Source: a virus. Taken from it: a stretch of DNA of 37,884 nt. The translations under genes were made by a program, and so were the position numbers. The stretch lies in IMG/VR virus record IMGVR_UViG_3300037475_000024, positions 1 to 37,884 of that record. One strand, written 5' to 3'. The notes under the pieces are model-generated. The model was not told the origin of the DNA. It was given only the letters and a program-made list of their open reading frames with translations, and ran no database searches. Positions 1 to 37,884 of this stretch are shown here, piece after piece (the stretch's first letter is position 1; every line of letters begins with the position of its first letter).

Positions 1-117
1 GGCAGCACGGAATGCGTAGTTTTTCCTCTGCGCCCTTGATAAGCAGCGCTCGCGCAATGCCCCAAGATGCGCCTTTACCGCGGCCACCGTGAACGATCTT
101 GTATCGCTTCGGTTGCC
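1..117. repeat. Terminal direct repeat, copy 1 (contig overlap)
   Basis: Bases 1-117 are identical to 37748-37864. The repeat lies inside terL and keeps its reading frame when the ends are joined. It is therefore best read as assembler overlap from a circular or circularly permuted genome rather than a biological terminal repeat. Confidence 0.95.
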
Positions 118-163
118 ACAGGCATGCGAGCTTTTCCGGGAATTGTGCGGTCGGCTCGTTCAT
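1..163 (-). CDS. terL: Terminase large subunit, N-terminal part (gene continues across the contig join)
   Basis: This is the first 54 codons of the large terminase; the rest lies at the other end of the window (36630-37864). The ATG at 163 overlaps the TGA of the small terminase as ATGA, so the two are translationally coupled. Residues 26-33 read GGRGKGAS, the Walker A (P-loop) of phage packaging ATPases. Joining base 1 to base 37747 gives an uninterrupted protein of about 426 residues, a normal length for this family. The protein would be the packaging motor ATPase and headful nuclease that docks on the portal. Confidence 0.93.
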   Translation of the reverse strand, partial: MNEPTAQFPEKLACLWQPKRYKIVHGGRGKGASWGIARALLIKGAEEKLRIPCC

Positions 164-648
164 GATTCCGCCTTCGGCGCGACGAATTCGACTTTAATCC
201 GCAAGGGGATCTCGCCGCCGTCCGGTCCCGAATGTTCAACGCGATCGGAGAACAGCTTGAGATGCTTGCCTAGCAGCTCGCAGCCCTTGAGTACGGCGCC
301 AGGATCGAACTTGAAGACGCCTTTTTCTTCGTATTCGCCGGTCTCGTGATTGAACTCGCGCACCGGCTCTGCCTGCTTGCACCGCTCAATCGTTTCTCGA
401 ATGGTCGTTAGGACGTAATAGGCGCTAACCTTAACGCTCCTAGCGCGTTCGTCCATTGCCTTCTGGATTGCCTCGGCCACGAGCGGCCGTCGGATGATCT
501 CGTGCGCTGCTGACTGCGCGGTTTCCCTGGTGTAGCCCGCACGTTCTGCGGCTGCCATTTGGTTGAGGTCAACAAGATACTCACGGACAAACGCCTGCTC
601 TTTCGGCGTCAGGAGGCGGTTATTCTTTTTCTTGGGCGGCTTACGCAT
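160..648 (-). CDS. terS: Terminase small subunit
   Basis: The 162-residue product lies directly before terL and overlaps it by ATGA. The N-terminus is very basic (residues 2-10), followed by a segment with LTPKEQAFVREYLVD and AAAERAGYT, then ETAQSAAHEI. This is the helix-turn-helix layout of Terminase_2-type small subunits, which recognise the pac site and recruit TerL. A glycine/proline-rich C-terminal tail (SGPDGGEIPLRIKVEFVAPK) is typical of the part that contacts TerL. The start follows the previous gene's stop as TAAATG. Assignment rests on these motifs and on the neighbour. Confidence 0.9.
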   Translation of the reverse strand: MRKPPKKKNNRLLTPKEQAFVREYLVDLNQMAAAERAGYTRETAQSAAHEIIRRPLVAEAIQKAMDERARSVKVSAYYVLTTIRETIERCKQAEPVREFNHETGEYEEKGVFKFDPGAVLKGCELLGKHLKLFSDRVEHSGPDGGEIPLRIKVEFVAPKAES

Positions 649-861
649 TTAGCCCTTCATCGCCTGTCTGGCAGCAGCCTGAGTCGCAGAATGGCCGTTG
701 CCGTTCTTGGCGTCGGTCAGCAGGTCGTAATGATTTTCACGCAACCAGGTAAGCAGAAGGATGGAAGGCTCTTGATGCGTCACAGCGCGAATGGCGTCGT
801 GAAGTCCGGACCCGGACTCGACGGCCGCCACGACTTCGCCTAGTTGTTCTTCTGTGAGCAT
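649..861 (-). CDS. Small hypothetical protein upstream of terS
   Basis: A 70-residue acidic protein whose stop abuts the terS start (TAAATG). A GAGGT ribosome site precedes the ATG. Residues 1-30 (LTEEQLGEVVAAVESGSGLHDAIRAV) look like a short helical bundle similar to a helix-turn-helix beginning. No family is recognised. Its position as first gene of the packaging block suggests either a packaging accessory or a small DNA-binding protein; this is inference only. Confidence 0.7.
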   Translation of the reverse strand: MLTEEQLGEVVAAVESGSGLHDAIRAVTHQEPSILLLTWLRENHYDLLTDAKNGNGHSATQAAARQAMKG

Positions 862-943
862 TGCGTACCTCGCGTGCAGATACGCTAGTTTTATCTAGTA
901 TTTTGTTCCGCCGGGGCAACATACAAGAATTGCAAGGAATTTC
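862..943. other. 82-nt spacer before the terminase block with an imperfect inverted repeat
   Basis: This is one of the few true gaps in the minus-strand gene chain. It contains CTAG-TTTTAT-CTAG (885-898), which extends outward as ATAC/GTAT with a 2-nt bulge. It could hold the operator or promoter for the packaging genes, because the HTH gene just upstream ends at 944. No convincing sigma70 promoter is seen. Confidence 0.3.
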
Positions 944-1297
944 TTATTGCGCGACGATGTCTTTTGCCTGCATGAGCGAGTCGACATTCTGAGACCGCAG
1001 TTCTGGGCCATCAGGAATTCGCTTATCTAGCTTGATACCCTTCTGCAGCGCAGCATAGACCATCAGCACGCGACAGACGACGATGAAATCATTCGGCTTC
1101 GCCCCATTCTTCCAGCGGTGAATCGTAGATCGTCCTTCGCCGAGATGTAGCGCAAGCTGACAGTTATTCAACCCGCCGTCCTCGATCGCCTCAATGATCT
1201 GTGACCATTTCATCGTTCCGGTGATGAGGTTGATCAGCGAGCGCTCGCGCAGGTCGCGCAGGGCATCGGAAAGAATTGCGGGGTCGATGATGATCAT
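944..1297 (-). CDS. Helix-turn-helix DNA-binding protein, candidate late regulator
   Basis: The product has 117 residues from the ATG at 1297, chosen over an upstream start because it overlaps the previous stop (ATGA) and has GGAGCG before it. The core reads IEDGGLNNCQLALHLGEGRSTIHRWKNG, a Cro/CI-type HTH with the recognition helix around GRSTIHRWKNG. It sits immediately before the terminase block, where lambdoid phages carry late-gene activators, so a regulator of late transcription is possible. That role is inferred from position; only the HTH is visible in the sequence. Confidence 0.75.
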   Translation of the reverse strand: MIIIDPAILSDALRDLRERSLINLITGTMKWSQIIEAIEDGGLNNCQLALHLGEGRSTIHRWKNGAKPNDFIVVCRVLMVYAALQKGIKLDKRIPDGPELRSQNVDSLMQAKDIVAQ

Positions 1298-1434
1298 CGC
1301 GAGTCGCTCCAAAGTTCCAGCATGTAATCGCCGTATAACCAGAGCACGGCGCCGACGAGCACCAGCGCACCGCCGAGGACGATCAATGGCCAGGCGACCA
1401 TTGCTGCGCCAGCTGATACGCACTTGCTGATCAT
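1294..1434 (-). CDS. Small single-pass membrane protein
   Basis: The product has 46 residues, starting at the ATG that overlaps the upstream stop as ATGA and ending in ATGA with the HTH gene. Most of it is one hydrophobic segment (MVAWPLIVLGGALVLVGAVLWLYG) with a short acidic C-terminal tail. It forms a pair with the next membrane gene. No family is recognised, and this position is too far from the holin and endolysin to call it a lysis gene with confidence. Confidence 0.6.
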   Translation of the reverse strand: MISKCVSAGAAMVAWPLIVLGGALVLVGAVLWLYGDYMLELWSDSR

Positions 1435-1622
1435 TCGCACCAGTCCATGCAACGGTGCCAGCGCATGTAAATATCTTGCGCCTCGATCTCTGCGGCTTTC
1501 GCCGGATTGAACGTCACGAACAGGCATATCAGCACCCATCCGATGATGGCCAAGGTCGCAAAGAACACGATCCAGGCGACGATGGCTCCGAATATGTCTC
1601 GCGCTGTCCATTTGTGTCTCAT
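1431..1622 (-). CDS. Small membrane protein
   Basis: The product has 63 residues with a basic N-terminus (MRHKWTARD), one long hydrophobic stretch (GAIVAWIVFFATLAIIGWVLICLFV) and a C-terminal tail containing MRWHRCMDWCE. It overlaps both neighbours by ATGA, so it is part of the same coupled string. The positive-inside rule predicts a cytoplasmic N-terminus. The function is unknown. Two small membrane proteins in tandem in an early operon might act in superinfection exclusion, but nothing in the sequence proves it. Confidence 0.65.
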   Translation of the reverse strand: MRHKWTARDIFGAIVAWIVFFATLAIIGWVLICLFVTFNPAKAAEIEAQDIYMRWHRCMDWCE

Positions 1623-1906
1623 CGCATCACCCCAATTGCGCGCAGCGCATCATCCACAGATTCAACTATCACAGCTTCACCTCTCCATTCGTCAAACCAA
1701 TCCTGTTCGTCATCGGTCAGTCGCCGTTTGCTTGGCGGCGCTTTCCCGTCCTTGATCTCCAATACGAAGTTGGTGCCGCGGTAGCCGACGAGCACATCGG
1801 GACAACCTTTCCCGATCGTGTGCAATGGCTGCACGCTCGCGCCGACATCGCGCAGCGCGGCAACGATCTCAGGATGATTGCGGTCTACCTTTGCGGCTCG
1901 CCTCAT
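1619..1906 (-). CDS. VRR-NUC-type PD-(D/E)XK nuclease domain protein
   Basis: The 95-residue product carries a nuclease core: GKGCPDVLV with D37, then FVLEIKDGK with E50 and K52. This is the D-(x)n-E-x-K signature of restriction-like nucleases of the VRR-NUC group, which in phages can serve as branched-DNA or Holliday-junction resolvases. The C-terminal part (DDALRAIG) matches the usual end of these stand-alone domains. It overlaps both neighbours by ATGA. Its place in the replication/packaging-side operon suggests resolving DNA branches before packaging; that role is inferred. Confidence 0.8.
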   Translation of the reverse strand: MRRAAKVDRNHPEIVAALRDVGASVQPLHTIGKGCPDVLVGYRGTNFVLEIKDGKAPPSKRRLTDDEQDWFDEWRGEAVIVESVDDALRAIGVMR

Positions 1907-2175
1907 TTGCTTTCGCCTGCGTCGAGCTGAGCGGCAAATGACAGAAGCTCATCAATGGATGGAGCTACAATTTGGTGTTCTGGAAGCGGCGAATTCAGAC
2001 TCCATTGCATGGTCCACAATTCATTTGTTGCAATTGCATCCTGCTTGCTCTCTTCAGAACGCCACCGGAAATAATCTTTTCGTTCGTTTTGCTTGCACCA
2101 TTCGCGTATAGATATCCAATCATCTTTATGTGCGTTGTGCGCAATAAACAGTACAGTGTGAGCCGGTAGTTTCAT
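1903..2175 (-). CDS. Hypothetical protein in the early minus operon
   Basis: A 90-residue protein rich in tryptophan in its first half (WISIREWC, YFRWRSEE, LWTMQW). It starts with MKLPAHTVLFIAHNAHKDDW. Both ends overlap neighbouring genes by ATGA. There is no signal peptide, membrane segment or recognised catalytic motif. Function unknown. Confidence 0.7.
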   Translation of the reverse strand: MKLPAHTVLFIAHNAHKDDWISIREWCKQNERKDYFRWRSEESKQDAIATNELWTMQWSLNSPLPEHQIVAPSIDELLSFAAQLDAGESK

Positions 2176-2378
2176 TTCCGCCTTCCCTTCTCAATCCATT
2201 CACTCATCAATGCATGCGTGGCGCACAGCTTCATGTGGCCCCATCCTTCGCAAGCAGCGCAATCCTCGCGGATCTCTTTCGCGCCTTCCATTCGGTTTGA
2301 ATGCCCTTGGCCCTTGCATTCCTTACACTGCCAGCAGCCGCAGGCTTCGATGACTGGCTTTGATGCGCGCTTGATCAT
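2172..2378 (-). CDS. Small zinc-finger protein with DnaJ-like cysteine repeats
   Basis: The 68-residue product has cysteines in CxxCxGxG-like repeats: CWQCKECKGQGH near residue 16 and CAACEGWGH further on, resembling half of a DnaJ zinc domain. I chose the ATG at 2378 because it overlaps the stop of the tiny upstream gene as ATGA. An in-frame ATG at 2426 exists but has no ribosome site and lies inside that gene. Such fingers in phage early operons usually mediate protein or nucleic-acid contacts; the target is unknown. Confidence 0.7.
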   Translation of the reverse strand: MIKRASKPVIEACGCWQCKECKGQGHSNRMEGAKEIREDCAACEGWGHMKLCATHALMSEWIEKGRRK

Positions 2379-2524
2379 AGGAAAATGTTCACTTCGCGCT
2401 TTACGTAGAAACAGAGCCAAGACCATGCGTGAACTTGAGTATTGGTTGATACCTTAATCCAATCTTCTCGCCGCAACTTCCAGCACCACAATGGCGACAT
2501 TCTGATGGTCCATTTTGGTTTCAT
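2375..2524 (-). CDS. 49-residue tryptophan-rich small protein
   Basis: The ORF begins MKPKWTIRM and ends EVNIFL; it contains seven Trp among 49 residues and is basic. A GGAG ribosome site sits 8 nt before the ATG at 2524, and the TGA overlaps the next ATG (2378) as ATGA, the same coupling used by its neighbours. These two facts are the evidence that it is real. There is no recognised domain. Confidence 0.6.
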   Translation of the reverse strand: MKPKWTIRMSPLWCWKLRREDWIKVSTNTQVHAWSWLCFYVKREVNIFL

Positions 2525-2582
2525 GGTTTCATCTCCGCTAGGCTAGTGTGATCGTCGTACCCAACTTCTCGCTTAGTTCGTT

Positions 2583-2819
2583 CTAATAGCGCTCTTTCTC
2601 GCGCTCTGCTTCGTCGGCAATATACTTCGCATGCTGTTCATATGTGATTAACCCAATATCGACCAGTAGGCGAACAAGAGCCGCGTGATCACACATTGCC
2701 GCATTTATTCCAACGCGCAAATGCTTAGGAGTGGCTGAATTAGAACCCCGTTCCAGATCAATCGCGACACCCGTTTGCATAGCATGTAAAGCGCTTTTGT
2801 ATCTCGCCTCGTCATTCAT
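2583..2819 (-). CDS. Conserved small phage protein (hypothetical)
   Basis: The product has 78 residues, beginning MNDEARYKSALHAMQTGVA, with a central TPKHLRVGIN segment and a charged helical end (ADEAEREKERY). The arrangement (HAMQxGVA ... KHLRVGIN ... ALVRLLVDxGLIT) is one I associate with a widespread small protein of proteobacterial phages that has no assigned function. The ATG overlaps the upstream gene's stop. No enzymatic motif is visible. Confidence 0.75.
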   Translation of the reverse strand: MNDEARYKSALHAMQTGVAIDLERGSNSATPKHLRVGINAAMCDHAALVRLLVDIGLITYEQHAKYIADEAEREKERY

Positions 2820-3055
2820 CGCTTCAATTCCTCCTCTCGACCTCGCTTAATAATCTCGCGCATTTCTGTCTCACTCTCCTCCAGCAATGCGGAGATGATT
2901 CTCGCATTTGTTTTCGGCCCGGCATCTTTCAGTGGTCGCAGTGTCGCAATCGCGCCTGCGTAAAAAGCTATTCGCATTTGCTTTTTTGCATTGTCTCCAA
3001 AGGCATAAAGCACCTCATCATTAAACGATTCCCAATACGTTTTTATTGAAGTCAT
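2816..3055 (-). CDS. Hypothetical protein
   Basis: A 79-residue mostly helical protein starting MTSIKTYWESFNDEV. A longer in-frame start at 3085 was rejected because the ATG at 3055 overlaps the previous stop as ATGA. The C-terminal third is highly charged (EESETEMREIIKRGREEELKR) and could form a coiled helix. Function unknown. Confidence 0.7.
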   Translation of the reverse strand: MTSIKTYWESFNDEVLYAFGDNAKKQMRIAFYAGAIATLRPLKDAGPKTNARIISALLEESETEMREIIKRGREEELKR

Positions 3056-3243
3056 GGCTTCAGCAACTCCTCTAAGTTTGGCCATCTCTGCCGGCCCTTA
3101 CGTTGATCGATAACATCTCGCTTCGGCAGATAGTCCGAGCATCGCCGCGGCTGGATCATCCCCTTGCAGCGGTTAAGGCAACTGTCGCAATAGACTCGAT
3201 CATCTGGCGTCGGCTCTGCCTGGATGTTCGAGCGCCGAATCAT
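3052..3243 (-). CDS. Small cysteine-cluster protein
   Basis: The 63-residue product starts at the ATG at 3243, which overlaps the upstream stop as ATGA. Residues 19-35 hold YCDSCLNRCKGMIQPRRCSDY, a four-cysteine cluster (CxxC...C...C) likely to bind zinc. The C-terminus is basic and ends WPNLEELLKP. It follows two other zinc-finger genes in the same orientation. The fold suggests a nucleic-acid or protein adaptor; no specific function can be assigned. Confidence 0.65.
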   Translation of the reverse strand: MIRRSNIQAEPTPDDRVYCDSCLNRCKGMIQPRRCSDYLPKRDVIDQRKGRQRWPNLEELLKP

Positions 3244-3509
3244 GGCGACCCAGACTGACAGCGACCCAGGATCAGGCGAGCGCCTGGAATCGTCGGTTGT
3301 TTTGGAATGCTCGAATTGCGCGTTCCACTTCGGTCTCTCGCCGCCGCGCACTTGGCTTGATACTCGCGAGCCTTCATTCGCCCGCACTCGATACAGCCGC
3401 CGTTTTTGCGTGCATACCATTCGCACACATGCCCGCGAATGCATTCTTTACCGACGAAGAATGTCTTTAGCCCGCGTCTTCTCGCCTCTTCTCTGGTGAT
3501 GATTTCCAT
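3240..3509 (-). CDS. Zinc-finger protein, downstream member of a tandem duplicate pair
   Basis: The 89-residue product has a strong ribosome site (TAGGAGGAGCG) before the ATG at 3509. It begins MEIITREEARRRGLKTFF and contains CIRGHVCEWYARKNGGCIEC, a C-GH...C-C zinc site like the front half of some phage HNH proteins. It ends IPGARLILGRCQSGSP. The upstream neighbour has the same beginning, zinc site and ending, so they are paralogues. The His-Asn-His active site of HNH nucleases is not complete here, so a catalytic role is doubtful. Confidence 0.75.
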   Translation of the reverse strand: MEIITREEARRRGLKTFFVGKECIRGHVCEWYARKNGGCIECGRMKAREYQAKCAAARDRSGTRNSSIPKQPTIPGARLILGRCQSGSP

Positions 3510-3517
3510 CGCTCCTC

Positions 3518-3781
3518 CTACGATGCGGACTGACAACGGCCAAGCACAATCCTTGCGCCTGGGATGGTCGGTTCTTTCTTCGGGGCCGGCCTGACAATCA
3601 TTCCCTGGCGTATTTCCTTGATGCGAGCTTCTGCGTATTTCTTTGCCTTGATTTTTCTGCATTCGAGACACGAGCTGTCTGTGACATAGCGCTCCGCAAT
3701 GTGTCCCGCTCTGCATTTCTTGCCGTGACAGTACATTTTCAAACCCTGCTGAATTGCTTGGTCCCGCGTGATGATTTTCAT
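3518..3781 (-). CDS. Zinc-finger protein, upstream member of a tandem duplicate pair
   Basis: The 87-residue product begins MKIITRDQAIQQGLKMYC, continues with CRAGHIAERYVTDSSCLECRK and ends IPGARIVLGRCQSAS. The matches with the next gene are at the N-terminus (M-IITR), the zinc site (C-GH...C-C), and the final PTIPGAR-LGRCQS block. The two copies differ throughout, so the duplication is old. The ATG overlaps the stop of the upstream gene. Function unknown; a DNA-binding or HNH-derived scaffold is plausible. Confidence 0.75.
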   Translation of the reverse strand: MKIITRDQAIQQGLKMYCHGKKCRAGHIAERYVTDSSCLECRKIKAKKYAEARIKEIRQGMIVRPAPKKEPTIPGARIVLGRCQSAS

Positions 3782-3996
3782 TTCTTCCCCCGTTTTTCAG
3801 GTGCAACCCATTTGTCGCCGACCACGTAGCCAGCTTCTCGGGCGTCGGCTAACTCCGAGAACAGCTTTCCTGCTATGGCCAAGTCCACAGCCTTCTGACT
3901 TCTAGGACGTCTCGCCCAATCGCGTAGCGGAACGTCAGAGAGCTTTCCGATTGAAACCGAAGTCAGCCGTTTTGCGATTTTTTCAGTGAGACTCAC
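3778..3996 (-). CDS. Hypothetical protein following the replication gene
   Basis: A 72-residue basic protein (MSLTEKIAKRLTSVSIGKL...). Its 5' end overlaps the replication-protein gene by 14 nt and its 3' end overlaps the zinc-finger gene by ATGA. The middle (PRSQKAVDLAIAGKLFSELADAREAGYVVGDKWV) is predicted helical. Position next to the initiator-like gene suggests a replication accessory, but no helicase-loader motif (Walker A) is present. Confidence 0.65.
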   Translation of the reverse strand: MSLTEKIAKRLTSVSIGKLSDVPLRDWARRPRSQKAVDLAIAGKLFSELADAREAGYVVGDKWVAPEKRGKK

Positions 3997-4903
3997 GCCG
4001 GCTTTCCTCTAGTTTTTCTCGAATGCGGTTGCTCAGTTGCGAGTACGATTCCCCCGCTCGTGCTGGCCAGCAGTTGACTTCTCGCGCTTTGGCTTCGATG
4101 CCCTTCTCGCTTGTCCACCATGCCGCCTCGCCGTTTTTCTTCGGCTTTGGGTTGAGCAATTCAGCAACTATCGGAGCGAGATACGCAGAGCTGATGCGCT
4201 CGTTTGGCTTACGCTGCCTGGCCATTGCCACAGCTTCGCTGATGATCGTATCGGGAATGTTTTTATCCGCCCATTCAATCACTTCGTCTCTCACGCTTGC
4301 AGTGTCGATGCCCAGGTTTCGCAGATGACAGGCGATGCTTCCTGCTCGCGTCGGTTTTTGGTTTTCTTGCGTTTCGACTTTTGGCGGCGCATCGATTTTT
4401 TCTGGCCGCTCAGTGGTTAAATCTGAGGCGCTGCTTGTTAGAACTGAATCAGGAATCAGAGAATCAGGAATCAGAGAATCAGGGGGTTGCGACCCCCTCT
4501 TTATGGATACTGTTTTCTCGGAGTCTTCCGGGAGAGTTCCGAGAGTTTCTATTTCTTTATCTGCCTTGCTTTCTTGGACTATTGGCGGCTTGATGACGCT
4601 TTGTTTCTCGGAATAATGCGGCGACTGATGTTCCTTGAACTTGGAAATCTGTATGTACGAAGCGCCTTCAATCTGGTAGCGAACGATGAAGCCCTTGTCG
4701 CTGAGTTCCCGCAACAATGGCTCTAAGTCTTCGGAATCAAAAGGTAATAGTTCGCCCTTGATGCGCTTCGGGCGATCTTCGAGGCGCCCTTCACGGTCCG
4801 CCAACATCCACAATCCGGGAAAGATATAACGCGCCCAGACAGAACACTCGGCGAGGTCTTCGTTTTTGTAAAATCCCGGTTTGATGTTGCGCGCTCTAGC
4901 CAT
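3983..4903 (-). CDS. Phage replication initiator-like protein (lambda O / replisome-organiser type)
   Basis: The 306-residue product has an N-terminal winged-helix-like domain (about 1-115: RNIKPGFYKNEDLAECS, LWMLADREGRLEDRPKRIKGELLP, EGASYIQISKFKEHQSPH) common to phage replisome organisers. A low-complexity linker rich in S, P, D and E follows (about 115-195), including repeated DSLIPDS. The C-terminal helical domain (IACHLRNLGI ... AREVNCWPARAGESYSQLSNRIREKLEE) would recruit the helicase. The linker DNA contains a short tandem repeat of the GAATCAGA type (4447-4480), which may serve as initiator-binding iterons as in lambda O. The phage origin is therefore likely inside this gene. Confidence 0.8.
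   Translation of the reverse strand: MARARNIKPGFYKNEDLAECSVWARYIFPGLWMLADREGRLEDRPKRIKGELLPFDSEDLEPLLRELSDKGFIVRYQIEGASYIQISKFKEHQSPHYSEKQSVIKPPIVQESKADKEIETLGTLPEDSEKTVSIKRGSQPPDSLIPDSLIPDSVLTSSASDLTTERPEKIDAPPKVETQENQKPTRAGSIACHLRNLGIDTASVRDEVIEWADKNIPDTIISEAVAMARQRKPNERISSAYLAPIVAELLNPKPKKNGEAAWWTSEKGIEAKAREVNCWPARAGESYSQLSNRIREKLEESRRESH
4447..4482. repeat. Short tandem repeat inside the replication gene (candidate origin iterons)
   Basis: GAATCAG recurs three to four times in about 36 bp (AATCAGGAATCAGAGAATCAGG and onward), encoding the DSLIPDSLIPDS linker. In lambda the O-binding iterons also lie inside gene O. An origin role is inference from this parallel; the repeat may be only coding slippage. 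Confidence 0.4.
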
Positions 4904-5168
4904 TGCTACCCTCTAATCCTTTGGCGAGGGACCGTTTTAGTAAGATCGCCATTAGCTTTGCGTCTGCTGGGTGCCAAGCATCTGGACGAATTCCTTTTCG
5001 ACGAAGACGGTAGTCATGCAGGATGGTAATCACTAGGATTGGGTATCGAAGAATGTAGCGTTGGGGGTAGCCTACCCAACGAAACTGAAAAAACTCTTTG
5101 ATGCGAAAGCGCAGAGTCATCGCCTGAAGCTTCAACCACAACCTGGGATGTTGGGTAAATGAGATCAT
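4896..5168 (-). CDS. Hypothetical basic protein upstream of the replication gene
   Basis: A 90-residue basic protein with MISFTQHPRLWLKLQAMTLRFRIKEFF and a hydrophobic patch (YILRYPILVITILHDYRL). The C-terminal part (DAWHPADAKLMAILLKRSLAKGLEGS) is helical. It overlaps the initiator gene by 8 nt and its own upstream gene by ATGA. The hydrophobic patch is short and interrupted by charge, so membrane insertion is uncertain. Function unknown. Confidence 0.6.
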   Translation of the reverse strand: MISFTQHPRLWLKLQAMTLRFRIKEFFQFRWVGYPQRYILRYPILVITILHDYRLRRKGIRPDAWHPADAKLMAILLKRSLAKGLEGSNG

Positions 5169-5461
5169 CGCTTCTCTCTAATCCACCAGCTAGGCGTAGG
5201 CTCCAAGCACTTCCAGACCACGCCGTCATAGGTTTTGCAGTCGCGCTCTGCCGCATACTCAGCCCACGAATCACGCTCAGAGCACGCAATCAGCAGGACC
5301 ACAAACGCCAATGTCGCCAATTCGCAAGAAAACGTCGTCCACTGTCTCGCGACAATGTTCTGTGCGCGGAACAATAGAGGCAGAATAAAAAGCCTCGGCC
5401 TTGGAGGACTGGATAGACCGAGGAGTATTGCCCGAAGGGGAACGGGCAATTGGAGGATCAT
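5165..5461 (-). CDS. Small protein with a lipobox-like segment
   Basis: From the ATG at 5461, which overlaps the upstream TGA, the product is 98 residues. Around residue 55 it has LATLAFVVLLIACSERDSW, which reads like a lipoprotein signal (LIAC lipobox) followed by a soluble Cys-containing domain (AERDCKTYDGVVWKCLEP). If translation begins at an internal GTG or TTG near this segment, the mature product would be a lipoprotein of about 45 residues. The coupled ATG is the annotated start. The exact N-terminus and location are uncertain. Confidence 0.5.
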   Translation of the reverse strand: MILQLPVPLRAILLGLSSPPRPRLFILPLLFRAQNIVARQWTTFSCELATLAFVVLLIACSERDSWAEYAAERDCKTYDGVVWKCLEPTPSWWIREKR

Positions 5462-5700
5462 GTAATCTTTCCTGGGCGCTTCGTGCGCTCGCCGATGTGA
5501 TACTTCCCGCAATGAACGCAGCGATAGGCCATCGTGCGACTAGCATGCCGCTTGATGCATCGCTTCGCTGCTTCATTGGCTAATTTATACGTTGGGAAAT
5601 GCTTTTTGCCTCCGCATGCGGCAACTTGCCTGCGGGCGGCGTCCCATTCTGCTTTCATCTGAAGCAAACACCGTAACTCGAACATTTCGGCGGGAGTCAT
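5458..5700 (-). CDS. Small zinc-finger protein
   Basis: The 80-residue product starts MTPAEMFELRCLLQMKAEWDAARRQ and ends with a C-H zinc site: YRCVHCGKYHIGERTKRPGK. A lysine/histidine-rich middle (GGKKHFPTYKLANEAAKRCIKRHASR) is basic. The CxxCxxxH pattern with a preceding Cys resembles small phage proteins that bind RNA or DNA. It is the second gene of the leftward early operon, directly after the Cro-like gene. Its position could suit an antiterminator-like or regulatory job, but this is speculation. Confidence 0.7.
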   Translation of the reverse strand: MTPAEMFELRCLLQMKAEWDAARRQVAACGGKKHFPTYKLANEAAKRCIKRHASRTMAYRCVHCGKYHIGERTKRPGKIT

Positions 5701-5704
5701 GTTT

Positions 5705-5932
5705 TTATTTGGGCTTGAGTTTCCGTTCGTGCCAATCGTCGATGATCTGTTTTGCCGTCACCTTGTTATCAACAATCCCAGCAATGCGCGACGCCCACTT
5801 GGGCGGGATGCCGCGAATTCGCCAGTTGTTCAGTGTCTGCGGTGGTACGCCGAGCTTCTTTGCTAATGCTCTTTTTGTCCCAAGCGCTGAATGCGCTCTC
5901 AGGATTTTGATGACTTGTTCGAATGTACTCAT
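5705..5932 (-). CDS. Cro-like HTH regulator, first gene of the leftward lytic operon
   Basis: The 75-residue protein is almost all HTH: ALAKKLGVPPQTLNNWRIRGIPPKWASRIAGIVDNKV, similar to YdaS/Cro-type regulators. I placed the start at 5932 (MSTFEQ); the in-frame ATG at 5950 would overlap the -10 element. The size and the downstream genes (replication, packaging, virion) suit Cro, which keeps the repressor off during lytic growth. Its recognition region (TLNNWRIRGIP) resembles that of the divergent repressor (TWNNWKTRGIP), so both probably bind the shared 72-bp control region. Confidence 0.85.
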   Translation of the reverse strand: MSTFEQVIKILRAHSALGTKRALAKKLGVPPQTLNNWRIRGIPPKWASRIAGIVDNKVTAKQIIDDWHERKLKPK

Positions 5933-5939
5933 GCCTCTG

Positions 5940-5969
5940 ATGATAAACAACTTGATGATTTTTTGTCAA
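5940..5969 (-). promoter_or_regulatory. Leftward lytic promoter (pR-like) for the cro operon
   Basis: On the minus strand TTGACA (5969-5964) is followed by 18 nt and TATCAT (5945-5940). The -10 ends 7 nt before the cro ATG, so the transcript may start at or next to the start codon. The -35 is perfect. Confidence 0.7.
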
Positions 5970-5974
5970 CCGAT

Positions 5975-5997
5975 TGATTATCACGCAGCAATATAAT
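5975..5997 (+). promoter_or_regulatory. Repressor promoter (pRM-like) with perfect -10 and weak -35; operator candidate
   Basis: TATAAT (5992-5997) ends 7 nt before the repressor ATG, which predicts a leaderless message as for lambda cI from pRM. The -35 area (5969-5974) is poor, typical of a promoter that needs activation. A 9-bp palindrome TGATTATCA (5975-5983) lies between the two promoters and is an operator candidate. Confidence 0.6.
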
Positions 5998-6004
5998 TGA
6001 TTCG

Positions 6005-6433
6005 ATGAATAAAAAAGTGGAAGCGCCGATTGATAGGGTAATAGCCGAAATGAATCGGCTGAAATTGAATAATCAGGACATGGCGGCACGGCTCGGAATT
6101 ACGAAATTTACTTGGAATAACTGGAAAACCCGCGGTATCCCGGCGTCAGAACATTCGAGCGTTGCCGAGCGATTGGGTTGGACTCTCGAAAAGCTGGTGA
6201 GCGGCAAAGAGCAAAAGGCGGAGCTAGGGTATGTTGCGCTCGATGTGAAGGTGTTGGCGCAGGTAATTGCGTTTATCGAGGAAATACTGGCGACCTACGA
6301 TCGCGAATGGCCTCCCGAGATTAAAGCCGAAGCGATCAGCGTTTTTTATGATGATGCAATTCGGCGAGGAGGCGTAGACAGACGGAGTGTGGAAAGCATG
6401 CTCTCGGTGATGATTAAAAGTGCCGGAATGTGA
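6005..6433 (+). CDS. CI-like repressor with N-terminal HTH
   Basis: The 142-residue product has an HTH at about 14-60 (RLKLNNQDMAARLGITKFTWNNWKTRGIPASEHSSVAERLG) of the phage CI repressor type. A C-terminal helical domain (about 75-140) follows (VLAQVIAFIEEILATYDREWPPEIKAEAISVFYDDAIRRGG). There is no Ser-Lys LexA-type peptidase, so induction by RecA-driven autocleavage looks unlikely; an anti-repressor or oligomer switch would be needed. It is divergent from the Cro-like gene and has no visible ribosome site, in keeping with a leaderless message. Confidence 0.85.
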   Translation: MNKKVEAPIDRVIAEMNRLKLNNQDMAARLGITKFTWNNWKTRGIPASEHSSVAERLGWTLEKLVSGKEQKAELGYVALDVKVLAQVIAFIEEILATYDREWPPEIKAEAISVFYDDAIRRGGVDRRSVESMLSVMIKSAGM

Positions 6434-6689
6434 AAAAGGTGAAATACGTCATATTGAATTAAGCCGGGTAAACAAATACTGATCCCACGATTATTACAAG
6501 GTGCTTCAAACACCTTACGGAGCGATCGCTGCATCGACAAAGCAGCCCGATTTATGTCGGGCGTGCGGCGAATGCAATACCCGACACGGAAGGGGCCAAT
6601 CTTCCGCCAGGGAAATAAGCCCGCGGTCTCCGTACCGTTTGAAGCGCCCGGCGCCCGAACAAAGGCGCCTGAATATAAAGGGGTGCTGA
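6434..6689 (+). other. Spacer downstream of the repressor with several hairpins, no convincing gene
   Basis: The 256-nt stretch holds AAGGTG/CACCTT, GCCCGA-TTTATG-TCGGGC, CGGAAG/CTTCCG and a GGCGCC pair. None is followed by a T-run. A GTG-start ORF of 62 codons (6501-6689) exists but has no ribosome site. It may be a structured leader or attenuator between repressor and downstream genes. Confidence 0.35.
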
Positions 6690-6929
6690 ATGGACGACGA
6701 TGTAAGAAGCGTATTGGAAGCTATGTTACGGGCATCAAAAAACCTACCAAAACCGCGGCGGCATCTAGTTCCAACAGCAGCAAAGCGCCCTTCCCAATGC
6801 GAATTAAGTTTGCGTTTATTGCGGATTCAGGAGCATATTCTCTCAGCCAAGACGGTGGATGCGCGAACATCGGACGATATTGGACTATTACTTGATCGCG
6901 TCACCACTATTTTGGAGCGGCAATGTTAG
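6690..6929 (+). CDS. Hypothetical protein downstream of the repressor
   Basis: A 79-residue helical protein (MDDDVRSVLEAMLRASKNLPKPRRHLVPTAAKRP...DRVTTILERQC). AAGGGG lies 7 nt before the ATG, and the stop overlaps the next ATG (ATGTTAG). It is transcribed with the repressor, before the terminator at 7212, so it may be expressed in lysogens. A longer overlapping ORF in another frame (6554-6895) lacks such support. Function unknown. Confidence 0.6.
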   Translation: MDDDVRSVLEAMLRASKNLPKPRRHLVPTAAKRPSQCELSLRLLRIQEHILSAKTVDARTSDDIGLLLDRVTTILERQC

Positions 6930-7192
6930 GACAACCCATGGAAAAGCACCCAGACCACAAAATTCCACTCGCAGAGCGCACATTTGTGCAGCGACCGCCA
7001 TCGAAAGAGCTATTGGTTATCCAATATGTGACCGAGGGAGGGACCGGAAAGACGTATTTCCGGTTTATGAGTCCGCCGAATAAGCTCGAAGGATTCGCCA
7101 GCAACGCTGAGGAGGCATATGAAAGAGCGCTGGAAATCTCGAAACGCCTCAATCTGGAAATTCACGATGAAATAGTCCATGTGACCATTTAG
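6923..7192 (+). CDS. Hypothetical protein, last gene of the repressor transcript
   Basis: The product has 89 residues. Two starts are plausible: 6923 (GGAG 5 nt upstream, coupled to the previous stop) and 6938 (AGGA upstream). The sequence has a likely small beta-alpha fold (LLVIQYVTEGGTGKTYFRFMSPPNKLEG then AEEAYERALEISKRLNLEIHDEIVHVTI). GGTGKT resembles but is not a full P-loop in context. It ends 19 nt before a strong terminator. Expression from the lysogen is possible, which makes an immunity or exclusion role worth testing. Confidence 0.65.
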   Translation: MLGQPMEKHPDHKIPLAERTFVQRPPSKELLVIQYVTEGGTGKTYFRFMSPPNKLEGFASNAEEAYERALEISKRLNLEIHDEIVHVTI

Positions 7193-7211
7193 CCCGCAAT
7201 TCAAAACCTAG

Positions 7212-7235
7212 ACCCGCTTCGGCGGGTTTTATTTT
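7212..7235 (+). terminator. Rho-independent terminator closing the repressor transcript
   Basis: Stem ACCCGC/GCGGGT with TTCG loop (7212-7227) followed by TTTATTTT. It separates the lysogenic transcript from the strong promoter just downstream. Confidence 0.85.
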
Positions 7236-7256
7236 GCCTTGGCGATAAACATCCTG

Positions 7257-7285
7257 TTGACAATCTTGTACTCATTTTGTATATT
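7257..7285 (+). promoter_or_regulatory. Near-consensus sigma70 promoter (pL-like) for the rightward early operon
   Basis: TTGACA (7257-7262), exactly 17 nt, then TATATT (7280-7285). It heads the recombination/xis/int operon. It shares GATAAACA and GTTGACAA words with the leftward promoter region, which suggests common repressor control; the operator itself is not proven. Confidence 0.85.
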
Positions 7286-7325
7286 TAATCCACCGCAGCA
7301 CACAACAACCAACAGAGGGGGCGTC

Positions 7326-7529
7326 ATGTACAAAGTCACGTTGCACTACGACGAAATACAAATCGCGTCAGCAGAGAGCGCACGATTCACGGATGCAGCG
7401 GAGTTGGCTATCGACGAAATGCCGGCGATGTTTATGGCCGTTCCTCATGAGGTCGACATTCGAGTTTCAAAGGGAAGCGAGCATCAGTTTGCGGTGCCTC
7501 TTGCCATCCACTTGAAAGCGGTAGCATGA
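7326..7529 (+). CDS. First gene of the rightward early operon, hypothetical
   Basis: The 67-residue product has GAGGGGG a few bases before its ATG. The upstream in-frame start at 7239 was rejected because it lies before the promoter. The protein is mixed strand and helix (MYKVTLHYDEIQIASAESARFTDAAELAIDEMPAMFM...). The first gene after a pL-type promoter is often an antiterminator or host-takeover protein, but this one lacks the arginine-rich RNA-binding motif of N proteins. It overlaps the next gene by ATGA. Confidence 0.7.
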   Translation: MYKVTLHYDEIQIASAESARFTDAAELAIDEMPAMFMAVPHEVDIRVSKGSEHQFAVPLAIHLKAVA

Positions 7530-7735
7530 AACTGCTCTGCGCCAATGTTTGCAAGAGCGAATATCTGTGCTTTCTCGGTCATGCAAAAGTGGCGACCGTT
7601 CATATCATCGCCTCGTGGCATTTCCCGATCGTGCGAGCGCGAGGCATTGATCGACCTGGGCATGCACTGCGCTCCGAGGAGCAAGTAAGAGCATGGATAT
7701 TAATGACCCTCAAAGAAATGGGCGCAGTGAAATGA
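7526..7735 (+). CDS. Hypothetical protein
   Basis: A 69-residue protein (MKLLCANVCKSEYLCFLGHAKVATVHIIASWHFPIVRARGIDRP...). It overlaps both neighbours by ATGA or ATGAATG. Cysteines at 5, 9 and 15 with His19 could bind a metal. There is no recognised domain. Confidence 0.6.
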   Translation: MKLLCANVCKSEYLCFLGHAKVATVHIIASWHFPIVRARGIDRPGHALRSEEQVRAWILMTLKEMGAVK

Positions 7736-8016
7736 ATGACCTGTTGCCGACCAACGAAGACTGCCGCGAGGCGATGGAAGAAGCATTCGATGCTCACTAC
7801 GAAGGCGACTGGATTGCCGACGTTAGCGAGGACGACATGCGAGAGGTCATGCGCCGAGTCTGGATGATCATGCAGGCGGTTCGCGACGAAAACGGCGATA
7901 CCTACACTCGCGAGCAGAAATACGCGGAAATCTGGTCAATCCTCGACAGGTCGGCAACCGCGCATTCGCGAATCTATTCCGAAGAACATTGGAGCAATTA
8001 TTTGGGGGATGCATGA
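7732..8016 (+). CDS. Hypothetical acidic protein
   Basis: A 94-residue acidic protein (MNDLLPTNEDCREAMEEAFDAHYEGDWIADVSEDDMREVMRRVW...). The start at 7732 overlaps the preceding stop; an upstream in-frame start at 7693 was rejected. Strong net negative charge is reminiscent of DNA-mimic or anti-defence proteins, although that is not evidence of function. It is coupled to the next gene by ATGA. Confidence 0.65.
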   Translation: MNDLLPTNEDCREAMEEAFDAHYEGDWIADVSEDDMREVMRRVWMIMQAVRDENGDTYTREQKYAEIWSILDRSATAHSRIYSEEHWSNYLGDA

Positions 8017-8267
8017 GCGGGCCAGTCGCAGCTGCAGTAAAGGCTGTCATTGATGGCATGATCGAAGCGGAGCTTGTCTATGATCACGCTTACCGCGCAT
8101 GGCTACCGGAAGTTATAAAGAAAGGGCATTACGGGAATTTGGGCACCGAAGCAAGAGATTCTTTACTCATGGGAGGGGAACGATATGCAGACTTTAGAAG
8201 AACGCAGGCGGCTCGAATCCTGGAAAGTAGTGACCTGCAGAGTACGGCATCGCAGGCGGAAGATTGA
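8013..8267 (+). CDS. Hypothetical protein
   Basis: The product has 84 residues from the coupled ATG at 8013 (MSGPVAAAVKAVIDGMIEAELVYDHAYRAWLPEVIKKG...). It is mostly helical with a polar, serine-rich C-terminus. The next gene begins inside its 3' end, in another frame. No recognised motif. Confidence 0.6.
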   Translation: MSGPVAAAVKAVIDGMIEAELVYDHAYRAWLPEVIKKGHYGNLGTEARDSLLMGGERYADFRRTQAARILESSDLQSTASQAED

Positions 8268-8397
8268 AGACAACCATGTCCCGCATGTGCCGCGCCCGTT
8301 ACCGCGCTGGTTCGGCATTGTCCACGATCATCGGGACGTGATGGCGGTCCTGGTTGTTGGGTGCATTGGTCTCGTGCTCTGGATGGTGTGGCGATGA
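8185..8397 (+). CDS. Small membrane-anchored protein
   Basis: The 70-residue product has a clear ribosome site (GGGAGGGGAACGAT before ATG), although it overlaps the preceding gene by 83 nt. The N-terminal two thirds are strongly basic (LEERRRLES, RVRHRRRKIEDNH). The C-terminus is one transmembrane segment (VMAVLVVGCIGLVLWMVWR), giving a tail-anchored topology with a cytoplasmic basic domain. It is coupled to the next ORF by ATGA. Function unknown. Confidence 0.6.
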   Translation: MQTLEERRRLESWKVVTCRVRHRRRKIEDNHVPHVPRPLPRWFGIVHDHRDVMAVLVVGCIGLVLWMVWR

Positions 8398-8510
8398 CGC
8401 CAAACGATGAAGTTAAACAAGTTGCCCTAGCTCGCGAGCAAATGATTGAGGAAGCACGCAGATGGGCGAAGATAATTGAAGAACTTAGGAAAGCAGGAGT
8501 GAAGATCTAA
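8394..8510 (+). CDS. 38-residue helical small protein
   Basis: This tiny gene fills the gap between two coupled genes: its ATG overlaps the previous TGA (ATGA) and its TAA overlaps the next ATG (TAATG). The product (MTPNDEVKQVALAREQMIEEARRW...) is an amphipathic charged helix. The double coupling is the evidence that it is translated. Function unknown. Confidence 0.6.
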   Translation: MTPNDEVKQVALAREQMIEEARRWAKIIEELRKAGVKI

Positions 8511-9394
8511 TGAGCAACAATGAAGTGATCGAGGTTCCGCATAACGCGATAATGGAGACGCGGAAGTTCTCGGTCGCCGAAGTTCGTCAGCATGTCAATG
8601 CAGTTCAGGAAGTCATGAAGGCTGTCATGAAGGCGGATGTTCATTACGGCACCATTCCAGGCACCCCGAAGCCGACGCTATACAAGGCCGGCGCCGAGGT
8701 GCTTTGCATGACTTTTCGCATTGCTGATGATTATGAAATAGAAGACCTTTCGACGCCGGATATGGTTCGTTATCGTGTCAAATGCATTGGCAAGCATCAG
8801 GTAACGGCGATGGTGCTCGGTCAAGGCATGGGCGAAGCATCGTCCGGCGAAGAAAAATACAAATGGCGGTCCTCGGTTTGCGTTGAGGAGTTCGAAGAAA
8901 CGCCCATCCATTTGCGTCGCAAGAAGTATGGCAAGAAAAAAGGGGGCGGATTTTATAGCGCAACGCAGGTTCGCACGGAACCCTCTGACCTTGCGAATAC
9001 AGTCCTCAAGATGGCATGCAAGCGCGCAAAAATCGCCATGACATTGAACGTCACCGCAGCATCTGACATGTTTACGCAAGACATCGAAGACTTGCCGGAA
9101 GAGTTGCGCGGCGAGGATGAAAGCCAAGTGCCGCAAAGCGATCCTGCGCTGATTGAAAAATGGATAGACGCGGCGAATGCTGCGCCAGATGAGGCAACGC
9201 TGAAGGCAATCTGGAAGGAAGGTGTTCAAGAGTTCAAGAATGCCAACGATGTGAACGGCGCAAACCTATTTAAGAAGACCGTAACAGATCGAGGAATATC
9301 CCTCAAAGCCGCTGCGGAGAAAGCCGCAAAGGACATGACGAAGGAAGCCCCAAAGCATGCTCTTGCAATTGACGAATCGGACATTCCATTCTAA
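8510..9394 (+). CDS. Candidate single-strand annealing recombinase
   Basis: The 294-residue product carries DVHYGTIPGTPKPTLYKAGA at about 43-62, then EVLCMTFRIADDYEIED, a conserved phage motif often found beside exonucleases. A conserved core follows (SDLANTVLKMACKRAKIAMTLNVTAASDMFTQDIED), then an acidic linker and an alanine/lysine-rich C-terminus ending SDIPF, like the acidic tips of SSB-interacting proteins. The next gene is a YqaJ-type exonuclease, the usual partner of Red-beta/RecT-like annealing proteins. The role is inferred from motif and partner; I cannot place it in a named annealing-protein family by sequence alone. Confidence 0.7.
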   Translation: MSNNEVIEVPHNAIMETRKFSVAEVRQHVNAVQEVMKAVMKADVHYGTIPGTPKPTLYKAGAEVLCMTFRIADDYEIEDLSTPDMVRYRVKCIGKHQVTAMVLGQGMGEASSGEEKYKWRSSVCVEEFEETPIHLRRKKYGKKKGGGFYSATQVRTEPSDLANTVLKMACKRAKIAMTLNVTAASDMFTQDIEDLPEELRGEDESQVPQSDPALIEKWIDAANAAPDEATLKAIWKEGVQEFKNANDVNGANLFKKTVTDRGISLKAAAEKAAKDMTKEAPKHALAIDESDIPF

Positions 9395-10020
9395 TGAGAA
9401 CACTAATCATTGATGACTCAATTCAGGGAAGCCCGGAATGGCTGCAATCACGAGTCGGCCTCGTGACGGCCAGCAACTTCGCGGATATTTTGGCGAAGGG
9501 CCAGGGAAAGACTCGCAAGAGCTATCTGCTGCGTATTGCAGGCGAACGCCTAAGCGGCGTTCCCTACTCTGGATATCGCAACAAGCACATGGACCGCGGC
9601 AACGAAGACGAGCCTGTGTCATGCCTGAGTTATGAGGCAAAGACCGGCAACCTGGTTCAGAAGATAGGTTTCATCCGCTTCGCTGATTTGCTTTGCGGAT
9701 GTTCGCCCGACGGTCTCATTGATGATGACGGCGGGTTAGAAATGAAGAATGTAATTCCGTCGGTGCAAGTCGAGACATGGGAGCGCGGCGAATATCCGTC
9801 CGAGCATAAGCCTCAGATCATGGGCAACCTGTGGATCACCGGCCGTAAATATTGGGATTTTGTAAGTCATAGCGAGGACATTAAAGATGAGTCGTTGCGG
9901 ACTTACATTTATCGTGTCGTGCGCGATGAGGAATACATCAAGAACTTAGAGGCAGAGGTTATAAAGTTCCTGGGCGACGTTGAATCGATGCTGCTTGCTT
10001 TGAAAGCAAAGGCCGCATGA
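9394..10020 (+). CDS. YqaJ / lambda-exonuclease-like 5'-3' nuclease
   Basis: The 208-residue product matches the YqaJ viral recombinase fold. SPEWLQSRVGLVTASNFADIL (13-33) is the family opening. MDRGNEDEP (66-74), SPDGLID (D106) and LEMKN (E116-x-K118) supply the PD-(D/E)XK metal site. It would resect double-stranded ends to give single strands for the annealing protein encoded just before it. The start codon overlaps the previous stop as TAATG. Length agrees with lambda exonuclease (226). No missing catalytic residue is seen. Confidence 0.9.
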   Translation: MRTLIIDDSIQGSPEWLQSRVGLVTASNFADILAKGQGKTRKSYLLRIAGERLSGVPYSGYRNKHMDRGNEDEPVSCLSYEAKTGNLVQKIGFIRFADLLCGCSPDGLIDDDGGLEMKNVIPSVQVETWERGEYPSEHKPQIMGNLWITGRKYWDFVSHSEDIKDESLRTYIYRVVRDEEYIKNLEAEVIKFLGDVESMLLALKAKAA

Positions 10021-10418
10021 TGGCCGCATTGCTCCGGCAATTCGTGCTGAGAGATGAAACTAGCGCGAAGGCGCTATGGGGATTTCTGAAGCAGAATTGG
10101 GCCGCGCTTGCGCAACAAGGGAAGCCGTTAGCGATCACGGTGACGGAATGGCGGGCAAAACGAAGTGGTCAAGCTAATCGCAGATATTGGGCGATTCTTA
10201 ACGAGATCTCGTCGCAAGCGTGGATAAACGGAAAGCAGTATTCAAAAGAAGCATGGCATCACGAGTTCGCAGGACGCTTTATTGGGTGGGAAGAGACGCC
10301 AGGAGGCCATATGTCGCCAATATCGACAACAACGCTAGACATCGGTGAGTTTAGCGACTACATGACGAAAATCGAAGAGTATGCCGCTTCTGAGCTAGGA
10401 CTTTGTGTGCATGAATGA
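10017..10418 (+). CDS. ninB: NinB-like recombination protein
   Basis: The 133-residue product has the NinB (lambda Orf) pattern: ALWGFLKQNWAALAQQGKPLAITVTEWRAKRSGQANRRYWAILNEISSQAWINGKQYSKEAWHHEF, then a C-terminal part ending LGLCVHE. Lambda NinB assists RecFOR-type recombination and can replace it, binding SSB and single-stranded DNA. It is somewhat short at the C-terminus (lambda Orf is 146 residues), just where the HNH gene begins in an overlapping frame. The start overlaps the exonuclease stop. Confidence 0.85.
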   Translation: MMAALLRQFVLRDETSAKALWGFLKQNWAALAQQGKPLAITVTEWRAKRSGQANRRYWAILNEISSQAWINGKQYSKEAWHHEFAGRFIGWEETPGGHMSPISTTTLDIGEFSDYMTKIEEYAASELGLCVHE

Positions 10419-10947
10419 AATCTGGAAATTAATTCCTGGGTTGAATGATCGTTACGAAGTGTCGTCGATGTCTCGCATTAGGTCGACAAGATACATCGAT
10501 AAAAGGGGAACAATAAGGGAATCTGCAATCATTAAGCAGCACATGGGCAAGACTGGTTACAGGATGTTTTACCCACAAATAAACGGACGCAAAAAGGCGT
10601 TGTATGTACACAGAGTAATTGCTGAGATGTTTATTCCTAACCCGATGAATTTGCCGCAAGTGAATCATAAAGATGGTGTTAAGGATAACTGCTCCATAGA
10701 AAACCTTGAGTGGGTAACTAATCAAGAAAATATAAGACACGCAATTGCAAAAGGATTAATGAGTCTCTCACACTTGGGTGGCAATGGGGATAAGTGTCCG
10801 GCCTCTAAACTAAAGGCAATTGATGTGGCGACCATCAAGATTAGGTTAAATAACGGCGAGTCAGTAAAGAGGATAGCTAACGAGTACCACGTAAGCCAAG
10901 GAACTATCGGTCACATTAAGAGTGGGAAAACATGGAGAAACATCTAG
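10411..10947 (+). CDS. HNH homing endonuclease with NUMOD4 and HTH domains
   Basis: The 178-residue product starts MNEIWKLIPGLNDRYEVSSMSRIRS, a NUMOD4 motif. HNH_3 core residues follow (LYVHRVIAEMF, PQVNHKDGVKDNCSIENLEWVTNQEN, with His, Asn and His positions present). A C-terminal HTH closes it (IRLNNGESVKRIANEYHVSQGTIGHIKSGKTW). This is the architecture of free-standing phage homing endonucleases. It begins inside the last codons of ninB, and its DNA is visibly more AT-rich than its neighbours, both signs of insertion. It would cut related phage genomes lacking it. Confidence 0.92.
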   Translation: MNEIWKLIPGLNDRYEVSSMSRIRSTRYIDKRGTIRESAIIKQHMGKTGYRMFYPQINGRKKALYVHRVIAEMFIPNPMNLPQVNHKDGVKDNCSIENLEWVTNQENIRHAIAKGLMSLSHLGGNGDKCPASKLKAIDVATIKIRLNNGESVKRIANEYHVSQGTIGHIKSGKTWRNI

Positions 10948-10956
10948 GAGGAAAGC

Positions 10957-11535
10957 ATGGAAAGCGAATGGATTCCCCACTATGGCGGCGAGTGCCCGAT
11001 CCACTGGGCCAAGGTCGGAGAGTATGAATTAAAATTCACTTGCGGCAGTCTCTATACGCCAAGGAATATGGACGCCGTTAAATGTTTCTGGGATTCCGAC
11101 ATTATCGCCTGGCGTCTCACTAACGGTTGGACGCCAGTAATTGACGAACGGATGCCCCTCGAATTGATAGCGGCGAAGTCTGCAGAATGGGAATATCGAA
11201 ACCGCAATGGGGAAGTAAATAAAGCTTGTAGCTCGCCCTGGCAGCATGCCTTTGATGATAATAATTCCCCTTATGACATCGTCGCCGTCCGGCTCCTCAA
11301 GAAAGCAGAGAAGCCTGCCCCGCAAACACTGAATATCGAAGAAATGCTGGCAGCTCCCGCGAGAACTTCAGATGCTTATCTTCGCTTCCGCTCCTCCCAG
11401 CGCGGCAAAGAGGCACTGGCCCAAATCGGCAAGAGTCAAGAGCCGCAATTCAAGCCCCTGGGCGAGGATGCTATCAACGATATCGCTGCCGCCGCATTGC
11501 GGGAGCATGACAACTTGTGGCCGAGGAAGGCATGA
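10957..11535 (+). CDS. Hypothetical protein
   Basis: The 192-residue product has a textbook ribosome site (AGGAGGAAAGC). The first half is rich in aromatic residues (WIPHYGGECPIHWAKVGEYELKF). The centre reads SPWQHAFDDNNSPYDIVAVRLLKKAEKPAP, and the second half is helical and polar. The N-terminal part, with its YDIVAVRLL closing strand, resembles small phage beta-domains that are unassigned. The stop overlaps the next start as ATGA. No catalytic motif is visible. Confidence 0.7.
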   Translation: MESEWIPHYGGECPIHWAKVGEYELKFTCGSLYTPRNMDAVKCFWDSDIIAWRLTNGWTPVIDERMPLELIAAKSAEWEYRNRNGEVNKACSSPWQHAFDDNNSPYDIVAVRLLKKAEKPAPQTLNIEEMLAAPARTSDAYLRFRSSQRGKEALAQIGKSQEPQFKPLGEDAINDIAAAALREHDNLWPRKA

Positions 11536-11825
11536 AACCAACGAGATTCATCATAGAGGGAACCTGGAGCGGCTACAAAAGCTCCCAACAAAAGGTTGTG
11601 CATAGGAAAGTTTATTTAGCGAGCTACAAGAAACGAAGATCATGGGCCGAAAACACATTTTCTATTCCGTTCAGCGATGGCACTGTATTGATGATAAATG
11701 TTCGAGATTGCACGCCAAGAGAGCGAGTTGAGGAAATTCTAGGATATACAAAATTGATAGATGATGCTTTCTATGCCTCGCTAACTACGCTTGAAGGCGA
11801 GATCAAGAGGAAACGGAATGGATAA
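11532..11825 (+). CDS. Hypothetical protein
   Basis: The product has 97 residues from the ATG at 11532, which overlaps the previous stop (an upstream start at 11517 was rejected). It is basic and strand-rich: MKPTRFIIEGTWSGYKSSQQ then VYLASYKKRRSWAENTFSIPF and a helical tail (RVEEILGYTKLIDDAFY). No family recognised. The next gene starts within its last codons. Confidence 0.65.
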   Translation: MKPTRFIIEGTWSGYKSSQQKVVHRKVYLASYKKRRSWAENTFSIPFSDGTVLMINVRDCTPRERVEEILGYTKLIDDAFYASLTTLEGEIKRKRNG

Positions 11826-12021
11826 CCTAAAAACCTGGTATTCGCCAGGAACATCGCTATTCCGTCGGGTGCTGTGTTGGTGGTTCGGACATAAGTGGTT
11901 CGTGGTTGAGCGTTATGGTTTCTGGCTTGAGCATAGATCGTGTGAGCGGTGCTGTAAGTCGAATATGCCATACACAATAAAAAAGGCCGCTGTTCTCGCC
12001 CTCTTGGAGAAATCGAGATGA
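11818..12021 (+). CDS. Small cysteine/tryptophan-rich protein
   Basis: The 67-residue product starts MDNLKTWYSPGTSLFRRVLCWWFGHKWFVVERYGFW. It has a CWWFGHKW segment and a downstream SCERCCKS, so Cys-His metal binding is possible. The aromatic stretch (VLCWWFGHKW) is like small phage proteins that begin with a zinc-ligand CxxxGH motif. It is coupled on both sides (overlap upstream, ATGA downstream). Function unknown. Confidence 0.65.
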   Translation: MDNLKTWYSPGTSLFRRVLCWWFGHKWFVVERYGFWLEHRSCERCCKSNMPYTIKKAAVLALLEKSR

Positions 12022-12185
12022 CTGACCAAGCTTCAAGCGAAATTAAAACTGTTCTAGTGCGCTTGCCTAATGGCAAATCTTTTAGATGCTCATGCGGCAG
12101 TAATGCGTTTCATCATCCTGCTAAAGCTCCAGAAAAATTTGAGTGTAATAGTTGCGGGGCTTGGTATGTAGGAGAAACAAAATGA
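12018..12185 (+). CDS. 55-residue zinc-ribbon protein
   Basis: The ORF starts MTDQASSEIKTVLVRLPNGK, with CSCG near residue 24 and CNSCGAWY near 43: a CxC...CxxC zinc ribbon. It fills the gap between two coupled genes, with ATGA overlaps at both ends, which supports translation. Its first 12 bases are identical to those of the next gene (both encode MTDQ), hinting at a local duplication of the initiation region. Confidence 0.65.
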   Translation: MTDQASSEIKTVLVRLPNGKSFRCSCGSNAFHHPAKAPEKFECNSCGAWYVGETK

Positions 12186-12772
12186 CTGACCAATTGATGA
12201 GCCTGGAAAGAGCGCAATTCATAGCTGAATACAGCCATCCACATACTGGGTACTGCATTGATTATGAAGATGCGCAGCTAATTGCGAACACGATCCGCGC
12301 CGCGCACGAGTGGAAAGCCAGGTGCGAAACGTTCAGCCCATTGGCAACACTGGTTGCCGCTTGTGAATGGCAGGGTGGAACCATATGGCAGGTCATTGAC
12401 GAAATCAGAAGATTGAAGGATGCGAACGAATCCATGCGCGCCAAGATAGCAGAACTAGAATCAAATGAGAGAGCCTATGAGGAAATCATCGGGCCGAAGA
12501 GTTACCAGGAGGTTACAGAAGAGATTGCGGAGTTGAGGAAATATGAACTGACCGAAGTAATGATAGACGCCCCTCGCTCGCTGCTTATGATCTATGGCTC
12601 AAAAGGATTGTCAGTAGGGGAAATGCGCGAACATTGCAAGGCATGCGGCGACGATATCAGTTGCTGGCCAGATTGGGCGAAAGAGCAGGATAGAGAACAT
12701 TTAACAAAAGCCGGAGCCGCAATTCTTATTTACACAATGATGCGCGCCGCCGAAAAGGACCAAGCCAAATGA
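12182..12772 (+). CDS. Hypothetical protein with a coiled-coil middle
   Basis: The 196-residue product from the coupled ATG at 12182 contains a charged heptad-like stretch (IWQVIDEIRRLKDANESMRAKIAELESNERAYEEII, about 82-117) likely to form a coiled coil. A Cys pair (CKACGDD) comes later, with a helical end (GAAILIYTMMRAAEKDQ). An in-frame start at 12152 was rejected. Function unknown; dimerisation is likely. Confidence 0.65.
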   Translation: MTDQLMSLERAQFIAEYSHPHTGYCIDYEDAQLIANTIRAAHEWKARCETFSPLATLVAACEWQGGTIWQVIDEIRRLKDANESMRAKIAELESNERAYEEIIGPKSYQEVTEEIAELRKYELTEVMIDAPRSLLMIYGSKGLSVGEMREHCKACGDDISCWPDWAKEQDREHLTKAGAAILIYTMMRAAEKDQAK

Positions 12773-13116
12773 GTGAAGAGAAAACCCTAGGAAAAGTGCT
12801 GTGGGAATCTGCATATGGTAGTGGCCCTCGACGATGGGAAGACATCGATGAAGAAGAAAGGCGAATGTTCGACAAAGATGCCGCGACCGTCATCGCAGAG
12901 TTCCTGCGCCGGAATGCGGAGCCTGTGGCTTGGCGATTCATGGTCGATGGAGCTTGGTTCACCGGACCTTCGAAAGAGAGCTGCGAGAGAGCACTAGAAA
13001 AGGTCGCGCTGTCTTGTGAAGTGCCGATTCTTCCTCTCTTCGCCGCCCCTCAACTACGCCGCAAGCCAGTTAATCCTGAAGCGGAGTTTTACCCGAATGA
13101 TGCCTTTGAGGAGTGA
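12769..13116 (+). CDS. Hypothetical protein
   Basis: A 115-residue acidic protein with helical N-terminus (LWESAYGSGPRRWEDIDEEERRMFDKDAATVIAEFLR). A likely beta part follows (EPVAWRFMVDGAWFTGPSKESCERALEKV). The VAWR...DGAWF...VPILPLFAAP arrangement resembles small phage proteins of unknown function in which PVAWRY and a PLYAAP ending recur. It is coupled to its upstream gene by ATGA. Confidence 0.7.
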   Translation: MSEEKTLGKVLWESAYGSGPRRWEDIDEEERRMFDKDAATVIAEFLRRNAEPVAWRFMVDGAWFTGPSKESCERALEKVALSCEVPILPLFAAPQLRRKPVNPEAEFYPNDAFEE

Positions 13117-13126
13117 AGGGGAGGTC

Positions 13127-13333
13127 ATGAGCGAAAACATCAAAGCTTATTGGAGCATCAGATTGGATGCTGAATGTCCGCACTGCAAGGAAGAGGTCGA
13201 CCTATTGGATGTTGATGATTTTTGGGACGGCAAAACATTTCAATGCGTCGAGCATGGAACGGCCAAAACCCGCAACGTTAGAGTGTTTTGCCCTGAATGC
13301 GGCGAAGATTTCGTTGTCGATTTTGCGCATTAG
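13127..13333 (+). CDS. Zinc-ribbon protein
   Basis: The 68-residue acidic product starts MSENIKAYWSIRLDAECPHCKEEVDLLD and ends VRVFCPECGEDFVVDFAH. CPHC and CPEC form a four-cysteine ribbon, with another CVEHG between. GGGGAGGT precedes the ATG, which was preferred over the in-frame start at 13016. Such ribbons in phage operons often act as adaptors; the partner is unknown. Confidence 0.7.
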   Translation: MSENIKAYWSIRLDAECPHCKEEVDLLDVDDFWDGKTFQCVEHGTAKTRNVRVFCPECGEDFVVDFAH

Positions 13334-13354
13334 AGTTGCCGCATTGGGGAATTC

Positions 13355-13519
13355 ATGAGCAATTGGCATACCGTGTTAGTCGATGATTGGGAAGTGAGAG
13401 ACGAAATTACATGGGAGCGAAAACATTTCGACACGTTTGAGCTTGCAGAAAAAGCCAGAATGGAATGGCAGGACAAGGAACCGAGCCATTACATTAGTAT
13501 CGCCGCGGTTCTCGAATGA
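13355..13519 (+). CDS. 54-residue hypothetical protein before the non-coding RNA region
   Basis: The ORF (MSNWHTVLVDDWEVRDEITWERKHFD...YISIAAVLE) is acidic and aromatic. Its coding quality is similar to its neighbours. A GGGGAATTC stretch precedes the ATG as a weak ribosome site. It is the last protein gene before a 780-nt gene-free interval. Confidence 0.5.
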   Translation: MSNWHTVLVDDWEVRDEITWERKHFDTFELAEKARMEWQDKEPSHYISIAAVLE

Positions 13520-13610
13520 TTTATAGGAGCAGCGAGAAAGCATGCATATCTCAGCGTGAGGCGGAAGTTACCGACGCCAAGCAAGAGCGCAATACTTCGC
13601 ATGCCGCGTT

Positions 13611-13639
13611 CCCGGTGCGCGTAATCACCGGGGCCATGA
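13611..13639 (+). ncRNA. Unit 1 opening hairpin plus GCCATGA
   Basis: 7-bp stem CCCGGTG/CACCGGG with loop CGCGTAAT, then GCCATGA (13633-13639). The next helix TGAGTTTGC/GCAAACTCA (13641-13649 with 13716-13724) closes a multi-hairpin domain just inside the GCCAT/ATGGC pairing. Confidence 0.6.
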
Positions 13640-13863
13640 ATGAGTTTGCTTTTTGAATCTGAACTGGCGGGAATCCCGGGTTTCAGCAATTGCCCGCTCA
13701 ACGACCAAGAGAAAGGCAAACTCACTGATGGCGAACGCCCGGGCTGATGGGCTAAGAGTTGGGCGGGTACGCGCTACGGCGCCGAAACGAACTGAAAGCC
13801 AGCGGTTAATCCCGCGAGAAGCTGGCAACAAGCCCGAGATCAGCGCGGGCCGCCATCACCTAA

Positions 13864-13893
13864 CCTGCGTCGGGTAAGAGCGCAGGGCCATGA
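13864..13893 (+). ncRNA. Unit 2 opening hairpin plus GCCATGA
   Basis: 6-bp stem CCTGCG/CGCAGG with an 11-nt loop TCGGGTAAGAG, then GCCATGA. The flank TAACC before the stem is shared with unit 3. Confidence 0.6.
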
Positions 13894-13895
13894 CA

Positions 13896-14001
13896 AGAGC
13901 GGTAGCTCAGTTAGTAGAGCGTAGCGAAGATCAGGCCTCTGAGGGTGCACCTCAAGCCCACATAAGTAGCTAAGGCCGCTGGTGCAATTCCGGCCCGCTC
14001 C
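13896..14001 (+). ncRNA. tRNA-like element with canonical acceptor and D arms but no recognisable anticodon arm
   Basis: GAGCGG (13897-13902) pairs with CCGCTC (13995-14000). T8-A9 equivalents and a standard D arm GCTC-AGTTAGTA-GAGC (13905-13920) follow. The T-arm position holds GCTGG-TGCAATT-CCGGC (13978-13994), where the loop has G instead of the usual second T. Between D and T arms there are 57 nt instead of about 22, with TAGC/GCTA and GAGG-GTGCA-CCTC pairings. No CCA follows. It looks like a tRNA remodelled as a structural part. Confidence 0.6.
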
Positions 14002-14004
14002 TGT

Positions 14005-14077
14005 GATGGCGAATCAAAAAGATTGGGAACATTAGGTACGTACCATGCTTTTCGTGAAGTGATTACACGACGCCATC
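14005..14077 (+). ncRNA. 73-nt cloverleaf-like element with non-tRNA loops
   Basis: GATGGCG (14005-14011) pairs with CGCCATC (14071-14077). AATC-AAAAA-GATT (14012-14024) follows in the D-arm place. CAT..GGT-ACGT-ACC-ATG (14030-14047) is in the anticodon-arm place. TCGTG-AAGTGATTA-CACGA (14052-14070) is in the T-arm place. The total length equals a tRNA, but none of the conserved tRNA bases are present. Confidence 0.5.
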
Positions 14078-14084
14078 ACGTTAA

Positions 14085-14114
14085 CCTCCGCCGCGATAGT
14101 GCGGAGGGCCATGA
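14085..14114 (+). ncRNA. Unit 3 opening hairpin plus GCCATGA
   Basis: 7-bp stem CCTCCGC/GCGGAGG with loop CGCGATAGT, then GCCATGA. The loop resembles that of unit 1 (CGCGTAAT). ACACTC/GAGTGT (14146-14164) and TCGG/CCGA (14165-14178) hairpins lie in the following domain. Confidence 0.6.
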
Positions 14115-14196
14115 AGGAAGTCTTTTAGTTGGATGCTAACCACATACACTCAGCCAGTGAGTGTTCGGCGGTCACCGACGGCTAGAGGGCTTCGCT

Positions 14197-14279
14197 TGAT
14201 GGCGCAGCACTGTGGGAAGGGCACCAGGAGGTCACTCGGGTAAAGCGCATGTAGGTTCGAATCCTACCGCCATCGACCA
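14197..14279 (+). ncRNA. 3' tRNA-like element with canonical T arm and ACCA end
   Basis: GATGGCG (14198-14204) pairs with CGCCATC (14268-14274); an extra T-G pair (14197, 14275) would give 8 bp, leaving A then CCA at 14276-14279. The T arm GTAGG-TTCGAAT-CCTAC (14251-14267) is fully canonical. The 46 nt between do not fold into a standard D arm plus anticodon arm by eye. It may be a tRNA mimic or processing signal at the 3' end of the large RNA, or an odd tRNA. Confidence 0.55.
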
Positions 14280-14300
14280 AACAATGGAGGAAGTAAAGGA

Positions 14301-14519
14301 ATGACAGCCAAATGGATCAGACTAAGGGAATGGGTTAAAGCCACATTCGGCGATGACCCTCCGCACATCAATACGATTCGCAACTGGATTCGTGATGGGA
14401 AGATTAGCCCGCCACCAAAGAAACACGGTAGAGATTACTACTTTCGCCCTGATGCGGAATACGTCGATACGACGCATACAAAACCAAGCTTGTTGACGCG
14501 TATTGGTAGGGCGGCGTAA
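14301..14519 (+). CDS. xis: Excisionase (lambda Xis-like)
   Basis: The 72-residue product equals lambda Xis in length and has the same core: TIRNWIRDGKISPPPKKHGRDYYF here against TVRRWVRECRIFPPPVKDGREYLF in lambda (both shown in parts of the alignment by eye). It is a winged-helix DNA-bending protein that directs integrase to excise. GGAGGAAGTAAAGG precedes the ATG. The stop overlaps the integrase start (TAATGG), so the two are coupled, again as in lambda. It begins 20 nt after the ACCA of the structured RNA. Confidence 0.9.
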   Translation: MTAKWIRLREWVKATFGDDPPHINTIRNWIRDGKISPPPKKHGRDYYFRPDAEYVDTTHTKPSLLTRIGRAA

Positions 14520-15613
14520 TGGCTCCGAGAAAGCGCAGCTTCGCCAAGCGCGACTTGCCGGCCAATCTCTATGAGAACGATGGCTATTACAGCTGGAAAG
14601 ATCCTCGCACCGGGAAACATTACGGCATCGGTCGCGACAAGAAAGCCGCCATACGACAAGCCAACGAAGCGAATTTTGCGATCAACGGTGAACTGGAAAA
14701 GGCTCGACTGGTTGACAGAATCAACGGCGACGCCGAACGCACCTTCGAGAATTTCATCCCAATTTATGAGGCGGAGCTAGACAAGAGAGAGCTCGCGGAA
14801 ACTACGCTAAGGTGGAGAAAGCAACGCCTCCATAAGGTCAAAGCGGAGCTCGGTTCATGTGTCCTTGCCAGAGTATCCACACTTCAAATTTCCGCGATTC
14901 TCGATGCCATAGAGGCAGAAGGGAAGGCGAGGATGGCGCAGGTATACCGATCAGAGTTGCACGACTTTTTCCGCTCCGCCGAGGCCAAGGGTTGGATTGA
15001 TAAAAACCCGGTCACCGTTACCAAAGCCGCCGACGCGAAGGTAAAGCGCGAGCGGCTTACCCTAGAGGCATTCACCGCAATCTATGCCAAGGCGCTTGAA
15101 ATGGAGCCTTGGGTAGCGAATAGCATCGCCCTAGGATTGGTGACGGCGCAGCGCCGGGAGGATATCTCGAAGATGCAGTTCTCCGACATCCAGGATGGGT
15201 TTCTGTATGTGGAGCCAGGCAAGACCGAAAAAACTACCGGAATAAAAATACGCATCCCGGTAAAACTGAAGCTCGAAGCCTTGGGCTGGACCTTGGAAAG
15301 CATCGTGAAACAATGTCGCCAAGGAATCCTCGGGAATTACATGGTAAGGAATGACAAGAATCACGCCAAAGCCAAGGCCGGTAAACCCCTCCATGTCAGC
15401 AGCCTATCAGCCGGATTTGCTGAGGCGCGCAAGGCTACCGGTTTAAAGTTCATCGGGACCCCGCCAAGCTTCCACGAATTGCGGTCCCTGGCAAAGCGCC
15501 TTTACGACGAACAGGGAATTGATACGAAGACGCTTCTTGGACACAAAACCGAGCAAATGGCTAGCCTTTACGGCGATGTTCGCGGGGCGGAGTGGCTAGA
15601 GGTGAAGGTATGA
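14519..15613 (+). CDS. int: Tyrosine integrase, lambda Int family
   Basis: The 364-residue product (lambda Int 356) has the lambda arm-binding domain at 1-55 (RDLPANLYENDGYYSWKDPR, TGKHYGIGRDKKAAI). A SAM-like core-binding domain spans about 70-175, followed by the catalytic domain. Catalytic residues seen: R212 or R213 (TAQRRED), K238 (EKTTGIKI), H319-x-x-R322 (FHELRSLAKRLY), H342 (LLGHKTEQM) and Y351 (ASLYGDV). All are present, so it should be active. It would recombine attP (16330-16379) with the 3' end of a host tRNA-Pro gene. Confidence 0.96.
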   Translation: MAPRKRSFAKRDLPANLYENDGYYSWKDPRTGKHYGIGRDKKAAIRQANEANFAINGELEKARLVDRINGDAERTFENFIPIYEAELDKRELAETTLRWRKQRLHKVKAELGSCVLARVSTLQISAILDAIEAEGKARMAQVYRSELHDFFRSAEAKGWIDKNPVTVTKAADAKVKRERLTLEAFTAIYAKALEMEPWVANSIALGLVTAQRREDISKMQFSDIQDGFLYVEPGKTEKTTGIKIRIPVKLKLEALGWTLESIVKQCRQGILGNYMVRNDKNHAKAKAGKPLHVSSLSAGFAEARKATGLKFIGTPPSFHELRSLAKRLYDEQGIDTKTLLGHKTEQMASLYGDVRGAEWLEVKV

Positions 15614-16242
15614 AAGAGCGCCCTATTCTCTTTAATGGGCCGATGGTCCGCGCAATCCTGGAAGGCAGGAAGACGCAGACGCGGCGAATCATAAAGCCAC
15701 AACCGCAGCTAATAGAGTCTTCTGGACGCTGGTTTTGGGAAAAAGCGCTAGACGTGAATGAATATCCGCTTGTCGATGCCTCACGGCACTGGTGGGAATA
15801 CTACGGTACCAGCCAATTGGGAAAGCCAGGCGATCGGCTTTGGGTGCGGGAAACTTTTAGCGGCCCTCGTTCGGTCGATAACTTACCGCTCAGCGAATGG
15901 AATCCACGCGCTTGGAATTGCCCAATCTGGTATTGGGCCGATGGCGATCCAGAATATGGCGACTGGACGCGCAATCGTCCATCAATCCACATGCCTCGAT
16001 GGGCTTCGCGCATCACACTGGAAATCACCGGCGTTCGCGTGGAGCGGTTGCAGGACATTAGCGAAGCGGATCTGAAGGCGGAAGGCGTCCGCGAGGGAAC
16101 GGGCGATTTTGCGGGCTGCTTTTCCTGCGGAGCAGCCCTGAGTGGGACGACCGCAAGGGAATGCTATTCCAGGTTTTGGGCAGGATCTTGGGATAACAAT
16201 CCTTGGGTTTGGGTGATCGACTTCCGGGCTATTAAGCAATAA
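15610..16242 (+). CDS. ASCH-like conserved phage protein
   Basis: The 210-residue product starts MKERPILFNGPMVRAILEGRKTQTRRIIKPQPQ, the signature opening of a widespread phage protein with an ASCH-like (PUA-related) fold, often labelled morphogenetic. Further conserved blocks: GKPGDRLWVRETF, MPRWASRITLEITGVRVERLQDISEADLKAEGV and NPWVWVIDFRAI. ASCH folds bind RNA or modified nucleotides; the true role in phages is unclear. The ATG at 15610 overlaps the integrase stop. It is unusual to find it between int and attP. Confidence 0.8.
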   Translation: MKERPILFNGPMVRAILEGRKTQTRRIIKPQPQLIESSGRWFWEKALDVNEYPLVDASRHWWEYYGTSQLGKPGDRLWVRETFSGPRSVDNLPLSEWNPRAWNCPIWYWADGDPEYGDWTRNRPSIHMPRWASRITLEITGVRVERLQDISEADLKAEGVREGTGDFAGCFSCGAALSGTTARECYSRFWAGSWDNNPWVWVIDFRAIKQ

Positions 16243-16300
16243 TTTTGAATTAATTGAAGCCAAAATATGCCAGCCGAACGACAAGAATATGACAGAAAAA

Positions 16301-16319
16301 ACTTATCCACAGCATAAGT
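16301..16319. promoter_or_regulatory. Palindrome with a perfect DnaA box beside attP
   Basis: ACTTATCCACAGCATAAGT has 6-bp arms (ACTTAT/ATAAGT) and includes TTATCCACA (16303-16311), the consensus DnaA-binding site. It lies 11 nt before the attP core. It may be an integrase or Xis arm site, or may bind DnaA; the sequence alone does not decide. Confidence 0.5.
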
Positions 16320-16328
16320 CATTGATTA

Positions 16329-16379
<51 letters not shown>

Positions 16380-16539
16380 GAGAAGGAATTGCCATTTTTG
16401 CATATAATACAATTACTTAACGTGGAAATTGGGGTGTCTCTGATACTACTAAAACCCACAATTACGACCTAATAAAATCAGGCTCTTACATGCTTATATT
16501 GGAATTCGATTTTCGCCCATTCATGCCGAGGATTAATCA

Positions 16540-16836
16540 ATGAAGGTGCAAGATTTATCCGGCGCGGAACTGGATTATTGGGTTGCGAAGGCAACCGGAA
16601 TGCTGCGCTCAATGTCGGGAAAAAGGGAATTTAGGCTTGGGGAATTTAGCCCTTCGACTGAATGGCAACATGGCGGCCCGATCATCGAGCGGAAGAAAAT
16701 TTCACTCGATTATTACAGCGATAGCGGTAGATGGTGTGAGAACAATAGCTTTTTTGCTGAAACCCCACTAACCGCCGCCATGCGTGCGTTCGTTGCAAGT
16801 AAGTTCGGGGAGGAAGTAGACGCCCAAGCGACCTAG
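16540..16836 (+). CDS. DUF2591 / NinX-like phage protein
   Basis: The 98-residue product begins MKVQDLSGAELDYWVAKATGM, the typical start of DUF2591 proteins (P22 NinX type). Further matches: FSPSTEWQHGGPIIERKKISLDYY and PLTAAMRAFVASKFGEEV. Function is unknown even in model phages. It lies outside attP, on the other side from the early operon, and has no obvious coupled neighbour. It therefore probably has its own promoter and sits at a prophage end. TATAAT at about 16401 is a possible -10 without a good -35. Confidence 0.82.
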   Translation: MKVQDLSGAELDYWVAKATGMLRSMSGKREFRLGEFSPSTEWQHGGPIIERKKISLDYYSDSGRWCENNSFFAETPLTAAMRAFVASKFGEEVDAQAT

Positions 16837-16915
16837 ATTGAAGATTATCAATCAAGCCACCATACGGTAACGGTTCGTATCGCCTGGGCTAGGTGAGAGA
16901 AGATTAGCATAAATA

Positions 16916-17104
16916 TTAGCGCCCCGGTAAATGCACAATATGCCCATACCCGAACATCCCCAAAACGATGATTATGGCGATGATTATCGCCGCGACCTGG
17001 ATAATTTTCTTGAACGGCTCCGCCAACGGCAGCAGCATGACAAGATATAGCAGCAGTCCAAGAACGACGCAGGTAATGATTACTTGAATCAGCATATCAA
17101 TCAT
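16916..17104 (-). CDS. Small two-span membrane protein
   Basis: The 62-residue product has two hydrophobic segments (MLIQVIITCVVLGLLLYLVMLLPL and IIQVAAIIIAIIIVLGMF) separated by AEPFKKI. This pattern matches the Thivi_2564-type small phage membrane proteins common near lysis genes. It is the last gene of the late transcript, downstream of holin and endolysin, so an accessory lysis role is possible. No ribosome site stands out beyond a weak GGATCC-proximal purine run. Confidence 0.7.
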   Translation of the reverse strand: MIDMLIQVIITCVVLGLLLYLVMLLPLAEPFKKIIQVAAIIIAIIIVLGMFGYGHIVHLPGR

Positions 17105-17159
17105 GAGCGGATCCTAACTCGTACCGACGTAGGCACGGAGACTAGCCGAAAGCCGAATA

Positions 17160-17192
17160 GGCCGAGGAGGAATACCAGCAACCTCCTTGGCC
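17160..17192. terminator. Strong hairpin between late genes (possible attenuator)
   Basis: GGCCGAGGAGG/CCTCCTTGGCC forms an 11-bp stem with an 11-nt loop. No T-run follows in either direction, so it is not a classic terminator; it may limit read-through to the last late gene or protect message ends. Confidence 0.4.
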
Positions 17193-17219
17193 ATCGTTTC
17201 AAAATGTAGTATCGGAAAA

Positions 17220-17525
17220 TCACGCAGTAACGGTCGCGGTCACGGTGTCAGGAACCTGCACAGTTACCTCGCCGGTTCCGCCAACGGTAAACGCCGCACT
17301 GATAGCGTCAGCGCCGAGCGCAACCCCGGCCGCATCCAGTCGTTGCGCATGCGCAATATATTCCCCTGCCGGAACATTCAAGAACGTCGCCGACAATCCG
17401 TCGACATCCTGGACGGGAATCGGCGTAGGCGGTCCGCCGATCAGGGAAATACGCAATTTGCCGGAAACGGTCCCGGCCGGGAAAAGTTGGTCTTTCGACA
17501 CCACCTGTACGAATACGCTCGACAT
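17220..17525 (-). CDS. Hypothetical beta-rich protein near the lysis genes
   Basis: The 101-residue product (MSSVFVQVVSKDQLFPAGTVSGKLRISLIGGPPTPIP...) alternates hydrophobic strands and ends TVGGTGEVTVQVPDTVTATVTA, which looks like an immunoglobulin-like beta-sandwich. Such domains decorate virions or adhesins. There is no signal peptide. It lies downstream of the holin, at the far end of the late region. Confidence 0.7.
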   Translation of the reverse strand: MSSVFVQVVSKDQLFPAGTVSGKLRISLIGGPPTPIPVQDVDGLSATFLNVPAGEYIAHAQRLDAAGVALGADAISAAFTVGGTGEVTVQVPDTVTATVTA

Positions 17526-17604
17526 GATTAGCTCCTATTTAATTGGAAGACGCGGTAATATCAATTATAGGACAATACAATTGATCTCTTGCGCATAATA
17601 GGAT

Positions 17605-18111
17605 TTATTTATCACTCGCATGTCGTCCTTGCGCTGACTGTGCGCTGCTCCCAAAAAAATAAGAGAGCACTAGCATGAGAGCACCATCGAGCGTACCGAG
17701 AACCCTCGCAATTAATTCCCGCATTGTGTTATCGATAATATGATTCAGCAGAAACCATTGGACCACCATCCAACCAACGACAACAAGAATGGCAAGACCG
17801 CGAGGCGTCCAGCTGTCGCCAGTTCTTATCTCGCGCTGTCGGGCGCTATCGCGGTCTGCGGCAGCGATTTCTTCGAGCTTTATTCCGGCATTTACAAGCT
17901 GCGCCCGGAATTCCGCATCAATCTGCCGCAGCCGTACTAGATCCTCGGGCCGCATCCCCTGAACCGCTGCCGCGACTTCCTCTTGAGATGCATCGGGATT
18001 GCCTAGGAGTTTCTCGGCCAGAGCCTTGACGGCTACGCCCGCGAGCGGCCCGCCTAATGCAGTAGCCAACGCGGGGGCTACGCTGGCGATTACGTTTTTC
18101 CAGTCGGCCAT
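17605..18111 (-). CDS. Holin (3TM, gene-transfer-agent type)
   Basis: The 168-residue product starts MADWKNVIASVAPALATALGGPLAGVAVKALAEKLLG and continues with RLRQIDAEFRAQLVNAGIKLEEIAAADRDSARQRE, the hallmark of the Holin_3TMs family described in GTA release. The membrane segments are ILVVVGWMVVQWFLLNHII and LDGALMLVLSYFFG, plus the amphipathic hydrophobic N-terminus. It would form the membrane lesion that frees the endolysin, whose gene lies immediately upstream in the transcript. Confidence 0.88.
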   Translation of the reverse strand: MADWKNVIASVAPALATALGGPLAGVAVKALAEKLLGNPDASQEEVAAAVQGMRPEDLVRLRQIDAEFRAQLVNAGIKLEEIAAADRDSARQREIRTGDSWTPRGLAILVVVGWMVVQWFLLNHIIDNTMRELIARVLGTLDGALMLVLSYFFGSSAQSAQGRHASDK

Positions 18112-18543
18112 CTAGAGCACCAGACCTTTCTCATACGGCGCCGCCTTAGACCGCTTGGTCAGCGATTCCCGCCGCATGAGCGCGCCAAACCCTAAGTGAA
18201 TCCAGCCGTATTCGAGAATTAGCTGATCGTACTTAATGTCCGACTCCTCGATTGTCTTCGCCGCCGCGATCAAGCGCAGCCCGATCGGCTTGAAGTCGCA
18301 GGCCAGCCCATAGCAATGTGACGATGTGATTGCGCCACCAAGCAGCTTGTTGAGATAAGGCGAGCGGAAGGCGCTAGTAACGGCGATAGGCACGCCTAGC
18401 AGCGAGCGCACCTTTTCCATTTGCTGCGCTGTATATTCCAGATGAATAAATTCCTCTGCGTCTGGCTTGTTCGGCACGCCCAAGCGCAGTGCAGTCTCGG
18501 AGAACGTCATTTCCTCATAGGTGAAATGCTCGGTGATATCCAT
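18112..18543 (-). CDS. Endolysin, M15-type peptidase
   Basis: The 143-residue product has the M15_3 peptidase pattern: VTSAFRSPYLNKLLGG, then SSHCYGLACDF with H76 and D83, and GWIHLGF with H116 as the third zinc ligand and E111 nearby as the probable base. These enzymes cut peptide bridges of peptidoglycan (D-Ala-D-Ala or endopeptidase type). There is no signal peptide, so release needs the holin encoded next. The start overlaps the previous stop as ATGA. Confidence 0.9.
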   Translation of the reverse strand: MDITEHFTYEEMTFSETALRLGVPNKPDAEEFIHLEYTAQQMEKVRSLLGVPIAVTSAFRSPYLNKLLGGAITSSHCYGLACDFKPIGLRLIAAAKTIEESDIKYDQLILEYGWIHLGFGALMRRESLTKRSKAAPYEKGLVL

Positions 18544-18773
18544 CAGAGCGGCCTCCGATTCTCGATCTTTTCCCGAAGTCGCTGAACCTCAAGCCTCAAG
18601 TCCTGAAGCTCGACGCGCAACGCGTATTTCTCGGCAAGGCCGGACATTTGGGTCTTCAGATCGACGATGGAACTGCCGATCCAAAGAATGCCCGCCGCAA
18701 TCAGCCCGACCAATATTTCCGTTACGCGCTGCTCTAACGGAATACGGCGTCGATTCTCCCGCGGCTCCTGCAT
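18543..18773 (-). CDS. Membrane-anchored coiled-coil protein in the lysis cluster
   Basis: The product has 76 residues from the ATG at 18773. The N-terminus is basic (ENRRRIPLEQR), followed by one membrane span (ILVGLIAAGILWIGSSIV) and then a coiled coil (LRVELQDLRLEVQRLREKIENRR). This topology fits a small inner-membrane spanin-like or antiholin-like protein. No outer-membrane lipoprotein partner is visible beside it. The assignment to lysis is by context. An upstream start at 18812 would overlap the neighbour and is less likely. Confidence 0.65.
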   Translation of the reverse strand: MQEPRENRRRIPLEQRVTEILVGLIAAGILWIGSSIVDLKTQMSGLAEKYALRVELQDLRLEVQRLREKIENRRPL

Positions 18774-18774
18774 A

Positions 18775-18996
18775 TTACTGCCCGGTGAATTGAGCTGCGA
18801 AGTTAGGATCATTCTGCATAGCCTGCAAGAACTCCATGCGATTCATAGGTTGCTGGCCCGCCTCTATTGACTGCTGAACATGGCGCGCATAAGCATCCTG
18901 ATTTCCGAGCTGACCGGCCGTCGAAGTCGGGCTAACCATCGATTTCAATCTGGCCAAGAAATTCATCGGTTGCGGCGATGCGTTCATGGGTTCCAT
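18775..18996 (-). CDS. Hypothetical protein
   Basis: A 73-residue polar protein rich in Met, Gln and Asn (MEPMNASPQPMNFLARLKSMVSP...MEFLQAMQNDPNFAAQFTGQ). AAGGAGAATCGCA before the ATG is a good ribosome site. It lies between the injection-protein genes and the lysis genes. The composition resembles small virion or injection accessory proteins, but no family is recognised. Confidence 0.65.
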   Translation of the reverse strand: MEPMNASPQPMNFLARLKSMVSPTSTAGQLGNQDAYARHVQQSIEAGQQPMNRMEFLQAMQNDPNFAAQFTGQ

Positions 18997-19058
18997 TGCG
19001 ATTCTCCTTAGTTAAATACATCACACATCAAAACGGGCTTTCCCTCTATACTCTTCGC

Positions 19059-19217
19059 ATGTGGCTAATACTTATTTTCATTCTGCTGGTGCTCGTCGCC
19101 TTTTCCGGTCATCTGATTGTCCGGGCCGGCGCTTGGGCGATTGAACGCCTGCGTATTTTGACGACGCCCGAACCTGTTACAATGGCGCGTGCGCCTCGTC
19201 GTTCTCCTATTCGCTAA
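19059..19217 (+). CDS. Plus-strand small membrane protein inside the late region (moron candidate)
   Basis: The 52-residue ORF starts MWLILIFILLVLVAFSGHLIVRAGAWAIERLR, one transmembrane span followed by a basic tail. TATACT ends 6 nt upstream of the ATG, suggesting its own promoter and possibly a leaderless message; the -35 is weak. All flanking genes run the other way. Its sense matches the rightward strand, so it could be expressed in a lysogen. Whether it is translated is uncertain. Confidence 0.45.
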   Translation: MWLILIFILLVLVAFSGHLIVRAGAWAIERLRILTTPEPVTMARAPRRSPIR

Positions 19218-19461
19218 ATCATTAGCTTTGTTGGTATATGTTGGCTTCTCAATCATATTGGGATGGCCGCTTACGTATTTTTTCGATCTTCCGATATGGC
19301 TGAGCCTGTGCATTGCGGCATTGCTCGTTATTGCCGCCGATGCGGTCGATGGTCCGGCAAGTCCTACTTGGGCGGTCATTTCAGCGTCGCTTTCTGCCAG
19401 CATCACCGGCCGGGACACCGGCGAGACGGCCAAGCCTAAGATCATCGAGCGCCTTTTGTGA
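19189..19461 (+). CDS. Plus-strand membrane protein, second of the moron candidate pair
   Basis: The ORF begins with GTG (19189) and encodes 90 residues with at least two hydrophobic segments (RLVVLLFAKSLALLVYVGFSIILGWPLTYFF and LPIWLSLCIAALLVIAADAV). The tail is soluble. It overlaps the previous ORF by 29 nt and the 3' end of the minus-strand injection gene by 81 nt. There is no clear ribosome site. It may be expressed by coupling or frameshift from the preceding ORF. Confidence 0.4.
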   Translation: MRLVVLLFAKSLALLVYVGFSIILGWPLTYFFDLPIWLSLCIAALLVIAADAVDGPASPTWAVISASLSASITGRDTGETAKPKIIERLL

Positions 19462-21474
19462 TGCGCGCTTCTGAGCTTCAGCGGCCGCAGATTGTCCAAT
19501 TATCTCGATAGGATTCAGCGCCTCGTTTACTTTGGCTGCTGCCGCGCCTTCGTCTGCTGCACGTCGCGCCATATTGACCGCGCCTTTGGCGAGATTGCCA
19601 CCCACTGGCAGCATATTCAGGATTCGATCAAATGCGTTCAGGATTGCCGAGCTAGTACCTGATGTATTCACCGAGCCGGGAGGCGCAATCTTGAGCGTTT
19701 CGACGACGCTTTGCAGATTGCGGAGCTTATCCGCCGCTTCCTTGCCGAAGAGTACATCCAGCTTTTCCGGGCCAATGGATTTCATGGCATTCGACAAGCC
19801 GGCCGGCGATACGACGCGATTCCCAAGTTCGTCGACCTGCATATTCTTGCTGGCCTCCTGCTTCAAATAGTCCACGGTCGCCGCTCGGATATCGCGCCAA
19901 GCCTGATCTCCACCTTTGGCGCCGCCAGTCATTAGGCTGCGCCGCAGATTCAGCAGATCATCCCGAGAACCGTTGAGAACTGCTTTATTCCAAACATCTT
20001 CATAGGCAACGGCTCGATCTGTTGTGCCGGCCTTGGTTCCTAGCAATTTCGAGATCGCGCCTTGGTTCTCAAACTCTGCCGCGTATTTGGCCCGCGCTGC
20101 TCTTGCGGCCTGGTATAGATTGCCGCCCTTCCCTTCCGTGATTTGATCGATGATGCTTTTCGCTTCGCCGCCGAATCGGTCATTCGTGGCGCTCGATCCA
20201 TAGTTCTTGTTGATCAGCTTCCGAACTTCCTCCATATCATTTAGCGACAATTGCTTTGTGGCGACTAGCTGCCCACTATCATCTACAGCGGCCGCGCCCA
20301 ATCGTTGCAGCTCATCGCCTACCGTATTGATGATTGGAGCGTTTCGTGCTGATGGGTAGTTTTTGTTCACATAGTCGACGAGCGAATCAACCGAGACCGG
20401 CTCTTGCATCTGGCCTTCGCGCTTGGCTACGTCGTACAGCTCGGTAATTCTTGATTTGGCGTTCTCGGCTTTTTTTATCAGCGGATCTACAACCGATCGT
20501 CCAAGCTCCGACGGCGCTTTAAGTCGCCCGCCCGTTTGATCCACAAAGGAATCGAAATTCTCGTAGATTTGCGCGTTTTGTTTATTTGTCATTTCACGCA
20601 GCGCCGCACCCGGCCCGGTCTTCGCCGTCTCGCGCTCAAACTGGTTCTGCATGAAATCTTTGGTCAGCTGACCTTTCGTGCCTTCAATGGGCACCGGCAA
20701 TGCCTTCATTTCCGCCGCTCTAGCCAGCGCTTCCGGCGTCATTGCCTGGAAGGATGACGAGTCTTCGGCCATCTTCGTGAGCTGTTGCCGCACATCACCC
20801 GGGACTGCTTGCCAATCGACGCCGGGAAATTTCTGCTCGACGAGCGCTTGCGCCTTTGCTACCAATGGCGCATTGCCGCGTTCAACGCCGCTCGCAACGG
20901 CTTCGCTAATTGGTTCCTTTACGAATTTCTCGAAGACCGGCGATAATGCTTTCTTGCCAACGTTCGCCACCGCTGGAAGTGCGCCACCGAGACCGGCGCC
21001 AAGCGCGATCTGCTTCGCCTTCTCGGTCGCGAAATCTTCGCCGCCGCTCGTATCAACGGGTTGCAATGCGCCGGCAATGGCGCCCTGCTGCGCGCCACGC
21101 GCCAACGTATTTAGCACGCCAGCACCGACGCCCAAGCCCTTAATCGGCATTGGAACCGCAAGATTACCGACGACACGCCCTATTCCGCTTCCTTCCGGCG
21201 TTGCCTCTTGGTACTTCTGCTCTAGGTTGTTGTAGAAACCCTCATGGGTTTTCAGTGCTTCGTCGGAAACGACACCGAGCTTATTCAATCCGCGCATGAC
21301 TAGCTGCGATGCGCCAACGAATGGATCGCTCGCACCCTTGGCAACCCCAAGCGCCTCCTGAGTTGCGCGGCCATATTCCGACGCTTTCTTTTCCGGCTCC
21401 TCGATAACGAACCGACCGCCCGACCGCTTCGGCGTTTGCGCTTGCCCTTCGTCGTCTTCGATTACAAATGGCAT
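19381..21474 (-). CDS. Large internal virion / DNA-injection protein
   Basis: The 697-residue product follows two other injection-type genes. The start at 21474 overlaps the previous stop (TAATG). It opens with repeated FVIE motifs (MPFVIEDDEG, GGRFVIEEPEKK), then a glycine/alanine-rich region with hydrophobic helices (NLAVPMPIKGLGVGAGVLNTLARGAQQGAIAGALQP, QIALGAGLGGALPAVANVG). Long helical segments follow (TELYDVAKREGQ, NDMEEVRKLINKNYGS, ARAARAKYAAEFENQGAISKLLG). Such large helical proteins with amphipathic parts are the ejected channel-forming proteins of P22-type phages (gp16/gp20 role). No lysozyme-type active site is seen. Confidence 0.7.
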   Translation of the reverse strand: MPFVIEDDEGQAQTPKRSGGRFVIEEPEKKASEYGRATQEALGVAKGASDPFVGASQLVMRGLNKLGVVSDEALKTHEGFYNNLEQKYQEATPEGSGIGRVVGNLAVPMPIKGLGVGAGVLNTLARGAQQGAIAGALQPVDTSGGEDFATEKAKQIALGAGLGGALPAVANVGKKALSPVFEKFVKEPISEAVASGVERGNAPLVAKAQALVEQKFPGVDWQAVPGDVRQQLTKMAEDSSSFQAMTPEALARAAEMKALPVPIEGTKGQLTKDFMQNQFERETAKTGPGAALREMTNKQNAQIYENFDSFVDQTGGRLKAPSELGRSVVDPLIKKAENAKSRITELYDVAKREGQMQEPVSVDSLVDYVNKNYPSARNAPIINTVGDELQRLGAAAVDDSGQLVATKQLSLNDMEEVRKLINKNYGSSATNDRFGGEAKSIIDQITEGKGGNLYQAARAARAKYAAEFENQGAISKLLGTKAGTTDRAVAYEDVWNKAVLNGSRDDLLNLRRSLMTGGAKGGDQAWRDIRAATVDYLKQEASKNMQVDELGNRVVSPAGLSNAMKSIGPEKLDVLFGKEAADKLRNLQSVVETLKIAPPGSVNTSGTSSAILNAFDRILNMLPVGGNLAKGAVNMARRAADEGAAAAKVNEALNPIEIIGQSAAAEAQKRASQKALDDLRLGRLAGVPAGDAGRKRR

Positions 21475-22652
21475 TATGGCGCCCTCACCCAATCCCTACC
21501 GTTGGACATCCAGCGAGTTCCGGTTTCTGTGTCGCGAGCGATCTTGCCGTTGTACTGGCGCGGATCAGGCAATGAGTTATGCGTTGGCGCGGCCTGTCCG
21601 CTTGACCGCGGAATGTTTTCGCCACCAGGACCGGCTTGAATTGTCAAAGCATGGATAGCGGTTTCGCGATTCGCCTGCTTTTGCGCCTGCACTTGAGGAG
21701 AATCACCAGGCTGAGCAAAGTATTGCTTGCGAGCCTTATCAAATTCAGCCGGCGAAATCGAGGCACCAGATTCTTTGCGCAATACAGCATTCACAAAATC
21801 ACTTTGAGCTTGCTCAACCTGCTGCTGTTCAGGACTCGCAACAAGCGAGTTTGCGGCCATTCCTAAAGCGCCGCCCACGAGCGGCAATGATTCGACACCC
21901 TGCTTTATGAGGCTGCCAGTAAATACGCCTTTGGCGGCAAGATCATCAATAATTTTCGCTGACTCGGCTGCACGCATCCCAAATGCCGTTGCATTGCCTT
22001 GCGATTCGGTAAGCGCTTTTGGCTCTTTCGCTTTGTAAGCAGACTTGATTCCCTCCAATTGCGCCATCACGCGAGGATCGGCATTCCCGCCCGGAATCGC
22101 CTCAAGGTTACCGTCCTGTGTCCAGCGATAACCCTGCGGAGCCGCGACACCGGTGCCGCCAGTGCGATCAAGCAACGCTTGCTGCTTCTGCTCCTCCTTC
22201 GAGGCCTTGATAAGATTGATGCCGGTAGATGGATCGTATGGAAGCAGTGCGCGGCCAAGCTCCGCCGTGCTCACATCTCCGCCGTTCGCCATCAAGTCCT
22301 TCAATACATTCCGCGCCTCGCCTTGTCGCTGCACTTGCGCAAGCTGCGCCATCTCTTGCGGAGCGCGAGCGCTTGATTGCCGCATATCGGCCATAGATTG
22401 GGATAGGCTAGCCGCGCTTTGGGCTTGCATATTCGCCAGCGATTGATCCTCTTGTGCCTGCGCCGCCTGGTCCGCCTGATCTTCTCGAAATTGCATTTCC
22501 TTCGCGAATTGCGCTTGCTGTTGCGACAGCCTTTGCTGATCGAGATCAGATCCCGCTCGCGATGCGCGCATTGCTTCGAGCATCCGCAAGTAGTTGGTAT
22601 TCGCGTCGCGCTGCTCGTTGTAGCCGGCAAGCAGTCCAGTTAGTGAAGCCAT
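21474..22652 (-). CDS. DNA-injection / internal virion protein
   Basis: The 392-residue product has a glutamine-rich coiled coil at about 20-110 (RLSQQQAQFAKEMQFREDQADQAAQAQEDQ). A conserved block near 285-345 follows (DFVNAVLRKESGASISPAEFDKARKQYF, then QPGDSPQVQAQKQANRETAIHAL), which recurs in many phage virion injection proteins and putative internal peptidoglycan-degrading proteins. The end is polar. It overlaps the next gene as TAATG. No catalytic Glu of a transglycosylase can be assigned. Confidence 0.72.
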   Translation of the reverse strand: MASLTGLLAGYNEQRDANTNYLRMLEAMRASRAGSDLDQQRLSQQQAQFAKEMQFREDQADQAAQAQEDQSLANMQAQSAASLSQSMADMRQSSARAPQEMAQLAQVQRQGEARNVLKDLMANGGDVSTAELGRALLPYDPSTGINLIKASKEEQKQQALLDRTGGTGVAAPQGYRWTQDGNLEAIPGGNADPRVMAQLEGIKSAYKAKEPKALTESQGNATAFGMRAAESAKIIDDLAAKGVFTGSLIKQGVESLPLVGGALGMAANSLVASPEQQQVEQAQSDFVNAVLRKESGASISPAEFDKARKQYFAQPGDSPQVQAQKQANRETAIHALTIQAGPGGENIPRSSGQAAPTHNSLPDPRQYNGKIARDTETGTRWMSNGRDWVRAP

Positions 22653-22667
22653 ATTCGTCTCCCCGTC

Positions 22668-23387
22668 TTAGGAATGACCCTGATAAAGCGGCTTGCCTTG
22701 GTAATACCCTATTTGCTGCCCTGTGCTGCCCATTGGAGCGCCGAAACTGGCACCTAGTATCTGATTCGAAACAGGCGAAGGCGGCTGCTGCGCGGCAAGA
22801 CCGGCCATGCCACCGCCCAGGCTCGCAAGTGCATTGTTTCGCCAGTCGTAGAGCTGGCCAGTTAGCGCACCGGCCGCAGATGGTGAACCAGTCGTTGCGC
22901 CGGTCAGCGGAACTAGACGGTTATACTGATTCTGAAACTCCTGGCTAGCCATGCCCTGGCCGTAGTCTTGGAGCGCCTGCAGCACATTGCCCGAACCGAG
23001 CATTCCCTTGGCTGCCGCGCTGCGCTCAAGCGCCTGCTGTCCGCCCTCGAATCGCGCCTTATAGCTCGGATCATTCGCAGAGAAATTTCCTTGCATGAGC
23101 TGCGCAAGCTGATTCTGATATTGCGCTCGCTGTGGCGCGAATGGATCGGCAGCAGCAACCGCCTGTTGGTTGATCTGCTGCATGCCTGGCATGCCAGCCA
23201 AATCTTTATTCGCCTGATCGACGGCCAATTGACTGACTGCAGCAGGAGGCGCGGCGGCAGCCGCATCGGGTTGCGCCTTCGCATTCGTCGGGCTTGCTAA
23301 TTCACCTCGTGCGTTATAAGTCGGGACCGGCGAATCAAATCTCCCGCTCGCTATGTTGAACCAACTAGTAATTGATCCGGTGCTCAT
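22668..23387 (-). CDS. P22 gp7-like DNA transfer protein
   Basis: The 239-residue product carries DPSYKARFEGGQQALERSAAAKGMLGSGNVLQALQDYGQGMASQEFQNQYNRL (about 107-160, quoted in parts), the conserved block of gp7-like injection proteins of short-tailed phages. A proline/alanine-rich N-terminal part may be removed on maturation as in P22 gp7. The C-terminus is glycine-rich. It would be packed in the capsid and ejected with DNA. Confidence 0.78.
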   Translation of the reverse strand: MSTGSITSWFNIASGRFDSPVPTYNARGELASPTNAKAQPDAAAAAPPAAVSQLAVDQANKDLAGMPGMQQINQQAVAAADPFAPQRAQYQNQLAQLMQGNFSANDPSYKARFEGGQQALERSAAAKGMLGSGNVLQALQDYGQGMASQEFQNQYNRLVPLTGATTGSPSAAGALTGQLYDWRNNALASLGGGMAGLAAQQPPSPVSNQILGASFGAPMGSTGQQIGYYQGKPLYQGHS

Positions 23388-23397
23388 TATTTCCTCC

Positions 23398-23727
23398 TCA
23401 TAATCGTCTAGCTAACACGCACAAGATTGCGGCCATCGTGCTTAACAATGATTTCGCGTCGGCCAAAGTGTTGACGTTCGCCGAGACCCAAGCGCGGGCC
23501 TGTGCCGGCGTCATGGCCTTCAGTGCAACGATAGCGCCGTCAGTCTTGGCGGCTGCGACATCAATCTCTTCCTGTGCTAATGGCGGCGGAGGATCTTGCG
23601 GATCTGGTGTATTGCCGGCCGCCAGCCAATTCTGATATTCAAGCCAAAGAACGTTTTTCAGATCGTTCTGGATGAACGTCCTACCATCTCGAACAACCCC
23701 ATAGGCCATTAACTTATAGGCTGCCAT
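23398..23727 (-). CDS. Tail-fibre accessory / assembly-like protein
   Basis: The 109-residue product begins MAAYKLMAYGVVRDGRTFIQNDLKNVLWLEYQNWLAAGNTPDPQDPPPP, the layout of small tail-fibre-associated or assembly proteins in which a W-x(3)-GNTPDP hinge precedes a helical half. It directly follows the fibre gene (start overlaps the fibre stop). It is likely to be a chaperone or tip protein; this is by context. Confidence 0.65.
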   Translation of the reverse strand: MAAYKLMAYGVVRDGRTFIQNDLKNVLWLEYQNWLAAGNTPDPQDPPPPLAQEEIDVAAAKTDGAIVALKAMTPAQARAWVSANVNTLADAKSLLSTMAAILCVLARRL

Positions 23728-25283
23728 TACAGTCGCGCATCCATATCAATAGTTCCATTTGTCGCGTTGGGCGTCATAAACGCCGCACGATTGGCGGTAA
23801 CAACGTTATTGTTGACATTTATATTCACTGTATCCGTAGCCGTCAGCGTGCTCGCCACCGTCGTCCATGCCACTTGCACAGTTCCATCGTTTACGCTCCA
23901 ACTCGTTGGATTGTTCACAGTAATCGCCGGGGCGACGCGCATCGGAACCGGAAGATACATGATCAATTCGCTCGCCGTTGTTGTGTTGGTTCTCGCAGCG
24001 CCATATCGAGCCGATGTATTGCCGCCGATACGTTTAAAATACCTGCTGCATTTATTAAACTCAGTCGCAAAATCAGGCTCAATAAACGTTGTTGCCCCTG
24101 CGCCGTCTTCAAGCTTCATGCGCCCTATATCGAGCGTTACGTTCTGCGCTGCCGTTCCCTCGGTCCATACCATTACAACAAGGTTCGTGAGAGAAGATCC
24201 ACAGGTTCCAGTCAATACCGTAACATCAGTCCAGGTAGCTGCCGATGGCGTAATGCTGCCAACCGCCGTAATCGTAAGATTAGACCCAAGAAAGAAATTG
24301 CCGGCCGTGTAAGTGCTGGACGTCCAATCATTTACTACATCTGACGTAACAGTGTCGCCCGTTCCTGTCCATTCCAAAATTGCGTAACGCACCGCCTGGG
24401 AATTGCTGATTCGAACCCTGAATGACAGCGCCTCTGATTTTCCTCTGCTGTCCCGGCAATTCGCAGTCTCGATAATCTGCGCCAAGCCCATTCGTTGGGC
24501 CGATGCTTGGTTTTGGGTCAGGCGGATATTAAACGGCGTTCCATTTTCCTGATTGGTCTGCTGGGTTATTTGAATCGAAGCGGTTTGCGTCAGAACATAC
24601 CAAGCGTCTAAACAATAGTTATCATCCGACACAGATGTTGCAGAACTGAATCCTATTTGATCAACCTGAAACCCTGGATTGACAAGCCTATTCGCTCCGA
24701 GAATCGACGCCGGCAAATCGGCTCCTACGAGCGCCCTAAATGCTGGCGTAGCAGCAGAGCCAGACGATGGGCCAGCCAACACAATATTGGCATTCTGATT
24801 GTCCATCGAAAGCGCTAGCGTGCCTGAGGTCGTCACAGGCGAGCCGCTAACATCGAAGATGCCTGTAGGCGTGGCAGTTAGTGCAACGCTGGTTACTGAA
24901 CCGCCAGGCGTTTTAATGGCGCCTGCCGCAGTAATTACTTGCCATCCAGCTGCGTGCGTATAGAACAGCGTTTCGAGTGTGGCCAGCGTTATTGTCGTGA
25001 TGATGCTATCAGTACCGCTGACGTCTATTTTTACTGTAACAGTGACGCTCGCGCTGTCGCGGTTGAAAATCGACAGATAATCGACATCCCTAATGGTCGA
25101 CGCTGCAGGCGCCGCAAGAATATCAACGTCGGTCGCGCTATTCAGCGCTGTGCGTTGTACCCCGCCACTGTAACCGCTCGCCGTTTGATCGGAGTAGCAA
25201 ACGATGGCCTGCGGCTGCGTAGCCGATACGGCGCCGCCTAGGACGGCTTGAAGCTTCTCAGTAGTGGCGGCGAGCCTTAGCAT
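23727..25283 (-). CDS. Tail fibre / receptor-binding protein
   Basis: The 518-residue beta-rich product has an N-terminal domain with AIVCYSDQTASGYSGGVQRTALNS. A fibre spacer GPSSGSAATPAFRALVGADLP (about 171-191) follows, which is a known repeat of phage tail fibres. The C-terminal domain (NPGFQVDQIGF ... CLDAWYVL ... EFNKCSRYFKRIGG) resembles carbohydrate-binding jelly rolls at fibre tips. It probably recognises a surface polysaccharide. It lies between the tail hub genes and the fibre accessory gene. Confidence 0.8.
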   Translation of the reverse strand: MLRLAATTEKLQAVLGGAVSATQPQAIVCYSDQTASGYSGGVQRTALNSATDVDILAAPAASTIRDVDYLSIFNRDSASVTVTVKIDVSGTDSIITTITLATLETLFYTHAAGWQVITAAGAIKTPGGSVTSVALTATPTGIFDVSGSPVTTSGTLALSMDNQNANIVLAGPSSGSAATPAFRALVGADLPASILGANRLVNPGFQVDQIGFSSATSVSDDNYCLDAWYVLTQTASIQITQQTNQENGTPFNIRLTQNQASAQRMGLAQIIETANCRDSRGKSEALSFRVRISNSQAVRYAILEWTGTGDTVTSDVVNDWTSSTYTAGNFFLGSNLTITAVGSITPSAATWTDVTVLTGTCGSSLTNLVVMVWTEGTAAQNVTLDIGRMKLEDGAGATTFIEPDFATEFNKCSRYFKRIGGNTSARYGAARTNTTTASELIMYLPVPMRVAPAITVNNPTSWSVNDGTVQVAWTTVASTLTATDTVNINVNNNVVTANRAAFMTPNATNGTIDMDARL

Positions 25284-25585
25284 TAGCCGTGCCTCGCCGC
25301 AAACGCCAGTACATCGCCTAGCTGCATTTGCTTGACCGTGATCGTGATAACGCCAGGCGCATTCGCAATAGTGATGCCGTTGCCTTCAGTCAGCGTTTTA
25401 TATTCGTTCGCCGTGCCGCCCGCATTCATGCCAAGAATCTGATTCGCGGTTCCCAGGGGAGGAAGATAATCGACCAGCTCCGCCTGCAGCCGATTGAGCC
25501 ACTTATGGAATATGGAAGTCGGCTTATTGCCAACAACGTAATCCTGCGTTGGATGAGGCGGAGGCGTAATTCCATTCGTAGCCAT
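25283..25585 (-). CDS. Small tail protein, fibre-adapter candidate
   Basis: The product has 100 residues from the ATG at 25585, which overlaps the previous stop as TAATG. It contains TSIFHKWLNRLQAELVDYLPPLGTANQILGMNAGGTANEYKTLTEGNGITIANAPGVITITV (quoted in parts), the GTANQILGMN-type repeat common in fibre shafts. It is probably an adapter or shaft piece between the gp10-like hub and the fibre. Confidence 0.65.
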   Translation of the reverse strand: MATNGITPPPHPTQDYVVGNKPTSIFHKWLNRLQAELVDYLPPLGTANQILGMNAGGTANEYKTLTEGNGITIANAPGVITITVKQMQLGDVLAFAARHG

Positions 25586-28134
25586 TAGCGCCCCCACCCA
25601 TCGATATCAGGCTCTAGCGCTGTGATACGAAACTGCGTATTCATCGTATGCCGTATTTCCCACGCTCGCCGTTCTGCAGACCCCAATTGCGTCAAGCGCG
25701 GACGTTTTTTGGAGAGATCGACCAAGCGGTATTTGCCGAATGTCGCATAGTCATCATTGGTGTATCGCACGACACATTTGCTGCTCACATTGTCGCCAAC
25801 TATCGCGAGCGAATTATAGGTTTTCGGGTTGATGGTGCCGAGGTCTTCGCGCTCGGTCCGAATGTGCATGTCGATTGGCGCCCCGTTGTCCTGTGCCAAT
25901 GTTGTGTCGAGTTTGTATACGTCGCCCGTTGCCTCATCCAGAACCAAATCGATGTTTGTTCCACGCGCATAGTAGGCCCCTGGAAAGTAGCTCGACGTGT
26001 AGAAGGTTGCGGTAACAGACCCGGTGATTGAACCGCTGACCGCTGAATCTGGCACATAACTGAATTGCGTTGCCGCATGCGCTGAAGTGTCGTAGCGCAG
26101 ATTGAAGGAACCATTTGCAGCGCTCGGCGTCGCGCCGGTTATTACTACGTGGTCGCCATCCGCCGCGCCGTGCGCCAGTGGCATGGCGACTAATATTGAG
26201 CCATCGGTTTGCACGGCAATCGTGCTGACCGTTGCCGCCGGTTGCGCTGATAATTTCGTTGCAGTGAACCATTGTTTGGTCGTGTCGTCGTAGACGAGCG
26301 TCTTCAGCGATGTTTTCAGCGTCAGAAAATAAAACACATGGCCATTCAAGCGGACGACAAAGGCATAAATCGTATCGAGATCATCGCCATCAAGAACGCG
26401 GTCAATGAACGGCGTTGAGACTACGCTAGGGGTAGTGCCCTCGAACTTCATAATCGAGCGCCCCTTCTGCTTATGCTGGCTCATGAAGAAAATCGTATTG
26501 TCTGAATAGGCAATACTGAAGGCGGAGGCGCAGCCGACTTCCAGAAGGGCATTAGGCATCTTGGCCAACGGCGAGCCTGTCGGGTTCGCTGCGTCATAGA
26601 AAAACTCGATACTCGAATCTTTGAATGCAATGATGTTGTCTAGCTGTCTCGCGATGGCGACGCCTGCATCTGCCTCAGCATTTGCGCTGATAAAATTGAG
26701 AGCGCTCCAAGCCAATGGCGTTAGCAAATCGCTGCCATAGATAACGCCCTTCGCATCCATTACATAAATGGTGCCGTCGAGATAGGCCACACCATAAACC
26801 GTCGTCGCCGGATAATCCGAATCCGTGACTTTCGTTATTGCGGTGCCATCGTAGACCCAGGCGTCTTTCGTCGATTTAATGAAGGCCTTAGTTGGCTCTG
26901 AACCGTTCGCGGGAATGAGCGCCGCCTGCATGGGAAGACAATTCTGCGTAGGCGAGGTAAGGGTAGCGTTCGTAGCGCTGCCTGGCGTGGATTTATGCAA
27001 CGATGATACCGCGACGGTATTTGATCCAGATCTTCCGAGGCCTGGGCCAAGATACATCAAATCCGCATGAACGCAGCAACTTGCGCCATACCGTGCGGTC
27101 CATCCTGCCGCACCGGTGACGGATGTCCATGTAATACCATCCGTTGATTTGTAAACATCATCCTCGACCGACGTTAAGCCAAGATTAGTACCGCCCCCGG
27201 CAATCCAAAGGAAGTCGTCATACACCCATCCCTGTGCGAATTGTCTTGCAGAGAAGGCGGCCGATGCGGTGATTTGCGTCCAAGCCGCCCCGTTATTCAC
27301 CGACCGCCATACGTCATTGACTACCGAGACGCCGCCATCCCAACCCGCAGCCAAGTACAGTACGCCCGCCATACTATAGAACGTGCTACGAGTCCTCGTG
27401 CCAAGGCCAGCGATGCCACCATTAACCGACGTCCATGTAATCCCATCTGGCGATGAGAAAATCGTCATCGTCGAATTGAATACACCCAGGAATGCATAGA
27501 GCAAATTGTTATGAATAATCAGCCCCTGCCCGGTTCGTGTCGAGCCGCTGCTAAGATCGGCCGTATTCTGCACCCATGACACACCATCGGCCGACGACCA
27601 GACGGCATTCGTATTCAGTAAGACATAGATGCGGCCATTGAAAGAAACCGCGGCCTGCGAGGCAATCAGCAGGCTCCCGGCAAATGGCGCAGTCGTTAGA
27701 ATCGTTGTCCAGCTCGTGCCGTTGTCCGTCGATTGATAGACTGAAATATTGGTGTCTGCATTGTTCTTGCCGCCGATGTGATACAGCGTGCCGCTGTGGG
27801 ACACCAGGTAGCCCGGCTTCGTCGTGCCTGCGACATCGTTCGCCGTCGGCTTAGGCGGCGCCGTCAATCCCGACCAGCTGGCGCCATTCGACACCGGCTG
27901 AAAGTTGATCATCAGTGTGTCGTTCTTGAAGAATACCGCGCCGCCGTTGTATGTGATTGAGCCTTGCGCACATCCAACGCCTGTCGCCGCTTGTAATGAA
28001 TAACCCGGCCGCTTCACGACTGCAACGCCGTATTCGTTCGTTTCCGAATAGCAATTCGTGAGGCGCCCATCCTTGGCTGCCGTCGCATCTCGCGGCACTA
28101 GCGGAATCGTCGGCGATCTGCGCTGGGCCGTCAT
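25585..28134 (-). CDS. P22 gp10-like packaged-DNA stabilisation protein enlarged by a second beta-propeller block
   Basis: The 849-residue product has the gp10 start (PTIPLVPRDATAAKDGRLTNCYSE, then VKRPGYSLQ) and a gp10-like core at about 425-640 (DAWVYDGTAITKV, AYLDGTIYVMDAKGVIYGSDLLTPLAW, DNIIAFKDSSIEFFYDA). Between them (about 100-400) lie six or more BNR/Kelch-like repeats with S-DG/NG-SW (QSTDNGTSW, SSADGVSW, SSPDGITW, SVNNGAAW, KSTDGITW). P22 gp10 has about 470 residues, so this copy is nearly twice as long. It would plug the portal channel after packaging and connect to the tail; the extra block could bind glycans or add to the hub. Confidence 0.75.
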   Translation of the reverse strand: MTAQRRSPTIPLVPRDATAAKDGRLTNCYSETNEYGVAVVKRPGYSLQAATGVGCAQGSITYNGGAVFFKNDTLMINFQPVSNGASWSGLTAPPKPTANDVAGTTKPGYLVSHSGTLYHIGGKNNADTNISVYQSTDNGTSWTTILTTAPFAGSLLIASQAAVSFNGRIYVLLNTNAVWSSADGVSWVQNTADLSSGSTRTGQGLIIHNNLLYAFLGVFNSTMTIFSSPDGITWTSVNGGIAGLGTRTRSTFYSMAGVLYLAAGWDGGVSVVNDVWRSVNNGAAWTQITASAAFSARQFAQGWVYDDFLWIAGGGTNLGLTSVEDDVYKSTDGITWTSVTGAAGWTARYGASCCVHADLMYLGPGLGRSGSNTVAVSSLHKSTPGSATNATLTSPTQNCLPMQAALIPANGSEPTKAFIKSTKDAWVYDGTAITKVTDSDYPATTVYGVAYLDGTIYVMDAKGVIYGSDLLTPLAWSALNFISANAEADAGVAIARQLDNIIAFKDSSIEFFYDAANPTGSPLAKMPNALLEVGCASAFSIAYSDNTIFFMSQHKQKGRSIMKFEGTTPSVVSTPFIDRVLDGDDLDTIYAFVVRLNGHVFYFLTLKTSLKTLVYDDTTKQWFTATKLSAQPAATVSTIAVQTDGSILVAMPLAHGAADGDHVVITGATPSAANGSFNLRYDTSAHAATQFSYVPDSAVSGSITGSVTATFYTSSYFPGAYYARGTNIDLVLDEATGDVYKLDTTLAQDNGAPIDMHIRTEREDLGTINPKTYNSLAIVGDNVSSKCVVRYTNDDYATFGKYRLVDLSKKRPRLTQLGSAERRAWEIRHTMNTQFRITALEPDIDGWGR

Positions 28135-28135
28135 A

Positions 28136-28831
28136 TCAGCCCTGCAAGATGTTGGCCGCGCTGGCTCGATATCCGAGCCACGCTGATTCGTTGATCATTT
28201 CGGCGGTCAATTGCCGATTACGTCGCTTTACTGCGGCCAATGTTTCATTTGCCAGTTGCTCGATTTTTGGCGTGAGAATTCCGCCTTCTGGCGAATACCT
28301 GACAGAGAAGTTGTACGTCAGCATGTCGCGATAGCCGGCCGGTAGAGATACCGTCGTGCTAGTGGCGGCAAACTCGGTCAGTTGCTTAACGGTCGTCATC
28401 AGCAACGAGCCGGATGCCGGGTTAGGCCACAGATGGATAACGCCAGTTGGATACGCCGGATCGTACCAAAGCACTTCAGGAGCGCCTGCGTCGGTCTTTC
28501 CCTGGATTCGGTCCCATTCCTCTTTCGTGATTATTTTCAGAGGCGCGTAATCGACGCTATTGAGACTGTAATAAGCCGAAACAATCCGTTCCGGCCGCAC
28601 CGTGTTGAATGTTTGGCCTGTCGCGATGTTGTACGAAGTCGCGCCAGTTAGCGCGAATGCGCTTTCCGGCTGATCTTCATAGAGCGTTGCGCGCTCAGCA
28701 TTCAGATGATCGACAAGGCCATTCAACACGATCAAGCCGTTGGCAAGCTGCGTTGAATCCGCCGTCGAATCGATATCGACAATGCGCAGCTGGCGCAATC
28801 CGCGATTGATGATATCGGCGGCTGTGGTCAT
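28136..28831 (-). CDS. P22 gp4-like head completion / tail accessory protein
   Basis: The 231-residue product starts MTTAADIINRGLRQLRIVDIDSTADSTQLANGLIVLNGLVDHLNAE, the helical portal-binding domain of gp4-type proteins. TKEEWDRIQGKTDAGAPEVLWYDPAYPTGVIHLWPNPAS and a C-terminal helical part (YRDMLTYNFSVRYSPEGG) follow. It forms the ring beneath the portal that keeps DNA inside and carries the rest of the tail. It sits immediately before the gp10-like gene, the same order as in P22 tails. Confidence 0.88.
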   Translation of the reverse strand: MTTAADIINRGLRQLRIVDIDSTADSTQLANGLIVLNGLVDHLNAERATLYEDQPESAFALTGATSYNIATGQTFNTVRPERIVSAYYSLNSVDYAPLKIITKEEWDRIQGKTDAGAPEVLWYDPAYPTGVIHLWPNPASGSLLMTTVKQLTEFAATSTTVSLPAGYRDMLTYNFSVRYSPEGGILTPKIEQLANETLAAVKRRNRQLTAEMINESAWLGYRASAANILQG

Positions 28832-29124
28832 TATTTGCTCTTCCGGCCGCGTTTATTGGATGCCGTCGACTCGACAATCGTCAATTCACCATCTTTTAAA
28901 TCATCCGTTACGGGGTAAGAATCCTCGCTCATTACAATCGCGTTAGGATCGAAGGCCGGTTCCTCTTCTACGGCTGGCGCTGCTGGCGCTTCCTGCGCGC
29001 CGGGCTTCGGCCAAGGCGGAGGGCCGCAATCAGTCCAACCGGCGGCCTTGAATGCCTCATACTCCTGCGAGCTGCTAACGGGCGCGTAGCCGTGCTTCTC
29101 GCTTTTCATCCATCTAATGCTCAT
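28831..29124 (-). CDS. Hypothetical acidic protein
   Basis: A 97-residue product (MSIRWMKSEKHGYAPVSSSQEYEAFKAAGWTDCGPPPWPKPGAQ...) with a proline/alanine/glutamate-rich middle and a strongly basic C-terminus (SNKRGRKSK). No membrane span. Low complexity suggests a flexible linker or capsid-associated protein. It overlaps both neighbours. Confidence 0.6.
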   Translation of the reverse strand: MSIRWMKSEKHGYAPVSSSQEYEAFKAAGWTDCGPPPWPKPGAQEAPAAPAVEEEPAFDPNAIVMSEDSYPVTDDLKDGELTIVESTASNKRGRKSK

Positions 29125-30458
29125 TACGCTGCCTCCTTCATCGAGATACCAAACGGCCGTTGCTCGCCCATGATCTCGAAACGCCTATCATTGGCTTGCG
29201 ACCATTCGGCAATGTGTTTGACTTCCTCTTCGTCGTCGCAGTCGTCGGCAATGACGGTAGCGTTACGCATCAGCGAACCCATAATTCGATAGAGTCCGCC
29301 TCGACCATGTTTGCGCTGTGGGCCGTCGCAGATGACTAGCGCGAGGTCATCGCCGACTTCTGGCGGTAGATACCAAGTGCCTCGCGCATCGGTAATTAAC
29401 GGCGAGTACGTAAGCTCGATCTGGTAATTGTTCAGCGCATAGCGATCTAGCAGCCGATTAATATCAATCAGCCAGCCACGCTCATGCTCAAGAGAGATGA
29501 GATTGTTTCCAGTCACTTCGGAAGCGATGGCAAGCACAAGCGTCGTGATTCCGGACCCGCATTCGAGGATCGGGCCTTTTGCCTGAAGCGCCAGCCGATA
29601 GACCGTCGCGAGAAATTCTGGCGTCACCGACCACGGATTTGCCCAGCCTTCCACAAGCCACGAGAACAGCTCATCAGACGTTTCGCCGGCCCGTAGGCGT
29701 CGCACCGCTTCATCAGTGCGCTGCTCGCGCTCAGCGGCATAGACGCCGTGCTTACGCTTAAGGAAGTCGCCGAGGCTGCCGCCCCATTCCTTCAGGCCTT
29801 CATGCACGAAAACCATTTCCGGATCGACAAATACCTTGCCGCCCAAGAATCGCCACTTAAAGCAAAACGCATAGTCGCCTGATAGCCGATATCCCTGATC
29901 AAAGGTGCGCTCGAATAGGATCGTGTACGGCGTTCCCTTGTTCGGATCGTCGTCGCTTTGTCCGTGATACTGCTTGTCCCTGTACTTCTCGCACATCGCT
30001 TCCAAGACATTGCGACGAATACGCATGAAGCCAGTTGGAGCGCCATGCACTTCAATCAGCCCATCGGCATCTGACCAAATTTCCGTATCGCCTGGGAAAT
30101 GAACAGGGAAGTCTTCCGAATCGGTCTTTTTCGGGTATACGCCGGCCACAATGTCGCGGTCATATCCCAACAACTTCACCAAATCTTCCGGCCTCCAACC
30201 AACATCCGCATCGATAAATACGAGGTCCGTGCAATCAGTGAGCAGGAACTCACGGACACAACCATTCCTAGCGTCATCGACGTGGCAATTGCCGCCGAGT
30301 ACAAAAACGTCGTAACCGATGTTTGCCTTCTCAAGCAGCGGAAGACTTTGCAGCAAGCTATAGAGGCACGGGCCATGTAATTTGCCGTCATAGGTAGGCA
30401 GCGCCAGAAAGGCGCGCTGAGGGCCTTTCGGCCCCCGAACGTGATAGAGCTTTGCCAT
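29124..30458 (-). CDS. Glycosyltransferase-methyltransferase fusion
   Basis: The 444-residue product has two enzyme-like halves. At 15-250 a GT-A glycosyltransferase pattern is seen: RAFLALPTYDGKLH, LVFIDADVGW with D83-x-D85 (metal and sugar-nucleotide binding), AGVYPKK and GAPTGFMRIRRN. At 285-440 there is a methyltransferase-like Rossmann fold with ILECGSGITTLVLA (297-310) as SAM motif I and LALVICDGPQRKHGRGG. It sits among structural genes, between coat and tail hub. It may modify virion proteins, DNA or host surface glycans; the target is unknown. Confidence 0.72.
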   Translation of the reverse strand: MAKLYHVRGPKGPQRAFLALPTYDGKLHGPCLYSLLQSLPLLEKANIGYDVFVLGGNCHVDDARNGCVREFLLTDCTDLVFIDADVGWRPEDLVKLLGYDRDIVAGVYPKKTDSEDFPVHFPGDTEIWSDADGLIEVHGAPTGFMRIRRNVLEAMCEKYRDKQYHGQSDDDPNKGTPYTILFERTFDQGYRLSGDYAFCFKWRFLGGKVFVDPEMVFVHEGLKEWGGSLGDFLKRKHGVYAAEREQRTDEAVRRLRAGETSDELFSWLVEGWANPWSVTPEFLATVYRLALQAKGPILECGSGITTLVLAIASEVTGNNLISLEHERGWLIDINRLLDRYALNNYQIELTYSPLITDARGTWYLPPEVGDDLALVICDGPQRKHGRGGLYRIMGSLMRNATVIADDCDDEEEVKHIAEWSQANDRRFEIMGEQRPFGISMKEAA

Positions 30459-30715
30459 TAGGAGAGAAGCCCTAGGTTGACAAGCCGTGTTGCAATCGCA
30501 TCAATGCGCGGCCCCACGGTCTTGGCAACGGTTGAGCTACTGAAACCCCACTTGCCAGAAGTTGCGATCTGCGAAAAAACGATCGTTCCCAAGGCGGTCG
30601 GCTTTGTGGCGATGACGATTGGCGTGCGGCCGTAGAAAGCAATCTTTTCGGTTCCGCTTTTGCCCATCACTGCGCCGTCCGGGCTGTTGTAAGTCACTTG
30701 TTCGTAAGTGGCCAT
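30458..30715 (-). CDS. Small structural protein next to coat
   Basis: The 85-residue product (MATYEQVTYNSPDGAVMGKSGTEKIAFYGRTPIVIATKPTALGT...) is strand-rich and ends with a hydrophobic helix (RIDAIATRLVNLGLLS). It is directly downstream of the coat gene, where decoration or head-fibre genes are often found. The repeating GKSGTEKIAFYGRTP pattern fits a capsid-decoration or trimerisation domain. Function inferred by position. Confidence 0.65.
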   Translation of the reverse strand: MATYEQVTYNSPDGAVMGKSGTEKIAFYGRTPIVIATKPTALGTIVFSQIATSGKWGFSSSTVAKTVGPRIDAIATRLVNLGLLS

Positions 30716-30769
30716 GATGTTTCCTTTTCAAATAGGGCCAGCCGAAACCGGCCCGTTGCGATTAATGGA

Positions 30770-31981
30770 TTAGCTAGTGATACGGCAGCCCCATTGCGGA
30801 CGAATCGCCGCGTACCCGTACAAGATGTCAATACGAGTCAGCATTTCGTCATTGCGAATGTCTGAGGCTTGCCACACGCGAAGGCTGATCCCATCAAACG
30901 TCTTGCGAACGCACTGCGCGGCATCGGCCATCAGCGGCAGCTCTGCAGTCACGAAGCTGTACGCATCCTTGTGGTACATCAGGTTTTGCGTGTAAGACGC
31001 CGACGCGCTACCGACAAACACGAGAGCGGCCGTGGTCAAGCCTGATGGCACAATGTCGCTACCATCTGCAGCCGCCACATTCTTTTTCGCGCCGGTGATA
31101 TAGATCGTCGGCGAGATTGTGAATGTGGTTTGGCTTGCGGGACTCAGCAGCGTGAACTGCTTCAGGTTCGCGTAGGCTTGCTTTGTTTCCGGATGGCAGT
31201 CGTAGACGCCGGCAATGGTGAAGACCATCCCGACCGTCGGCGTGGAAGTAATGCCGGTTACGGTCAGATCGGAATCGCCGTCAACGATGGTGTAGCTATT
31301 GAGTGCGCCACCGGTGACGTCGGCGCCGTTTGTCATCGTCCAGACGCGTTCGTTCTCGTAGAAATCCGCCATTGCCGTGCGACCGATCATGCCCTCTCGG
31401 TATTGTTCCTTGATCTGCTGCGAATCCTGGAACAAACCTTTGAGGCCATTGACTAGCCCGCCCATCGTGACGGAATCCATTTGAATGCAACGGTTACCAT
31501 CCTTCGGGGCCAATTGCTGATTTAGCTTGGCTCTCGCCGCGCCGACCGCAACAAGATCAGTAGGCGGATTGCCTGCTGTGCCGGCGACGCTTGGCGTCAA
31601 TTTGCTAACGCCTTGCAATACATCGGACTCGATCCCTGAAATCAGCGTCGCCATTGCTGGCTCAAGATGTAGCTTGCTGAAGTTGTCGAGATCAAGCGCC
31701 AACTCGCGGCTGTTGAAACGCATGTCCACGCCGTCCTGCGTTGCGCAGACCAGCGTTGTTTTTTGCTGTTCGCTGTCTTGAACGTCCATCACTCGCGAAC
31801 CCTGCCGGCGAGTGTACTGAGACGGCAAACGAATGCGCAGCGTATCGCCAATCTTGCCATCGGCTTTGCCAAATGAATCATCAAACTGTCGGTTAATGGT
31901 TCCTAGAAATGAGGCTTTTTCATGCGCTAGGCGCAACGCCTCCCTCGTGATCATGTCGATCGTTAGCATCGTGTTAGACAC
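30770..31981 (-). CDS. Major coat protein (P22 gp5-like)
   Basis: The product has 403 residues. The start is GTG at 31981: AAGGAG lies 7 nt upstream and the protein then begins SNTMLTIDMITREALRLAHEK, the standard opening of P22-type coats; a TTG at 32002 is in frame but less plausible. HK97-fold parts include the E-loop region (RQFDDSFGKADGKIGDTLRIRLP). The spine helix is FSKLHLEPAMATLISGIESDVLQG. An inserted domain at about 230-345 (SDLTVTGITSTPTVGMVFTIAGVYDCHPETKQ) corresponds to the P22 I-domain. It ends with DILYGYAAIRPQWGCRI, as P22 coats do. Confidence 0.92.
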   Translation of the reverse strand: MSNTMLTIDMITREALRLAHEKASFLGTINRQFDDSFGKADGKIGDTLRIRLPSQYTRRQGSRVMDVQDSEQQKTTLVCATQDGVDMRFNSRELALDLDNFSKLHLEPAMATLISGIESDVLQGVSKLTPSVAGTAGNPPTDLVAVGAARAKLNQQLAPKDGNRCIQMDSVTMGGLVNGLKGLFQDSQQIKEQYREGMIGRTAMADFYENERVWTMTNGADVTGGALNSYTIVDGDSDLTVTGITSTPTVGMVFTIAGVYDCHPETKQAYANLKQFTLLSPASQTTFTISPTIYITGAKKNVAAADGSDIVPSGLTTAALVFVGSASASYTQNLMYHKDAYSFVTAELPLMADAAQCVRKTFDGISLRVWQASDIRNDEMLTRIDILYGYAAIRPQWGCRITS

Positions 31982-32066
31982 GGCAAAACTCCTTCGGGCC
32001 AAAATGGCCGCTATGGGACTGCGACGCCTCCCGGCGTTGCGTTAGCCGCTTACTGCTTTAGTGCGG

Positions 32067-32942
32067 CTATTTTCGTCCTAGTTGTCGATTGCGCTTCGCA
32101 ATCCACGTCTTCATATCGTCGTTCGCGCTCGGCAATTCATTACCCGCCTGCCGGCCGCCGATAGGATTAATGGGCGCTGGCGCCGCTGATTGTGCTTTCG
32201 ACAACGACACCTCCAACTTTCCGAACTCGCGCAATTGAGCGGTCGGCGAGAGCTTCGCAATACGTTGCGCATCCTCTGGATGGGTGCCCAGGTAATACGC
32301 GACATCCATGCCCTGCTCTGATTCGAGAATCGCGTTTGCTACCATCGACGATATCGGCACAACATCAGGCGGCTGCTCGAAAACTTTCTCGTAGAAGTCC
32401 GGATACTTCCGTTCCGCATCCGAGGTCATTTTGTTCAATGCCTGTTGCTGCGCTATCAATGCCCGATGTTGCTGTTCAACGATTTCGCGTTGCCTCGTTT
32501 CGCCCTGCTGTTTTTGCGCTCGCGCTTGGTCCGCTTGGCGCTGCTCCTCATAGACCGCTTTCGCCTCCCATCTTGCATAAGCAGCCAGATACTTTTCGTA
32601 GCTATCGAACTGCTCTAGCGTTGGAGGCTGCTGCGCCTGTGATTCGCTTTGCGGCTGCTGCGTTTGCTGGCCTGTTTGTCGCGCTAGTAGATCGTGCAGT
32701 CGTTGCTTCTCCGCACGTTCGTACTCACGCTCTCGCACAAGCTCATCAATCCGCCGCTGAAACCCGCCACGGCTTTTGCGCTGCTCGTCTTGGTCGTTCT
32801 GTGTCGTTGCTGGTGTACCTTGCTGAGTCGCCGGTGTCTCAGTCCTGTTTTGCTCCCAAGGGGGAGTTTCGGCCTGTGGCTGCGTCACAACCTCTTGCGC
32901 GGGTTGCGTTACGTTTTGCGATACATCTACTTCTGCGTTCAT
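32067..32942 (-). CDS. Scaffolding protein (P22 gp8-like)
   Basis: The 291-residue product is helical and highly charged, with a glutamine-rich middle (QRRIDELVREREYERAEKQRLHDLLARQTGQQTQQ, EQRQADQARAQKQQGETRQREIVEQQHR). A basic C-terminus ends WIAKRNRQLGRK, the coat-binding helix-turn-helix of P22-type scaffolds. The position between portal and coat is the same as in P22. It would assemble the procapsid and leave before packaging. There is no protease motif. Confidence 0.88.
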   Translation of the reverse strand: MNAEVDVSQNVTQPAQEVVTQPQAETPPWEQNRTETPATQQGTPATTQNDQDEQRKSRGGFQRRIDELVREREYERAEKQRLHDLLARQTGQQTQQPQSESQAQQPPTLEQFDSYEKYLAAYARWEAKAVYEEQRQADQARAQKQQGETRQREIVEQQHRALIAQQQALNKMTSDAERKYPDFYEKVFEQPPDVVPISSMVANAILESEQGMDVAYYLGTHPEDAQRIAKLSPTAQLREFGKLEVSLSKAQSAAPAPINPIGGRQAGNELPSANDDMKTWIAKRNRQLGRK

Positions 32943-33142
32943 GGAGAGTTCTCCAAGGATTGAACCTGTTGGTCGTCAACAGTAAACGGTTCAAGCTCTA
33001 TTGCTGGCGCCTTGAACTGCACATGAAAATTTTTGCATTGGCTAAAAATGCATTCGAGGTGCGGACCTCGCGAATCTATTTCGCGCCACATGACGCTGTT
33101 GCATTCCGGGCAATAAACGGCCAAATGCACAAACGCCTTCAT
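32939..33142 (-). CDS. Zinc-ribbon protein between portal and scaffold
   Basis: The 67-residue product MKAFVHLAVYCPECNSVMWREIDSRGPHLECIFSQCKNFHVQF (quoted in part) has CPEC and C...C spaced as a zinc ribbon. The remainder is acidic. It overlaps both neighbours by ATGA. Small zinc-ribbon proteins in this place are common in P22-like phages of proteobacteria; the role is unknown, perhaps capsid assembly or gene regulation. Confidence 0.7.
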   Translation of the reverse strand: MKAFVHLAVYCPECNSVMWREIDSRGPHLECIFSQCKNFHVQFKAPAIELEPFTVDDQQVQSLENSP

Positions 33143-35220
33143 TGGGTAACCTGCGGTTGTTGCTGAACTGGTTGCGTCACCGCCGTAGCCATGCTGCGAA
33201 TATTCTCCGCATGCGCTTGTTCGGCCTTTGCATTCGCTTCCTGCGTCTTAGTCGCCGCCTCGATCTTTTTCATATCGAGATCGATCTGTTTCATATAAAC
33301 GTCCATTTGCTTAATCTTGATGTCCGCCTCTTTAGCCTGATCTTTCGCCTGAGCTTGTTGCAGCTGGCCCTGCGCCATCTGAAGCGCCTGCGCCATTTGC
33401 TGCATCTGCGCCTGCATTTGCTGCATCTGCGCTTGAACCTGTGGCGGAATCGCTTGCTGTCCTTGCTCGGCTTGCTGAATCTGTGGCGGAAGCATCAACT
33501 TCCAGCGCTCGGCGATCTCATCAGCGCCCGGCCAGTCGTTATTGCGGAAGAAAATGTCGCCAGCAATCTGCATGAGCTGCGGATTGCCTTGCATCATTTG
33601 CACCATCGCCTCGACAGCTTCGGCGCGTTTCGTCGTATAGCTAGGGCCGACCGTGGCAAGCACGTCGTAGCGACCGACGTTCAGGTTGTAGATTTTCCTG
33701 ACCGCGCCGGATTGCTCCATCGTCTCGCGCACTGGTTGTGCCTGTTGCGGATCAATGCCGACGTCCTCGGTGCTGCCGTCCTCGCCTAGAATCTGCATGA
33801 CTCGCTTGGTGTCATACACGCGAGGAATCATGTCGATGAGAATCCGGCCCTTATGCCGAACGGCCATCGAAAGGCCGTCGATGAAATGATAGGTGGCGGT
33901 ATCGCCCTCACGCTGGCGCGCAAGAATTGCCTTGCCGCTCGTCTCGTTCGATTTCTGTCCTAGGCTCGCATCGTATTGGCCCGTAACCATCTTGATTGCG
34001 TCGCCGGCCATTTGCAGGCCTTCCATGACACCCTGCGGCGCCATCGCGAGCGCGGAGCGTTGAGGCGGCCCGACCGGATTTCCATCGATGTCCTTGCTTC
34101 GATATTTCAGGTAAGGCAGGTTCGCGCTATTCGCTCGCGCCCACTCGTGCTCGTATTCATCAATCTGGCCTTCGGCGACAATCCAAGGCACTTTTGGCTG
34201 AAGCGCAACGGTTTCAACGAACGTTGACCATTGATAGTTGTATGTCCGCTGCGAGTCTTTGGCATCGCGGACCAGCCCCTTGAATTGTCGAACGCCGTCT
34301 ATATCGACAATGAGGCCGGGTACCCGAATTATCGGAATGTAGTTCGATGGGAACTCCATTCCCTCGGTACCGCCTTCGAGAATCTTCCCGCTCGTGACTT
34401 TCCACCAGCGAACTTTCGTTTCCTCAACTGTCTTATTCGTCAGCACACCGGGCCGCGTCATGTCGCCGGCGTATTGCGTCCAATAATCGGTTTCAGTGAC
34501 TTCCTGATTGTTTATCAGTTGCAGGACATTCTTGCTGCTCGTGATCTTCTCGAAATACTCGGCAATCCTTACCGCGTTATTCGTAATCCACGCATCTGAA
34601 TCACCTGCGCTTTCTTCCGCCCACTTTCCTGCGTCTTCTCCGTAGTCGGCGATGAACTTGTCTTTAGGAATCTCATCCACCACAAACCCGAAACGAGCAT
34701 CAGACCCCACAGGGCACATGGAAGCCGCATCGAGATAGACACTGAGCGGGTTATGGACTGGTCGAACGTAGATGGATTGTTCATTGGTCGCCTTATCAAC
34801 GTATTCCGTTGTGAGTCGGATATATCCCCATCCAGCAGTGACTTGATGATTGACCGCGACATCCGTTGCTATCTCGGCATCCGAGCACGCGTCGATATGG
34901 CGGATCACGCCATCGAACACTTCCGCCACATCGGTGCTCGCATCCATCGATACCGGCCGCACTTTGACCGTCGGCCGATTCTGCCTAATGTCGTTCGTGA
35001 TCTGGTAGATGTGCTGCGCCATGACATTGATTTCTAGGCATGGCCTAGGCGATGGCGGCATCTCGCGCATGCGGCGAATGTCTTCCGGCCATTGCGAGCC
35101 GGGCACATGGGCGAAACGCATATCGTCAAGCCATGACATACGATTAGTCGATTCGTTATCGACGGCTTCCTGATAGCGCTTTTTGACCTTCTCTAGAAAT
35201 TTGTCGTCGGCGTTTGTCAT
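33139..35220 (-). CDS. Portal protein (P22 gp1-like)
   Basis: The 693-residue product fits the P22 portal family. SWLDDMRFAHVPGSQWPEDIRRMREMPPSPRPCLEINVM lies at about 29-67, with NDIRQNRPTVKVRPVSM and the long wing region further on. The C-terminal barrel is a glutamine-rich coiled coil (about 580-680: QAQMQQMQAQMQQMAQALQM, then AKEADIKIKQMDVYMKQIDLDMKK). It forms the dodecameric channel for DNA passage. The C-terminal barrel reaches inside the capsid as in P22. The gene overlaps its neighbours by 4 nt. Confidence 0.93.
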   Translation of the reverse strand: MTNADDKFLEKVKKRYQEAVDNESTNRMSWLDDMRFAHVPGSQWPEDIRRMREMPPSPRPCLEINVMAQHIYQITNDIRQNRPTVKVRPVSMDASTDVAEVFDGVIRHIDACSDAEIATDVAVNHQVTAGWGYIRLTTEYVDKATNEQSIYVRPVHNPLSVYLDAASMCPVGSDARFGFVVDEIPKDKFIADYGEDAGKWAEESAGDSDAWITNNAVRIAEYFEKITSSKNVLQLINNQEVTETDYWTQYAGDMTRPGVLTNKTVEETKVRWWKVTSGKILEGGTEGMEFPSNYIPIIRVPGLIVDIDGVRQFKGLVRDAKDSQRTYNYQWSTFVETVALQPKVPWIVAEGQIDEYEHEWARANSANLPYLKYRSKDIDGNPVGPPQRSALAMAPQGVMEGLQMAGDAIKMVTGQYDASLGQKSNETSGKAILARQREGDTATYHFIDGLSMAVRHKGRILIDMIPRVYDTKRVMQILGEDGSTEDVGIDPQQAQPVRETMEQSGAVRKIYNLNVGRYDVLATVGPSYTTKRAEAVEAMVQMMQGNPQLMQIAGDIFFRNNDWPGADEIAERWKLMLPPQIQQAEQGQQAIPPQVQAQMQQMQAQMQQMAQALQMAQGQLQQAQAKDQAKEADIKIKQMDVYMKQIDLDMKKIEAATKTQEANAKAEQAHAENIRSMATAVTQPVQQQPQVTQ

Positions 35221-36311
35221 CGTCTACGCCCTCGGCCACCAGAGAAGGACGGGAAGACGCCGTCGTCAACATGAGTCAGCAGCAGACCCATGCGCGGCCG
35301 GCGCGTAGTTGTGGGCGACCATGCGCCGGAATCCGTGCGGGATTCCAGGTAGATATTGTCAATACCATCCGTCACGCGAAAATCAGTCGCGCTTTGCATG
35401 GTGTGATGAATTATCGTGATGTTATTCGCGGCCGTTGCTTTCCAACCGAGCCGATAAACCGCATTCGCCGCGAGCGTGATGGATTGCCCGAATGACACCC
35501 AGATATAGCGCTGTGTGGTTAAATTGTGAAACCACGTTTGGTCTAGATTCTTCGAAGCAAGGACATTATTCGCCGCATCGTATAGCGATACCGTAGAAGT
35601 AGAGTTCGCATTGTCATGTGAGCATTCCATCCAACAACCATGAACGCGCATCGGAGCGGGCGAGACGAAATGAAGCGCGTATTCATTCGGCGATGATGCG
35701 CTACTGAACTGATTGGAGTTTCGTTGCAGGATCGGACAAGAACCCAAAAACGTTCCATATGTCCCATCATCGAATTCAAATAAGATGCTTGGCGAACTGG
35801 TATCCGCCGCCCAAGTTGTATTCTTTTTCGAAATGCATGGAAAATTGAATTCGAGCGCTGCAGAGATTTTGTTGTTCTGCAGTTGCACGCTATCGCCGGC
35901 CGTAAACGTGGATATCTGGAATACCACAGCCAGGCGATCGCCCCATGCCACATTGTTACGCTTAGAGCTGAATGTGCCACCGGCCCATGTATTGGCGGCG
36001 AGCGCTGGACCGGTGAGCGTGAATGATTGATCGATCGCTTCATCAGGCACGACCGGGCCACCAGTCGCCCCAATGTCTTGCAACGAAATCGTCAAAACAG
36101 AGCTAACGCCCCAAGTCAGGTTTCCTTGCCGGTATTTAATGCCCTGAATATTCTTGGTCGCGAAATCTGCGTTATGCACTTGTCCCATGTAGGCGATTTT
36201 TTGTGTCGCATCCGAAGCGGTCAGCGTAATTGCGTTAAGCGTACCCACCGGACCCGACCACGGCAGCGATGGAAACGCCATCGCGTTGCCTGAGATGGGA
36301 ATTAGACTCAT
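35217..36311 (-). CDS. Beta-rich structural protein between terminase and portal
   Basis: The 364-residue product is rich in S, T and N with many alternating strands (SLIPISGNAMAFPSLPWSGPVGTLNAITLTASDATQKIAYMG ...). The second half has a jelly-roll-like stretch (FVSPAPMRVHGCWMECSHDNANSTSTVSLYDAANNVLASKN) and ends with a basic tail (SGGRGRRR). It is likely a virion surface or head-fibre protein. Its place between terL and portal is not the P22 order, so it may be an added module. No enzymatic residues recognised. Confidence 0.65.
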   Translation of the reverse strand: MSLIPISGNAMAFPSLPWSGPVGTLNAITLTASDATQKIAYMGQVHNADFATKNIQGIKYRQGNLTWGVSSVLTISLQDIGATGGPVVPDEAIDQSFTLTGPALAANTWAGGTFSSKRNNVAWGDRLAVVFQISTFTAGDSVQLQNNKISAALEFNFPCISKKNTTWAADTSSPSILFEFDDGTYGTFLGSCPILQRNSNQFSSASSPNEYALHFVSPAPMRVHGCWMECSHDNANSTSTVSLYDAANNVLASKNLDQTWFHNLTTQRYIWVSFGQSITLAANAVYRLGWKATAANNITIIHHTMQSATDFRVTDGIDNIYLESRTDSGAWSPTTTRRPRMGLLLTHVDDGVFPSFSGGRGRRR

Positions 36312-36312
36312 C

Positions 36313-36603
36313 TCACGAGTACCTGTAATAGCTGACGTTCAAATTCGCGCCCGCCGTTTCGTAAATGAAACGAATTGCATTAAGCATTGCCCCCTCGATG
36401 AACAGCTCACCACCAGGAAGTAGACGCATGCCTATGGCTGCTGTTGGCGCCGTGCCATCATCACGCCAGCGCACCGCCTGCGTGTCGGTATGCGCGATAG
36501 CGAATTCTGGTTTCTGACCATCGATGCCTGTCGGAAGAGTCAATGCCGTGGACGACGCCAGTGTCGCCGATGCTATTTGCTGAAAGCCGCGTGGAACGCT
36601 CAT
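36313..36603 (-). CDS. Small virion-type protein
   Basis: The 96-residue product (MSVPRGFQQIASATLASSTALTLPTGIDGQKPEFAIAHTDTQAVRWRDDGTAPTAAIGMRLLPGGELF, quoted in part) has the VRWRDDGTAPTA block that recurs in small phage structural proteins of unassigned function. The strand pattern suggests a decoration or head-tail accessory domain. It lies just after terL. Function inferred by family resemblance and position. Confidence 0.7.
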   Translation of the reverse strand: MSVPRGFQQIASATLASSTALTLPTGIDGQKPEFAIAHTDTQAVRWRDDGTAPTAAIGMRLLPGGELFIEGAMLNAIRFIYETAGANLNVSYYRYS

Positions 36604-36629
36604 GATTCACCTGTGAGTTGAATTGTCAT

Positions 36630-37864
36630 TTAAGCCCCCATCCACGATGCGCTTTGCGAGCTGCTGTAGTTGCGTTCGCGCTCTTGCTGCTGCCGCTTCT
36701 GTGGTCGATCGGTTGTCGACAGCGCGAAGCCTCGGAAAGCATCAGCGCCGTGCGAGGCATCGTCATGCAACGGCTCTTTACTGAATTGCCCGGTTTTCTC
36801 ATCCACTTTGTAGCGGTAATGTCGTAAGGCATGAATGCCATCCGCGCATTTCTCAGCATCGAAGTAGCAATTAGCAAACATCGTGCGCGCAGCATTGATG
36901 CCATCGGCAATTGAAAGATTCGGCTGAACGATTACCTTGCGACCGAGGCCGCGCATCATGTCCTCGATTGATTTACCAGCGCTCGCAAGCGTCTTGGTTT
37001 TTCCGTCGTGCGGTAGGTAGTCGGTGTCATAGACGTAGCCCTTCTTCTGAAGCTCGCCTACGTAGTACTGCACCGTGTTTTGCCGATCCTGCAAATAGTC
37101 GATGAGGTGATACTCGAAGCCGATCTTTTGCGCGAACCAGATCGACACGAAGTCGCGCCATCCTAGATCCCAGAACGTTGATACAGGCTTTGCCGGGTTG
37201 TACGGAACGTGTGTTATCCGTCCTTCGGTCTCCGCCTTCGCAAGTTCCTTCGCGTAAATTGCGCCCTCGACAGCCTTCTTACACTGACCTTCCCAGACAT
37301 TCAGATAAGCGTCATAATCCTTGGCCCGAAGCTCCTCCATTTCATCGCGGAGCACTTGATTAAACCAAGGGTTATCGCGCCAGTTCATATAAACCACGAT
37401 GGCATTTTTCGGCGGAGTCAAGACGAAACGTTTATACGTTTCGTCCTCTGCAAGCTCCGGGTTGAAGTCGACCCAGATTTCAGAGTCGTCTTTACGAATC
37501 GTCGGTATCAGCGTTTCCCAGCTGGCTTTCGAGACGGTTTGCGCCTCGGCCACCCAACAGATATCCGCGCCTTCGAGGGACTTGATGTTCTTGACGTTGT
37601 ACTTGAGGCCGTGGAACGTGAACTCAGTACCATTAAGGCCGACGATCTCGGTTTCTTTGATGTTGTAGAAGTTCTGCAGGCCAAGCAGCTCTATCTGATT
37701 CTTCAGGAGCGCATGCACTGAGTCATCGATGGACTTCTGGAACTCGCGGCAGCACGGAATGCGTAGTTTTTCCTCTGCGCCCTTGATAAGCAGCGCTCGC
37801 GCAATGCCCCAAGATGCGCCTTTACCGCGGCCACCGTGAACGATCTTGTATCGCTTCGGTTGCC
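36630..37864 (-). CDS. terL: Terminase large subunit, main part (5' end continues at position 163)
   Basis: These codons give residues from about 14 to the end; the beginning is at 1-163. Downstream of the P-loop, ADICWVAEAQ carries the Walker B-type acidic pair. The nuclease domain has FWDLGWRDFVSIWF (D), YLPHDGKTKTLASAGKSIEDMM (D) and HDDASHGADAFRGFAL (D), the RNase H-like metal site of headful terminases. A serine-rich basic C-terminal tail binds the portal. An ATG at 37718 would make a protein without the P-loop and is not the start. Confidence 0.93.
37748..37864. repeat. Terminal direct repeat, copy 2 (contig overlap)
   Basis: Exact copy of bases 1-117. Removing one copy gives a circular genome of about 37,747 bp. 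Confidence 0.95.
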
Positions 37865-37884
37865 GCGGTAAAGGCGCATCTTGG
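37862..37884. repeat. Fold-back end: inverted copy of 62-84
   Basis: The last 23 bases are the reverse complement of bases 62-84 (and of 37809-37831). They do not continue the terL sequence found after base 117. This is the signature of a fold-back read end or chimeric k-mer, not phage sequence. Confidence 0.9.

Follow-up and report, generated by a model that had tools for sequence, protein, structure and literature searches.

What fills the stretch between a 54-aa ORF and the excisionase gene of this temperate phage, where no convincing gene can be found? The window, by which we mean the whole 37,884-base temperate-phage record analysed here (IMG/VR IMGVR_UViG_3300037475_000024, full length), carries on its + strand the early genes for YqaJ exonuclease, NinB and HNH, then the 54-aa ORF, the gene-free interval, xis and integrase. 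The original prediction placed in that interval, at 13538-14280, a large structured non-coding RNA of three repeating units inside an early operon. Our analysis supports this: the ORFs within 13538-14280 have no match in PHROG, and we regard the interval as almost certainly a conserved tRNA-like phage RNA.

Repeat architecture of the interval

The RNA and its flanking genes comprise the following features, each with the evidence on which it rests.

13355-13519, + strand: 54-aa ORF, left flank of the RNA interval
13538-13610, + strand: 5' leader segment with GCATGC ... GCATGC arms and GAAGT...ACTTC (sequence, MFE fold)
13611-13632, + strand: hairpin 1, CCCGGTG/CACCGGG, abutting GCCATGA (sequence, shuffles)
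13633-13732, + strand: unit 1 domain 1, long helix GCCAT-GAATGAGTTTGC ... GCAAACTCACTG-ATGGC (inverted repeat I1, 86% over 21 nt)
13722-13862, + strand: unit 1 domain 2, kissing-loop tRNA-like module (models R2, R1)
13864-13886, + strand: hairpin 2, CCTGCG/CGCAGG (sequence; its loop CGGGTAAGAG recurs in the relative L153)
13887-14010, + strand: unit 2 domain 1, tRNA-like cloverleaf (RF00005 39.3 bits, fold z -3.0)
14005-14077, + strand: unit 2 domain 2, GATGGCG/CGCCATC outer stem with abutting hairpins AATC-GATT and TCGTG/CACGA (sequence)
14085-14107, + strand: hairpin 3, CCTCCGC/GCGGAGG (sequence, repeat D1)
14108-14203, + strand: unit 3 domain 1, closed by GCCAT/ATGGC (sequence, MFE helix)
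14198-14279, + strand: unit 3 domain 2, tRNA-like, with acceptor GATGGCG/CGCCATC, canonical T-arm and GACCA end (RF00005 27.7 bits)
14301-14519, + strand: xis, directly 3' of the RNA, with its RBS at the RNA 3' edge (Pfam Exc 2.6e-15)
14519-15613, + strand: lambda-type tyrosine integrase (Pfam PF09003, PF00589)

The three units, predicted as hairpin-GCCATGA...GATGGCG...CGCCATC, can be read directly in the sequence, with GCCATGA at 13633, 13887 and 14108, GATGGCG at 13727, 14005 and 14198, and CGCCATC at 13851, 14071 and 14268. As had also been noticed, the stems of the three hairpins differ from one another yet pair perfectly, each lying immediately 5' of GCCATGA; only 1 of 1000 dinucleotide shuffles produced a 7-mer that occurs three times, each time directly beside a perfect stem of at least 6 bp. 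The long internal helix TGAGTTTGC/GCAAACTCA is present as inverted repeat I1. In every unit ATGGC has two possible partners, one GCCAT upstream of it and one downstream. For domain 1, a test of own against other helices was only moderately positive (mean paired bases 13.2 vs 10.9). The last unit closes as a tRNA-like domain, in which the T-arm GTAGG-TTCGAAT-CCTAC, the sole T-arm-like hairpin on the + strand across the whole window, is followed by CGCCATC-GACCA. Unit 2 domain 2 has a module-like layout, but its loops are not complementary.

For the full 781 nt the fold energy beats that of shuffled sequence (z -3.35), and it does so on the reverse strand too (z -3.25), so fold energy alone supports structure and does not give the strand. 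We assigned the + strand because of the tRNA-like domains, the module model and synteny. No terminator was found at the 3' end of the RNA in the window.

Comparison with known RNA families

The idea that this RNA is GOLLD or ROOL was not borne out. The Rfam models GOLLD, ROOL, OLE and HEARO gave no match at the gathering score over the window and none even at E<=10 over 13400-14400, where the permissive scan returned only tRNA, one human lncRNA (HOXA11-AS1, E 0.058) and one riboswitch (c-di-GMP-I-GGC), the last two judged chance matches. The only match above a curated cut-off in the whole window lies elsewhere than 13538-14280; it is DUF3800-IX RNA at 16818-16889 on the - strand, which exceeds its gathering score with 41.9 bits and sits in the interval to the right of the integrase. 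GOLLD is likewise large, structured, phage-borne and tRNA-linked, and ROOL is a large RNA of phages or prophages close to tRNA islands; both are multimeric cages held by intermolecular contacts (PMC12286853). The window RNA differs from ROOL in lacking a model match, and from GOLLD in lacking a sequence or model match; neither a fixed length nor a conserved 3' domain was seen. Linkage to phage tRNA genes is common to GOLLD, ROOL and the module family described below, as a shared trait and not as proof of membership.

The two tRNA (RF00005) matches of the permissive scan lie on the + strand at 13896-14002 (39.3 bits) and 14198-14275 (27.7 bits), against a gathering score of 29. The better one has a 43-nt anticodon region instead of a normal 7-nt anticodon loop, and the domain around it, 13887-14010, has an extended acceptor (GCCAU.ACA.GAGCGG/CCGCUC.UGU.AUGGC) and a greatly expanded anticodon arm. 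By itself, 14198-14279 folds no better than shuffles (z -0.21), and neither the default-filter Rfam scan nor ARAGORN lists a tRNA in the RNA interval. The likeness to tRNA lies in the module layout, the T-arms, the two tRNA-scoring domains of the window and the real tRNAs that take chain places in relatives; the window RNA differs in having no normal-size anticodon arm, in the silence of ARAGORN, and in complementary loops that stand in for the usual D/T contacts. A tRNA-like domain is also found in bacterial Y RNAs (YrlA, RF02553). The one YrlA match, in the P1-like phage JL22, is at chance level (E 0.34) and lies over a real tRNA pair; homology is unsupported.

A module shared by many phages

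Blastn of the whole RNA against phages and plasmids either found nothing or matched mainly the T-arms of tRNA regions. Baiting with the phrog_10048 protein brought up the first homologue, in the relative L153, whose RNA is collinear with that of the window and weakly similar to it (nhmmer E 0.0075) but occupies a different slot; the central part of the L153 RNA matched unannotated spots of Klebsiella and Hafnia phages. Among IMG/VR baits, the integrase yielded no relatives and the portal yielded sister phages. The copies share a common order, namely outer stem, AAT, hairpin 1, variable stretch, hairpin 2 and outer stem, with hairpins GCGC-AGGCUGAU-GCGC and GCCGG-AGAUCAGCA-CCGGC and a variable stretch that mostly ranges from some tens of nt up to ~115 nt. 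In the window, 13722-13862 has this layout, with outer stem TGATGGCG/CGCCATCA, hairpins GCCC-GGGCTGAT-GGGC and GCCCG-AGATCAGCG-CGGGC, and a variable middle. Model R2, for which 102 CM-aligned copies were used and the window sequence was left out, detects it at 53.3 bits (E 2.9e-12), the next best match in the window scoring 9.3 bits; R1, which includes the window, gives 73.2 bits. Units 2 and 3 of the window are not matched by the module model.

The helices of the module covary. In a 36-sequence alignment including the window, 95.2% of cells are paired vs 83.5% when shuffled, 14 of 24 pairs are changed on both sides, and the observed score was reached in 0 of 500 shuffles; when the alignment is slid by one column, about 30% remain paired. 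For the 102 copies from which the window is excluded, 94.3% of cells are paired, with two-sided changes at 12 of 18 pairs, again with 0 of 500 shuffles. Most copies were fetched by the exact letters of the hairpin loops, so in those only the outer stem was free to vary. Copies reached by other routes (L164, L166, L185, L226, L344, L353, L356 and the window) do show concerted changes in the hairpin stems, the first hairpin of the module occurring as GCGC/GCGC, GCCC/GGGC, GCGA/TCGC, GCAC/GTGC, GCGT/ACGC and GCGG/CCGC. The two module loops are complementary (GCUGAU/AUCAGC; in the window, GGGCUGAU / AGAUCAGCG). This pair is nearly invariant across copies, so the proposed kissing rests on complementarity and on one compensatory change, GAGCUAA/UUAGCUC in L012, a sister phage with a 57%-identical portal. 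An IMG/VR scan for the kissing-loop variant GCTAA/TTAGC found none, and in the MFE fold of the window the two loops are paired inside one continuous helix and not as two hairpins.

Compared by architecture, the module plan is that of a tRNA, and the tRNA model does not recognise it. Just inside the 5' stem side, at the D-arm position, stands a 4-bp hairpin whose 8-nt loop contains GG; a 5-bp hairpin abuts the 3' acceptor strand, at the T-arm position; the acceptor-like stem has 7-9 bp, and the hypervariable middle takes the place of the anticodon arm. By the same analogy, the complementary loops may be a strengthened form of the D-loop/T-loop contact. The predicted tRNA linkage, of the kind seen with GOLLD and ROOL, was confirmed by measurement: among the matches listed, tRNA genes lie within 800 nt of 14 of 120 loci vs 4.3+/-1.7 under random placement (0/2000), and all 23 of 23 tRNAs beside modules are on the module strand. 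T-arm-like hairpins outside tRNA genes, on the module strand, occur at 0.076/kb near modules vs 0.004/kb far from them (~19x). Modules and tRNAs share one interval in Kp4882-1, P1-like JL22, ZC08 and P01.

Searching IMG/VR with a pattern of both loops placed the module on at least 120 contigs, with one to many copies per phage. A 126-nt Klebsiella version matched about 157 phage records, and a 256-nt version matched 1081 of 5426 E. coli genomes in whole or in part, a count that takes in partial matches such as lambda-type domain 1 alone. Present, mostly without annotation, in well over a hundred other phages, and in part in lambda, the module appears to mark a phage RNA that is widespread and has largely been overlooked. 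We trusted genomic R1 matches only if they were stronger than ~29-35 bits and showed both hairpins. Matches in that score range in two genomes (L354, L361) are coding DNA, because GCGCAGGCTGATGCGC encodes Ala-Gln-Ala-Asp-Ala; the L362 match is a false positive in a CRISPR array (CRISPR-DR4 repeats every 60 nt). The window's own DNA pattern GCCATCAC...GGGCCATGA gave only coding or chance matches among those checked, and this motif looks private to the window. An Actinomycetota sample gave 0 of 296, which says little with few candidates scored per genome.

Several well-known phages carry the module or part of it. Lambda has, between tR' and S at about 44,787-44,960 (L355:1488-1660), the domain-1 sequence ACAACAGGTAAGAGCATTG...TGCTCTTTCCGTTGT, close to the Klebsiella version (95% for an identical J53 prophage copy); in its late leader, the outer stem GTTGTGCTG/CAGCACAAC follows domain 1 and the kissing hairpins are absent. 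HK620 has at least 2 units between tR' and the late terminator tQ, and in JL22 some 1.1 kb accommodates tRNA-Asn, tRNA-Thr and three modules. In Klebsiella phage P01, a 4.8-kb interval without annotated proteins (33783-38573; L371 784-5574) holds modules, an annotated STnc100 and four tRNAs. The comparable interval of the related phage Magnus is filled with tiny predicted ORFs, which may be spurious.

STnc100 (RF02076), a gammaproteobacterial prophage sRNA, is the only curated relative found. Its model scores 52.9 bits in the module-bearing interval of Magnus and 53.6 bits in that of P01, above the cut-off of 47; it reaches 34-35 bits in two relatives and overlaps the third JL22 module, a divergent R1/R2 copy, at 34.4 bits. 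The window, HK620 and most of the module records tested gave no STnc100 match. Like the module, STnc100 has an outer stem and abutting hairpins, and in P01 and Magnus it shares a gene-poor interval with canonical modules; it differs in being modelled as a single 206-nt sRNA and in loops that are not GCUGAU/AUCAGC. The suggestion of a new class largely held: homologues in many phages keep the helices with covariation, but the class is not wholly unknown, because a divergent enterobacterial member is already in Rfam. Beyond the STnc100/PasD work, no description of the family turned up in the open-access papers searched, and with subscription papers largely outside this scope the novelty is provisional.

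Other signals lie near modules. A second conserved domain, approximately GAAGCGGCGGCGTGGA...CCCGCTTC and with a T-arm-like hairpin of its own, stands 5' of the module in L236, L287, L153 and L012. At L338:1912-1980 (+), beginning 11 nt past a module, anti-hemB reaches a sub-threshold 41.6 bits (cut-off 49.5), and by its position this Burkholderia sRNA family may be part of the module chain. Sub-threshold matches to isrJ (31.1 bits, L349:2994-3058, -) and isrK (29.9 bits, L360:1177-1265, -) also lie close to modules.

What the RNA may do

The explanation we prefer, with a probability of about 0.45 for the whole, is a single non-coding RNA of ~740 nt, a chain of tRNA-like domains with hairpins between them, which would be co-transcribed with the xis-int operon, would probably be cut at the tRNA-like boundaries, and would act in trans as a tRNA mimic. 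Granted the conserved tRNA-like identity, this mimicry is a tentative proposal, somewhat short of an even chance. In its preferred version, the RNA would be a decoy or scaffold for tRNA-binding host factors, for example tRNA-targeting nucleases of phage defence, and the hypervariable arm would change under an arms race; the decoy version in particular we hold to be rather unlikely. The genes adjoining modules vary (Q/holin, repressor, antirepressor, terminase, helicase, spanin), which makes a trans-acting role likely and argues against a dedicated cis regulator. Taken together with middles that are unrelated in 84 of 121 modules among the matches listed, as expected from diversifying pressure or recombination, this favours a trans-acting tRNA mimic. 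Against the preferred explanation stand the near-invariant loop pair, the continuous MFE helix over the two loops, a module that escapes the tRNA model, window units 2 and 3 that escape the module model, and tRNAs nearby at only 14 of the 120 module loci among the matches listed. We found no defence system or protein partner linked to the RNA.

The strongest rival, which we consider unlikely, is a self-assembling structural RNA like GOLLD or ROOL, whose complementary arms (GCCAT/ATGGC/GCCAT) and loop contacts would build a multimer enclosing tRNAs or other cargo. Length, phage origin and tRNA linkage are common to it and those cages (PMC12286853), and the two-way pairing of ATGGC in each window unit recurs in lambda as GCACAAC/GTTGTGC/GCACAAC; yet there is no sequence or Rfam relation to GOLLD/ROOL, and a module number of one to many per phage is unlike a fixed cage subunit.

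Slightly less likely still is a precursor of base-pairing sRNAs such as STnc100 or PasD, from which modules would be excised with their hypervariable middles as mRNA seeds. STnc100 copies are expressed in EHEC, one of them confirmed by Northern blot (PMC5331693), PasD has been reported as an STnc100 relative (PMC13192938), and STnc100 overlaps the divergent JL22 module. However, a terminator is absent at the 3' end of the window RNA, the conserved part is a folded core and not a single-stranded seed, and middles unrelated between phages leave no room for conserved targets.

Control of the downstream xis-int genes in cis, by a leader or by an antitermination element like the put RNA of HK022, is improbable. 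The RNA does lie immediately 5' of xis here, and between tR' and S in lambda-like phages, but elsewhere the downstream genes are widely different and often not co-directional, and in ZC08, P01 and JL22 modules lie inside tRNA arrays. A decayed tRNA array, in which remnants of phage tRNA genes are kept by drift, would fit the tRNA-like scores of the window and the tRNA genes in homologous chains, but it is disfavoured by module covariation and very improbable, since genes in decay would lose their pairing, whereas the best-conserved module shows covariation of its outer stems and hairpins.

Returning to the tRNA-mimic chain, its boldest form is an unrecognised giant modular class of phage RNA, made of tRNA-like chains with swappable hypervariable arms and with real tRNA genes as links, ranging from the partial form in the lambda late leader by way of P1-like phages to 4.8-kb versions in lytic Klebsiella phages, and acting by tRNA mimicry in trans, for instance against phage defence that targets tRNAs; this we regard as doubtful. 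If true, an abundant structured RNA has gone largely unnoticed in textbook phages (partly lambda, a P1-like phage, HK620), and some portion of it occurs in roughly one complete E. coli genome in five. STnc100 would be explained as one link of a longer RNA, the long gene-free stretches that hold phage tRNAs would have a reason, and the role of a large tRNA-linked phage RNA would become testable in easy systems such as lambda, P1 and a BASEL phage.

Beside the integrase, 16333-16382 on the minus strand holds the 3' half of a tRNA-Pro(GGG), partly common to Paraburkholderia phage IPK (94.5%); judged from its sequence, this fragment is likely attP. In the relative L173, a tRNA-Pro(GGG) adjoins the integrase.
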